This document shows positions 1 through 41,394 of a stretch of DNA of 41,394 nt, in pieces. Below the pieces are notes generated by a model, which saw only the letters and a program-made list of their open reading frames with translations, was not told where the DNA came from and searched no databases. The translations under genes and the position numbers were made by a program. This DNA comes from a virus, in the IMG/VR virus record IMGVR_UViG_3300050821_008308, positions 1 to 41,394 of that record, one strand, 5' to 3'. Position 1 is the first letter of the stretch. Each line of letters starts with the position of its first letter.

Positions 1-52
1 AACCATCAGTAATAATGGATACAAAATATCATGAAGAGATTGAGACTCTTTA
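1..52. repeat. Terminal direct repeat, left copy
   Basis: These 52 bases are identical to 41343-41394. The reading frame that starts at 41339 continues without interruption into the one ending at 284, so the ends join. The most likely explanation is assembler overlap of a circular or terminally redundant genome. A true short terminal repeat cannot be excluded from sequence alone. Confidence 0.95.
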
Positions 53-284
53 CACCGATTTAGTACTTCTAAGAATGTATCATGAAATGGTCGATTATTA
101 TAACAAGGCCTCTCATGGATTTCAGATTGAGGATCTTGAGCGAATCCCTCATTCACGAATTAATGATGAGTACAAAAAACAAGGCGGCAAACATCAGCCC
201 CTTACAATTGGAAGTTTAAAGCGTGCCCTTATTAAAATGTACCGCGACCCAGGGACGGGTCTTTTATTAAAGGATGATAAATGA
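1..284 (+). CDS. Hypothetical early protein, 3' part (starts at 41339)
   Basis: This is the body of a 95-residue protein whose real start is the ATG at 41339. An AAGGGG Shine-Dalgarno precedes that ATG, and the start overlaps the stop of the 29-codon peptide (ATGA). Read alone the frame could start at ATG 15, but that ATG lacks a good RBS. The protein is charged and helical with no recognised domain. Its stop overlaps the next ATG (281) by ATGA, so it belongs to a tightly coupled run of small genes. Function unknown. Confidence 0.75.
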   Translation, partial: PSVIMDTKYHEEIETLYTDLVLLRMYHEMVDYYNKASHGFQIEDLERIPHSRINDEYKKQGGKHQPLTIGSLKRALIKMYRDPGTGLLLKDDK

Positions 285-433
285 AATCAAAACGCGAGAA
301 CCGTATCGCCAGAAAAAAGCGGTTTTACCAAGACCTTAAGGACGAACTGGCAAAGAGGCCTGACGATAAAATACTGAAAAAACAAATTAAGCGGTTTGAG
401 AGTGACCCGGAAGTAAAGGAGACCCATGAGTAA
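281..433 (+). CDS. Small basic hypothetical protein (50 aa)
   Basis: ATG at 281 overlaps the upstream stop (ATGA), and the TAA at 431-433 lies inside the start of the next gene (426). The product is very rich in Lys and Arg at the N-terminus (MKSKRENRIARKKRF) and looks helical throughout. It could bind nucleic acid, but no family is recognised. The tight overlaps on both sides are the main evidence that it is real. Confidence 0.6.
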   Translation: MKSKRENRIARKKRFYQDLKDELAKRPDDKILKKQIKRFESDPEVKETHE

Positions 434-692
434 GAAGCAAGAAGAGATCTTAGCCGAAGCGATAGATATAATTAACGAGAAGCCGTTTTTGAAATGGAAC
501 TATAAAATGCAATATAGAAATAAACTTCATCGGCTCGAGGGCTCAGTTAAAGCCAGAACAATGAAAGATGCCATAACTTTAATTGTCGATGGTACTGATG
601 AACATATATTGGATCTTTTTAGTCTCAAAATAAATGAAGACGGCCTATGGTCGGACTTCCAAAAGACACTTGACCGCTTTGGCTGTGATTGA
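426..692 (+). CDS. Hypothetical early protein (88 aa)
   Basis: ATG 426 is preceded by AAAGGAG at good spacing and overlaps the end of the previous gene. The product is a soluble, mostly helical, charged protein with no transmembrane segment and no motif I recognise. It sits in the small-gene run between the TAGT-ParB pair (across the junction) and the PDDEXK nuclease, a place where phages usually keep host-takeover or accessory early genes. Confidence 0.65.
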   Translation: MSKKQEEILAEAIDIINEKPFLKWNYKMQYRNKLHRLEGSVKARTMKDAITLIVDGTDEHILDLFSLKINEDGLWSDFQKTLDRFGCD

Positions 693-704
693 TAGGTAGA
701 AATA

Positions 705-845
705 ATGAAAAAAACCAAGAAAGCATTTAAGAAATTTGAGCCCAAAAAGCCTGAAGTAAAACTGTCGAAACTTGAGGCCGAAGTGTCCAAGTTTAATTCT
801 GATTTTGTTAAATACTGCAAAACCAAAAAGGGCGGTGATAAGTGA
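705..845 (+). CDS. Small lysine-rich hypothetical protein (46 aa)
   Basis: ATG 705 opens a 46-codon frame ending with TGA at 843-845, which overlaps the GTG start of the next gene (GTGA). The product begins MKKTKKAFKKFEPKKP and is strongly basic at the N-terminus, with a short helical C-terminal half. No family recognised. The RBS is weak (TAGGTAG), so the overlap pattern is the main support. Confidence 0.55.
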   Translation: MKKTKKAFKKFEPKKPEVKLSKLEAEVSKFNSDFVKYCKTKKGGDK

Positions 846-1057
846 AAGCAAAAATGATTGAATTTCCAGACCAATTAAAGGCCAGAAAGATTCCCGCCAC
901 CTACGTTCAGGCATGGGTCGATGACCGGCTGTGGATTCCCGTATCCCTTGACCTAATTCGACGTAAGATCAAAATTAAGGAGTTTTTGGAGCTTTGTGTT
1001 AAGCTATACATCATGAAGTACCTACCAGAAACGGCCAGAAAGCTGGACCTTAAATAG
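842..1057 (+). CDS. Hypothetical protein (71 aa), GTG start
   Basis: GTG at 842 overlaps the preceding stop. The frame ends at TAG 1055-1057. The product is hydrophobic and basic toward its C-terminus (IRRKIKIKEFLELCVKLYIM), probably a soluble helical protein. The reading frame continues past the TAG, in phase, into the PDDEXK nuclease, with only three sense codons before the proposed ATC start. Read-through of this amber codon is thus an alternative way to make the nuclease as a fusion. No function is recognised. Confidence 0.65.
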   Translation: MKAKMIEFPDQLKARKIPATYVQAWVDDRLWIPVSLDLIRRKIKIKEFLELCVKLYIMKYLPETARKLDLK

Positions 1058-1066
1058 GGGGTTACA

Positions 1067-1531
1067 ATCGGGGTAACCAGAAATCGAGAAGTCGGTCTAA
1101 ACCATGAAGCTGTATTCGAAAAGCTGGCTCAGCTCAACGGCTATTTCGTTATCAAAAACCATCATACATGTAGGTTCCTGCCAAACGGACACGTCCAGGT
1201 TATTAAGGGCCAGCTCGATTTCACCCTGATCTCGTCTGAGGGTCAGGTCGGCTTCTTTGACTGCAAATCTTATATAGGGCGCGTCAATTTCTCCCAGTTC
1301 GATGAGAACCAATTAAAGCGGGCCATTCAATACAATCAATTAGGCGTCTCCTCCGGGTTCATAGCCCACTTTAGAGAGTCCGATCAGGTAGTTTTATTAA
1401 CCGGGGCTCAAATCGTCGCCAAGGGCCCGAGAAGCTCGTTTGGACCGGAGGATGGGATAGCCCTGGGGTCGGGGTACGATTTTAATGTGAAGCTGGCTAT
1501 GAAGTTGATTCCCCAGAGCGATGGGTTATAG
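1067..1531 (+). CDS. PDDEXK-type nuclease with no canonical start codon (ATC proposed)
   Basis: The open frame after TAG 1055-1057 encodes about 154 residues with the core of a restriction-like or Holliday-junction-resolvase-like fold. It has GQLDFTLI, then VGFFDCKSYIG (D-x-K), then a helix with NQLKRAIQYNQ, a RecU/Hjc-like layout. No ATG, GTG or TTG occurs in frame before the catalytic core. An AGGGGG Shine-Dalgarno (1056-1061) lies 5 nt before ATC 1067, giving the natural-looking N-terminus (M)GVTRNREVGLNHEAVFEKL. Alternatives are amber read-through from the upstream gene or a point mutation. The likely role is cutting branched DNA during replication or packaging. The family call is from motif layout only. 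Confidence 0.7.
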   Translation: MGVTRNREVGLNHEAVFEKLAQLNGYFVIKNHHTCRFLPNGHVQVIKGQLDFTLISSEGQVGFFDCKSYIGRVNFSQFDENQLKRAIQYNQLGVSSGFIAHFRESDQVVLLTGAQIVAKGPRSSFGPEDGIALGSGYDFNVKLAMKLIPQSDGL

Positions 1532-1557
1532 GCTTGCTGAGAACAGTAAAGGAACAA

Positions 1558-2277
1558 ATGTACCCTATTTTCATTCCCTCAAGGGGCCGCTACGAAAACA
1601 ATATAACGGCCAATATGCTTTTGAACGTCTGTCTGCCGTTTTATTTGGTTGTTGAGGCTAAGGAATATCAAGCATACGTGGATAAATTTGGTAAAAAGAG
1701 GGTTCTGAATCTAGGCGGTAGTGACTATGGAGGGGTGGAATTCGCCCGTAACTTTATCAAGAAATACGCTAAGGAGAAATTAAAGGCCAAAAGGCATTGG
1801 CAATTGGACGACGATATTGGCGGCCTAATGGAGGTACAGAATAGGGTTACATTAAGCACAGATGTAATAAGGATTCTCACCAAAGCAGAAACGTTCGTAG
1901 ACCAATTTAAGAACATCGCAATCGCCGGACTATCGAGTAACGTATTTGGTCGTCTTTCAGAGCAACCTGTCAAATTCAATAAGTTCGCCTATACCTGCAT
2001 GTTAATCAAATCTGACCTTCCTTATGAATGGATTAAAGGAGTGGAGGATGATTTGGATTTTAACCTTCAATGTCTGACCGCGGGATGGTGCACAGTTCAA
2101 TTTTCGATGTTCCTTTTCAAATGGACAACAACTGGGACTCTTGCCGGTGGCTATACCGATCTGTATGCGGAGGGCCGACGGCTTAAACGACAGCAAAATA
2201 CCCTAAGAAAGTGGCCTCAATATTTAACCAAACTGGCACCTAAAAGCAGTGGCGGTTACAGGATAGTTACGAATTAG
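1558..2277 (+). CDS. TAGT-type (TET-associated) glycosyltransferase 1
   Basis: This 239-residue protein has a GT-A layout. It begins MYPIFIPSRGR, has the acidic metal/nucleotide-sugar motif WQLDDDI at residues 81-87, VEDDLDF at 162-168, AGWCT at 175-179 and GGYTDLY at 198-204. The same motif series occurs in the larger paralogue at 40232. Proteins of this type are known from phages that glycosylate modified DNA bases (the TAGT family of TET/JBP gene neighbourhoods). ATG 1558 was chosen over TTG 1534 because AAAGGA lies just upstream and the domain begins there. It sits next to a PDDEXK nuclease and directly before the terminases. The substrate (DNA base or protein) is inferred. Confidence 0.75.
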   Translation: MYPIFIPSRGRYENNITANMLLNVCLPFYLVVEAKEYQAYVDKFGKKRVLNLGGSDYGGVEFARNFIKKYAKEKLKAKRHWQLDDDIGGLMEVQNRVTLSTDVIRILTKAETFVDQFKNIAIAGLSSNVFGRLSEQPVKFNKFAYTCMLIKSDLPYEWIKGVEDDLDFNLQCLTAGWCTVQFSMFLFKWTTTGTLAGGYTDLYAEGRRLKRQQNTLRKWPQYLTKLAPKSSGGYRIVTN

Positions 2278-2315
2278 GTTTGGAAAAACTTTAAACACCA
2301 ACCCATAAAGATAAA

Positions 2316-2771
2316 ATGAACAAATCCCCAGGCCGGCCATTTTCAAAAGGTGTATCTGGTAACCCAGGCGGTAGGCCTAAAATGGACCCAGAGCTTAAGG
2401 AGCTCACCCGACTGACCGCTGAAGAGTTTATTGGTCTCTGTAACCGATTCCTTAAAATGACCATAACTGAGCTTCTTGAGGTCACAACGGTAGGTAGGGA
2501 TCCAGTTTCAGGCAAAGAACTACCAAACCTCAAATCAAACATGCTTGAAATGTTGGTCGCCTCAATTATTCGAAAGGCCCTAGTTGAAGGGGATGAGAAA
2601 AGGCTTAATTTTCTTTTGGATCGAATGGTAGGCAAGATCGTTCAACCTTTAGAACACATGGGTAGTATTAACTTGGAAGAGCGAGAGGTCATAGAGGTCT
2701 CTTTCTCGTGGGGCAATGAAACAAATCAAGGTCAAATTCAGAACACCGACCCGGCCACAGGAAAAACTTAG
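2316..2771 (+). CDS. terS: Terminase small subunit-like protein
   Basis: The 151-residue product starts with a glycine/lysine-rich segment (GRPFSKGVSGNPGGRPK) of the DUF5681 kind often found at the N-terminus of phage small terminases. A helical middle and an acidic C-terminus follow. It lies immediately upstream of the large terminase and overlaps it by 56 nt in another frame. The expected role is recognition of concatemeric phage DNA and loading of the large subunit. The assignment rests on the N-terminal motif plus position. Confidence 0.75.
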   Translation: MNKSPGRPFSKGVSGNPGGRPKMDPELKELTRLTAEEFIGLCNRFLKMTITELLEVTTVGRDPVSGKELPNLKSNMLEMLVASIIRKALVEGDEKRLNFLLDRMVGKIVQPLEHMGSINLEEREVIEVSFSWGNETNQGQIQNTDPATGKT

Positions 2772-4056
2772 ACAATCCACAACTCGATTTAACTTTGGGG
2801 TATGGGGTCGACAGTCTGGGAAAACCACACACGGTACGGAAAAGATGCTTTGGAAGCCTCAAATGGGCCCAATCTACGGCATTTATTGGTATGTCCTTCA
2901 GACCTATGGGGCAGCAGAAGTAGCTTTTCGTCGTTATTTGGATTTTTATCTTCAGTGTCGGGACCTATTTGAAGACCGTCCCCATTTTTCTGACCTACGA
3001 TTCAGACTTAAAAACTCAGATCGATATATTTTCTTTAAATCAGGCCAAAACTACCAGGATTTGCGTATCGAGACCCTTAACGGATGCATTATCGACGAAT
3101 ATCGACAGCAGCACCCAATTCTGTGGCCTCAAATTATCCGTCCAATGTTGGGTAGAACCAAGGGCTGGGCTGATATTTTAACCACCCCGAACGGATACGA
3201 TCACTCTTATGATCTTTGGCAGTCCGTTGAAAATGATCCTGAATGGACTAGGGTTCAGGCACCATCTACAGAGGCGTGGTGGTGGACTCCGGAAGAGATC
3301 GCATCGGCCAAACGATCAATGACTGAGGCTGAGTTTGCACAAGAGATCGAGGCCGAATTTAGAGACCTCACTAAGGGCAAGGTCTACGTCTGTCACTCTA
3401 AGAAAAACCAGCTGGATTATACCCCATTTATTACCTCAGATCCTGAAAGACTGGTCAGTGATAAATACCCCATCTATTTGGGTCTCGATTTCAACCTAAG
3501 CCCCATGAGTTGGCATCTGGGTCAGTGTGATCGGGAAAAGTGGTATTGGTTTGATGAGATTCACCTTGAACGCTCACATACTCAAGAGGCTACAAGGGTT
3601 CTGATCGACAGGCTGAACGCCATTCGCGATCGAGGGTTAATGAAATGGGAACCAAACCTTGTGATCTGCGGGGACGCTACGGGATCTGCGGGTCAAAGGG
3701 CGGCGGCCGCACAATCTGATTATGATATTTTATTGGCAGGTCTGAGACAGGCCGGGTTCACCTACGACAACCGAACCCCTGCCGCCAATCCACCGGTTAA
3801 GGACAGAGTCCAAACCATGAACGCGCGCCTTAAATCAGCATCAGGAGACATCACATTTTTCTACAATCCTGTTACTTGTCCGGCACTTAAGAAGGACTTT
3901 GATCGCGTTGTTTGGAAAGCTGAAGGGGTTCTGGATGATGGGGTTATGAAGGACTTGACGCATGCTTCGGATTCGGTAGGCTATCCAGTAACTAGAATCA
4001 CGCCGCTTAAGTCCATACTCAAAGAAGTGGGTAAGCCAATCGTGATCATCCGCTGA
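2716..4056 (+). CDS. terL: Terminase large subunit
   Basis: This 446-residue packaging motor has an ATPase with Walker A GRQSGKTT at residues 31-38 and Walker B CIIDEY near 124-129. A C-terminal RNase H-like nuclease follows, with acidic residues in LGLDFNLSP (D258), ICGDATG (D320) and LTHASDSVGYP (D419). Length and motif order are normal for a phage TerL. It cuts concatemers and pumps DNA into the prohead through the portal. The start overlaps terS; ATG 2716 is kept because the downstream frame is continuous and the Walker A lies at the usual distance. Confidence 0.95.
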   Translation: MKQIKVKFRTPTRPQEKLRQSTTRFNFGVWGRQSGKTTHGTEKMLWKPQMGPIYGIYWYVLQTYGAAEVAFRRYLDFYLQCRDLFEDRPHFSDLRFRLKNSDRYIFFKSGQNYQDLRIETLNGCIIDEYRQQHPILWPQIIRPMLGRTKGWADILTTPNGYDHSYDLWQSVENDPEWTRVQAPSTEAWWWTPEEIASAKRSMTEAEFAQEIEAEFRDLTKGKVYVCHSKKNQLDYTPFITSDPERLVSDKYPIYLGLDFNLSPMSWHLGQCDREKWYWFDEIHLERSHTQEATRVLIDRLNAIRDRGLMKWEPNLVICGDATGSAGQRAAAAQSDYDILLAGLRQAGFTYDNRTPAANPPVKDRVQTMNARLKSASGDITFFYNPVTCPALKKDFDRVVWKAEGVLDDGVMKDLTHASDSVGYPVTRITPLKSILKEVGKPIVIIR

Positions 4057-4066
4057 AAGGAATCAA

Positions 4067-4459
4067 ATGAAATATTTATTACTCCTGACATTAGGTTTAA
4101 GCCTGAATGTTTTCGCCGCAGACAATTTTGATGTCACAACCACTGGAGACGGGAAGGCGATAGTCGGCCAAATGCTGATTAGCTCCTCCACCCAAACCTC
4201 CATAGCTGGCTCAGCATCAAGTTTCAGCTTGCTTTCAGCACTTACCGATCACAGTAGGGGAAAGTATAAAGTCTACAACAGCACAAATAAAAACTGCTAC
4301 ATCCACGAAGGCAGCGGGGCCGCGACTGCCACTAACGGTTTTCTTGTGATGGCCGCAAGCGGATACTACGAAGAGACCGGAGCCACCTGGCAGGGCGCTG
4401 TGACTGCAATTTGCGACGCCGCAGTTTCAGGCAATTTGTTTGTGACTGAGGAGAAGTAA
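4067..4459 (+). CDS. Exported small protein with Sec signal peptide
   Basis: The start after AAAGGAATCAA encodes a clear signal peptide, MKYLLLLTLGLSLNVFA, with probable cleavage before ADNFD. The mature part, about 113 residues, is Ser/Thr/Ala/Gly-rich and beta-prone with two cysteines that could form a disulphide (CYIHEG and ICDAA). It lies between terL and a second signal-peptide protein with a 1-nt gap. Signal peptides are unusual for virion proteins, so it may act in the host envelope, for example in receptor masking or exclusion, or be a surface decoration. No family recognised. Confidence 0.8.
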   Translation: MKYLLLLTLGLSLNVFAADNFDVTTTGDGKAIVGQMLISSSTQTSIAGSASSFSLLSALTDHSRGKYKVYNSTNKNCYIHEGSGAATATNGFLVMAASGYYEETGATWQGAVTAICDAAVSGNLFVTEEK

Positions 4460-4460
4460 A

Positions 4461-6035
4461 ATGAAATTACTTTTATCCCTATTATTATCGGCAACGATTG
4501 CCAGAGCCGCTTATTATCCACCACCGACAACCCAAGCTGTCTCATCAGTCAACGGACTTACTGGCGCTATAGTTCTCAGTCTCACGAATATCCAAGGCCT
4601 AAACAATGTCTACGTAGACGCTTCAAACTACACCACGATTGCGGCGGCGATAACCTACGCTGAGTCTTTGAGTGCAGCCAATAGCAGTCCTGGAGTTGGT
4701 ATTATAGTTCCAGCAGGTCAGTTCACTGAAAACGTGACCATTCATAAAAACGTTTCGCTCTACGGAGCTGGGATTTCCAATACCTACATCACATCGGTCA
4801 CGATCAGGCCAACTTCAAACAGTGTAGCACCTCAGACAATTACCATCAGTGACCTGTCGATCAACAACGCCGCAAATACTGGCTTCCTAACTGTCGATAA
4901 CCAAACGACTTCTAACAGTGGTATTTATAATCTGTCTATGCTTTCGACGAGCGGTTATACTGCCTTGGGCGGCCTGACACTTAATAATGTTGGTGTTGGC
5001 ACAATCATAGCCAATAACATAACCAATTTGAATCTGTTCAACGTACAATGTAGTGCCCCTACCGTGACACTTCTAAACGTCAACATCGTTGAGATCACTG
5101 GCGGCTTTATCAACTCAACTGTCGCGATCAACGGAAACGATGCGGGAACTGGGGCAGCGGGAACCTCAACCACAGTCTATATAGATACCGGCGTAATGAT
5201 CGGAGCTATTGCTGTCACGAAAGTAGGCGGAACAAACAACCCTAGGTTTGTAGCGACCAATTCAGAACTCGCGGCAATTACTATCGGAGCCAACACAGAC
5301 GTAGAAGTTACCGGCGGAACAAATGGAGGCAAGAGCGGAAGCGCTGCTACGGTATGGAACTCGACGTCGCCCTATACACCTGCCACCGCAGGCAATTGGC
5401 CGACAGTTCCGGCCAGCATTGATGCCGCTCTCGATAATTTAGCCCTCACAAGAGTCAAGTGGGATGCTAACCACGCAGTGGCATACACTCTGGGTTCTGC
5501 TTCAAGTGTCGGTCTGGCAATAACAGAGGCTTCAAGCGCCACCGGGGATGCGATTCAAGTATTTGATAGCGGCCCGAGTAAAAGATGGTTCGTTCAAGCG
5601 AACGGATCAATGACAACTCTGGGAGACACAAGACTTCAAGGAAATACAAATCTTGGTCAGGTCGTAAGCATGAACCCAGGAGACACCTACCAAATTACAG
5701 TAACAGATAACGGAAGCCCTCACGCTGCTGGCGCGTTTGGTGTAAAACCTCAGAACGATGCCACTATGGGTTTTGGTATTCGCGGCAACTCGGCCACACA
5801 GTCTGCTAATCTCCAGCAATGGGAAAAGAGTGATGGGACGGTTTTGGGAGCAGTGGGACCAAATGGAGGATTTCAAGTTGCTACTATTGCTGCCCGGCCA
5901 ACATGTGCATCTGGTATTCGTGGAATGATGTGGGTTGTGCGCGCGGGAGCGACTCAAGACAAATTAGAAATTTGCGTTTTAGAATCCGATGGAACCACTT
6001 ATGATTGGGCTTCAGTAGGATTGACGCTTTTATAG
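4461..6035 (+). CDS. Signal-peptide-bearing beta-helix fibre-like protein
   Basis: The 524-residue product starts with MKLLLSLLLSATIARA, a typical Sec signal. Then SSVNGLTGAIVL, a common phage fibre attachment motif, leads into a pectin-lyase-like right-handed beta-helix region (roughly residues 45-310) with repeated short beta and Asn/Ile turns. The rest resembles trimeric fibre stalk sequence, ending in a Cys-containing RPTCASGIRGMMWVV tip. It looks like a tail fibre or exported adhesin. The combination of a fibre fold with a secretion signal is the odd part. It is coupled to the upstream exported protein. Confidence 0.75.
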   Translation: MKLLLSLLLSATIARAAYYPPPTTQAVSSVNGLTGAIVLSLTNIQGLNNVYVDASNYTTIAAAITYAESLSAANSSPGVGIIVPAGQFTENVTIHKNVSLYGAGISNTYITSVTIRPTSNSVAPQTITISDLSINNAANTGFLTVDNQTTSNSGIYNLSMLSTSGYTALGGLTLNNVGVGTIIANNITNLNLFNVQCSAPTVTLLNVNIVEITGGFINSTVAINGNDAGTGAAGTSTTVYIDTGVMIGAIAVTKVGGTNNPRFVATNSELAAITIGANTDVEVTGGTNGGKSGSAATVWNSTSPYTPATAGNWPTVPASIDAALDNLALTRVKWDANHAVAYTLGSASSVGLAITEASSATGDAIQVFDSGPSKRWFVQANGSMTTLGDTRLQGNTNLGQVVSMNPGDTYQITVTDNGSPHAAGAFGVKPQNDATMGFGIRGNSATQSANLQQWEKSDGTVLGAVGPNGGFQVATIAARPTCASGIRGMMWVVRAGATQDKLEICVLESDGTTYDWASVGLTLL

Positions 6036-6046
6036 GAGGAATTTTT

Positions 6047-6229
6047 ATGGTTAAAATCACAGCAGCAGGTCCATTGAAATTAGACATGCCACTTCAGTTT
6101 GATGCAGATACAATTTTGAAATGTTTGACTGCCGGTAGAACTGCAATTGGAGCTTCGGCAACACCCGAAGAGACTGCAGTAATGAATGCTGCTATTGACG
6201 GACTGAATGCAGCTCCGAAAATAGATTAA
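6047..6229 (+). CDS. Hypothetical small protein (60 aa)
   Basis: A very strong TAGGAGG at 6033-6039, overlapping the stop of the fibre gene, precedes ATG 6047, so this start is preferred to the upstream one at 6005. The product (MVKITAAGPLKLDMPLQF...) has a short beta start and a helical C-terminus with no recognised domain. Its strong RBS and position directly after a fibre gene suggest a highly made virion-associated or fibre-assembly protein. Confidence 0.65.
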   Translation: MVKITAAGPLKLDMPLQFDADTILKCLTAGRTAIGASATPEETAVMNAAIDGLNAAPKID

Positions 6230-6251
6230 GGCTTTTTAGAAAAGGAACATC

Positions 6252-6998
6252 TTGATCCACGTCGTCGGAGATAGAGGACAACTCGGAAAATCAATCCTTG
6301 CCACCGGAAAGGCTATTCCTGCCGGTGGTATAAAGAGCGGTGACATTGTGATAAATTGCGCCGCAGCGACTAACCACAATATTTGCCAGCATAACGCAGA
6401 TAGAGCTTGGCATTCAAATATTGACTTAGTTCGCCAGCTTGTAGACACTTGCAAACGGTCAGACGCCTTTCTTATCCACATATCCACAGACTACGTTTTC
6501 AATAAGGAATGGGCCGGTAACCACAGCGAAGATAAACAACCGCGCCCAATTCCTAAAAACGTATACGCGATGACCAAGTGGATAGCCGAAGAGTACCTAA
6601 GAATATGCAACTTCGACAATTGGGTTTGTATCCGAACGTCCTGGCTCTTTTCACCCTATAGAACCTCTGAGTGGCTTAGCTTTCCGACGGTGTGGGATCA
6701 ATACGGCTCTCCGGTGTGGACTCCAAACTTTGCGGATGCCCTTATCAACTTCTGCGAGAAGATACATGTCGTAAACAAAAAGGACTTCTACCACTTCACC
6801 ACCAACACGATCACCTCACGTCTTGAACTCGCAGCTCACTACAAAGAAAAGCCAGTGCTCACGGTTCGATGTCCGGCGGACAGACCTCATTGTTCAGCCC
6901 TATTGAATACAAAAATTGAATGGGAACCGAAGCCTTTCACTCCAATGGAAGTGATTGATGCTTATAGGAAGGTACATCCTTGGCGGGGGATCGTGTGA
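6252..6998 (+). CDS. RmlD-like sugar-nucleotide reductase (extended SDR)
   Basis: The 248-residue protein has the NAD(P)-binding motif VVGDRGQLG (G6, G9, G12), ISTDYVF at residues 77-83 with the catalytic Thr region, and the YxxxK pair YAMTK (Y105, K109). This is the arrangement of dTDP-4-dehydrorhamnose reductase and related epimerases. It is a little shorter than typical RmlD (about 290 aa). Start is TTG 6252 with AAGGA just upstream. It lies inside the virion gene block, not in the accessory region. It may finish a deoxysugar used on fibres, host surface or DNA. No other rhamnose-pathway genes are present, so it would depend on host dTDP-sugar. Confidence 0.85.
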   Translation: MIHVVGDRGQLGKSILATGKAIPAGGIKSGDIVINCAAATNHNICQHNADRAWHSNIDLVRQLVDTCKRSDAFLIHISTDYVFNKEWAGNHSEDKQPRPIPKNVYAMTKWIAEEYLRICNFDNWVCIRTSWLFSPYRTSEWLSFPTVWDQYGSPVWTPNFADALINFCEKIHVVNKKDFYHFTTNTITSRLELAAHYKEKPVLTVRCPADRPHCSALLNTKIEWEPKPFTPMEVIDAYRKVHPWRGIV

Positions 6999-7210
6999 GT
7001 GATCTCCCGGAGAAGATGCGTCTAGGCAAAACGAACATTGGGAAGAAACAGTGCAGTAGTTGTGGGGTATGGAAACAGCCGGCAGAGTTCTACAGACAGC
7101 TCAATCCTACAAGACCAAGGCGAATGCAGATTCAGTCTAGATGCAAGGTTTGTAGTAACGAGGAACGCTTGAAAAGGTATCATGAAAAAAAACATAAATC
7201 ATCTCCGTAG
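6995..7210 (+). CDS. Zinc-ribbon microprotein A
   Basis: GTG 6995 overlaps the RmlD stop (GTGA) with GGGGG upstream; the frame also opens earlier at 6980. The product, about 71 residues, has CSSCG and CKVC pairs about 28 residues apart, with an intervening FYRQ segment and a basic C-terminus, a treble-clef/zinc-ribbon layout. It resembles the next gene (microprotein B), so the two look like a tandem duplication. The probable role is nucleic-acid or protein binding through Zn. Function unproven. Confidence 0.65.
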   Translation: MSDLPEKMRLGKTNIGKKQCSSCGVWKQPAEFYRQLNPTRPRRMQIQSRCKVCSNEERLKRYHEKKHKSSP

Positions 7211-7346
7211 GCTGAGTGAATTGTGCAGAATAAAGGGCACGATGACATGCAACGTTTGCATGGAAAAGAAGGACCCAAAGTTTTTCTACAGAGATCGAAC
7301 CACTTGTAAGCTATGCTGGAGAAGGAGAAAGCGATATGAAGATTAA
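7182..7346 (+). CDS. Zinc-ribbon microprotein B (54 aa)
   Basis: ATG 7182 lies within the end of microprotein A, and the frame runs to TAA 7344-7346. The product contains CNVC and CKLC separated by 14 residues, with the same FFYR spacing and basic tail (RRRKRYED) as its neighbour. AAAAGG precedes the start. The conserved cysteine spacing and paralogy to microprotein A support a real gene. It probably folds around one Zn ion. Confidence 0.65.
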   Translation: MKKNINHLRRLSELCRIKGTMTCNVCMEKKDPKFFYRDRTTCKLCWRRRKRYED

Positions 7347-7467
7347 TGCCAATACAATAAATTTGTTAGTCATATTTGGAATGGTTATTTTTGCTATCTG
7401 GAGCGATGACTACCCGAAGGCAATTTTCTTTTACCTAGTCTTGAAAAACGTAGAGGAAAAACTTTGA
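7336..7467 (+). CDS. Single-span membrane microprotein (43 aa)
   Basis: ATG 7336 lies in the end of microprotein B, preceded by AAGGAGAAAG. The frame ends in TGA 7465-7467, overlapping the TTG start of the MuF gene. The product has one hydrophobic helix (NLLVIFGMVIFAIW) followed by a polar stretch and a second hydrophobic segment. It could be a small inner-membrane protein, but no family is recognised. Overlaps on both sides support translation. Confidence 0.55.
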   Translation: MKINANTINLLVIFGMVIFAIWSDDYPKAIFFYLVLKNVEEKL

Positions 7468-8552
7468 AGGCCAAGAACTACTACAAGAAATTCGTTAACG
7501 ACCGCGATCTTGCCCTTGAAAAGATCCTCAGAAATGCACGCCTTCAGATTGCCGACGTATCCAGAGGAATGTTCCTATTCCTTACTCACCATTATTTGAG
7601 TAACAATAAATTCAGTACCGTCCATCACCAGGCGGCGGTATCAGCCCTACAGATTTCAGACATCGTTAAAGCCATGAGACGAAAGGCTTGGCTACTCACG
7701 GTCTCGAGTGAGGCTGAGGTAATGAAACGGATCGGTGCTTCAGACAAATCAATGATCAATGTGAGGCACTGCCCGGTCGAGATCCTAAACGACGAGTTCG
7801 AGGCCGGTGGAACCATACACGACAGGGTATTTCACTATCTGAACAAGATCGTCCGGAAGCTCGATAACCTTAAGGCGCTCCGGGAGCTCCAGGGCAAGAC
7901 TTTAACCCCAGATGACATCAAATCATGCCTACCGAGGCCAAAGTTCATTAGGGGGCCACGGATGGCCCTCACCAATCTGAATAGGCTCCAAGAGGCCAAC
8001 GAAGACGATTTAAACGATATAAGTGATGACGAACCAGCCAAACCGATGGTGATGGACTTCATAACCGAGGATCAATGGAACGACATCCTCGACGACTACA
8101 AAAACGAGTACATTCCCCAGACACGTGGACCTGATACCGTATTCGACGATAAAACCCTTAGAGACCAGGGGATAGAGCCCTCAGATAGGTACGAAGACGT
8201 AACCTACGGGTGGGAGATCGAGCAGGACGTTACTCACGACTTCGTTCAGACCGTGAGAATGGGTCAATCGGATGCGGCCAACGAAATGGGCGTGACTGAT
8301 ATGATTTGGATGGCTGTCCTGGACTCCCATACAGACGAGTGCTGTGATTGGCGTGACGGGCTCTTAACCTCTGAGATTGAGGCTGAGCTTAATAAGGGCG
8401 GGCACGACGGTGAGGAATGCGACGATTCTGAAGACGGGACTGTCCCGCCTATTCACTTTAATTGCCGATGTGCATTAGCTCCTGCAACGGATGACCTTCC
8501 CGATCCACCGGAGTCAAATATTGTAGATTTTGAAGACTGGCTGAATTCTTAA
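7464..8552 (+). CDS. MuF-type head morphogenesis (minor capsid) protein
   Basis: The 362-residue protein ends with the signature of Mu gpF/SPP1 gp7-like minor head proteins: AVLDSHTDECCDWRDGLL followed by PPIHFNCRCAL, a Cys/His pattern near residues 285-345. The N-terminal two thirds is helical. It probably attaches to the portal and enters the prohead, possibly aiding DNA ejection. TTG 7464 overlaps the preceding stop, with AGAGG upstream. In many phages the MuF gene follows portal; here it comes first. Confidence 0.8.
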   Translation: MKAKNYYKKFVNDRDLALEKILRNARLQIADVSRGMFLFLTHHYLSNNKFSTVHHQAAVSALQISDIVKAMRRKAWLLTVSSEAEVMKRIGASDKSMINVRHCPVEILNDEFEAGGTIHDRVFHYLNKIVRKLDNLKALRELQGKTLTPDDIKSCLPRPKFIRGPRMALTNLNRLQEANEDDLNDISDDEPAKPMVMDFITEDQWNDILDDYKNEYIPQTRGPDTVFDDKTLRDQGIEPSDRYEDVTYGWEIEQDVTHDFVQTVRMGQSDAANEMGVTDMIWMAVLDSHTDECCDWRDGLLTSEIEAELNKGGHDGEECDDSEDGTVPPIHFNCRCALAPATDDLPDPPESNIVDFEDWLNS

Positions 8553-8562
8553 GATTACGATC

Positions 8563-8787
8563 TTGATTCTAGCAAAAAAACGTCCCGATTCACGGTATCT
8601 AGGTTCGGGACCACACCATCAATGGGCAATAACCGGAACATCAAGACAGCGACGTTTCAACGACAGGAACATGCCCGACCGCTGCGAATATCCTCGGACG
8701 ACTTATCAACAAACTCCAGCCTTTAATCCACTTGAAATTGGTTCTCAACTCTGTAACGATTCAGTCATTGTAAAGGACTACCGCTGA
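8563..8787 (+). CDS. Hypothetical protein before portal (74 aa)
   Basis: The frame fills the gap between the MuF and portal genes, and its TGA overlaps the portal ATG (TGATG). The likely start is TTG 8563, but it lacks a convincing RBS; ATG 8668 behind AGGAAC would leave 39 residues. The sequence is polar with many Pro, Gln and Arg and no recognised domain. It may be a small head-associated protein. Confidence 0.5.
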   Translation: MILAKKRPDSRYLGSGPHHQWAITGTSRQRRFNDRNMPDRCEYPRTTYQQTPAFNPLEIGSQLCNDSVIVKDYR

Positions 8788-10559
8788 TGGGGAAGGATTC
8801 CCAGAAGGTTCCAAAAATACCTAAAAAGGTATCTGCGCTTGAAGTTGGCACGCCAAAGGTCATAAGGCCTTCGTTTAAGATTGACGATGAGACCTACGCC
8901 TTCGACGATAAGTTCAAGCCTGCGTCTGATTTAACCCCCGAGTCAGTCCATACAACGGCTGAACTCTTTGGCCTTATCGAAAAGCAAGCCAAGGAGAAGA
9001 CTAAAAACCCGGTCGAGATCGACGCCAGGGTTCTCTGCTACAATAAAACAAAAAAGAAATTTCAGATAAAGCGCTACCAAGAGACCTCAAAGTTAATGGA
9101 GGCGGTCAGGAAGACGGATGCAAAATTTAAGCTTCGAGAATCCAAGTCTCGCAAGTCTTTCATGGAGTTCGACGATTGGTTTGGTGCGGATGTCGGGACG
9201 GGAGGCCGTGAGGACATCAACGACTTCACACCCCTATTGGGTGGACCGTTTTTCAAGCAACTCTACCAATATGACTACATGCGGATGCACTCGGCCTGCT
9301 TTTATGCCTGGCACCACGATCCATTTGCAAAGTTCATAATCGAAGTTATCCACGACTTCTGTCTAGGTAAGGGATTCACAGTAGAATCTGATGATGATGA
9401 TAGCCAAAAACAGTGGGATCTCTTTCAAGAGGCCAACGACTTCGAGAAAAGGGTGGGGAACTTCCTTCGCGAGCTTACAGTCTATGGGGAACACTTCGTT
9501 TGGTTCCTACCAGGAATGGACTCAAAAATAGCATTTAAACCGTATGCACCGGGACAGCCGGCCAAAGGTAACATTCCTAGGGTTAGGCTCATTGACCCGT
9601 CAGCCATCTGGGACATCTGCACGATGCCGGACGACATTGAACAGGTGCTTTTCTATCAATGGATCGCGCCTACCCAATATCAGACCTACACGGCCCCGGG
9701 AGTACCCACCACCAAATTCATTTTTCAACAGATACCAGCCGACAACGTTCTTCACTATAAGATCAACCACGCGGACGATGAGAAGCGGGGCCGATCGGAG
9801 TTATTCGCTATTCTTGGATACCTAAAACGACTCAGGGACTCGATCAACTACTCAGTGATCAGTATGCAGAAGGCCGCCGCTTGGTCGATAGATACCACAA
9901 TTGAGGGGTCCCAATCTGACCTCGAAGCCTATGCGGCCGCACAAGTCACCCTAGGGACAGTCCCGCCTGCAGGCTCTGAATTCATTCATACCAAAGCAGT
10001 CGCAAGGGAATACCTGGATAATAAGGCCGGTGGCGGCCACAGGTCAGAAACCTTTGAATGGGTACTCTCAGCCATTGCCGCAGGTAGTCGAATACCCATC
10101 CAGTACTTTGGGACCCACCTTTCTGGTCACGGTACTCGGGGGAATGCTGTCGTGGCAACGGAGCCAGTGGCTAAGTTCTTTGAATCACGCCGGGAATTGG
10201 TAAAGCAAATGATCATGGATGTGCATGAGAGGATCACCGGGAAGGACTGTGAAGTCAGGTTCCCTGAGCTGATCACTCAAGATCGTTCTCAGAAGATCCG
10301 AGATACAATTAGCATTTACCAGGAAGAGATTTTCTCTAAAGAGCGGGCTTCGTCGATTATTGCCGAGGAAATGCAGCAGGACGAATTCGAGTATGACCAA
10401 GAGCAGGCACAGATCCGAAGTGAACCTTCACCGATCATGCCAACAACTATGGGCACGCCTCTCACGGCACCTCCGAAGGCGGCGGGAACTCCAGCGACAC
10501 CGAATTCAGGCCTGAACGGGACTCAAAAAGCGGGGATTAAAACCAATGATCGCACCTGA
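8787..10559 (+). CDS. Portal protein
   Basis: The 590-residue product has portal features: a membrane-free mixed alpha/beta core with CLGKGFTVE, an LRELTVYGEHFVWF strand-helix region, a long helix near NYSVISMQKAAAW and a C-terminal Pro/Ala-rich tail. Size and position (after TerL and MuF, before the protease-scaffold) fit. It forms the dodecameric channel at the capsid vertex for packaging and tail attachment. The tail beyond about residue 540 is low-complexity. Confidence 0.85.
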   Translation: MGKDSQKVPKIPKKVSALEVGTPKVIRPSFKIDDETYAFDDKFKPASDLTPESVHTTAELFGLIEKQAKEKTKNPVEIDARVLCYNKTKKKFQIKRYQETSKLMEAVRKTDAKFKLRESKSRKSFMEFDDWFGADVGTGGREDINDFTPLLGGPFFKQLYQYDYMRMHSACFYAWHHDPFAKFIIEVIHDFCLGKGFTVESDDDDSQKQWDLFQEANDFEKRVGNFLRELTVYGEHFVWFLPGMDSKIAFKPYAPGQPAKGNIPRVRLIDPSAIWDICTMPDDIEQVLFYQWIAPTQYQTYTAPGVPTTKFIFQQIPADNVLHYKINHADDEKRGRSELFAILGYLKRLRDSINYSVISMQKAAAWSIDTTIEGSQSDLEAYAAAQVTLGTVPPAGSEFIHTKAVAREYLDNKAGGGHRSETFEWVLSAIAAGSRIPIQYFGTHLSGHGTRGNAVVATEPVAKFFESRRELVKQMIMDVHERITGKDCEVRFPELITQDRSQKIRDTISIYQEEIFSKERASSIIAEEMQQDEFEYDQEQAQIRSEPSPIMPTTMGTPLTAPPKAAGTPATPNSGLNGTQKAGIKTNDRT

Positions 10560-10914
10560 CACGTCGTTTGAAGAGTTTAGAGATAACCCCAACAAGTTTG
10601 GGTTCCCCACGTTCGAGCAGTTCCTTAAAAACAAAGATCATTATCTCAGGTACTACAAAGAAACAGCGAAGCTCGACATGCTCGACAATGGTCCCACGCA
10701 AACTCGAATGCAGATCAGGAAACAGAAATTCTACGTCAATGGTCACTTCTGCCGGAACCTAGAAAAGGTCCAGCATATTGCCGAGTGTGAAAACATTGAC
10801 CTTAGAGTGGTCACGAACGTTCAGCTCATCGATGTGGGCGGAAACATGTGCGACCAGCATATTTGTTTTGACAAAAAGAAGGAGCCTAAGAATGGCCTTA
10901 TCCTCGCGCCGTAA
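10546..10914 (+). CDS. Hypothetical head-region protein (122 aa)
   Basis: ATG 10546 lies in the end of the portal gene, and the frame runs into the start of the protease-scaffold gene. The product is acidic/basic mixed, with FPTFEQFLKNKDHYLRYY and three scattered cysteines (FCRN, AECEN, MCDQHICF) in its second half, which could bind metal. No family recognised. Its place between portal and protease suggests a structural or assembly role. Confidence 0.65.
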   Translation: MIAPDTSFEEFRDNPNKFGFPTFEQFLKNKDHYLRYYKETAKLDMLDNGPTQTRMQIRKQKFYVNGHFCRNLEKVQHIAECENIDLRVVTNVQLIDVGGNMCDQHICFDKKKEPKNGLILAP

Positions 10915-12370
10915 CACCATGGCAAACCTTCTCAAAAAAGAGGCTGATGCATCCTCATCTCAACCTTCTCTTTTCTTTGTTGGTAGAAACAAAATCAAAG
11001 CTTTAAAAGCCAAAAAGGATGCCAACGTCGAAGCTATTGTCGACGAGTGTTTACAGGCTTTCGAGGAAGCATTCGGACCTCATGATCTTGAATCTGAAAT
11101 AGCCTGGAGTCTTTCAGAGAAGGACGTAAACGCTACAAAGTTTGATGTGATTCTTATAGAGTCAGGGCTTGGTAACTTTTCAAACTGTGCCTATTACCCA
11201 AATGAATGCCTGAAGGCTTCTGCCGGAGTATTTGAGGGGAAGAAAATCTATGCCAACCACCCATCACAATCCGAAGAGAATGACAGACCAGAGAGAAGCG
11301 TTAAGGACATCCTCGGACACTTTGAAAATGTTCGTTACCAAGAAACTAACGGTAGGGGCGTGCTTAGAGCTACGCTCGTGGTTACACCAGGTGAATCACT
11401 GGACTGGGCAAAGCAACAGTTCCTACACGCCATTAAGTTCAAAGAATCACACCCAGATCAAGAATTCATAGGCCTATCAATCAACGCCGAAGGTGATTTT
11501 GAAGAGCGAGATATTGAACATATCATTGCAACCGCTCCTCCCGATTGTATTCCAAAGCTAATGACCGCCAAAGAAAAGGGAATCTACCAAGTTAACTACG
11601 TTCAGAAAATCGAAAACGCTACCTCATGCGACCTGGTTACAGAAGCCGGAGCGGGTGGCAAAATTTTAAAACTTTTAGAGGAGGACCTGAAAATGTCCAA
11701 AAAAATAGTCAAGGAGGCCGATGACGCCTCTAAAGATAAAGACCTAATGACAAAAATGGTTAAAAAACACATGGGCGACGAAGTCGACGAAGCCACTATG
11801 GAAGCTGTAGGTAAAACTTCAGCAGCCTATGAAGCTATCGGTATGGACAAGGAAGCCGCTGTAAGATGCGCTTCCGCTCACCACACAGTTGAAGGCTTTA
11901 AGGCCAAGAAGGAAGCTATGGATAAGGCCGATAAAGAGAAGGAAGCCGCGGCTAAAAAGGATGCCGGTGGTGACGATGGTGATGCCGACGACAAAAAAGA
12001 TAAAAAAGAATCAGAAGTTATTGAACAAGATGCTACGAAAAAACTCCAGGAGACTGAGGTAGTCAAGCTCCAGGGGCGTATCGCTGCACTTGAGACTGAG
12101 AACAGGACCTTTAAACTCAACAAGTTGGTAGAGAAAACCCTTGCTGAGTCTAAGCTCCCGCGCTCAGCCACTGATCTGTTCAGGAAACAAATTGTCGATG
12201 TGAAAACTGAGAGCGAATTCACCAAACTCTTTGCAGCATTTAAAGAAGGTTTCGGAGCTAAGGTAGTTAGCGATGAAGACGAGAATCCCTTCGTTATTTC
12301 TGTAGAGAAGCTTGATCTGAGCGAATCAGAGCAAGGTGATATTGACCTCAGTGATTGTATTGAAAACTAA
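10892..12370 (+). CDS. Prohead protease-scaffold fusion protein
   Basis: ATG 10892 has AAGGAG seven bases upstream, so it is preferred over the frame opening at 10778. The N-terminal half, about 240 residues, resembles phage head-maturation proteases: a KIYANHPSQSE His-containing segment and EFIGLSINAEG with the putative catalytic Ser. The C-terminal half is Lys/Glu/Ala/Asp-rich coiled coil (roughly residues 260-420), as expected for a scaffold that is removed on maturation. It directly precedes the cement and major capsid genes. Catalytic residues are inferred from pattern and need structure-based comparison. Confidence 0.75.
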   Translation: MALSSRRNTMANLLKKEADASSSQPSLFFVGRNKIKALKAKKDANVEAIVDECLQAFEEAFGPHDLESEIAWSLSEKDVNATKFDVILIESGLGNFSNCAYYPNECLKASAGVFEGKKIYANHPSQSEENDRPERSVKDILGHFENVRYQETNGRGVLRATLVVTPGESLDWAKQQFLHAIKFKESHPDQEFIGLSINAEGDFEERDIEHIIATAPPDCIPKLMTAKEKGIYQVNYVQKIENATSCDLVTEAGAGGKILKLLEEDLKMSKKIVKEADDASKDKDLMTKMVKKHMGDEVDEATMEAVGKTSAAYEAIGMDKEAAVRCASAHHTVEGFKAKKEAMDKADKEKEAAAKKDAGGDDGDADDKKDKKESEVIEQDATKKLQETEVVKLQGRIAALETENRTFKLNKLVEKTLAESKLPRSATDLFRKQIVDVKTESEFTKLFAAFKEGFGAKVVSDEDENPFVISVEKLDLSESEQGDIDLSDCIEN

Positions 12371-12386
12371 AAACAGGAGTTAAAAA

Positions 12387-12881
12387 ATGTCTGGAAAAAA
12401 TACGATAGTTAGGAGCGTAAGACCTAGCAGCGTTTTCGAATCGGCGAAAAACGTTATCTCCAGTGCTGTAAGCTTGAATCAAGGCGATCTAGTTTGCCTT
12501 AAATCAAACTTACTTGCACGACCGACCAGTGAAGGAGACGGCCAATACTTCTTGGGTATTCAGCGCGAAACGATTGTATCAGGTGTGATCCCATCACCTT
12601 ACAATAGTGACGTGACTGCATCTCAAGCAGTAGCCGACATCCCAGGTCCTCAGTTCGGAGTGATTGCTTTGTTGCACTTGAAACCAAGCGACACTTTGAA
12701 CCCCGGCGACCCAGTTTATTTGTACCCCACACTTACGAGCAATCGTGGTGTTCAAGCCGCTGGAACTAAAATCATCGGGACTTACCAAGGCCCGGCTGTG
12801 ACAGGTGGATCATCGGATGCTCTTACAGAGATCCCTGTATTCGTTGGTCATCGTTTTCCTGGCGACACTCTGTCGTTCTAA
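12387..12881 (+). CDS. Capsid cement (decoration) protein
   Basis: ATG 12387 follows CAGGAG. The 164-residue product is beta-rich with the DUF2190-like pattern GDLVCLKSN, a central GVIALLHLKPSDTLNPGDPVYLYP strand pair and a closing VFVGHRFPGD. Such proteins sit on the capsid between protease and major capsid genes and stabilise expanded heads. Position and length agree. Confidence 0.75.
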   Translation: MSGKNTIVRSVRPSSVFESAKNVISSAVSLNQGDLVCLKSNLLARPTSEGDGQYFLGIQRETIVSGVIPSPYNSDVTASQAVADIPGPQFGVIALLHLKPSDTLNPGDPVYLYPTLTSNRGVQAAGTKIIGTYQGPAVTGGSSDALTEIPVFVGHRFPGDTLSF

Positions 12882-12896
12882 TGAAAGGTGGGACAA

Positions 12897-14144
12897 ATGG
12901 AAGATAAAATTTACACTCAAGAAGAAGCCCAAGCAATGGCGGCGAAATTCAAAAATCCGAACGTTGCTAAACGGGCTCGTAATCTAAAGACAATCGAACG
13001 CGCTCTGTGGGAATCTCCAGAGATAAAGCGAATGACTGAGCGAATGAAGAAATTTCATAAGCTCGACGTTCGTGATGCGAAGAAATTCCCAATCATGGAG
13101 GCAGGATTTTCTTTCAGGAAACTGCAAGAAAAATTAGCTCTTCGTGAGGCGGATACTTCAAGCGTGTTTAGTCAGTTCCTAGTAGCTGGTCTTCAGACAA
13201 TCGTGAACAATATGTATCACATTGATGATTCAACCACGTACGAGGATTGGGCGCACGTTGTGGCCAGCAAGAAAGACACTGAGCCCTATGCTCCAAACCA
13301 AGGTGTATCATTTCCTAGCCAAGTTGGACCTAGTGAAGTGTTTCCTGAAGTTGGCGCTGCTGCTCTGAACATCGCTCTTAAAAACTACAAGTATGGAACG
13401 ATCTATGCGCTTGAGAAAGAACTTCTCGACGACGATCAATCAGGAACCTTCCAAGCACAAGCTGGAACTCTTGGTCAGTACATGAAGTTATTGGGCGAAG
13501 TTTGGTCTTATGGAAAATTGGCTTCAGTTTCAGGAATGGTTTACTCAAACCTGAGTATCCCCACCTCTGAAACGAAACCAAGCGGTGAGGACGAGTATCC
13601 TTACACAATTTCCACAGACACCTTTATTGGTGGTGGTTACAATGCTCCGGCAACGTACACCCTCCCCACTAAAGCCGCTCTTCAAACCGCTCGCACCACA
13701 ATGATGAGCCAAAAAAACCTTCAAGGGTTAAAAATGGCCATTAAAGTAAACCGAATTATCGCAGGACCTGCCAATGAGTATGATTTGGCAATCCTTATGA
13801 ATTCTGCTTACTACCCTGCTGGTGCTGCTGCTGCCGGTGTTACTGGTGGAGCGTTCGCTATCAATCCTTTAAAGGGAATGGCGAATCTCACTATCAGCCC
13901 GTACGTGTTCAAAAACGATGGAACGGTTAACGGTGATTCTTTGGCTTGGTACTATTGCGATGACACAAAACCTTTCTTTGTATTCCAAATCAGAGAAGCG
14001 GCCACTGTCGAGCAAGAGGCACCTAATGCCGGTCAGTCATTCAACCAGGACATCGTCCGTTTTAAATGCCGATCTAGATTGAACGCTGACTTTATTGATC
14101 CGCGTTTTATCTGGCAAGGTAATGACGGATCTGTAACTTCGTAA
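12897..14144 (+). CDS. Major capsid protein
   Basis: ATG 12897 is preceded by AAAGGTGG, better placed than GTG 12888. The 415-residue product has a helical, charged N-terminal region of about 80 residues (probably a delta-domain-like scaffold extension), then an HK97-like fold suggested by the FPEVGAAALNIALKNYKYG region, the hydrophobic axial domain and a closing NADFIDPRFIWQGNDGS. Order (protease-scaffold, cement, capsid) confirms the identity. A 21-bp RNA hairpin follows the stop. Confidence 0.85.
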   Translation: MEDKIYTQEEAQAMAAKFKNPNVAKRARNLKTIERALWESPEIKRMTERMKKFHKLDVRDAKKFPIMEAGFSFRKLQEKLALREADTSSVFSQFLVAGLQTIVNNMYHIDDSTTYEDWAHVVASKKDTEPYAPNQGVSFPSQVGPSEVFPEVGAAALNIALKNYKYGTIYALEKELLDDDQSGTFQAQAGTLGQYMKLLGEVWSYGKLASVSGMVYSNLSIPTSETKPSGEDEYPYTISTDTFIGGGYNAPATYTLPTKAALQTARTTMMSQKNLQGLKMAIKVNRIIAGPANEYDLAILMNSAYYPAGAAAAGVTGGAFAINPLKGMANLTISPYVFKNDGTVNGDSLAWYYCDDTKPFFVFQIREAATVEQEAPNAGQSFNQDIVRFKCRSRLNADFIDPRFIWQGNDGSVTS

Positions 14145-14152
14145 GTTGTTAA

Positions 14153-14206
14153 GTTTGGACTCGTCCTTGCTACTTAGTTCCTTTCGTAGTGAGGGCGGGT
14201 CTGAAT
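14153..14206 (+). promoter_or_regulatory. Strong RNA hairpin after the major capsid gene
   Basis: Bases 14153-14173 pair with 14186-14206 in 21 consecutive pairs, 14 Watson-Crick and 7 G-U, closing a 12-nt loop. The wobble pairs hold only in plus-strand RNA. It begins 9 nt after the capsid stop. No U-tract follows (TCATAGAAAAGG comes next), so it is not a classical intrinsic terminator. It could be an mRNA 3'-end stabiliser or processing site, limiting expression of the downstream connectors relative to capsid. Confidence 0.8.
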
Positions 14207-14228
14207 CATAGAAAAGGAAGAAAGTGTT

Positions 14229-14711
14229 ATGAGCAAAAAAAAGGTGACAGTTAAACAACCTCAGCAAAACATGGTGGCGTCTATCGAGATGCCAGATGCC
14301 GGGACTCATTCTGAACGTAAGGGTGCAAAACCAAAAGCTATTAGACGTCAATCGACTGCGAAAAGAATTGCTGCTGGACCTGACTTCGTTAGGATTAACG
14401 TTCGACATCACATCTTAAAAGAGAAATTTCCAGGCAAGCCATTCATGTGGAATATCGACCGCGTATTTCCATACTCACAGTACGGCGAGCTTCTGGTCGA
14501 TGAGCCAAGACTCCCATACAATATCAAAGCGTGCCTCGAAAAGGCCGTGATCATGAAGCAACTCAAAATCAAGTACGTAGTGCTTAAGGACGGAACCATT
14601 CCTTTGGCTTGTACTGACGACGAGATTGCTCAGAAGGAATTCGGTCTAGAATCAGTGCGCGATAAGCACGGCATTTTTCAAGACGTTGAAGTAGAGGAGC
14701 AGACCGCCTAA
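14229..14711 (+). CDS. Hypothetical head protein (160 aa)
   Basis: ATG 14229 follows AAAGGAAGAAAG shortly after the capsid hairpin. The first 50 residues are Lys/Gln/Arg-rich and probably disordered; the rest is a compact mixed alpha/beta domain (NVRHHILKEKFPGKPFMWN). Its TAATG overlap with the next gene couples it to the connectors. Likely a head or head-tail joining protein by position; family not recognised. Confidence 0.6.
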   Translation: MSKKKVTVKQPQQNMVASIEMPDAGTHSERKGAKPKAIRRQSTAKRIAAGPDFVRINVRHHILKEKFPGKPFMWNIDRVFPYSQYGELLVDEPRLPYNIKACLEKAVIMKQLKIKYVVLKDGTIPLACTDDEIAQKEFGLESVRDKHGIFQDVEVEEQTA

Positions 14712-15373
14712 TGGATGCACCTACCGCCAGATCAGAGCTCCGAATACTTATCAGCGATAATATCAATGATAAACAAGCCTATCGAAAGGAAGTTTTCGGA
14801 GACATTGACGCTGCAAATACGGTCTACAAGACTCTTGAGGATCGACGGGTAACTGACTTCACTACCGCTGTAGCCCCTCAAGGCGTGTATCTGGATAACA
14901 CCATTGTAGCTCCAAGCGATGTTATAAAGGACGATGTTGTAACAGGCGAATTCGTTTTAAGAACTGCTCCAGCACAGCCAAAAAAGGTAAGGGCTACCTA
15001 TTACTCTCAATGGTTTTTGGATGTTGAAATAGATCAGTTTATCGTTTCTGCCTCTCAGTGGTGTTTATCACAGGACGCTATCACTGGAATACCAGACGGG
15101 TTAATACCCGCGGTTCTCCATTTTGCAGCGGGAGAGGCGTATCTAAAGCTCTCTCTCAAGTGGGCAAGACGTCTGTCGGAAGAGTTTAGGACTGAGGATG
15201 CAGAGGATAAAGAGAGGTTTGGAATAGTTCAGGCCTATCAGGCTTCTGCAAAGGCCGAGAAAGCTACCGCTCAAAACTTCAGACAGAATTATTATCAACG
15301 AAACGACCAGGCAAGAGCCCCTCTTTACACAAGTACCGCTGGTAATGTGAGAAGGGTACAACCAAAATCATGA
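14711..15373 (+). CDS. Head-tail connector (adaptor) protein
   Basis: This 220-residue protein follows the head genes and precedes the gp10-like and terminator genes, the slot of the head-tail adaptor. It has a helical middle (ILHFAAGEAYLKLSLKWARRLSEEF region, residues about 135-165) and a polar tail. Its stop overlaps the next start by four bases. It probably sits under the portal. Sequence evidence for the family is modest. Confidence 0.6.
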   Translation: MDAPTARSELRILISDNINDKQAYRKEVFGDIDAANTVYKTLEDRRVTDFTTAVAPQGVYLDNTIVAPSDVIKDDVVTGEFVLRTAPAQPKKVRATYYSQWFLDVEIDQFIVSASQWCLSQDAITGIPDGLIPAVLHFAAGEAYLKLSLKWARRLSEEFRTEDAEDKERFGIVQAYQASAKAEKATAQNFRQNYYQRNDQARAPLYTSTAGNVRRVQPKS

Positions 15374-15831
15374 GCAAAGAGTTCACTAGAGTTGTTAATG
15401 GGGTTACAAAAAGTCTTGAGGGAATGCTCAATAGGGCTAACCTTATCGACGGCTACCTCGATCGCGTTGTTTATCCAATGTATCAAAATCTTCAAAGAGA
15501 GCGATGGGCCAGTGAAAACGCCACTCAAGGTAGTTCCTGGCCATCGCTTCAACCAGCCTACGCGGAAATGAAACTCAAAAGGTATGCTGATTATCCTGGT
15601 GGTGGAACTAAGATGATGATCGCCACCAAAAGACTTTTCAATTCAGTTGTGGGTGACGAGGATACGTCAGAGCATGAGAAGGTTGTATCAAACCACTCAC
15701 TTCAGATTTTCAGCACCACTCCATACGCTGAGTATGCAAACGTAGTCAGAGAGTTTAAAGAGTTTTCGGTAGAAACAATGAGAGAGATCATGTCCGGTAT
15801 TGTAAACTATATCACTAGGGGTGTGGAATGA
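15370..15831 (+). CDS. Virion morphogenesis / head closure-like protein
   Basis: The 153-residue product resembles Mu gpG/HK97 gp10-like tail-completion proteins: an N-terminal helix, W-x-x-L-x-P-x-Y-x-x-M-K (WPSLQPAYAEMK), KRLFNSVVG and YAEYANVVREF. It lies between the connector and the tail terminator. It likely helps join tail to head. ATG start overlaps the upstream stop; the downstream gene overlaps by ATGA. Confidence 0.7.
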   Translation: MSKEFTRVVNGVTKSLEGMLNRANLIDGYLDRVVYPMYQNLQRERWASENATQGSSWPSLQPAYAEMKLKRYADYPGGGTKMMIATKRLFNSVVGDEDTSEHEKVVSNHSLQIFSTTPYAEYANVVREFKEFSVETMREIMSGIVNYITRGVE

Positions 15832-16340
15832 ATTCAGCCCCTAACCTTATTGAAAAACCTACAGATATGATCATGGCGTTTATCAAAGCCAACATCGCCG
15901 AGGCCTTAACTGAGATCAGGAATGAGCGCGGCAACTACGTTGTTTCTACAGAGCCCCCACCTACACAATCGTATTTTATTTACGAAGGTGCAATGGCTTA
16001 TCAGGCCCCTGGAGTGTTCGTAGTCGCTCAGAAAAATCAAACTCGTCTGGATAGGGGTCAAAGTTTTACCAATTCTCAAGCCAGGTATTGTATTTCGGTC
16101 GTGGTAGAGGACAAAGAGAAAGAGCTTTTATCTCGTAAGTCTTGGAGATATCAGGACGCTCTCTACGGAATGCTTCATGAGACCGAGATACGTGATGATG
16201 TAAGCCCTATAACAAAAATAGCAATTAAAGTAATAGAACAACGCTTCTCGAACAATTTCGCCTCTGGAAATGAGCAACAGAAAACATTTAGGAAAGAGGT
16301 TGCGTTCGATTGCGATGTTGAAATTTGGCAAGGTTTATAA
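15828..16340 (+). CDS. Tail terminator protein
   Basis: The 170-residue mixed alpha/beta protein with an N-terminal helix (DMIMAFIKANIAEALTEI), long beta strands (ARYCISVVVEDKE) and a closing strand ending EIWQGL matches tail terminators (lambda gpU type) in size, order and secondary-structure pattern. It directly precedes the tail tube gene. It caps the growing tube. Confidence 0.65.
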   Translation: MNSAPNLIEKPTDMIMAFIKANIAEALTEIRNERGNYVVSTEPPPTQSYFIYEGAMAYQAPGVFVVAQKNQTRLDRGQSFTNSQARYCISVVVEDKEKELLSRKSWRYQDALYGMLHETEIRDDVSPITKIAIKVIEQRFSNNFASGNEQQKTFRKEVAFDCDVEIWQGL

Positions 16341-16362
16341 AATTTAATTCTAAGGAGGATTT

Positions 16363-16914
16363 ATGGGACTACCTACATACCCAACAGTGACACCCGGAAA
16401 CATGGAGTTATCTCCTGCTCAGGTGTTTTTCCAAGGACCAAGTGACAATTCCTACGTGGAAATTGGAGGCACACTAGGTAACGTGGTCATTACAACGAAA
16501 TATTCAAAGGCTGATATCCGTGCCGACCAATACGGAGACTCAATACTAGATAGACGCGTGTCTGGCTTAATGCTTCAGATCACTACAGAGTTTGCTGAGA
16601 TTTTAAACAAGAATCTAATGAAATACCTATTCCCTCACGGTGTGATTGCAGGATCGAGTCCTAAGTATTTCAAGTTTGTTTCAAACATCGGAGACGGTGA
16701 TTTATCAAACTCTGGAAAATTAAAACTCCATCCTCAGGCTCAGGGATCTAACATCCAGTTTGATTGGATATTCCCAAAGGCCTGCGCATCAGCAGATAGC
16801 GTGTTTACTTTGTCACCTAAAGACCAGATCAAGGCGAAGATTGTATGGAACGTATTACCAGATACAACCACATCACCAGCCTTGTGGGCAACATTAGGAG
16901 ATACGACACTCTAA
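16363..16914 (+). CDS. Major tail tube protein
   Basis: ATG 16363 has a strong AAGGAGG upstream, as expected for an abundant protein. The 183-residue beta-rich product (SPAQVFFQG, GGTLGNVVITTKYS, IKAKIVWNVLPD) has the usual tube-protein size and lies just before the tail chaperones. It polymerises to form the siphovirus tail tube. The stop overlaps the next ATG (TAATG). Confidence 0.8.
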   Translation: MGLPTYPTVTPGNMELSPAQVFFQGPSDNSYVEIGGTLGNVVITTKYSKADIRADQYGDSILDRRVSGLMLQITTEFAEILNKNLMKYLFPHGVIAGSSPKYFKFVSNIGDGDLSNSGKLKLHPQAQGSNIQFDWIFPKACASADSVFTLSPKDQIKAKIVWNVLPDTTTSPALWATLGDTTL

Positions 16915-17297
16915 TGGAAAAACGATTCGCGAATCTAGACAAGCTGACAGCTCACTCTGCCTCTTTCAAGTTTGATGGAAAGATGTATGAGCTATCGGCT
17001 ATGTCTTTAGGGGTGTTCATGGAATTCATGAACGCCTGGCGTGAATATAATTTGGCGTTACAAAAGGAAGACCGAGAGGATATGTCAGAGACCATTTTTA
17101 ATCTGATTCACTCGGTCTGTCCTGAATTCACAATAGAGACGCTAAAGAAAATGACTCTTGCTCAATTGAGTGCCGTCATCATGCTAATTATGGAAACCGT
17201 ACAGGCTAAAGAGCCTAACGAAGAAGAGATTAAAAAAAAAGTCTTCGAGAGCCTACGAAATTCGAAGATATTCCCCAAGTCGACGCCCTCGCCCTAG
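16914..17297 (+). CDS. Tail assembly chaperone (G-like, zero frame)
   Basis: ATG 16914 overlaps the tube-protein stop. The 127-residue helical product covers the lambda gpG-like role. The A9 run at 17232-17240 lies near its end, and the frame after it ends at TAG 17295-17297. A minor fraction of ribosomes would shift to -1 at this run. It chaperones the tape measure during tube assembly. Confidence 0.8.
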   Translation: MEKRFANLDKLTAHSASFKFDGKMYELSAMSLGVFMEFMNAWREYNLALQKEDREDMSETIFNLIHSVCPEFTIETLKKMTLAQLSAVIMLIMETVQAKEPNEEEIKKKVFESLRNSKIFPKSTPSP

Positions 17298-17617
17298 TAA
17301 CCGATTATTGTCTGGCCTTCAGAGTAAGTCATTTGGAGGTATTAAACATGCCTGCAATCACCTTCTTTGCTATTCGTGGCGAGGCTGAGAAACAAAGGCG
17401 ACAACGAGAGGCTGTTCAATACGCTGAGCTTTGTACTATTGCATCTATCCCACTTTACACTTCAGACTACTGCAATAACCTTCGTTCGATATATTTGGAT
17501 CGACTTGAAAGCAATCAGGACGTTCCAACTCGTGGGGCTTTAAACCAAGACGATCCACTGGCTATTCAAATCATGAGCGCTATGATTGGAACGGCAAAGG
17601 CGGCCTACCATGTTTGA
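16914..17617 (+). CDS. Tail assembly chaperone fusion (GT-like) by -1 frameshift
   Basis: A -1 shift on A9 after codon 109 places ribosomes in the frame that is open from 17240 through TGA 17617. That frame includes the intergenic stretch and the downstream 89-residue ORF. Predicted fusion is about 234 aa. This is the conserved gpG-gpGT strategy of long-tailed phages. Stimulators may include the GAAGAAGAG upstream and a stem pairing 17242-17248 with 17262-17268. Confidence 0.8.
17232..17268 (+). promoter_or_regulatory. -1 ribosomal frameshift site (A9) with adjacent stem
   Basis: Nine A residues (17232-17240) follow ATT, giving A AAA AAA in the zero frame. The -1 frame stays open to 17617. 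TCTTCGA (17242-17248) is perfectly complementary to TCGAAGA (17262-17268) with a 13-nt loop. The stem starts almost at the slip site, closer than is usual for a stimulator, so its role is uncertain. Confidence 0.75.
17348..17617 (+). CDS. T-like extension of tail assembly chaperone
   Basis: This is the -1-frame part of the fusion. It could also be started independently at ATG 17348, which has GGAGG nine bases upstream, giving 89 residues. The product is helical (GEAEKQRRQREAVQYAEL). In related phages the T domain binds the tape measure and tube protein. The independent start with a good RBS is an unusual addition to the frameshift mechanism. Confidence 0.55.
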   Translation: MPAITFFAIRGEAEKQRRQREAVQYAELCTIASIPLYTSDYCNNLRSIYLDRLESNQDVPTRGALNQDDPLAIQIMSAMIGTAKAAYHV

Positions 17618-19502
17618 GATTTTTAAACTCGATTTAGATAACGAAGACTTTAAAGATAAATTAGGCGAAGCAAACAAACTCTTAGCTTCATTTGGAACAG
17701 GCGATGACCTTGCCGGCCTACTTGAAAAACTCACTACAGGTGCGGAGCTGGCTGCTGCCCTAGGGGTAGCCTATCTTGCGGTTAAAGGTTCAATCGACTG
17801 GACGCTTGAGGCTGAAAGTATTGAAAGGGTTAATAATACCTTCTCCATGCTGGCAGAAAACGCTGGCATCTCCGCAGAGGCTTTGAAATCTGGTTTAGAG
17901 AAGGCTGCCGGTGGAATGCTGCCAATGACTGAGGTTCTGACTAAAGCCAATAGAGCTATCGCGCGAATTGGAGACAATGCGATCCATCTTCCAGAAATCC
18001 TTGAATTAGCCAGAAAATCAGGTCTCGCTCTTGGCAAGGACGTTGGGGAGTCGTTCGACGGGTTGGTTAACGCTATTTCAAGAGGGAACCAACGTGCTCT
18101 TATTGGTACCGGTATTACACTAAATTTTACAAAGGTTCTAGAAGCTCATTCTCGTGAAATTGGCATTAGCGTAAATGCAATGTCTGATGCCGAGAAACAA
18201 GCGGCCAGGCTTCAGGCGGTTTTAGAAAAAGGTAACGAGATTTATGGTGATGGGATCAAGAATCAAGATACACTCACAGCCACAGCCACAAAGCTTGGCG
18301 TCGCTTGGACTGAGTTAAAAGAAACATTTCTTTTAGTATTTGAAAAAACAATCGGCCCAACCCTTAAAACTATTGCACAACGTTTTTTATCTTTTGTTAC
18401 TGACCTTAAAAACAGAGTGGACATTGAGTTTGGACCAGCCACTAAAGCCTTAAATGCTGATCTAGAAATAATGAATACCAAAATTGAGAAGCTTCAGGCT
18501 GGCATTGCCAATATGAAATCTACGAATGCCTTCCTACATTTTGATTTCTTTAATGTCGATGCAGCTCAGAAAAAACTTGATGCGCTAATTGAAAAGAAAC
18601 ACGAACTTGAAAAGACAGTTGGTAATGCCTCACCTCATTCAGGGCCACCCGAAACAACACACGATAAGGCTGATGAAGAAAAAAGGGCACAAGAGAAAAT
18701 AAAAGCCGATGAACAGATGGCGAAATCAGATGAGAAGTTAGCATCATTGCGAATAGCAAATGATAAACATGTAGAAAGCTCTGAATTTAATGTTTTCGGT
18801 AAAACGAAGGAGCTTTATCAACAAAAAGCACATGAAATAGAAGATACCGCCACTAAAGAAAAAGCCATACTTGCTCAGGCTCAGGCTAATAAAGATAAAA
18901 TTGATGAACAATATGCCAAGGGTACAATTTCTAAATATCAACACGAGCGGCTTTTAGACAATGAAGATTCTATTGCTAAACAAAAAAAGCTTCAACTTGA
19001 AGATAAATTAAATGCGGAGAGAGTAGCAAATACATCTAGTACTCTTTCTATATTGGCATCTCAATCAAAATCAAGTAATCAAACAATGGCTGAGATTGGC
19101 AAAGCCGCTGGTATCGCAGAAATAGCAATTAAAACTCCTGTAGCAATCGCAAACGCCATAGCTTCAGACCTTCCTTATCCATTAAACTTCGTAGCCGCTG
19201 CTATTGTTGCCGCTGCTATGCTTGAACAAGCTGCTGCAATCGGTGGGGTTAACACAAGCGGTGGGAGTGGAGCAAGCGCATCAGTTCCAAGTGCTGGAAA
19301 TATTGGCGGCGGTGTTTCTGGTGGGTCATCTCCTTCAACAAATGCAACGGCTCAACCACCGACATCTACACCTCAAAAACACGTTATAGTTGCTTTTAAC
19401 GGTCCAGTAATAAACACAGAACAGACTCGTCAATGGATGGCTGATGTTATCCGGGCCAATGTGGATGCAACTGACTTTCAAATTAAGGAGCTTGGAATCT
19501 AA
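17610..19502 (+). CDS. Tape measure protein
   Basis: ATG 17610 overlaps the chaperone stop. The 630-residue product is long and helical, with an N-terminal globular start, coiled-coil middle rich in Lys/Glu/Asp/Ala and a hydrophobic C-terminal segment near residues 510-545 (IAIKTPVAIANAIASDLPYP and the Ala-rich stretch after it). Gly/Ser-rich linkers follow. It sets tail length; at about 1.5 angstroms per residue the tail would be near 95 nm. It probably also helps DNA cross the inner membrane. It is followed by a TAATG overlap. Confidence 0.85.
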   Translation: MFEIFKLDLDNEDFKDKLGEANKLLASFGTGDDLAGLLEKLTTGAELAAALGVAYLAVKGSIDWTLEAESIERVNNTFSMLAENAGISAEALKSGLEKAAGGMLPMTEVLTKANRAIARIGDNAIHLPEILELARKSGLALGKDVGESFDGLVNAISRGNQRALIGTGITLNFTKVLEAHSREIGISVNAMSDAEKQAARLQAVLEKGNEIYGDGIKNQDTLTATATKLGVAWTELKETFLLVFEKTIGPTLKTIAQRFLSFVTDLKNRVDIEFGPATKALNADLEIMNTKIEKLQAGIANMKSTNAFLHFDFFNVDAAQKKLDALIEKKHELEKTVGNASPHSGPPETTHDKADEEKRAQEKIKADEQMAKSDEKLASLRIANDKHVESSEFNVFGKTKELYQQKAHEIEDTATKEKAILAQAQANKDKIDEQYAKGTISKYQHERLLDNEDSIAKQKKLQLEDKLNAERVANTSSTLSILASQSKSSNQTMAEIGKAAGIAEIAIKTPVAIANAIASDLPYPLNFVAAAIVAAAMLEQAAAIGGVNTSGGSGASASVPSAGNIGGGVSGGSSPSTNATAQPPTSTPQKHVIVAFNGPVINTEQTRQWMADVIRANVDATDFQIKELGI

Positions 19503-20266
19503 TGGCACTTAAAAATAAAAGTCTTCTGCTTTATGGAATACAGGTAACGGTAAATAACCAGGCGATTGATTTTAAAAACGTCTCCATGGGAGTGGAGATT
19601 AACGCAACCCTGGCAATTGGATTTTATTCGTTGACTGGGCTTTTAGCAGCTGTTCAGCTTGCTTTAAATGCAGCAGATCCGGCCAACGTATATACGGTTA
19701 CTTCAGACAGGAGCTTTTCAGGTGGAACGCAAAACAGAGTCACCATTGCCACGAATGGAGCGTTTCTTTCACTCCTATTTTCAAGCGGTTCTCGGAATGC
19801 TTCTAGTGCTGGCCCTTTGCTTGGCTTTTCTGGTGATCAGACGGGATCTACCTCTTATCAAGGTACTTCTTCTGTCGGTACTGCCTTAATACCTGCTTTC
19901 GTCGGATACAATTATTTAAGCCCAGACTTCTACCAAAGAGTTCAAGGAAATTGTAGCGTTACGACCAGCGGGCTTAAGGAAGCGATTGTTTTTAGCATCA
20001 TGAGGTTCATTCGAATACAATTCAAATACGAAAAGGAAGCGGACGTTTCAACCAATTGGCTTCCCTGGTGGCAGTGGGTGATTCAGCAGAGACAATTTGA
20101 TTTCACGCCCGACTATGTTCTTGCTCCAAGCACGTACTACAATGTCACTCTTGAAAAAAGCCCTTCAGATGCCAAGGGTTTAGCTTTTATGATGACTGAA
20201 ATGCTTCCTTCGTTTCCGTTTCTTTATGACAGTGGTCTTCTCGAATTCAGAGTAAAGGATAACTAA
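19502..20266 (+). CDS. Distal tail protein (putative)
   Basis: The 254-residue beta-rich protein directly follows the tape measure, the slot of distal tail proteins in siphoviruses. It contains a repeated G/S/T-rich middle (SFSGGTQNRVTIAT...) and a C-terminal domain with a WLPWWQWVIQQRQFDF aromatic patch. No motif is diagnostic. It probably joins the tube to the tip. Confidence 0.55.
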   Translation: MALKNKSLLLYGIQVTVNNQAIDFKNVSMGVEINATLAIGFYSLTGLLAAVQLALNAADPANVYTVTSDRSFSGGTQNRVTIATNGAFLSLLFSSGSRNASSAGPLLGFSGDQTGSTSYQGTSSVGTALIPAFVGYNYLSPDFYQRVQGNCSVTTSGLKEAIVFSIMRFIRIQFKYEKEADVSTNWLPWWQWVIQQRQFDFTPDYVLAPSTYYNVTLEKSPSDAKGLAFMMTEMLPSFPFLYDSGLLEFRVKDN

Positions 20267-20267
20267 C

Positions 20268-22367
20268 ATGAAAAATTTAGTCTTATTTTTGATGCTGCTC
20301 ACCTCCCAAGTCTTTGGTGGTGGTGTGATCAACGGCCAGGCAGTGAACGCCGCTGTGACAAACGCCGCCTACATTTTCAAAAATGCCAATGACGCCAGCG
20401 CCTTCGCCTACACCTATTCTTACAATATAACAGCGAGCACACCAGTTCTTAAGGTCACAGGGACTCCGTACACTGGTGGGACTGCAACAACAACTAAACC
20501 ATCAATTTTGATTGAACCAACTGGAACCACATCGACCGGGTGGAGCACTGGCGGGACATACCTTGGTATAAATGACAATGGAACGATAACCACCGGAAAC
20601 TTTCTCGATTTTCAAGCCAATGCAACGTCGTGGTTCAAGATTGATACTGGCGGGAACGTCACTAGTCGAGGCGGTCAATTCACACTTGGAAATATTTCTG
20701 CTGGTCGTATTGGTAGGGTTATTTTAAGCGATGGAACGACCGCGGCGGTAACGGTCCAGGCTCCCACGGTCTCATCGGCCTACAATTTCAATTTGCCAAA
20801 CGGTGCTGGTTCAAGTGGTCAACCTTTATTAAGTGGGGGCGGAAGTTCAAATCCAAATACTTGGAATAAACTTGGCCTTCAGTATGGTGGAACAAATTCG
20901 GATCTTAGTGCAACTGGTGGGGCGTCGAATGTTTTAAAACAAGTTAGTTCTGGCGCCGCTGTTACTGTCGCACAATTGGCGTGTGCTGATCTTTCAAACT
21001 CTGCCAATTCTTGTTCTACGACTGCGGTCAGTACCAATACAGCGAGTGATATTGTCTTAAGGGACGGGTCTGGGAACTTTGCCGCTGGAACCATCACAGC
21101 AAATTTAACAGGCACTGCCAGCAATGCTACTCTAGCCACAACAGCAACAAATGCTACTAATACAGCTATCACAGATGATACGTCTACGAATTCTACGATG
21201 TATCCTACCTGGGTAACCGCAAATACTGGCAATCTTCCACAGAAAACAACAAGCACAAAATTAACCTATAACCCATCTACTGGAGCCTTAGGTACAACGA
21301 CATTTGTTGGGGCCTTAACTGGAACAGCATCAGGAAACACAACGTATACAGCCAACAATCATGGAATGGTTATCTCAAGTTCCACTAATGCAATGACTGT
21401 AGTAGCTCCAGACGCCTCAACAACTAAAGTTTGGACAAGTGGTGGGTCAAGTGCTGATCCTTCATGGCAAGCACCAGCCGTTGGATCAACTATAGCTATA
21501 ACAGATGACACCACAACCAACGCAACTATGTACCCAACATGGGTCACTACAGCCTCGGGAAATCAGTCAATTAAAGTTGCTTCTACAAAATTAACATTTA
21601 ATCCAAGCACTGGAACTTTAAATCTTGGAGTAGCTACTTCTGCGATTGGAAAACTTACGTTCAGTGGAAATACATCTGGAACTATTACTCTTGCGCCACA
21701 AGCCGCCGCTGGTACTTGGGAATGGGATTGGCCTATAACTGCGGGATCGTCCGGACAGGTTCTTACTTCTCAAGGTGGCGCTGGAACCGCAATGACATGG
21801 ACCTCACCGCTTTCAAATCCTATGACAACGGGTGGTGATTTAATTTATGGGGGTTCATCTGGAACACCTACACGTTTAGCAAACGGAAGTGCTGGTCAAA
21901 TTCTTTATTCTAATGGGACTACGGCTGCGCCTACATGGACTTCAAGTACTAATGTTATTTCGTCATCATGTGGCTCTTATACAAATTCAACAGGAAGCTA
22001 TACTGACGTAACAAATCTTACCGTAACAATTACGGCTGACGGAGTGAATCCAATTTGGATTGGAATGATTCCTGATGGAAGCGGTAACGCTAGCGTTGAG
22101 CCATCGAGAGGTAGTTCTATTGTTCAAGTGGATAGTATTTTAAAAATAGTAAAGGACCCGTCTGGAGCAAATACTGACTTGGCGCTTTTCCCATTACAGT
22201 TAAGATCATCAAGCCCTGATATAATTGAATATATGGTTCCACCTGGATCTTTTTTTACAATTGATACTCCAACCTCAGGATCACATACATATAAATTTCG
22301 AGCAGTTGCTACGACTGGAACAATTGCAGTAAGTAATATAAAAATGTATGCCCACATAATTAGATAG
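20268..22367 (+). CDS. Exported repeat-containing fibre-like protein
   Basis: The 699-residue product starts with MKNLVLFLMLLTSQVFG, a Sec signal. Two related blocks occur near residues 298 and 409, each starting AITDDT and containing MYPTWVT and NPSTG, spaced about 110 residues. The rest is Thr/Ser/Gly/Ala-rich beta-prolific sequence like trimeric fibre stalks, with an ANGSAGQILYSNGT joint and a C-terminal domain ending YAHIIR. Signal peptide plus fibre architecture repeats what is seen at 4461. It may be a receptor-binding or host-surface protein. Confidence 0.75.
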   Translation: MKNLVLFLMLLTSQVFGGGVINGQAVNAAVTNAAYIFKNANDASAFAYTYSYNITASTPVLKVTGTPYTGGTATTTKPSILIEPTGTTSTGWSTGGTYLGINDNGTITTGNFLDFQANATSWFKIDTGGNVTSRGGQFTLGNISAGRIGRVILSDGTTAAVTVQAPTVSSAYNFNLPNGAGSSGQPLLSGGGSSNPNTWNKLGLQYGGTNSDLSATGGASNVLKQVSSGAAVTVAQLACADLSNSANSCSTTAVSTNTASDIVLRDGSGNFAAGTITANLTGTASNATLATTATNATNTAITDDTSTNSTMYPTWVTANTGNLPQKTTSTKLTYNPSTGALGTTTFVGALTGTASGNTTYTANNHGMVISSSTNAMTVVAPDASTTKVWTSGGSSADPSWQAPAVGSTIAITDDTTTNATMYPTWVTTASGNQSIKVASTKLTFNPSTGTLNLGVATSAIGKLTFSGNTSGTITLAPQAAAGTWEWDWPITAGSSGQVLTSQGGAGTAMTWTSPLSNPMTTGGDLIYGGSSGTPTRLANGSAGQILYSNGTTAAPTWTSSTNVISSSCGSYTNSTGSYTDVTNLTVTITADGVNPIWIGMIPDGSGNASVEPSRGSSIVQVDSILKIVKDPSGANTDLALFPLQLRSSSPDIIEYMVPPGSFFTIDTPTSGSHTYKFRAVATTGTIAVSNIKMYAHIIR

Positions 22368-22373
22368 GAAGAG

Positions 22374-24878
22374 ATGGCACTGACCGACTACCCAGCAGGA
22401 TTTATAGCCGCCAACCAAGCTTCCTCGAAGCTCCTTAATATCGTCATGCTCATTGACGGAGTCCCTACAGCCCTTTCGATGTCGGCACTTTATAAATCTG
22501 CTCGTTATGGAGATCCAATCTTTTACGGAGACGCAAGCCTTGTCTACGGTGGTTTGATCGCAATTGATCCCAGAACATTTAAGCCTCTGATTTCAGTCGA
22601 TAGTAATTTGACAATAGGGCAAAGGCTTGAGCCGGAACAGGGTAAGGCCGCAATTTCCACCCTGACAATTATACTCGTAGACCTAGCCCAGTACGTGACA
22701 CAGCTAATGACCCCAGGAGTGATCGTTGATGAGCCTCTTGGTAATAAATTTGTCACAATAAAACTGGGCTATCTTAATTCGAGTTACCCAGAGGACTATT
22801 TCACTATCTTTAGGGGATACATTGCTGATGTGATGTTTTCTCAAGGTAAGTACTACATCACAATTCAAGACCCAAACACCAAAGGCAAGGGACAGATTTA
22901 CTTCACTCCCCAAAGTGTTTTAACAGGCGACATTACAAGCGGTCAGACCACGATTCCGTTTGTAACCACTGGCTACTACACTCCGATTCTTGGACCAAAT
23001 GGGGCCTATGATTCAACAATACAAACATATCTTGTTATTGGTTCTGAGATCATTTCATACCTTCCCGCAGGAATTGCACCCACTCAAATCACAGGAGTTA
23101 CAAGGGGTGCTCGTGGCACAACGGCGGCATCTGCTGCCACTGGCGATACGGTAAACAACTCAATTCAGATCCAAGATAATTTCATAAACATTGCGCTCAA
23201 GACTTATCTGTCGGGATGGAATGGGCCGTGGATTAGTAACGTAGCAGTTTTAAACATCCAAGACTCTCTTACAGAAGGAATTATTGCCAATGCTATTCTT
23301 TTACCAATTGGGAAGAACGCTGTTGATGATTATGGTCTGGTGGTGGGCGACTACGTTACTGTATCAGGCAGTATTGTCGGAAATAACGGGACAAAAATCA
23401 TTACGGACATTCAATCTAACGGTCAGGGTGTTAATAACCTTATTCTTTTTGATAGTAATTTTGTCGCTGTTGAAAGCCCTGCTCCTCCCGCCGTCGTACT
23501 CGCTTTTAGATCACAGTTTGACACTTACCCAGTCGCCGCCGGACTCCAACTAACTCCAAGAGATGTGGACGTAGCGACCTTTATTTACTTCAGAGACAAT
23601 TTTTTCAGTCAGGGCGAAAACACTCTCAGATTTTACATTGATGCCGCTTCCAAGGGAAAAGATTGGATCGAAGCCCAATTGATGCTACCTCCTGGGTGTT
23701 ATTCGATCACTCGATTTGGCAGGCTGTCGATGACGATGGCTCGTCCACCTATTGCTGGATCGAAACTTCCAATTCTAGATAAAGATTCAGTGATTGATCC
23801 AAACTCAATTCAGTCCGCCAGAAGTGTAAACAACAGGCAATATTTCAACGAGATCAAATACACCTACGACGTTGAGGACGACAACTCTACATTTGACTCG
23901 ACTGAATCAATCTTGGATACGACTTCACTCACTCAGGTGGACATTCCAACCGTTTTACCAATCGCATCTCTCGGTCTTAAGACTGATTTGAACGCCCCAA
24001 TAATTATAAAGAAGCGTGGAACATTTCTGATCAATCGCTATAAAAAGGGCGCAATCATAATCACAATGAAGGTCAACTTTAAAGTTGGCGCTATGATCGA
24101 ATCTGGTGATGTTGTTTTGGTGAACGACAACGGGGATCTCCAAATTACAAACTATGAATCTGGAGCTCGAAACCTTGGCTCTCAATTGTTTGAGGTGATC
24201 GACAGACAGTATTCAATGAAGGATGGAGTCGTAACGCTTAAACTAATGAGCGGGATTGGTTTCAAGATCACCGACAGATTCGCAACGATTGCCCCGTCCT
24301 CCATTGTAGTTGCGGGATCTACGACAACCAAAATAAAATTCCAGGATAGTTTCGGTGCCGTATTCCCTGGCAATGAAAAGGCCAAGTGGGAACCACTCGT
24401 AGGAATGAACGTTTTCGTTCACAATCAGGATTGGTCAAATATCAGTAACGACGTTCAACTCCTTCCTTTTAGCAATCTTGACCCCTACAGCATGAACGTA
24501 AGTCCAGCATTGAATTACACTCCTGGCGTGGGGGATATTATTGAAGTCTCGTTCTATGCTGTTCCAGATCCCTTAAACCAGGCATTAACAAAAACTCTGT
24601 ACGCATTTCTTAGCCCTTCAATACCTATTACTGGAGTCTCATCGACAGTTTTTCACGTTACCACTCCGGCAGATATGGCTAAGTTTACGGTGGGTTTACC
24701 AGTAATTGTTCGCAGTGCGGATTATTCGTCCTACAGTGGTGAGAGAAACGTGACAGTGATTGATAATGTGTTAAATAGAATTACGGTTGCAAGTGCTTAC
24801 GATATACCATTTGCTAACATGGCCGTGGCCGATGGGGTTGGATATACGGACGGTCTGGGGTTTTACAGATGGATTTAA
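22374..24878 (+). CDS. Tail tip / baseplate hub protein
   Basis: The 834-residue product is the largest tail protein after the tape measure and is placed where siphovirus hub or tail-associated proteins lie. It is beta-rich with a conserved-looking TQITGVTRGARGTTAASAATG repeat near residue 240-260 and several Ig/OB-like strand-rich segments. AGGAAGAG precedes ATG 22374. It probably forms the tip hub that carries the receptor-binding proteins. Confidence 0.65.
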   Translation: MALTDYPAGFIAANQASSKLLNIVMLIDGVPTALSMSALYKSARYGDPIFYGDASLVYGGLIAIDPRTFKPLISVDSNLTIGQRLEPEQGKAAISTLTIILVDLAQYVTQLMTPGVIVDEPLGNKFVTIKLGYLNSSYPEDYFTIFRGYIADVMFSQGKYYITIQDPNTKGKGQIYFTPQSVLTGDITSGQTTIPFVTTGYYTPILGPNGAYDSTIQTYLVIGSEIISYLPAGIAPTQITGVTRGARGTTAASAATGDTVNNSIQIQDNFINIALKTYLSGWNGPWISNVAVLNIQDSLTEGIIANAILLPIGKNAVDDYGLVVGDYVTVSGSIVGNNGTKIITDIQSNGQGVNNLILFDSNFVAVESPAPPAVVLAFRSQFDTYPVAAGLQLTPRDVDVATFIYFRDNFFSQGENTLRFYIDAASKGKDWIEAQLMLPPGCYSITRFGRLSMTMARPPIAGSKLPILDKDSVIDPNSIQSARSVNNRQYFNEIKYTYDVEDDNSTFDSTESILDTTSLTQVDIPTVLPIASLGLKTDLNAPIIIKKRGTFLINRYKKGAIIITMKVNFKVGAMIESGDVVLVNDNGDLQITNYESGARNLGSQLFEVIDRQYSMKDGVVTLKLMSGIGFKITDRFATIAPSSIVVAGSTTTKIKFQDSFGAVFPGNEKAKWEPLVGMNVFVHNQDWSNISNDVQLLPFSNLDPYSMNVSPALNYTPGVGDIIEVSFYAVPDPLNQALTKTLYAFLSPSIPITGVSSTVFHVTTPADMAKFTVGLPVIVRSADYSSYSGERNVTVIDNVLNRITVASAYDIPFANMAVADGVGYTDGLGFYRWI

Positions 24879-24893
24879 ACAGTGAGGTGATTT

Positions 24894-25670
24894 ATTAGCG
24901 ACATCCCAAACTCCACACTACCAATTGAGATTCAAGGGGCCGTAACCAGGGCTCCAGTTTCAGAGTCACTCATTCAGGCGATGGGTGGTTTAATGAACTA
25001 CCTTCGAAGCATTATTCCAAATATTGGCTTCAAATTTGATGCCTTCACTTCAAATGGGACTTGGACAAAACCCTCGGCGGGTGCCGGAGTAGTGTTCCTG
25101 ATCGGCTGGGGAGGCGGTGGCGGGGGCGCCTCAGGACAGAGCCCTACCAGCGGGGGGAGCGGGGGAAACGCTGCCACGATAGGGATAAAGCTCGTGGATG
25201 TGACCGCAGAAACGACATGTGCGGTGACAATCGGGGGCGGGGGAGCCGGGGGTAATCCTAATGGAGCTGAGGGCGCAGACACAAACTTTCACCTTAATAC
25301 CGGCAACGTCGACACTCTGTTTTTGGGCGGAGACGGGGCAATAGGAAATATCACGCCCGTAGGATTCGTGAATAACCCACCAGGGCCCGGACAAGGAGCT
25401 CCAGGCTCACTTGCGACCAGTTTCAATTACACCGGTGGATCCCAATCTGGTGGCGACGGTGGCGTATCACCAGGTGGAGCTTATGACGGTGGCGGCGGAG
25501 GCGGCGGTCCTGGTGGAAATGGTGGAGCAGGGGGTTCAGCAGCAAGTGGGGCAGCAGCGGGGGCCAATTCAGGCGCTGGCGGCGGTGGGGGCAGCGGAAA
25601 TGGATCGAGTTATGTGGGCGGGGCCGGAGGTTCTGGTAAGCTTTTCGTGCTGTACTTGAAGCTAGCTTAA
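24894..25670 (+). CDS. Glycine-rich tail adhesin, ATT start proposed
   Basis: An in-frame TGA at 24888-24890 is followed by TTT ATT AGC GAC, with no ATG, GTG or TTG until ATG 24981. GAGGTG (24884-24889) lies just upstream of ATT 24894, so (M)SDIPNSTLPIEIQGAV is the likely N-terminus, 258 residues in all. After FTSNGTWTKPSAGAG come glycine-rich motifs (stretches of up to 6 Gly) typical of phage tip adhesins of the gp38 kind, in which polyglycine-II helices carry variable loops. It likely binds the host receptor. The start is inferred. Confidence 0.75.
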   Translation: MSDIPNSTLPIEIQGAVTRAPVSESLIQAMGGLMNYLRSIIPNIGFKFDAFTSNGTWTKPSAGAGVVFLIGWGGGGGGASGQSPTSGGSGGNAATIGIKLVDVTAETTCAVTIGGGGAGGNPNGAEGADTNFHLNTGNVDTLFLGGDGAIGNITPVGFVNNPPGPGQGAPGSLATSFNYTGGSQSGGDGGVSPGGAYDGGGGGGGPGGNGGAGGSAASGAAAGANSGAGGGGGSGNGSSYVGGAGGSGKLFVLYLKLA

Positions 25671-25709
25671 GGTTTTTGGTCGATTAACCGTTAGATTAAG
25701 GGGGTATTA

Positions 25710-25982
25710 ATGGAACTTTTAACAGCGTATTTGCCTATAATTCTTTTGGTCTGTCAGGTCATTGGGGGACTCACCCTGGCCGCTACCATTTTGGTCAGAA
25801 TTCCTTTGTTCAAACCTGCGACAAATATCGTAGTCGATGTGGACAATTATTGGCTTAAAGTTGTGAGCTGGCTTCCCACAATCGGGATAGACCCTCACAC
25901 TCAAAATTTGATTGCAGCTTTACAGGCCGAAATGCCTACGGCTGCTCCTCTTCCTCCACCTGTTACACCGCCTAAAGTGTGA
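25710..25982 (+). CDS. Holin-like membrane protein
   Basis: The 90-residue product has a strong hydrophobic segment (LPIILLVCQVIGGLTLAATILV, residues about 8-29 read in pieces), a moderately hydrophobic second stretch and a Pro-rich C-terminus. GGGGGTATTA precedes ATG 25710. It is first in a cassette with a coupled coiled-coil protein, a lipoprotein and an endolysin, so it is the best holin candidate. GTGA overlaps the next start. Confidence 0.65.
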   Translation: MELLTAYLPIILLVCQVIGGLTLAATILVRIPLFKPATNIVVDVDNYWLKVVSWLPTIGIDPHTQNLIAALQAEMPTAAPLPPPVTPPKV

Positions 25983-26179
25983 TCACCGCTTGGGAGTTTA
26001 TTAAGGCCCTACCCGCAATCTTTGCGTTTTTCCGTCAAGTGCGGAAGTGGGTTCATCAGGAAAGGGACGCTAAACTCCGTCAGGCGAAACTTCAGGTAGT
26101 GACCAATGCTTTTCAACAATCAACCCAAGCGGGAAACACGAATGCTATTGAAAATCTTTTCAAGCCTCCTGGTTCTTGA
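25979..26179 (+). CDS. Coiled-coil lysis-cassette protein, possible inner-membrane spanin
   Basis: GTG 25979 overlaps the holin stop. The 66-residue product has an N-terminal hydrophobic-amphipathic helix (FIKALPAIFAFFRQVRKWV) and a charged coiled-coil part (QERDAKLRQAKLQVV). It overlaps the downstream lipoprotein gene in another frame, the Rz/Rz1 arrangement. It is short for a typical i-spanin, so assignment is tentative. It could also be a second holin. Confidence 0.5.
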   Translation: MITAWEFIKALPAIFAFFRQVRKWVHQERDAKLRQAKLQVVTNAFQQSTQAGNTNAIENLFKPPGS

Positions 26180-26387
26180 GTTACTTGGATGTTCACACGG
26201 GAAGCTTTCAGAGCCGATTGTTTTTAGGGGCGATCACGTTAATCAGGAAATCATGCGAGATCCTGTAACTAAAATTAAGTGCAACGACCCTCAGTTCGAT
26301 CAATATTATTGCATTAACAAGCAAGATTTTGAGGACATGGTCACAGAGCTTTTATATTTAAGAGCAAAGGACGCAGGAAATGAATAA
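26142..26387 (+). CDS. Lipoprotein, possible outer-membrane spanin
   Basis: With start ATG 26142 the protein begins MLLKIFSSLLVLELLGC, with lipobox ELLGC and Cys at residue 17. The mature part of about 65 residues is polar with two further cysteines. The gene is nested in the end of the preceding coiled-coil gene, as in Rz/Rz1 pairs. A longer start at 26106 would bury the signal. It probably helps disrupt the outer membrane at lysis. The mature part is not proline-rich, unlike classical Rz1. Confidence 0.6.
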   Translation: MLLKIFSSLLVLELLGCSHGKLSEPIVFRGDHVNQEIMRDPVTKIKCNDPQFDQYYCINKQDFEDMVTELLYLRAKDAGNE

Positions 26388-26793
26388 TTTCACACCAATT
26401 TCAAAAGACCGACTCAACGGATGTCACCCCGACCTTCAGATTTTATTCGAGCACGTTAATGAAAATTATCCTTGCACAATTCTCGTAGGCGTTAGGGGCC
26501 AGGCCGATCAAGATGCAGCAGTAGCCGCCGGAAAATCAAAAGATCCCTGGCCCACATCTAAGCATAACCAGGTTCCATCTCTTGCAGTGGACGCGGCCCC
26601 ACTGCCTCTAGACTGGGTGGACATTCGTAGATTCTATCATTTCGCTGGATATGTATTGGCAGTGGCCGAAAGTTTGGGTATAAAAGTTCGTTATGGTGGG
26701 GACTGGAAAGGCGACCGACTGATGAATCCACCCCATACCTTAAACGATCTAGATCACTGGGAGTTAATTGTTGATAATCCAGTTCAAACTTAA
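26380..26793 (+). CDS. M15-family peptidase endolysin
   Basis: The 137-residue protein carries the M15 (L-Ala-D-Glu / D-Ala-D-Ala) Zn-peptidase ligand pattern: SKHN (H62), SLAVDAAP (D71) and DLDHWEL (H126). Size and single-domain form are normal for such phage endolysins. ATG 26380 lies in the end of the lipoprotein gene. It cleaves peptidoglycan peptide bonds in the periplasm after holin action. It has no signal peptide, so it depends on the holin. Confidence 0.85.
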   Translation: MNNFTPISKDRLNGCHPDLQILFEHVNENYPCTILVGVRGQADQDAAVAAGKSKDPWPTSKHNQVPSLAVDAAPLPLDWVDIRRFYHFAGYVLAVAESLGIKVRYGGDWKGDRLMNPPHTLNDLDHWELIVDNPVQT

Positions 26794-26829
26794 TAACGGT
26801 AAAATTGCTTCAATAGACAAAAACTTTGC

Positions 26830-27930
26830 TCATCTTTTTGATTCTTGAACTGGTCCAGAAGCCGACTGATACACCCGAAGATTCGTCGCCGCCACCGTCA
26901 ACTTGAAATCTTGATTAATGTTAACGAGATATTCTATTGCGCTTTCTCTGATTTTATTTTGATCCTCTAGTTTGTAACTGTCACAAATATAACCCCATCC
27001 ATCGGCATTTAATTGCTTAAAGGCATCCGTTTCACAAAGTTCGATGAGCCGTCTAAGTTCGTATTTGAAAGCGTGCGGTTTGTAGTTGATGACCCCTGGA
27101 ATTCCTTGCCACTCTTCCCAGTCTGGCGCGAGAACAATTCCACCAGCCATCAGACCTTCGAGTGCCGCGATATTGCTCTTACACCGATTGAAAATATTGT
27201 CGAACAACGGGCAAATAGTAAGGTCAGGCCTAACTTGATTCAAAATTTTAAAGTAACTGGTTACATCTGTGCCTGAAACACTCACACAATTTTCAGTTTC
27301 CTCGATAATTTTCCATGGTTTTTTCCCTACAAACCAAAACTCCCAGCCAGGATATTCGTTTGCCACCTGAATAATATCGCCTGTTACGTGCTCCAAATCT
27401 CGCTCGTGATGTACTCCACCCCTCCATAGAACCCTTCTTGGCGTGGGGCGCGTGTCTACATTTCTGTAGCCTGTCCATCGCGTTTCAAGAAATGCATTTT
27501 TAATAATTACGGTATCATTTTCAGGTCTGAATCTATCCAGTACTTTTTTAAGTTCAACTGTAGTCGTGGTTACAACCTTGGCCGCTACCAACATTGAAAT
27601 CATGTCCCCTTGAACCTCTGGGTCCATGTACTGCTCATAGGATTTATTATCGTGAGGTATTTTGAAAAGGTGATCGTCAATGTCCAACCAAATTGGAGTT
27701 TCATAATCAAGGCAAAGTCTGGCGATCTGTTTGTGAAGTTTCGTCCACGGTCTATGCATGAAAACAATATCCGCATCAGCAACGTGTGTCCATTTTACAT
27801 CCTCTTGATCCATTCTCATAAAAAGCAAATTGAGTCCTGAATTTTTTCTTAAGTGGGTGAAAGGGCCGAAACTTCTCCACCATGAGCCTGACTGATCAAG
27901 ACTGTCTGAAATTACAAGTATTTTTATCAT
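26830..27930 (-). CDS. GT-B glycosyltransferase
   Basis: Read from ATG 27930 the protein (about 366 aa) begins MIKILVISDSLDQSGSWWR, a Rossmann-like start, with WLDIDDHLF in the N-terminal domain and a C-terminal nucleotide-sugar domain with RVLWRGGVHHERDL, WEFWFVGKKPW, PDLTICPLFDN and LEGLMAGGIVLAPDWEEW, the E-x7-G pattern of GT4-like enzymes. The frame also opens at 28059; 27930 avoids overlapping the upstream gene. It is last in the minus unit. Substrate unknown; it could act with the RmlD-like reductase, methyltransferase and oxygenase on a surface or virion glycan. Confidence 0.75.
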   Translation of the reverse strand: MIKILVISDSLDQSGSWWRSFGPFTHLRKNSGLNLLFMRMDQEDVKWTHVADADIVFMHRPWTKLHKQIARLCLDYETPIWLDIDDHLFKIPHDNKSYEQYMDPEVQGDMISMLVAAKVVTTTTVELKKVLDRFRPENDTVIIKNAFLETRWTGYRNVDTRPTPRRVLWRGGVHHERDLEHVTGDIIQVANEYPGWEFWFVGKKPWKIIEETENCVSVSGTDVTSYFKILNQVRPDLTICPLFDNIFNRCKSNIAALEGLMAGGIVLAPDWEEWQGIPGVINYKPHAFKYELRRLIELCETDAFKQLNADGWGYICDSYKLEDQNKIRESAIEYLVNINQDFKLTVAATNLRVYQSASGPVQESKR

Positions 27931-27961
27931 TCCCGTAGGCTTGTAAAATCCTGACAGACTG

Positions 27962-28213
27962 TCAAGGCAAAATAATTCTTTCGTGCCTCTGATTAAGGTG
28001 GTCAAGACAGATGCATTCAACTGGAAATCGGTCTGCGTAGTGACCAACAGAAGTCTCATGGAACGAGCCGCAGAAGGCGTAGCACTTATCAGATGGAGAA
28101 ACGTTTATTTTTCTGACCAGACTTGAGCAGGTGACGACGCCAGTTCCAAAAACTGTAAACATTACTATTGCCAGAAGGTAGAATTTCAAATCATCGTTTG
28201 GATCAAAGCTCAT
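27962..28213 (-). CDS. Single-span membrane protein (83 aa)
   Basis: ATG 28213 follows AGAGG. The product has one hydrophobic helix near residues 11-32 (FYLLAIVMFTVFGTGVV) and a Cys/His-containing C-terminus (CYAFCGSFHE, VECICLDH) that could bind metal. It lies upstream of the GT-B gene in the minus unit. No family recognised. Confidence 0.55.
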   Translation of the reverse strand: MSFDPNDDLKFYLLAIVMFTVFGTGVVTCSSLVRKINVSPSDKCYAFCGSFHETSVGHYADRFPVECICLDHLNQRHERIILP

Positions 28214-28685
28214 TAATGATAGACCTCTTTGCTCTTTTAACTAATGGCGGCGAAATTATGCCAAGAGCTTGGTAATGTGACCATTTTGCTTTTAATCTTG
28301 AGACAACAGTGGTTCTTTTTAGCTTAAAGACTTTAAGCCATTCGGCAAGACTCTTCTCTTCTCCGTTGATTGTTAACCTTATAGTTGTTCGCTTATTATT
28401 ATTCTGGTAAAAAATGCTAGACCATTCACAATTTGACAGAGTGTAATTTCCATTATTATTTTTCCTATTAAGAGTTGTGTTTATGGGCCTATCTCCCATA
28501 TCTTTATAAAAATTTTCGAAGTTTAACCAATTTTTGTCGACGCAAATTCCTCTTCCACCGTAGTCTTTATATTTTCGTGAGTTTTTGTTTGTACATCTTT
28601 GAATCATTGCATCCCATGATTGATAACACGATGCCTTAGTTAAACCGTGTCTTCTTCCAAATTTCTTATTTTCATCTATTTTCAT
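28203..28685 (-). CDS. HNH homing endonuclease-like protein (altered motif)
   Basis: The 160-residue protein has the pattern of a common phage HNH homing-nuclease family: SWDAMIQRCTNKNSRKYKDYGGRGI, W-x-x-F-x-x-F-Y-x-D-MGDRP, then TTLNRKNNNGNY-x-x-x-NCEWSS. The usual L-D-R-x-D-N is changed to L-N-R-K-N-N. A C-terminal helix-turn-helix-like module (KSLAEWLKVFKLKRTTVVSR) follows. The gene is AT-rich compared with neighbours and overlaps genes at both ends, as expected for a mobile insertion. It may be catalytically weak. Confidence 0.7.
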   Translation of the reverse strand: MKIDENKKFGRRHGLTKASCYQSWDAMIQRCTNKNSRKYKDYGGRGICVDKNWLNFENFYKDMGDRPINTTLNRKNNNGNYTLSNCEWSSIFYQNNNKRTTIRLTINGEEKSLAEWLKVFKLKRTTVVSRLKAKWSHYQALGIISPPLVKRAKRSIINEL

Positions 28686-29079
28686 GAATCATATTCCTTA
28701 TCATATCCATAGTCTGATCGCGAGTCGGAACGTGCAAAAATCTTTCCTCATTTGCGGCCTGTTTTGATCTGTCATCATCGAGTTTTTGCTCAATCTTGTC
28801 CAGTCGCGCGAAAAGTCTGTTAATGAAAAACCCTACAAGTATCGAGGTGATGGTGCCAAAAATCCCAAAGATTGCTACGTACATTCGGATTTCAATAATA
28901 TTGGGGGAAACGTAGTCGCTATCGAGACCTGGGATTTTAAGCGGGATCGACCCCTCTCTGGCAGTAGCGGCGAAGGCGAAAAGAACAATGCTAATTACGA
29001 CTGCCCACAGTAGGAAGTAGGGCCAGGCGCTCCCAAGTGCTTCTAATTTGCTCGATCTCAGCCTGAACCACATAGTCAT
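28672..29079 (-). CDS. Two-span membrane protein with coiled coil (135 aa)
   Basis: The product has hydrophobic helices at about residues 18-39 and 66-86, then a charged coiled coil (LDKIEQKLDDDRSKQAANEE). It resembles small phage holins or membrane anchors, but it lies far from the endolysin, so a role in superinfection exclusion or membrane remodelling is equally possible. The HNH start lies within its end. Confidence 0.6.
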   Translation of the reverse strand: MTMWFRLRSSKLEALGSAWPYFLLWAVVISIVLFAFAATAREGSIPLKIPGLDSDYVSPNIIEIRMYVAIFGIFGTITSILVGFFINRLFARLDKIEQKLDDDRSKQAANEERFLHVPTRDQTMDMIRNMIHENR

Positions 29080-29185
29080 AAACTAACACGGCCCTTTCCT
29101 CAATAGTCAACTCGGCTATGTTGGGGTCTTTCAGGAGTGTTTCAATGGCTTCGATTATACGGTCTCTGTTGGGGTCGTAGGACAT
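28991..29185 (-). CDS. Small acidic hypothetical protein (64 aa)
   Basis: ATG 29185 opens a frame with a helical acidic product (IIEAIETLLKDPNIAELTIEERAVL) that overlaps the upstream end of the two-span membrane gene by 89 nt. The RBS is weak (GGGAAA). Composition looks like a real protein, but the long overlap and weak RBS leave some doubt. Confidence 0.4.
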   Translation of the reverse strand: MSYDPNRDRIIEAIETLLKDPNIAELTIEERAVLVYDYVVQAEIEQIRSTWERLALLPTVGSRN

Positions 29186-29199
29186 TTTCCCATGATAAC

Positions 29200-29409
29200 C
29201 TAATCGTCATTGTAGGGGACGGGCATGGGGCCTTTGTAGGGCTCCCTAAGCTGTCTGGTGTCCTTGCATGCCTGAGAGAACGTCCAAGACTTTTGACCAT
29301 TGGTATTTCGGTATATTGATTCACAGACAAACCGCACTTCAAAGTCTGATTCTGAATGATTCACTCGGGCTTTTTGGATGGCCCGGCATTTGCTGCAACG
29401 GAAATCCAT
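29200..29409 (-). CDS. Cys-rich hypothetical protein (69 aa)
   Basis: From ATG 29409 the product begins MDFRCSKCRAIQKARVN with one CxxC and two later cysteines (FVCES, QACKD), suggesting a zinc ribbon. It ends in a Pro-rich tail. A TTG at about 29442 and one at 29475 would give longer forms; none has a convincing RBS. It lies in the run of small Cys-containing genes. Confidence 0.5.
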   Translation of the reverse strand: MDFRCSKCRAIQKARVNHSESDFEVRFVCESIYRNTNGQKSWTFSQACKDTRQLREPYKGPMPVPYNDD

Positions 29410-29443
29410 ATCTAACCATAGCGCGTCTAGGCAAATTTGCAAA

Positions 29444-29644
29444 CTATCTTTTTGGACCCCAGATTTGACAACCAAGCCACCAGCCTGGTGACAGAAGACT
29501 CAAATCCAAATTGGCCTGAACCTTTCTGCAACCTGGAGCCGATGGGACCTTTCTAACCGCATTCATATCAAATGGTATCCAGAGTATCCAAGTCGCTAAA
29601 ATCAAAATCAAAACTCTTAGTGCAATCGCTACAGCTCTTTTCAT
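29444..29644 (-). CDS. Membrane-anchored microprotein (66 aa)
   Basis: ATG 29644 has GGAG eight bases upstream and overlaps the preceding stop (ATGA). One hydrophobic helix near residues 6-24 (AIALRVLILILATWILWIPF) is followed by a polar tail with two Cys. It could be a signal anchor. No family recognised. Confidence 0.55.
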   Translation of the reverse strand: MKRAVAIALRVLILILATWILWIPFDMNAVRKVPSAPGCRKVQANLDLSLLSPGWWLGCQIWGPKR

Positions 29645-29904
29645 AATGGAATCTCCAATGGTCTTAGTCCTGTTGGTTCTACACGAGTCTCACAATTCTC
29701 GCATATAATAATGTGTCTTGTCCCATCAAACTCGGCTGGAGGAGTGCTACGGATCTCCACGGGCTCAATTCGGTAGGCCTTGTGTTTACATCTGAGTTTA
29801 AGAAAATGCCAAACCACTTGATTTAAGTAGGTCGTCTTTGCTTCGTAGGTCATAGATTCGATGTGCTTTAGGTGATCTGCTGTAAATGGTCCGATTTGAA
29901 TCAT
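29641..29904 (-). CDS. Hypothetical protein with CxxC (87 aa)
   Basis: ATG 29904 overlaps the upstream stop by ATGA, which fixes the start better than the frame opening at 29925. The product is mixed alpha/beta, with FLKLRCKHKAYRIEPVEIRS and a CENC pair near residue 71-74. It may bind Zn. No family recognised. Confidence 0.6.
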   Translation of the reverse strand: MIQIGPFTADHLKHIESMTYEAKTTYLNQVVWHFLKLRCKHKAYRIEPVEIRSTPPAEFDGTRHIIICENCETRVEPTGLRPLEIPL

Positions 29905-30548
29905 AGTAAATCTACCAATGCCCAATGAGTTTTAATTACCAAAAGAGTCGTGTCCTGCGGTAAGCATCCCATTTCTGGAGTGTAGTAAGACAGAATCTTA
30001 TCCTTCAGTTTCGCTTTGCTAATTAACCTACGGAATGGCCACGGTGTCAAATATGCAATCAAAGCCCATTGTAAATAGCCGTCAGTCTTGCCGGTGAACC
30101 TGATTCGTTTGGCTCCGTCGTCCCAGTAGGGCAAATAGAAAAATAAAACTTGAATAAGCTGTGAGAGACAGCGAAGCCACGTTATTTTTCTTAATTCAGC
30201 CAAGTATCCGGGAGTAACATAGTTTCCGTTGCCCGTTTTGTAACCTCTTCCAGTCACTTGATCGTAAATCTGAACTTGTTGCTTATAATTGCAGGTCTCT
30301 CGAAAGAACATGTATAGCGGCTTCTCCTGATCCTCGGTCGTATCGTTGGCGCCCCAAATACTTTTCGGATGCCTGATCACTCCGTTAGGGGTAAGAAACT
30401 GATCAAGTTTTAATTGTGGGTGATACTGTTTATTAACAAACCACCAAGATAAACCAAAAGCACTAGAGTCAAACGCACTATCCCCGTATCTACCATCGGA
30501 CGTTGGACCGTCTTGATCCCTAACCAAAGTTCCATCTTCAAAGTGCAT
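29901..30548 (-). CDS. Unrecognised 215-aa protein coupled to the methyltransferase
   Basis: ATG 30548 shares its A with the methyltransferase stop (TAATG), so the two are translationally coupled. The product has an N-terminal DGTLVRDQDGPTSDGRYGDS segment, several aromatic-rich helices (FGLSWWFVN, VLFFYLPYWDD, LQWALIAYLTPWPFRR) and a basic C-terminal part. It is not an obvious membrane protein. It may modify or bind the same substrate as the methyltransferase. I do not recognise a family. Confidence 0.65.
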   Translation of the reverse strand: MHFEDGTLVRDQDGPTSDGRYGDSAFDSSAFGLSWWFVNKQYHPQLKLDQFLTPNGVIRHPKSIWGANDTTEDQEKPLYMFFRETCNYKQQVQIYDQVTGRGYKTGNGNYVTPGYLAELRKITWLRCLSQLIQVLFFYLPYWDDGAKRIRFTGKTDGYLQWALIAYLTPWPFRRLISKAKLKDKILSYYTPEMGCLPQDTTLLVIKTHWALVDLL

Positions 30549-31204
30549 TATAATTTCTCCAATACCAGAATAACTTCCTGGCCGTTCAAAAACCACTCTA
30601 CTATCTTAAAAGTCTTAACCAGTTCACTAAACTTCTCAAACATTTCATTTAATACTTGTTCATCCCAACAGTGGAAGTGGATATCAGCGTCTTTAGGCAT
30701 TTCGCGTGCTCTTTTCAGAGCTACCTCTATATCGTTTTTATCAACGCGAACAAAATACTCGATGAGGTGAAATATTCTATTGTCTGCCACTGTCCCAGGA
30801 TACAAGTACTCCCCAAGCAAGTGCTCATAGCTTGTAACGCGTCTACCTCTATCGAAAGTAAATCTCTTATCTGGCACCGCGATCATAAGATGTCCACCTG
30901 GTTTTACAACGCGAAGCCAGTTTTCAATAGCACTTAGAGGATTTTCCATGTGCTCAAGAACGTGGGAGCTGCAAAGAAAATCAAATGACTCGGTATCAAC
31001 TCCCTCCAGTGTTTCAGCCGAAGTGATGATATCTGTTTCAACAATTGGTTTGTGTTGACACTCCGGGAACTGTGCGAAGAGTTCAGCCCTAGTTTTCTTA
31101 TCGGCGTAGGTGACTTTCCCAGGTACGGGCCAGGGATTATGGAAAGCGCCAACCTCAATGCCAAGACCATTGCCGTACTTTTTTCCTAACTCAATCCTTG
31201 TCAT
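30548..31204 (-). CDS. Class I SAM-dependent methyltransferase
   Basis: The 218-residue protein has the Rossmann start GLGIEVGAFHNPWP, an acidic strand end (VTYADK), DFLCSSHVLEHMENPLSAI (post-II) and the motif LRVVKPGGHLMIAVPD (motif III region). It matches Methyltransf_11-type enzymes often found in glycan loci. ATG 31204 follows AGGATTAA. It is coupled to a 215-aa unknown and lies near the GT-B gene. Target is unknown: sugar, protein or small molecule are all possible; no DNA-MTase target domain is seen. Confidence 0.8.
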   Translation of the reverse strand: MTRIELGKKYGNGLGIEVGAFHNPWPVPGKVTYADKKTRAELFAQFPECQHKPIVETDIITSAETLEGVDTESFDFLCSSHVLEHMENPLSAIENWLRVVKPGGHLMIAVPDKRFTFDRGRRVTSYEHLLGEYLYPGTVADNRIFHLIEYFVRVDKNDIEVALKRAREMPKDADIHFHCWDEQVLNEMFEKFSELVKTFKIVEWFLNGQEVILVLEKL

Positions 31205-31379
31205 ATTTTAATCCTAGTAGAAAAGTTACAGGCCACAAAATAATAAATATAACCCATAAAACGTATATCATTCCTAAAGGGATACCCCTACATGCTTTTA
31301 CAAACTCATCTTTAAAATAAAAAACTGTTACTCCTTGAATAATAATACCCAGAAGTAAGTAAATATAAAGATACGTCAT
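31191..31379 (-). CDS. Two-span membrane microprotein (62 aa)
   Basis: ATG 31379 overlaps the upstream stop (ATGA) with GGGGGAAG upstream. The product has two hydrophobic helices (YIYLLLGIIIQGVTVFYF and IYVLWVIFIILWPVTFLLG) joined by a short charged loop. It could be a small membrane effector. No family recognised. Confidence 0.6.
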   Translation of the reverse strand: MTYLYIYLLLGIIIQGVTVFYFKDEFVKACRGIPLGMIYVLWVIFIILWPVTFLLGLKYDKD

Positions 31380-31468
31380 CCCCACTTCCCCCAAATAAAT
31401 CCCGCCAAGAAAAACATAAAGAATTCAGTAATCTGAACCCAGTTTGTTGGGGCTTCGTTGATGGTCAT
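31376..31468 (-). CDS. 30-residue single-span peptide
   Basis: ATG 31468 overlaps the preceding stop by ATGA, and its own TGA overlaps the next ATG. The product MTINEAPTNWVQITEFFMFF continues LAGFIWGKWG, a single hydrophobic helix. The two overlaps make it a likely gene despite its size. Confidence 0.55.
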   Translation of the reverse strand: MTINEAPTNWVQITEFFMFFLAGFIWGKWG

Positions 31469-31695
31469 GCGCGAAACTCTTTCAATTTTCGTTCGAGTTC
31501 CATGTAATCTTTTGCGTCGTTTTTGTGAAAAGGTCTTGCCTCCTCTGCAGCTTTCAAGGGGGGTCGCCATGGAATTGATTCCATTCCGCACTTAGGGTCG
31601 GTGCATTTTACCATACAGTAGTCGCCAATCAAAAAGAGACGACGATTATGTACGTGTAAACCTAAGAATCTTTTAATCGCATCTATTTTACTCAT
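31465..31695 (-). CDS. Small Cys-containing protein (76 aa)
   Basis: ATG 31695 overlaps the end of a minicistron (31692-31724). The product contains CMVKCTDPKC (Cys residues spaced 4 and 4), a likely Zn or metal site, followed by a basic/acidic helix. No family recognised. AGGGGGAAGAG is a good RBS just upstream. Confidence 0.6.
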   Translation of the reverse strand: MSKIDAIKRFLGLHVHNRRLFLIGDYCMVKCTDPKCGMESIPWRPPLKAAEEARPFHKNDAKDYMELERKLKEFRA

Positions 31696-31724
31696 CTCTT
31701 CCCCCTAAACTCATCCTCAATCAT
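31692..31724 (-). CDS. 10-codon minicistron linking two genes
   Basis: ATG 31724 overlaps the stop of the upstream zinc-ribbon gene and TGA 31694-31692 overlaps the ATG of the next gene. The peptide would be MIEDEFRGKR. It carries the downstream gene's RBS (AGGGGG). It may serve only to keep ribosomes coupled across the gap. Confidence 0.4.
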   Translation of the reverse strand: MIEDEFRGKR

Positions 31725-31918
31725 CTTTTCGCCTTTCTGTCAGCCAACACTTGAATTTTATATTGTTCGGGGCCCAAAGGAACAGTCCCAAATATTGATT
31801 TATCATGCTCACGTTTTTTAAGTTCTATCTCCACTTTTAGACAAGTTGGGCACGGATACATTCCTTCGACTTGATCGCCGCATTCCTGACAGATTCTGAA
31901 GGCGCTGCCGTCTTTCAT
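31721..31918 (-). CDS. Zinc-ribbon microprotein (65 aa)
   Basis: The product has CQEC and CPTC separated by about 10 residues (FRICQECGDQVEGMYPCPTC), a compact zinc ribbon, then a basic helical tail. ATG 31918 overlaps the preceding stop by ATGA. Likely nucleic-acid or protein binding. Confidence 0.7.
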   Translation of the reverse strand: MKDGSAFRICQECGDQVEGMYPCPTCLKVEIELKKREHDKSIFGTVPLGPEQYKIQVLADRKAKR

Positions 31919-32427
31919 GTTCCCCCGTCCTTTCGGCTTGAGAGTTTGGAGAGGGCTTCGCTACAAATGGCATTGATTTCATTCATGTTTGCAAACTGTT
32001 TGTTAAAACTATTTTCAGTCAGACAGTAGACTCGACTCAAAAATTCCAAAGCAATCTCCAAATCCGCTTTTAATTTGGCGTTCTCGGTGGCGAGGGTGTC
32101 GCGTTCAATTCTAAACTCATCGGTTAAGTTTTGTTCTCTGTCTACTCGCTCTTTCCATAAGTCTCGCTCGTCCATTAGATTTGACACCGACTTGAATCCC
32201 GCCGGTCCAAACACTTCTTTAAATCTGGCTTGGAGAGCGGTGTAGGCGCTGTATTCGATGACGTGGATTGGTTTTCTCGAATCTTTGTTATTCCAGTAAT
32301 ACCCATCTAGCCATTGGTCTCTCGATTTTTTATCGAGAAAAGTCTTAGTTATCTGATTAATACGAGGGTCTAAGATTCCATACCACTCTCGCGGTTTCTC
32401 CCCCATAGGGTCTTTAGTGTCGTTCAT
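31915..32427 (-). CDS. Coiled-coil hypothetical protein (170 aa)
   Basis: The N-terminus (MNDTKDPMGEKPREWYGILD) shares the MNDTK start with two minicistrons just upstream. A globular N-terminal part is followed by a long coiled coil (about residues 85-140, ERVDREQNLTDEFRIERDTL then LATENAKLKADLEIALEFL). Probably a scaffold or DNA-associated factor; family not recognised. Confidence 0.65.
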   Translation of the reverse strand: MNDTKDPMGEKPREWYGILDPRINQITKTFLDKKSRDQWLDGYYWNNKDSRKPIHVIEYSAYTALQARFKEVFGPAGFKSVSNLMDERDLWKERVDREQNLTDEFRIERDTLATENAKLKADLEIALEFLSRVYCLTENSFNKQFANMNEINAICSEALSKLSSRKDGGT

Positions 32428-32588
32428 AATTCACCCAGTGGTATCCAAGAATAATCGTCAACGTAGTTGAAGGGGTGGTGCTCGAAAGCATCGTTATGCC
32501 CCCACTCAAACATAATTTCGCAATCCTCCATGAAGGTCTGGAGCACGATGCAGTTAATCTCCGGCGAATACCACGCGAATTGTCTCAC
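32424..32588 (-). CDS. 54-residue acidic protein, GTG start
   Basis: GTG 32588 overlaps the TGA of the minicistron at 32585-32617 and TGA 32426-32424 overlaps the next ATG. The product has aromatic and acidic residues (MRQFAWYSPEINCIVLQTFM, HHPFNYVDDYSW). The SD AGAGGAG lies within the minicistron. No family recognised. Confidence 0.6.
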   Translation of the reverse strand: MRQFAWYSPEINCIVLQTFMEDCEIMFEWGHNDAFEHHPFNYVDDYSWIPLGEL

Positions 32589-32617
32589 AATATCATCTCC
32601 TCTTTAGTGTCGTTCAT
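32585..32617 (-). CDS. 10-codon minicistron MNDTKEEMIL
   Basis: ATG 32617 overlaps the stop of the MazG-like gene and its TGA overlaps GTG 32588. The DNA is nearly identical to the minicistron at 32893-32922 and its start matches the gene at 32427. It contains the RBS AAAGAGGAG for the next gene. It may be a gene-start scar or a coupling leader. Confidence 0.45.
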   Translation of the reverse strand: MNDTKEEMIL

Positions 32618-32892
32618 TTGCGGCCCCGCTTATCGTCACAAACTTCTGTAGCGAACCTTAGGGCCATAGCTGCGACTTGGATCGCCTCTTTACGCATTTC
32701 TTTTAGGTCACGCTTTTTCTGATTAGTCCAAACATGTTGTTTTAATTCGTCAAACTCTTCAGCTAAGACGGCAAAACCTTCGTGCGCTGAATTGAATTTC
32801 GGCCACATACTCGTAGCTCTCTCAACTTCTTTGCAAGCCTCAAGAGCTGCGAGTTCAACTTCATTATCTGGAAACTGTGACGGGTATCCCAT
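32614..32892 (-). CDS. MazG-like NTP pyrophosphohydrolase
   Basis: The 92-residue protein has the helical EExxE pattern of MazG-type hydrolases: a HEGFAVLAEEFDELKQHV helix followed by an EAIQVAAMALRFATEV helix holding the second acidic set. Single-domain MazG-like proteins of this size are common in phages. They cleave nucleoside triphosphates and may adjust nucleotide pools or alarmones. ATG 32892 directly follows the TAA of a minicistron. Confidence 0.75.
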   Translation of the reverse strand: MGYPSQFPDNEVELAALEACKEVERATSMWPKFNSAHEGFAVLAEEFDELKQHVWTNQKKRDLKEMRKEAIQVAAMALRFATEVCDDKRGRK

Positions 32893-32922
32893 TTACATCA
32901 TCTCCTCTTTAGTGTCGTTCAT
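32893..32922 (-). CDS. 9-codon minicistron MNDTKEEMM
   Basis: ATG 32922 overlaps the TGA of the upstream gene and TAA 32895-32893 abuts ATG 32892. The leader DNA ATGAACGACACTAAAGAGG is shared with 32585-32617. It holds the SD for the MazG-like gene. Confidence 0.45.
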   Translation of the reverse strand: MNDTKEEMM

Positions 32923-33119
32923 CGTTGAAAATCCTCGGTTTTATTTTTTAAAATTGCCAGACATCGTTTACAGGTAATATTTTTGGGATTTTCAATATCA
33001 ATCAATCCATCTGAAATTCCACAAAGCAACAAGTAACGATTGCGCCAACGCCAGTGGTGAAATTTTTTAGACCATCCTCCATAGAATTTCATCGCCTCTT
33101 TAGTGTCGGGGGTGCTCAT
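32919..33119 (-). CDS. Small Cys/His protein (66 aa)
   Basis: The product starts MSTPDTKEAMKFYGGW, related to the MNDTKEEM minicistrons, and ends with ITCKRCLAIL, a CxxC. The middle is Trp/Arg-rich (FHHWRWRNRYLLLC). ATG 33119 has AGGACGAATCA upstream, a repeated cassette. It may be a zinc-binding nucleic-acid factor. Confidence 0.6.
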   Translation of the reverse strand: MSTPDTKEAMKFYGGWSKKFHHWRWRNRYLLLCGISDGLIDIENPKNITCKRCLAILKNKTEDFQR

Positions 33120-33354
33120 TGATTCGTCCTCGCGGCGGCTGTCTCTAAACCGTCAAATATTTCATTGAGTTCTTTTTTGTTGATACCTAACGCCTCACAC
33201 GCATCGAACTGTGAGTGGTCATATTCTGGTGGACATCCATGCGGGGCTGATTGTAAGCCTTTAATTGTTTTTCCCTCCAGCTCAACGGTAAAAGGAACAT
33301 CGCAAACTAATACTTTTCCGCACCTTACACATCTATCACTCATTGATTCGTCCT
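33115..33354 (-). repeat. 16-nt repeat at gene ends (reads RTNQ-stop)
   Basis: CTCATTGATTCGTCCT occurs at 33115-33130 and 33339-33354. On the minus strand both copies read the last codons RTNQ, a stop, and the next gene's ATG, with AGGA of the RBS. The duplication implies copy events that reuse gene borders. Confidence 0.75.
33116..33343 (-). CDS. Small Cys-containing protein (75 aa)
   Basis: The product begins MSDRCVRCGKVLVCD, an N-terminal zinc-ribbon-like CxxC, then a HGCPPEYDHSQFDACEAL segment with more Cys/His. It ends AAARTNQ, the same RTNQ-stop DNA found at the end of the minicistron just upstream. Two zinc sites are possible. Confidence 0.65.
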   Translation of the reverse strand: MSDRCVRCGKVLVCDVPFTVELEGKTIKGLQSAPHGCPPEYDHSQFDACEALGINKKELNEIFDGLETAAARTNQ

Positions 33355-33384
33355 TTCATACCTACGGATGGGGAGGGGGTTCAT
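33340..33384 (-). CDS. 14-codon minicistron MNPLPIRRYERTNQ
   Basis: ATG 33384 overlaps the stop of the upstream gene (ATGA) and its TGA overlaps ATG 33343. The last codons duplicate the C-terminus of the gene downstream of it. It could be a remnant of a deleted gene that has kept only its start and its end. Confidence 0.45.
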   Translation of the reverse strand: MNPLPIRRYERTNQ

Positions 33385-33563
33385 TTGGTGCCTCGGTAAT
33401 ACCAGCGCCAGAAAAAACTAAACCAGCCCTCGAGTCGGTTCCATTTTTTCCAGTCAACTTTAATTCGCTCAATATCTATCTCCTCAGAAATTTGGACTCG
33501 CGCAGGCGGTAGTTCAATATGAACTGGGCCGTAGTCTATTTTCGTTCTTAACCAGTCGCTCAC
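33381..33563 (-). CDS. Hypothetical protein (60 aa)
   Basis: ATG 33563 overlaps the upstream stop. The product is beta-prone with many aromatic residues at the C-terminus (WFSFFWRWYYRGTK), perhaps a membrane-interface segment. No family recognised. Confidence 0.55.
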   Translation of the reverse strand: MSDWLRTKIDYGPVHIELPPARVQISEEIDIERIKVDWKKWNRLEGWFSFFWRWYYRGTK

Positions 33564-33829
33564 TCATGCCTCTTTCTAAAGTCGGTAACAAGTTGAAGTC
33601 CAAGCGCGTGATCTTGTGGGTGATCAACCTCGTCAACATTCCCTTTTATCCAATCAGCAAGCCTCGCCTCTGATTCGAGGGCCTGCTCAAGGGCGGTGAT
33701 GATTTCTAAAACCTGGCAATCACACAATGTTCTCTCGTGGCTTGTAATTACGGATTCAGCGTTCGGCCTAGGAACTAGACACACAAGTCCTTTACGCATC
33801 TCCGCGAGCTTCGAGTGGATTTTTGTCAT
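33560..33829 (-). CDS. Hypothetical protein (89 aa)
   Basis: ATG 33829 overlaps the previous stop (ATGA). The product is helical with two cysteines (LCDCQ) and resembles many small phage proteins of unknown function. It ends DFRKRHE. Confidence 0.55.
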   Translation of the reverse strand: MTKIHSKLAEMRKGLVCLVPRPNAESVITSHERTLCDCQVLEIITALEQALESEARLADWIKGNVDEVDHPQDHALGLQLVTDFRKRHE

Positions 33830-34044
33830 CGCACTTGCTCCGGCTTAACGAAAATGAATCGTTTTACTTCATAACAACTTGGATACAAATTCGCCGTTTG
33901 GTTCCAAGGGGGCACTTGATCTATTGAAACTTTTTTCCGCATGATTAGTGGCTTGGCTTCATCGAAGGACCAGCATTGTTTTGAGCCACCGCCGCCGTGA
34001 TTATAAAAATCCTGTTCGCATCCTTCACAGTCTTTCTTTTTCAT
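33826..34044 (-). CDS. Small Cys-rich protein (72 aa)
   Basis: The product begins MKKKDCEGCEQDFYNHGGGG with a CxxC and a later Cys pair, probably a zinc site. GGGAG precedes ATG 34044. No family recognised. Confidence 0.6.
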   Translation of the reverse strand: MKKKDCEGCEQDFYNHGGGGSKQCWSFDEAKPLIMRKKVSIDQVPPWNQTANLYPSCYEVKRFIFVKPEQVR

Positions 34045-34045
34045 C

Positions 34046-34282
34046 TCACTCTCCCTCTGAATCTAGTTTTTTGATTTCTTTTAAAAGAAAGTCGCATACT
34101 TGCCCAGCCTCTAGTTTAAAATTCGGTTCGTTCCCAATCTCTACTTTCTCTTTAAAAACTATCTCCGCATCCATTTTTCCACGAGCCGCGAAGCCTGCGA
34201 GGAAGGCTGTCTCGTGAGATTTATAAGAATCACGCGGAACTATCGACCGCGCATACTCTTCTGCTAGTTGAGATTTACTCAT
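34046..34282 (-). CDS. Hypothetical helical protein (78 aa)
   Basis: AAAGGAAAATAA precedes ATG 34282. The product is charged and mainly helical (SQLAEEYARSIVPRDSY, CDFLLKEIKKLDSEGE). It lies one base from the next gene. Function unknown. Confidence 0.6.
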   Translation of the reverse strand: MSKSQLAEEYARSIVPRDSYKSHETAFLAGFAARGKMDAEIVFKEKVEIGNEPNFKLEAGQVCDFLLKEIKKLDSEGE

Positions 34283-34293
34283 TTATTTTCCTT

Positions 34294-34368
34294 TCAAACT
34301 CTGGACGGGTGGTGTACGAGACACTTGAAAACAAGTACACCTGGCTTAATTGCCCCCGCCCAAATCAT
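34294..34368 (-). CDS. 24-codon ORF after the oxygenase
   Basis: ATG 34368 overlaps the oxygenase stop (ATGA), and the frame runs to TGA 34296-34294. The peptide MIWAGAIKPGVLVFKCLVHH then PSRV has Cys and two His. An inverted repeat lies within it: GGTGTAC (34311-34317) and GTACACC (34335-34341). It may be a minicistron, or the sequence may be only a regulatory hairpin. Confidence 0.35.
   Translation of the reverse strand: MIWAGAIKPGVLVFKCLVHHPSRV
34311..34341. repeat. Inverted repeat downstream of the oxygenase gene
   Basis: GGTGTAC and GTACACC form a 7-bp arm with a 17-nt spacer; inside, ACTTG TTTT CAAGT on the minus strand makes an alternative hairpin. No U-tract follows on the minus strand. 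It could modulate transcription between the oxygenase and the next genes. Confidence 0.5.
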
Positions 34369-35102
34369 AAATTACTTCCAAGTCTTCCAAGATTGCGCTT
34401 CCTTCTAAGGATTTCGGTAGTTTCGTCAGTCACCTCACCAGGCTTTTTAAGAAACTGAGTCGATAGGTGTTCCTTCTGAAGATCCTCTAGGGTTGGCGCT
34501 GTGTAGTAGTAAAGCGCCAAGCTCATTCGATTAGTCTCTTTACAGTTCCAAGGAGTACCGAGACCGTGAGGCGCATCTGGCGTTTCAAATATCACCATAC
34601 GATTCATTATCGGAGCAATTGAAAAGACTGCCTTAGACATATCCTTCTCCCAAAGCTCCAAAGCGCCGCCCTTGTCGTGAGTGTAGTCCTTGTTGAGATA
34701 CAGAAGGACGTTGAGTCTACGAATGAGTCCCAGCTTTTCGTGCTTAGTGAAATCGCGGTGTATTGAAAGTTTACCGCCGTAAGTGTGAATATGAATTCCC
34801 CCGCCACGAAGTGTGTGATCTCCGATTAAACCATTAATACCAGTCAGTTGTTCAAGCATTCCAATAAATTTACCGCCAAGACTCTCTAGAAAAAAGTATT
34901 GTATTGTTGGGGCGAAAAGCTCCCATTTATCAGTGGCCAGTTTCCCCTCAAAGGCATTTTCGTAACTGTAAAATTTAGAAAAATCCTTAATATCATTAAG
35001 GTATATTTGGAATAATTCTGCTCGTTCCTTCATAATAGAATTATCAATGATCCACCATCGAAAGGGGGCTGAGCCGTATTTAGCCTTGGTAATATCAATC
35101 AT
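34365..35102 (-). CDS. 2OG-Fe(II) oxygenase (prolyl-4-hydroxylase-like)
   Basis: From ATG 35102 (strong AGAGGAGGG upstream) the protein is 245 residues. It carries the facial triad HRD (H115, D117) and PHG (H179) with the 2OG-binding Arg in NRMSLALYYYT (R192), a double-stranded beta-helix layout of the 2OG-FeII_Oxy_3 kind. A longer frame to 35189 exists, but that stretch encodes a separate Cys-rich gene in another frame. It could hydroxylate a sugar, protein residue or DNA base. TET/JBP membership is not supported by the motif spacing. It lies in the recombination/microprotein unit. Confidence 0.85.
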   Translation of the reverse strand: MIDITKAKYGSAPFRWWIIDNSIMKERAELFQIYLNDIKDFSKFYSYENAFEGKLATDKWELFAPTIQYFFLESLGGKFIGMLEQLTGINGLIGDHTLRGGGIHIHTYGGKLSIHRDFTKHEKLGLIRRLNVLLYLNKDYTHDKGGALELWEKDMSKAVFSIAPIMNRMVIFETPDAPHGLGTPWNCKETNRMSLALYYYTAPTLEDLQKEHLSTQFLKKPGEVTDETTEILRRKRNLGRLGSNL

Positions 35103-35269
35103 TATGCCCTCCTCTGCTTCCAGTGAACATACTTTGGCGCCCTTATTTTTTTCTGCCAAGCCGTCTGAGCCCTCTGTCTTAGTCTCCATGTTTTGCAGGT
35201 CGTGGTATCGCTAAAGCCAGGACATTTCAGAGGATCGGAGCAGATACATTTTAAACCGAGGGTTTTCAA
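35102..35269 (-). CDS. Cys-rich microprotein (55 aa), TTG start
   Basis: TTG 35269 overlaps the upstream TGA (TTGA) with GGGAG upstream. The TAA shares its last A with the oxygenase ATG (TAATG). The product (MKTLGLKCICSDPLKCPGFS...) has C-x-C, then two more Cys, and a basic C-terminus. The tight overlaps support a real gene. Likely zinc-binding. Confidence 0.65.
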   Translation of the reverse strand: MKTLGLKCICSDPLKCPGFSDTTTCKTWRLRQRAQTAWQKKIRAPKYVHWKQRRA

Positions 35270-35532
35270 GGATTAAACTCCCATGAGTTTGGCTCTTTTA
35301 TATTATTTGAATTATCTCTTAAGTAGAGGGCCGCAGAATATTGCAATTTAATGTTGTGGCCCCAACCCGCATGATTGTCGATTATATGCTGAGGCACTAA
35401 ACCAACCGACAGATCAGTTAATTTATCGTGAGCACATCGCAAATGTGATTTTAGTTTATCAGAATAATCCTTGTACTCTCTGGCTTTATTTTCCCAATGC
35501 TTAATCAATTGTTTTTCAGTTTTAGTCTTCAT
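35266..35532 (-). CDS. Hypothetical protein (88 aa)
   Basis: ATG 35532 lies inside the end of the preceding 39-residue gene, with AAGGAAGTGGAG upstream. The product is helical at the N-terminus (KQLIKHWENKAREYKDYSDK) with a beta-prone end. No family recognised. The TGA overlaps TTG 35269. Confidence 0.55.
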   Translation of the reverse strand: MKTKTEKQLIKHWENKAREYKDYSDKLKSHLRCAHDKLTDLSVGLVPQHIIDNHAGWGHNIKLQYSAALYLRDNSNNIKEPNSWEFNP

Positions 35533-35641
35533 CGTCCCACTCCACTTCCTTTTCTAACATCTCTTCGATCTCCTCTTCACACGTATAACAAATAGGTCCT
35601 AACCCCTCACATAGTTGCAAACAAGAATCACAGACTGTCAT
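35522..35641 (-). CDS. 39-residue zinc-ribbon peptide
   Basis: ATG 35641 has GGGGGAAAA upstream. The product MTVCDSCLQLCEGLGPICYT then CEEEIEEM has CxxC, a third Cys and CYTC, enough for a tiny zinc ribbon, followed by an acidic tail. It overlaps genes on both sides. Confidence 0.65.
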   Translation of the reverse strand: MTVCDSCLQLCEGLGPICYTCEEEIEEMLEKEVEWDDED

Positions 35642-35891
35642 TTTTCCCCCTTCTTAGTTTCCAAATCCCGAAAGTATTCACGAATACCCATCCTTTCGCT
35701 TCCAGAATGGGCAGGAGACGCGGAAACCGATCGGTGAATAGTTTCCATCCAATTTGGCCCTGCATCGTGTGGCAGGCCCTACAGAGCGTCGTCCACTCGT
35801 GCTCCTCCCAGCCAGCTCCGCTACCTCTTGTCTTAAAATGAGCACGATCAAGCCCCTTGTGCTTCTGGCACGCTTGGCACTGTCCCGTCAT
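35628..35891 (-). CDS. HNH nuclease (phage recombination type)
   Basis: ATG 35891 with GAGGAG upstream gives an 87-residue protein: CQACQK, DRAHFKTRGSG and LCRACHTMQGQIGW, the CxxC/H-N-H pattern of small phage HNH enzymes. It lies in the end of recT (43-nt overlap), so it likely belongs to the recombination module, cutting branched or nicked DNA. TTG 35897 is a less likely start. Confidence 0.8.
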   Translation of the reverse strand: MTGQCQACQKHKGLDRAHFKTRGSGAGWEEHEWTTLCRACHTMQGQIGWKLFTDRFPRLLPILEAKGWVFVNTFGIWKLRRGKNDSL

Positions 35892-36651
35892 TTCCAAACT
35901 CCTCGTTCATTTCGTCGGCAATTGATTTCCCAGGTGTCACATCCCTAGACCCGTCTAAATCTGGGGCAGTATGGAAATCGTATTCCGCAATTGGGACACC
36001 CACGATAGCATCGGGGAATTCAAATTTAACCGCAAGATTCATAGCCTTACGCATGAGCATTACTTTCGTGTGTTTCATCCAAGGGGAGTCTTCGTTAGGA
36101 ATCTGTTTCCCCGTCTTCTGATTATTTACGTATTCGGCTTTCATGGCCGGATAAAAGCCTCCAGCGGTAGCCTCGTCGATGGTGTAGGTGAATTCGTTTT
36201 CAGGCCGACCCTTTCGTTTAATCTTACAAACCCCCGCGAACGGTTTCATGTGTAAATTTTTATTGGCAGTGCAAATTTCTTTGTAGTCAGAATCCAAAAT
36301 TGAGACACGCTTCATTTCAATTTGTCCGGTCTGCTCCGCTATTGCCCCAGGAAGCTCACCGAAAATTGAAAGTGTTCCTTTGATATCGGCAATATTATTA
36401 ATCGCAAGCTGCCATTTTTTACCCATTAAAGAGGTTGCTAGGTTGGCGGCCGCAATTTTAGCGGGAAAGGTTTTAAACCTAGTTGGAAATCCTCCACCCT
36501 CTGCTATCGCTGTAATTACTGATTTAAACTCCTGATGGTTTATCGGCGCAAGGGCCATATTTTCATCGAGGGCTATCGACTTTGGTTTTTCAACCACCTT
36601 AAGCTCAGCTTTAGGGGTCTCGGTTTCCTTGATCGGCTCTGTCGTTTCCAT
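35848..36651 (-). CDS. recT: RecT-like single-strand annealing protein
   Basis: The 267-residue product matches RecT/Redbeta-type annealers: a central region with TLSIFGELPGAIAEQTG, FTYTIDEATAGGF and SPWMKHTKVMLMRKAMNLAV, the usual conserved helix. AAAGGA precedes ATG 36651. With the exonuclease upstream it forms a recE/recT-like recombination pair that processes phage ends. An HNH homing gene sits between the two. Confidence 0.85.
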   Translation of the reverse strand: METTEPIKETETPKAELKVVEKPKSIALDENMALAPINHQEFKSVITAIAEGGGFPTRFKTFPAKIAAANLATSLMGKKWQLAINNIADIKGTLSIFGELPGAIAEQTGQIEMKRVSILDSDYKEICTANKNLHMKPFAGVCKIKRKGRPENEFTYTIDEATAGGFYPAMKAEYVNNQKTGKQIPNEDSPWMKHTKVMLMRKAMNLAVKFEFPDAIVGVPIAEYDFHTAPDLDGSRDVTPGKSIADEMNEEFGNDGTVPSVPEAQGA

Positions 36652-36709
36652 TTTTTGTTCCTTTCAAAAATAGTTTATAACTCGAATCATTAAAAAAATA
36701 AATACTTAA

Positions 36710-37213
36710 TTAAGGAAAGTTTAACTTAGCAAATTCTCCCCAATACTCTATTGCGGCCAAATCATATGCTTGCGCCGCCGATATTGCCTCACTATATCGT
36801 CCTAAACATTTGGTCTTTCCATGCTGTTGTATTTTAGCTCTATACTTTTTATTAACTCTATCGAAACTCACCCCCTTAAATCCAGTGGTATTGTTTTTAC
36901 ACATCTTTTTGTTCATCATTTGCTGATGCTTCGTAGCCTCTCTAAGATTGGCCCATGAATTATCCATACGATTATTATTTATGTGATCTATTGTTTCTAA
37001 TGGCCACTTGCCAGTCATATAAAGCCAAGCCAGTCTATGGGCAGGGTAATGACGATTTTTAAGGCTTATCTCAAGATACCCGTTTGAATTTACATATCCT
37101 GGTTTTAATTTTCTCCCTGGTCCCGATTTTAACCATAAAAATATCCCTGTACTTGGATAATATTTTAATACGGATTTAACAAATTCTAGGGTAACTAGTT
37201 TTTTATAAATCAT
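36710..37213 (-). CDS. HNH-AP2 homing endonuclease
   Basis: The 167-residue product has YPAHRLAWLYMTGKWP, IDHINNNRMDNSWANLREAT (HNH_3 pattern) and a C-terminal AP2-like DNA-binding domain (NTTGFKGVSFDRVNKKYRA, AAQAYDLAAIEYWGEFAKLN). It is AT-rich and inserted between the exonuclease and recT. It probably cuts phages lacking it to spread. Start ATG 37213 overlaps the exonuclease stop. Confidence 0.85.
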   Translation of the reverse strand: MIYKKLVTLEFVKSVLKYYPSTGIFLWLKSGPGRKLKPGYVNSNGYLEISLKNRHYPAHRLAWLYMTGKWPLETIDHINNNRMDNSWANLREATKHQQMMNKKMCKNNTTGFKGVSFDRVNKKYRAKIQQHGKTKCLGRYSEAISAAQAYDLAAIEYWGEFAKLNFP

Positions 37214-38069
37214 TTATTTCCACCGGAAGAGAGGGATACTCTGGAGGTGAAAGGCCAACAATTTCGTCCGGATAGCCTGGATAGATTCCAGTTTTTAAAC
37301 ATTCAGCATATATACCCATAAGATGACTTCTCCATTGTTCTCCAATGGCTAGGCAGCCCATATCGAGATTGTAAGGGATTATTCCGTATGACCCAAAGTT
37401 CTCCACCGCCAGAAGTGTGATGTTATCTGTTTTGGAAATCTTAGCCAGTTTCAGGCAATGAACGTAATGGGCAGCCCCTAGGATATAAAACCTCTTACCC
37501 CATTTATCGGAAAATATTTCCTGTGGAAAATCTCTGGCGAATTGCCGGGTACTTTTGATGTCCACACAATAACCAGAAGCAGAAATAAAATCAGGACGGC
37601 ATTGTAGAAGTATTCCCGTTTCTTTATCTTCAACGAACAGAGATGACTCTCTGATAGAGCCCTTTAGCATATTCGTTAACAGACGGCTATTTTTAACCGA
37701 CTTCGCTACCCCGATTAAAACAGCCAGCTCATCTTGAGTTACAACAACTGCATCCTTTGCTAGAGATGCGTACCAATCTTTTTTGGCTTGTTTAGCTTCT
37801 CCAGATTGCGTACTGTCACGACCGTCCTTAGTTTTCCCAGTGAAAACAGGCTGTACAATGTACGTGTCCATAAACTTTTCACCGTTCTCAAACAGTGAGT
37901 GAATCAATCTACCAAGATGTTTGGCCGGGGTATCCTCATCCGGTTCATTTTTAGATTCTTTAAAATACTTCGGGCTTATTTTCAGCTTGCCCAAAGAGCT
38001 GGCCCTGAACCCCGGCTCTGCCGCGTACTGTTGATAATCCAAACCAATAATTAATTTCCCTAATTCCAT
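37203..38069 (-). CDS. Exonuclease VIII/RecE-like nuclease
   Basis: The 288-residue protein has GRLIHSLFE in the N-terminal part, CRPDF (D160) and CVDIKSTRQF (D170, K172), the PDDEXK pattern of the RecE/DUF3799 exonuclease group. Together with RecT it would resect double-strand ends to give 3' overhangs. The C-terminus is changed by the homing gene overlap and may be truncated. It is upstream of recT in the operon. Confidence 0.8.
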   Translation of the reverse strand: MELGKLIIGLDYQQYAAEPGFRASSLGKLKISPKYFKESKNEPDEDTPAKHLGRLIHSLFENGEKFMDTYIVQPVFTGKTKDGRDSTQSGEAKQAKKDWYASLAKDAVVVTQDELAVLIGVAKSVKNSRLLTNMLKGSIRESSLFVEDKETGILLQCRPDFISASGYCVDIKSTRQFARDFPQEIFSDKWGKRFYILGAAHYVHCLKLAKISKTDNITLLAVENFGSYGIIPYNLDMGCLAIGEQWRSHLMGIYAECLKTGIYPGYPDEIVGLSPPEYPSLPVEINDL

Positions 38070-38078
38070 TTCAACTCC

Positions 38079-38546
38079 CTAGTGTAAATCACATTCTATA
38101 AGTGGTTCATTTGCGTTCAAAAAATAAACTCCCTGATCCAAACATTTTTTGCATTTAATATCCGGTCTAGCGGCCACCATTGCTCTTATGGTCATTTGAA
38201 AATTGGTATAATCCTCGTCACTCAAGTTATCATCTAATTTTCTACGAGCGTAAGTTCTCATCATTGAAATATCTTTAGGGGAGAAAATTGATCCGTCCAT
38301 CGGATGCATATCCTCAATACGAGTAGCCATTTTTTCATTCCTTCGAAATCTTGAAACAATTTCGTGAAACCATTCTATTTTTGGTGGCTTATCGGACCAC
38401 ATAACTTTATCAATGCACTTAGAAAAATACGTCTTAGACAAATCCATTACGATATTGGCCAATACTTTGGTTTTTGTTTTCGTATAAAACCCTTTAAAAT
38501 TCTCGTTAAGCCTTCTAATCTCCGATTCAAATTCCTCTGCTGTCAT
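38079..38546 (-). CDS. Replication-associated protein with C-terminal zinc site
   Basis: ATG 38546 follows AAGGAGCGAG. The 155-residue product has a charged helical body and a terminal CKKCLDQGVYF...ECDLH segment, a possible zinc site. It overlaps the initiator gene and may be a helicase loader, as in other phages where this slot follows the initiator, but no ATPase motif is seen. Confidence 0.6.
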   Translation of the reverse strand: MTAEEFESEIRRLNENFKGFYTKTKTKVLANIVMDLSKTYFSKCIDKVMWSDKPPKIEWFHEIVSRFRRNEKMATRIEDMHPMDGSIFSPKDISMMRTYARRKLDDNLSDEDYTNFQMTIRAMVAARPDIKCKKCLDQGVYFLNANEPLIECDLH

Positions 38547-39300
38547 CTCGCTCCTTCCAAATTTCATCCCAGTCTTCACGACTTAAACCGCCTGCATTAA
38601 ACTGCTCAGATGTCCCTGTTTGAGGATCTAGCCAGTCTTCCCAGGTTGATAAGAATGTATCGAATTGTTTTATGTACTTAGGTTCGGTCCCGTCCTTTGA
38701 CAGTTTCGCTTTATAATTTGCGATAGCCATTTTGATACGATCAAAGTTATCAGGATTCTTGAGAATTGTTCTTAACCTAGAAAATCCTGCCTTCTTTCCA
38801 ATCTTTTTTGGATACAGTGAATAAAGCTCACTCGCTCGAACGTCAGTTTGAGCATATGTATTTATTTCTTTAGAGAAGAGTGGAGTAGAGAAGAGTAGAG
38901 AAGAGGCTTCGGTTTGCTTGCCAACCGCTTGCTCCCGCTTCGCCCCGCTTGCCGCTAAGTTATTAATATCACTACGTCTCGTTTTTCCAGATTTTAAACC
39001 GCCTTTACGCCCAGCCTCGACCCTTTGCAGTAACCAATCGAATTGAGACTCAGCGCCACAAACATGAACTGACCCCTCAATTATTTTGGCCAAACCGACC
39101 TCAATAATTTCACTTTTAAGTTCTTGAGCGTCCCATTCAGACTTAGGAATTCGAGACCTATCTTTTTTCCAATGTTTTTGACCCAATGACCAGGCCAATA
39201 TTAAGGAGCCGAGAGCCGCCTCTAAGGAGCCTAATTTTGCAATTAGTTTAATGAACCTACGATCCTTATAAAGATCATCTTCGATGTTTATGCGAGCCAA
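38527..39300 (-). CDS. Replication initiator (replisome organiser-like)
   Basis: TTG 39300 with GGGGG upstream gives the N-terminus MARINIEDDLYKDRRFIKLI, the usual start of phage initiators with a winged-helix domain. LILAWSLGQKHWKKDRSRIP, EVGLAKI and FDWLLQRVEAGRKGGLKSGK follow, then a linker and a C-terminal helical domain (KKIGKKAGFSRLRTILKNP). It probably binds the origin and recruits host helicase. First gene of the minus unit, next to the control region. Confidence 0.75.
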   Translation of the reverse strand: MARINIEDDLYKDRRFIKLIAKLGSLEAALGSLILAWSLGQKHWKKDRSRIPKSEWDAQELKSEIIEVGLAKIIEGSVHVCGAESQFDWLLQRVEAGRKGGLKSGKTRRSDINNLAASGAKREQAVGKQTEASSLLFSTPLFSKEINTYAQTDVRASELYSLYPKKIGKKAGFSRLRTILKNPDNFDRIKMAIANYKAKLSKDGTEPKYIKQFDTFLSTWEDWLDPQTGTSEQFNAGGLSREDWDEIWKERDDSRGI

Positions 39301-39597
39301 GTTGATACCCCCAAGTAGCAATCCGTGCTGTTTATTTTGTTTACTTTCGGGAGGTAATTAAATAGAGTGCTTTTTAAAGGCGCCTTGCTTGATTCTCCAT
39401 AGAGCAAACGTGTCTGAGATTCATTAACTGCAACCTTGAATCTCAAAAAACCCATCGGGCCCGGCACGGCCCAATGAATTTCAAATTGAAATTATTAAAC
39501 CCCCTGTAGGGTGTAAACCACAAAGTTATAACACACAGTGTTACTTACCATTATATTTTTCATTGTCCATACCTAAAAAGTCTGTTTTTAATAGACC
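39301..39597. promoter_or_regulatory. Divergent control region with stacked dyads
   Basis: No gene fits in this stretch. It holds inverted repeats: TGAGATTC/GAATCTCA (39415-39445), GGGCC/GGCCC (39457-39472), AATTTCAA-A-TTGAAATT (39477-39493) and TAACAC-ACA-GTGTTA (39529-39543). The last two have operator-like spacing. A candidate promoter for the plus unit has TTGTCC (39563-39568) and TTTAAT (39587-39592) with an 18-nt spacer, placing the start near the ParB ATG. It may also hold the replication origin. Confidence 0.6.
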
Positions 39598-40263
39598 ATG
39601 TTAATCCAAGATTTGAAGCCTAATCCCAGAAATCCCAGAAAAATCACAGAGGAAAAGCTCGAGTTCCTTCGGAAAACCCTGAAAAAATTTGGTGACTTAG
39701 GCTGTATTGTTTTTAATAAGAAAAATGAATCCCTGGTAGGAGGTACACAGCGCTCCAAGGTCTTCGATTCTCAGATCAAAGTGGTAATAGAGACCAAATA
39801 CGATAAGAAAACCAAGGTCGGGACGGTGGCTGAGGGGTATATCGTTTCAAACGGTGAGCGCCACAAATATCGTGAGGTCGAGTGGGATGAGGATACCCAT
39901 AAGGCCGCCACTATCGCAGCCAATAAAATGGCCGGTGAATTCGACCCATTGGGTTTATCGGAACTGATGAGAGAGTTAAACGAGACCGGTTTCGATCTTG
40001 ACCTGACGATGTTCAACGAAATCGAAAGGGCCAATTTCCTGGCCGATATTTTGGATCCAAATAAAGAGTGGCACGACGTAATGCCGGAGTTTAAACAAGA
40101 GGATCAATCGGCAGAACAACAGATCACGATCAATTTCAAATCCTATAAAGACGTAGTTAGATTCGGGAAACTTATAAAACAAAAGCTAACCGAAAATACT
40201 AGGAGTATTTGGTTTCCGAAAGCGCCTAAAGATGTCGAAAAAAAGAAATACAAAAACAAATAA
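39598..40263 (+). CDS. ParB-like N-terminal domain protein
   Basis: The 221-residue product begins MLIQDLKPNPRNPRKITEEK, with LVGGTQRSKVF at residues 46-56, the ParB/Srx-type nucleotide-binding layout. It has no DNA methyltransferase domain after it, unlike many phage ParB fusions. No Shine-Dalgarno precedes the ATG, so it may be leaderless. Its end overlaps the start of TAGT 2. Such ParB genes are known near base-modification genes in phages. Role unproven. Confidence 0.75.
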   Translation: MLIQDLKPNPRNPRKITEEKLEFLRKTLKKFGDLGCIVFNKKNESLVGGTQRSKVFDSQIKVVIETKYDKKTKVGTVAEGYIVSNGERHKYREVEWDEDTHKAATIAANKMAGEFDPLGLSELMRELNETGFDLDLTMFNEIERANFLADILDPNKEWHDVMPEFKQEDQSAEQQITINFKSYKDVVRFGKLIKQKLTENTRSIWFPKAPKDVEKKKYKNK

Positions 40264-41173
40264 GTTCGACCCCCAGCATCCCCTATATATAGTGAGCAAG
40301 GGCCGTTCTGAGTACATGATGACCAGCAAAGCCCTAACGAGAATGGGCGTCGATCATTTTATTGTCGTCGAGCCTCAAGAGGTAAAACTTTATAAGGACT
40401 CGATTAAGAAATTAAAACTACGAACGACGGTAGTTGAACTAGATATGGGTTTTAAAAATAAATACGAATTGTGTGACGAATTTGGATTAACGAAATCAAC
40501 GGGGTCGGGGCCGGCAAGAAATTATGCTTGGGAGCATTCAATTAAATCCGGCTCGACCCATCACTGGGTTATGGACGACAACATTCGATGGTTTAGGCGA
40601 ATCAATAACAATCAAAAAGTTATACTCGAAAGCGGTTCAGGGTTCAGAGCGATGGAGGATTTCGCTAAGAAATTTATAAACGTCGCAATGGCAGGGCCAC
40701 AGTATTCGTTTTTCTCTCCCAGAAAAGAAAAATACAAACCGATCATTTTAAACACCAGGGTATTCAGTTGTAATTTTATTCGCAATTCTGTTCCGCTTCG
40801 TTGGCGTGGTCGATACAACGAGGACATAATCCTCTCGCTCGATATGCTGAAGGCCGGTTGGTGTACACTATTATATAGAGCGTTTACACAGGACAAAATG
40901 ATTACCCAGGCCATGAAGGGCGGGAATACGACGGAACTTTACGAGGGAAAAACCCTTTCCAAAGGCGAAAAATATTCCAAGACTGGAACGAACCAGAAAT
41001 CTATTATGCTCCAGAGACTACACCCAGAATACGCTGAAGTCGTTTGGAAATACGATAGAGTTCACCATAAAGCTAACCTACGATCCTTCCAGAAAACTAA
41101 CCGACTTATAGTCGACCCTACGTGGAAACCGCCCCAGGATAAAGAATACGGGTTAGAGCTTAAAGCTACGTAG
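40232..41173 (+). CDS. TAGT-type glycosyltransferase 2
   Basis: The 313-residue protein has HPLYIVSKGRSEYMM, GPARNYAW, HHWVMDDNIRWF (D115, D116), RGRYNEDIILSLDMLKAGWCT and MKGGNTTELYEGK, the same motif series as TAGT 1 in a longer form. These are the hallmarks of GT-A glycosyltransferases linked to modified DNA in phages. The ATG lies in the end of the ParB gene. It ends 79 nt before the 29-codon peptide. Substrate inferred. Confidence 0.8.
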   Translation: MSKKRNTKTNKFDPQHPLYIVSKGRSEYMMTSKALTRMGVDHFIVVEPQEVKLYKDSIKKLKLRTTVVELDMGFKNKYELCDEFGLTKSTGSGPARNYAWEHSIKSGSTHHWVMDDNIRWFRRINNNQKVILESGSGFRAMEDFAKKFINVAMAGPQYSFFSPRKEKYKPIILNTRVFSCNFIRNSVPLRWRGRYNEDIILSLDMLKAGWCTLLYRAFTQDKMITQAMKGGNTTELYEGKTLSKGEKYSKTGTNQKSIMLQRLHPEYAEVVWKYDRVHHKANLRSFQKTNRLIVDPTWKPPQDKEYGLELKAT

Positions 41174-41252
41174 GTTTTAAGTTGATACAATAATTATTAT
41201 TTTAATGATTTTTCTAAAGATGTGTAATATACTGTTCTTAATGGAGGTATTG
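41174..41252 (+). promoter_or_regulatory. Intergenic with possible promoter before the small-gene run
   Basis: This 79-nt AT-rich stretch has TTGATA (41182-41187) and TAATAT (41225-41230), but their spacing (37 nt) does not fit one promoter. GGAGG at 41243-41247 is the RBS for ATG 41253. A weak promoter with TAATAT as -10 is possible; the -35 is not clear. Confidence 0.35.
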
Positions 41253-41342
41253 ATGGATTCCTTAACAGCATATCTAGAAGTAGTTGGAGTTTTGGTAATA
41301 ATGGCGGTGATGTATTTTTTCTTAACAAGGGGTTCAAAATGA
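41253..41342 (+). CDS. 29-residue single-span membrane peptide
   Basis: ATG 41253 has GGAGG five bases upstream. The product, MDSLTAYLEVVGVLVIMAVM then YFFLTRGSK, is one hydrophobic helix with a positive C-terminus. Its TGA overlaps the ATG at 41339 (ATGA). It is probably translated. It might be a small membrane effector. Confidence 0.65.
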   Translation: MDSLTAYLEVVGVLVIMAVMYFFLTRGSK

Positions 41343-41394
41343 AACCATCAGTAATAATGGATACAAAATATCATGAAGAGATTGAGACTCTTTA
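41339..41394 (+). CDS. Start of the gene that continues at position 1
   Basis: The ATG at 41339 begins a frame (MKPSVIMDTK...) that runs through the junction to 284, giving 95 residues. AAGGGG precedes it. It is the true 5' end of the first gene of the window. Confidence 0.75.
   Translation, partial: MKPSVIMDTKYHEEIETL
41343..41394. repeat. Terminal direct repeat, right copy
   Basis: This is identical to 1-52. It shows the window is closed on itself or terminally redundant. Confidence 0.95.

What the first reader, a model, noticed from the sequence alone, without database searches (positions are those of the whole stretch)
39598..41173. ParB-TAGT pair plus a distant second TAGT: candidate DNA hypermodification
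Seen: ParB and TAGT 2 overlap, and TAGT 1 lies across the junction at 1558-2277 with the same motif series. Known: TAGT-family transferases decorate modified bases in phages with TET/JBP enzymes. Here no TET, thymidylate hydroxymethylase or aGPT is seen, so the acceptor base or another acceptor is unknown. This may be a variant system.
Basis: partly seen in the sequence, partly recalled or inferred. Interest (0 to 1): 0.7.

Follow-up and report, generated by a model that had tools for sequence, protein, structure and literature searches.

The report
Phage sugar-tagging cassette with ParB partner
This virus of bacteria carries two sugar-attaching enzymes, one of them locked to a small previously unnamed partner domain, in a compact gene cassette found across many unrelated phages; it probably puts sugars on the phage's own DNA, but without any of the known enzymes that first prepare a base to receive a sugar.

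Summary
A ParB-like gene (39598-40263) overlaps a TAGT glycosyltransferase (40232-41173), and a second TAGT lies at 1558-2277. A 52-bp end repeat shows the map is circular, so both sit in one rightward gene run ending in the terminase genes. Scanning viral contigs for the MPEF motif alone, every informative locus has a TAGT: directly next door, fused to it, or one gene away. The reverse scan agrees. ParB, MPEF and TAGT also occur as one polypeptide. The TAGT1 type recurs in the same cassette. TET/JBP is absent from all 49 cassette-bearing records searched, and no thymidylate-synthase/dCMP-hydroxymethylase homologue occurs in the small phages. No other gene family is shared by 12 such phages, apart from the terminase in six. 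Inserted genes are mostly sugar-tailoring enzymes. The ParB half is homologous to that of phage ParB-DNA-methyltransferase fusions. Best reading: a TET-independent DNA-glycosylation module, with ParB-MPEF presenting DNA to TAGT. The acceptor is unknown; protein glycosylation is not excluded. New variant of a known kind.

The parts
39598..40263 (+). ParB-like protein with C-terminal MPEF domain (221 aa)
   Evidence: phrog_498 1.4e-23, phrog_620 6e-22; session MPEF profile E=5e-21
40066..40218 (+). MPEF domain (EWHDVMPEF...SIWFP), the domain paired with TAGT in related phages
   Evidence: alignments A2/A3; pairing counts; no Pfam, NCBIfam or PDB-fold match
40232..41173 (+). TAGT2 glycosyltransferase, MPEF-linked type (DDN and NED motifs)
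   Evidence: PF20691 3.4e-34; AlphaFold2 model pLDDT 91, pTM 0.90, GT-A folds as best PDB matches
41205..41342 (+). small ORF (45 aa, hydrophobic segment) between TAGT2 and the junction
   Evidence: function unknown
1..52 (.). 52-bp direct terminal repeat, left copy: the map is circular
41343..41394 (.). 52-bp direct terminal repeat, right copy
15..1057 (+). run of small ORFs (15-284, 281-433, 426-692, 705-845, 842-1057) between TAGT2 and TAGT1 on the circular map
   Evidence: only weak PHROG matches
1558..2277 (+). TAGT1 glycosyltransferase, second TAGT type (LDDD, VEDD motifs)
   Evidence: PF20691 3.2e-32; relatives sit in the MPEF/TAGT2 cassette
2316..2771 (+). probable terminase small subunit
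   Evidence: position before TerL and sequence; DUF5681 is among the Pfam families found in the pooled scan (assignment to this ORF is inference)
2716..4056 (+). terminase large subunit, end of the gene run
   Evidence: phrog_2 2.4e-24
34365..35189 (-). 2OG-Fe(II) oxygenase (P4H/FlmC-like); possible but not conserved partner
   Evidence: PF13640 1.8e-15; present in only 2 of 22 cassette records searched

Best explanation
A TET-independent DNA glycosylation module. Shown: the ParB-like protein, its C-terminal MPEF domain and the TAGT glycosyltransferase form an evolutionarily locked cassette; the TAGT1 type is a recurrent second member; mostly sugar-tailoring genes are inserted into it; no known acceptor-base enzyme accompanies it. 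Inferred: MPEF is the docking or acceptor-presenting subunit of TAGT; the ParB half, where present, brings the complex to phage DNA. TAGT2 then transfers a sugar from a nucleotide-sugar to the phage DNA around replication or packaging, and TAGT1 adds a second sugar or a second target, much as T6 adds a second glucose. The result would mask phage DNA from host nucleases. Unknown: the sugar and the acceptor atom.
For: (1) Pairing: an MPEF-only motif scan of viral contigs gave 101 adjacent TAGTs, 3 fusions, 11 TAGTs one gene away and 5 without a TAGT in the first tally. With profiles, 181 of 185 MPEF hits have a TAGT fused or within 4 kb downstream; of the other four, three run off the contig end and one is a second MPEF ORF next to Aeh1's fused MPEF-TAGT. 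In bacterial/archaeal genomes 7 of 7 true MPEF loci have a TAGT. In isolated phages all 17 MPEF hits are TAGT-clade records. (2) Fusions: ParB-MPEF-TAGT in L071 and L199; MPEF-TAGT in L040-L043, Aeh1, POP12, PTm1, phage 65, two Vibrio phages and both Kuja copies. (3) DNA link: the ParB half is homologous to that of phage ParB-DNA-methyltransferase fusions. The cassette lies before the terminase here and in many relatives, or among replication genes in others: PolA in L179/L181, primase/helicase/Dam/dUTPase in Vibrio phage 1.124, clamp loader/DNA polymerase in henriette. (4) Known TAGTs glycosylate DNA: T2/T6 enzyme (PMC13216743, PMC13390438). (5) Sugar tailoring by inserted genes. (6) Two-TAGT cassettes.
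Against: No enzyme that creates a hydroxylated base is conserved with it: TET in 0 of 49 cassette records, C5-methyltransferase in 3, thymidylate-synthase/dCMP-hydroxymethylase family in none of the small phages. All characterised TAGT chemistry known to me needs such a base. I found no wet evidence for modified DNA in any of these phages; PMC8056088 lists the Aeh1 base as 'unknown'. The best PDB folds are generic GT-A enzymes at TM about 0.4, with a collagen hydroxylysine galactosyltransferase first, so the fold does not favour DNA over protein.
Confidence: 0.58

Rival explanations
1. Protein glycosylation: TAGT2/TAGT1 glycosylate a virion or host protein (or a ParB/MPEF-bound protein), with MPEF as the adaptor that brings the acceptor protein.
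For: No acceptor-base enzyme is conserved. The cassette often sits at the head/packaging gene block. The best structural match is a hydroxylysine galactosyltransferase. The genome carries a P4H-like oxygenase, an RmlD-like reductase and another glycosyltransferase.
Against: ParB homology points to DNA-modifying partners. In other phages the cassette is in replication blocks. No virion or host-protein family is shared by the cassette-bearing phages apart from TerL in 6 of 12. MPEF itself has no invariant Ser/Thr/Asn/Tyr acceptor. The oxygenase is not conserved.
Confidence: 0.22
2. In this phage the 2OG-Fe(II) oxygenase at 34365-35189 makes the hydroxyl (on a base or a protein side chain) that the TAGTs then glycosylate.
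For: A 2OG-Fe(II) oxygenase is present (PF13640 1.8e-15) with an HxD-like HRD motif. Oxidation followed by glycosylation is the logic of TET-TAGT and JBP systems (established knowledge).
Against: It is not TET/JBP. It is nearest to P4H/FlmC/YhhC types, lies on the opposite strand far from the cassette, is absent from 20 of 22 cassette records, and no close relative was found in viral contigs.
Confidence: 0.08
3. The acceptor is supplied by the host: the cassette glycosylates host-made modified nucleotides, or RNA/tRNA, rather than a canonical base.
For: The cassette is the only gene family common to 12 diverse phages, so the acceptor must be generic or host-derived.
Against: The cassette occurs in phage contigs and in bacterial and archaeal assemblies of very different phyla, which would need a universally available modified base. 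No RNA-linked gene is conserved beside it.
Confidence: 0.07
4. The ParB-TAGT pairing is chance or neutral hitchhiking.
For: ParB-like genes are common just upstream of phage terminases.
Against: Reciprocal scans, domain fusions and overlapping start/stops in unrelated phages; TAGT is 40-60% identical while the ParB part is mostly 24-30%.
Confidence: 0.02

Closest known systems
T2/T6 beta-glucosyl-HMC-alpha-glucosyltransferase (ggt; TAGT, PF20691)
   Same: Same Pfam family and DxD-type GT-A enzyme; in T6 it lies between uvsX and the dCMP hydroxymethylase gene; adds a second sugar to phage DNA (PMC13216743, PMC13390438).
   Different: T6 makes hmC by gp42 and a first glucose by alpha-GT; none of these is seen here. 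T6 ggt shows no MPEF in its sequence and falls outside the well-supported MPEF-linked group in the tree, on a very long branch.
TET/JBP-TAGT clusters, e.g. Nonlabens phage P12024L
   Same: TAGT of the same Pfam family in a phage; P12024L has TET (PF12851, 2.8e-29), TAGT and a DNA methyltransferase in a row.
   Different: No TET in the window or in the other 48 cassette records searched; P12024L's TAGT lacks MPEF and ParB.
Aeh1-type TAGT (Aeromonas phages Aeh1, 65, phiAS5, Ah1)
   Same: Same MPEF-linked clade (39-45% identical to TAGT2) with MPEF fused at the N-terminus. PMC8056088, citing Iyer 2013, lists the Aeh1 enzyme as presumably modifying DNA, base unknown.
   Different: MPEF is fused rather than carried by a ParB-like protein; single TAGT; large T4-like genome; the MPEF domain and its pairing are not mentioned in the passages of that paper I read.
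Phage ParB-DNA methyltransferase fusions (phrog_498) and ParB followed by an ATPase-GNAT gene (Pseudoalteromonas phage SL25)
   Same: Homologous ParB half, often just upstream of terminase, coupled to a DNA-modifying or presumed DNA-modifying enzyme.
   Different: The catalytic partner is a methyltransferase or a Mom-like GNAT, without MPEF and without a glycosyltransferase.

Membership tests
TAGT family (PF20691) | Profile match above the curated cut-off | tested here: met
   119 and 112.6 bits against a cut-off of 27.5
TAGT family (PF20691) | GT-A fold with DxD-type metal site | tested here: met
   AF2 model pLDDT 91/pTM 0.90 with GT-A enzymes as best PDB folds; D115 D116 N117 invariant in 66 sequences
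TAGT family (PF20691) | Transfers sugar to a modified DNA base | not testable with these tools
   needs nucleoside LC-MS or an in vitro assay
TET/JBP-TAGT hypermodification pathway | TET/JBP dioxygenase in the genome | tested here: not met
   PF12851 absent from the window and from all 49 cassette records; positive control P12024L rings
TET/JBP-TAGT hypermodification pathway | C5-cytosine methyltransferase supplying 5mC | tested here: not met
   PF00145 absent from the window; 3 of 24 records
T-even hmC glucosylation pathway | dCMP hydroxymethylase (thymidylate-synthase superfamily) | tested here: not met
   PF00303 absent from the window and from all small cassette phages
T-even hmC glucosylation pathway | alpha-GT or beta-GT adding the first sugar | tested here: inconclusive
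   no such family in the pooled Pfam scan of 57 window proteins, but only 25 of 27 matched families were shown
ParB partition/CTPase proteins | ParB_N domain above cut-off | tested here: inconclusive
   PHROG ParB families at 1e-22, Pfam ParB_N only 14.3 bits in the window but 43.3 bits in relative L030
ParB partition/CTPase proteins | ParA partner and centromere-like sites | not tested
   no ParA family appeared in the window scans; sites were not searched
Phage ParB-DNA methyltransferase fusions | DNA methyltransferase domain fused to ParB | tested here: not met
   the protein ends in MPEF; PF01555, PF05869 and PF00145 are absent from the window

The most novel reading that the evidence does not exclude
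The MPEF-TAGT complex glycosylates a canonical, unmodified base (or another native group) in DNA directly, with MPEF creating the acceptor site and an exchangeable ParB half giving DNA targeting: a one-step DNA glycosylation system that needs neither hydroxymethylated precursors nor TET.
Probability: 0.25. Interest if true: 0.88.

Novelty: new variant of a known kind. Interest (0 to 1): 0.62.

Why it matters
A 2026 paper notes that 288 of 753 GT-bearing phage genomes carry a TAGT without alpha- or beta-GT and that their function is undefined (PMC13216743). The MPEF domain gives a sequence handle that splits off one coherent group of these orphans, shows they travel with a dedicated partner rather than with TET, and names isolated phages in which the acceptor could be determined. 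If the acceptor is an unprepared base, it would be a new route to sugar-modified DNA and a possible compact tool for labelling DNA.

Tried and rejected
TET, C5-methyltransferase, thymidylate synthase/dCMP hydroxymethylase, N4/N6-methyltransferase and Dam as a universal acceptor-making partner: rejected, none is conserved. 2OG-Fe(II) oxygenase as obligate partner: rejected, 2 of 22 records; no relatives in viral contigs. MPEF as glycosylated acceptor peptide: disfavoured, no invariant hydroxyl or amide residue, with the caveat that the W, M, P, E columns are fixed by the motif used to collect many sequences. PDB sequence search with TAGT2: only antibody-type noise. PDB fold search with the MPEF model (pLDDT 82, pTM 0.55): nothing. 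The EWxGMPE motif alone also hits unrelated bacterial genes, many in Oceanospirillaceae; these were set aside because they lack the KSxWFP end and a TAGT. Close relatives of the window's own ParB-like protein: only one weak locus. Rfam and tRNA scans of the window: nothing. Iyer 2013 and Pyle 2024 are not held, so prior mention of ParB-linked TAGTs there cannot be excluded.

Full report
What is there. The window is a complete circular phage record: a 52-bp exact repeat joins its ends. The ParB-like gene 39598-40263 and TAGT2 40232-41173 overlap by 32 nt, and TAGT1 lies at 1534/1558-2277 just before the terminase genes. On the circle they form one rightward run: ParB-MPEF, TAGT2, small ORFs, TAGT1, TerS, TerL. 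Both glycosyltransferases are strong members of Pfam TAGT and of phrog_842. The ParB-like identity is solid in PHROGs and weak in Pfam.

The missed feature. Viral-contig relatives of TAGT2 (45 loci, 31-60% identical) are nearly always preceded by a ParB-like ORF, but in several loci the ParB domain is missing and only a short ORF or an N-terminal extension of the TAGT remains. What stays is a ~55-residue domain with the pattern EWxGMPE[FY] ... K[ST]xW[FH]P (alignment A2). In the window it is the C-terminal part of the ParB-like protein (40066-40218; session profile E=5e-21). No Pfam, NCBIfam or standalone PHROG model covers it, although phrog_723 may span it in part. I call it MPEF here.

How tight is the pairing. 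In the first tally 101 had a TAGT directly downstream, 3 had it in the same ORF, 11 had it after exactly one inserted gene, and 5 had none found. With profiles over all loci, 181 of 185 MPEF hits have a TAGT fused or within 4 kb downstream; of the four others, three run off the contig end and the fourth is a second small MPEF ORF beside Aeh1's fused MPEF-TAGT. After removing identical copies: 83 ParB-sized and 62 short MPEF genes with a TAGT, 11 MPEF-TAGT and 2 ParB-MPEF-TAGT single polypeptides, 4 without. Starts and stops mostly overlap by 3-16 nt. In bacterial and archaeal assemblies the 7 loci with a full MPEF all have a TAGT. In isolated phages the 17 MPEF hits all fall in TAGT-clade records. 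The MPEF-linked TAGTs form a supported group (99/96) that leaves out T6 ggt, the TET-linked P12024L enzyme and TAGT1, but takes in one TAGT1 relative (L177) at its base; the long outside branches make their own positions unsure.

TAGT1 belongs. Its viral relatives (10 loci) mostly sit beside a TAGT2-type gene, and several also beside an MPEF gene, in the orders ParB/MPEF-TAGT1-TAGT2 or TAGT1-MPEF-TAGT2. Double-TAGT polypeptides exist in L091 and L104, and Vibrio phage Kuja has two MPEF-TAGT fusions in tandem. Two consecutive sugar transfers are therefore a natural reading, but an inference.

Inserted genes. Where one gene separates MPEF from TAGT it is usually a sugar-tailoring enzyme: a Gly_transf_sug glycosyltransferase (L066), a sulfotransferase (L070), SAM methyltransferases (L033, L098), an FkbM methyltransferase (L039), sequences that read as NDP-sugar epimerases (L140, L170), and one radical-SAM enzyme (L115). 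L179 has sulfotransferase and UDP-galactopyranose mutase. L078 fuses a glycosyltransferase-like domain (similar to the L107 insert) to ParB-MPEF.

What is absent. TET/JBP is in none of 49 cassette-bearing records, while the positive control rings (the second batch had no positive of its own). Thymidylate-synthase-type enzymes occur only in the six large phages, where they may be ordinary thymidylate synthases. C5-methyltransferase is in 3, N4/N6-methyltransferases and Dam in a few, the 2OG oxygenase in the window and one other. Many records are fragments, so these absences are not proof for each phage; the window itself is complete. All-against-all comparison of 12 large records finds only two families in four or more: the cassette (12 of 12, by the way they were chosen) and TerL (6 of 12). 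At BLAST sensitivity there is no third conserved gene that could make an acceptor.

Why DNA is favoured. The ParB half is homologous to that of phage ParB-DNA-methyltransferase fusions (phrog_498; 46-59% identity in isolates annotated as DNA methylases), and a related ParB in phage SL25 precedes an ORF that reads as an ATPase-GNAT fusion resembling Mom-type modifiers (my reading of the sequence). The cassette lies before the terminase or within replication blocks. The biochemically described T2/T6 TAGT acts on DNA (PMC13216743, PMC13390438). Against this stands the missing acceptor enzyme, and fold matches that are generic GT-A enzymes. I put DNA glycosylation at 0.58 and protein glycosylation at 0.22.

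Novelty. TAGT without TET is already on record: Aeh1's enzyme was listed as presumably modifying an unknown base (PMC8056088, citing Iyer 2013) and orphan TAGTs have been counted (PMC13216743). The obligate MPEF partner, the ParB-MPEF-TAGT architecture and the recurrent two-TAGT form were not found in the papers searched, but Iyer 2013 and Pyle 2024 could not be read. Hence 'new variant of a known kind'.

Noticed in passing
   Followed up: yes
window 6252-6998 (+): A short RmlD-like (dTDP-4-dehydrorhamnose reductase family) gene inside the structural-gene block (PF04321 2.2e-31); it could supply a deoxysugar.
   Followed up: partly
window 26830-28059 (-) and 30548-31204 (-): A further glycosyltransferase (phrog_7162, 7e-27) and a small SAM methyltransferase (Methyltransf_11, 1.8e-10): more sugar-type genes in the same 41-kb phage.
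   Followed up: partly
L071:1293-2837, L199:2270-4291: ParB, MPEF and TAGT in a single polypeptide: ready-made single-chain enzymes for biochemistry.
   Followed up: partly
L078:3279-4943: A glycosyltransferase-like domain (similar to the L107 insert) fused in front of ParB-MPEF, followed by TAGT.
   Followed up: partly
L179:2137-7621: MPEF, sulfotransferase, UDP-galactopyranose mutase, TAGT2, DNA polymerase A and TAGT1 in one block: suggests a sulfated or galactofuranose-type decoration tied to replication.
   Followed up: no
L214, L115: A cassette with a radical-SAM gene between ParB-MPEF and TAGT, found in a Methanomicrobiales assembly and in a viral contig.
   Followed up: no
L056 (Vibrio phage henriette 12B8) about 5690-6813: MPEF and TAGT lie in different frames and are unannotated: a frame break or two genes.
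   Followed up: no
L259:3959-5580 (Pseudoalteromonas phage SL25): ParB-like ORF without MPEF followed by an unannotated ATPase-GNAT ORF before the terminase: possible Mom-like DNA modification pair.
   Followed up: no
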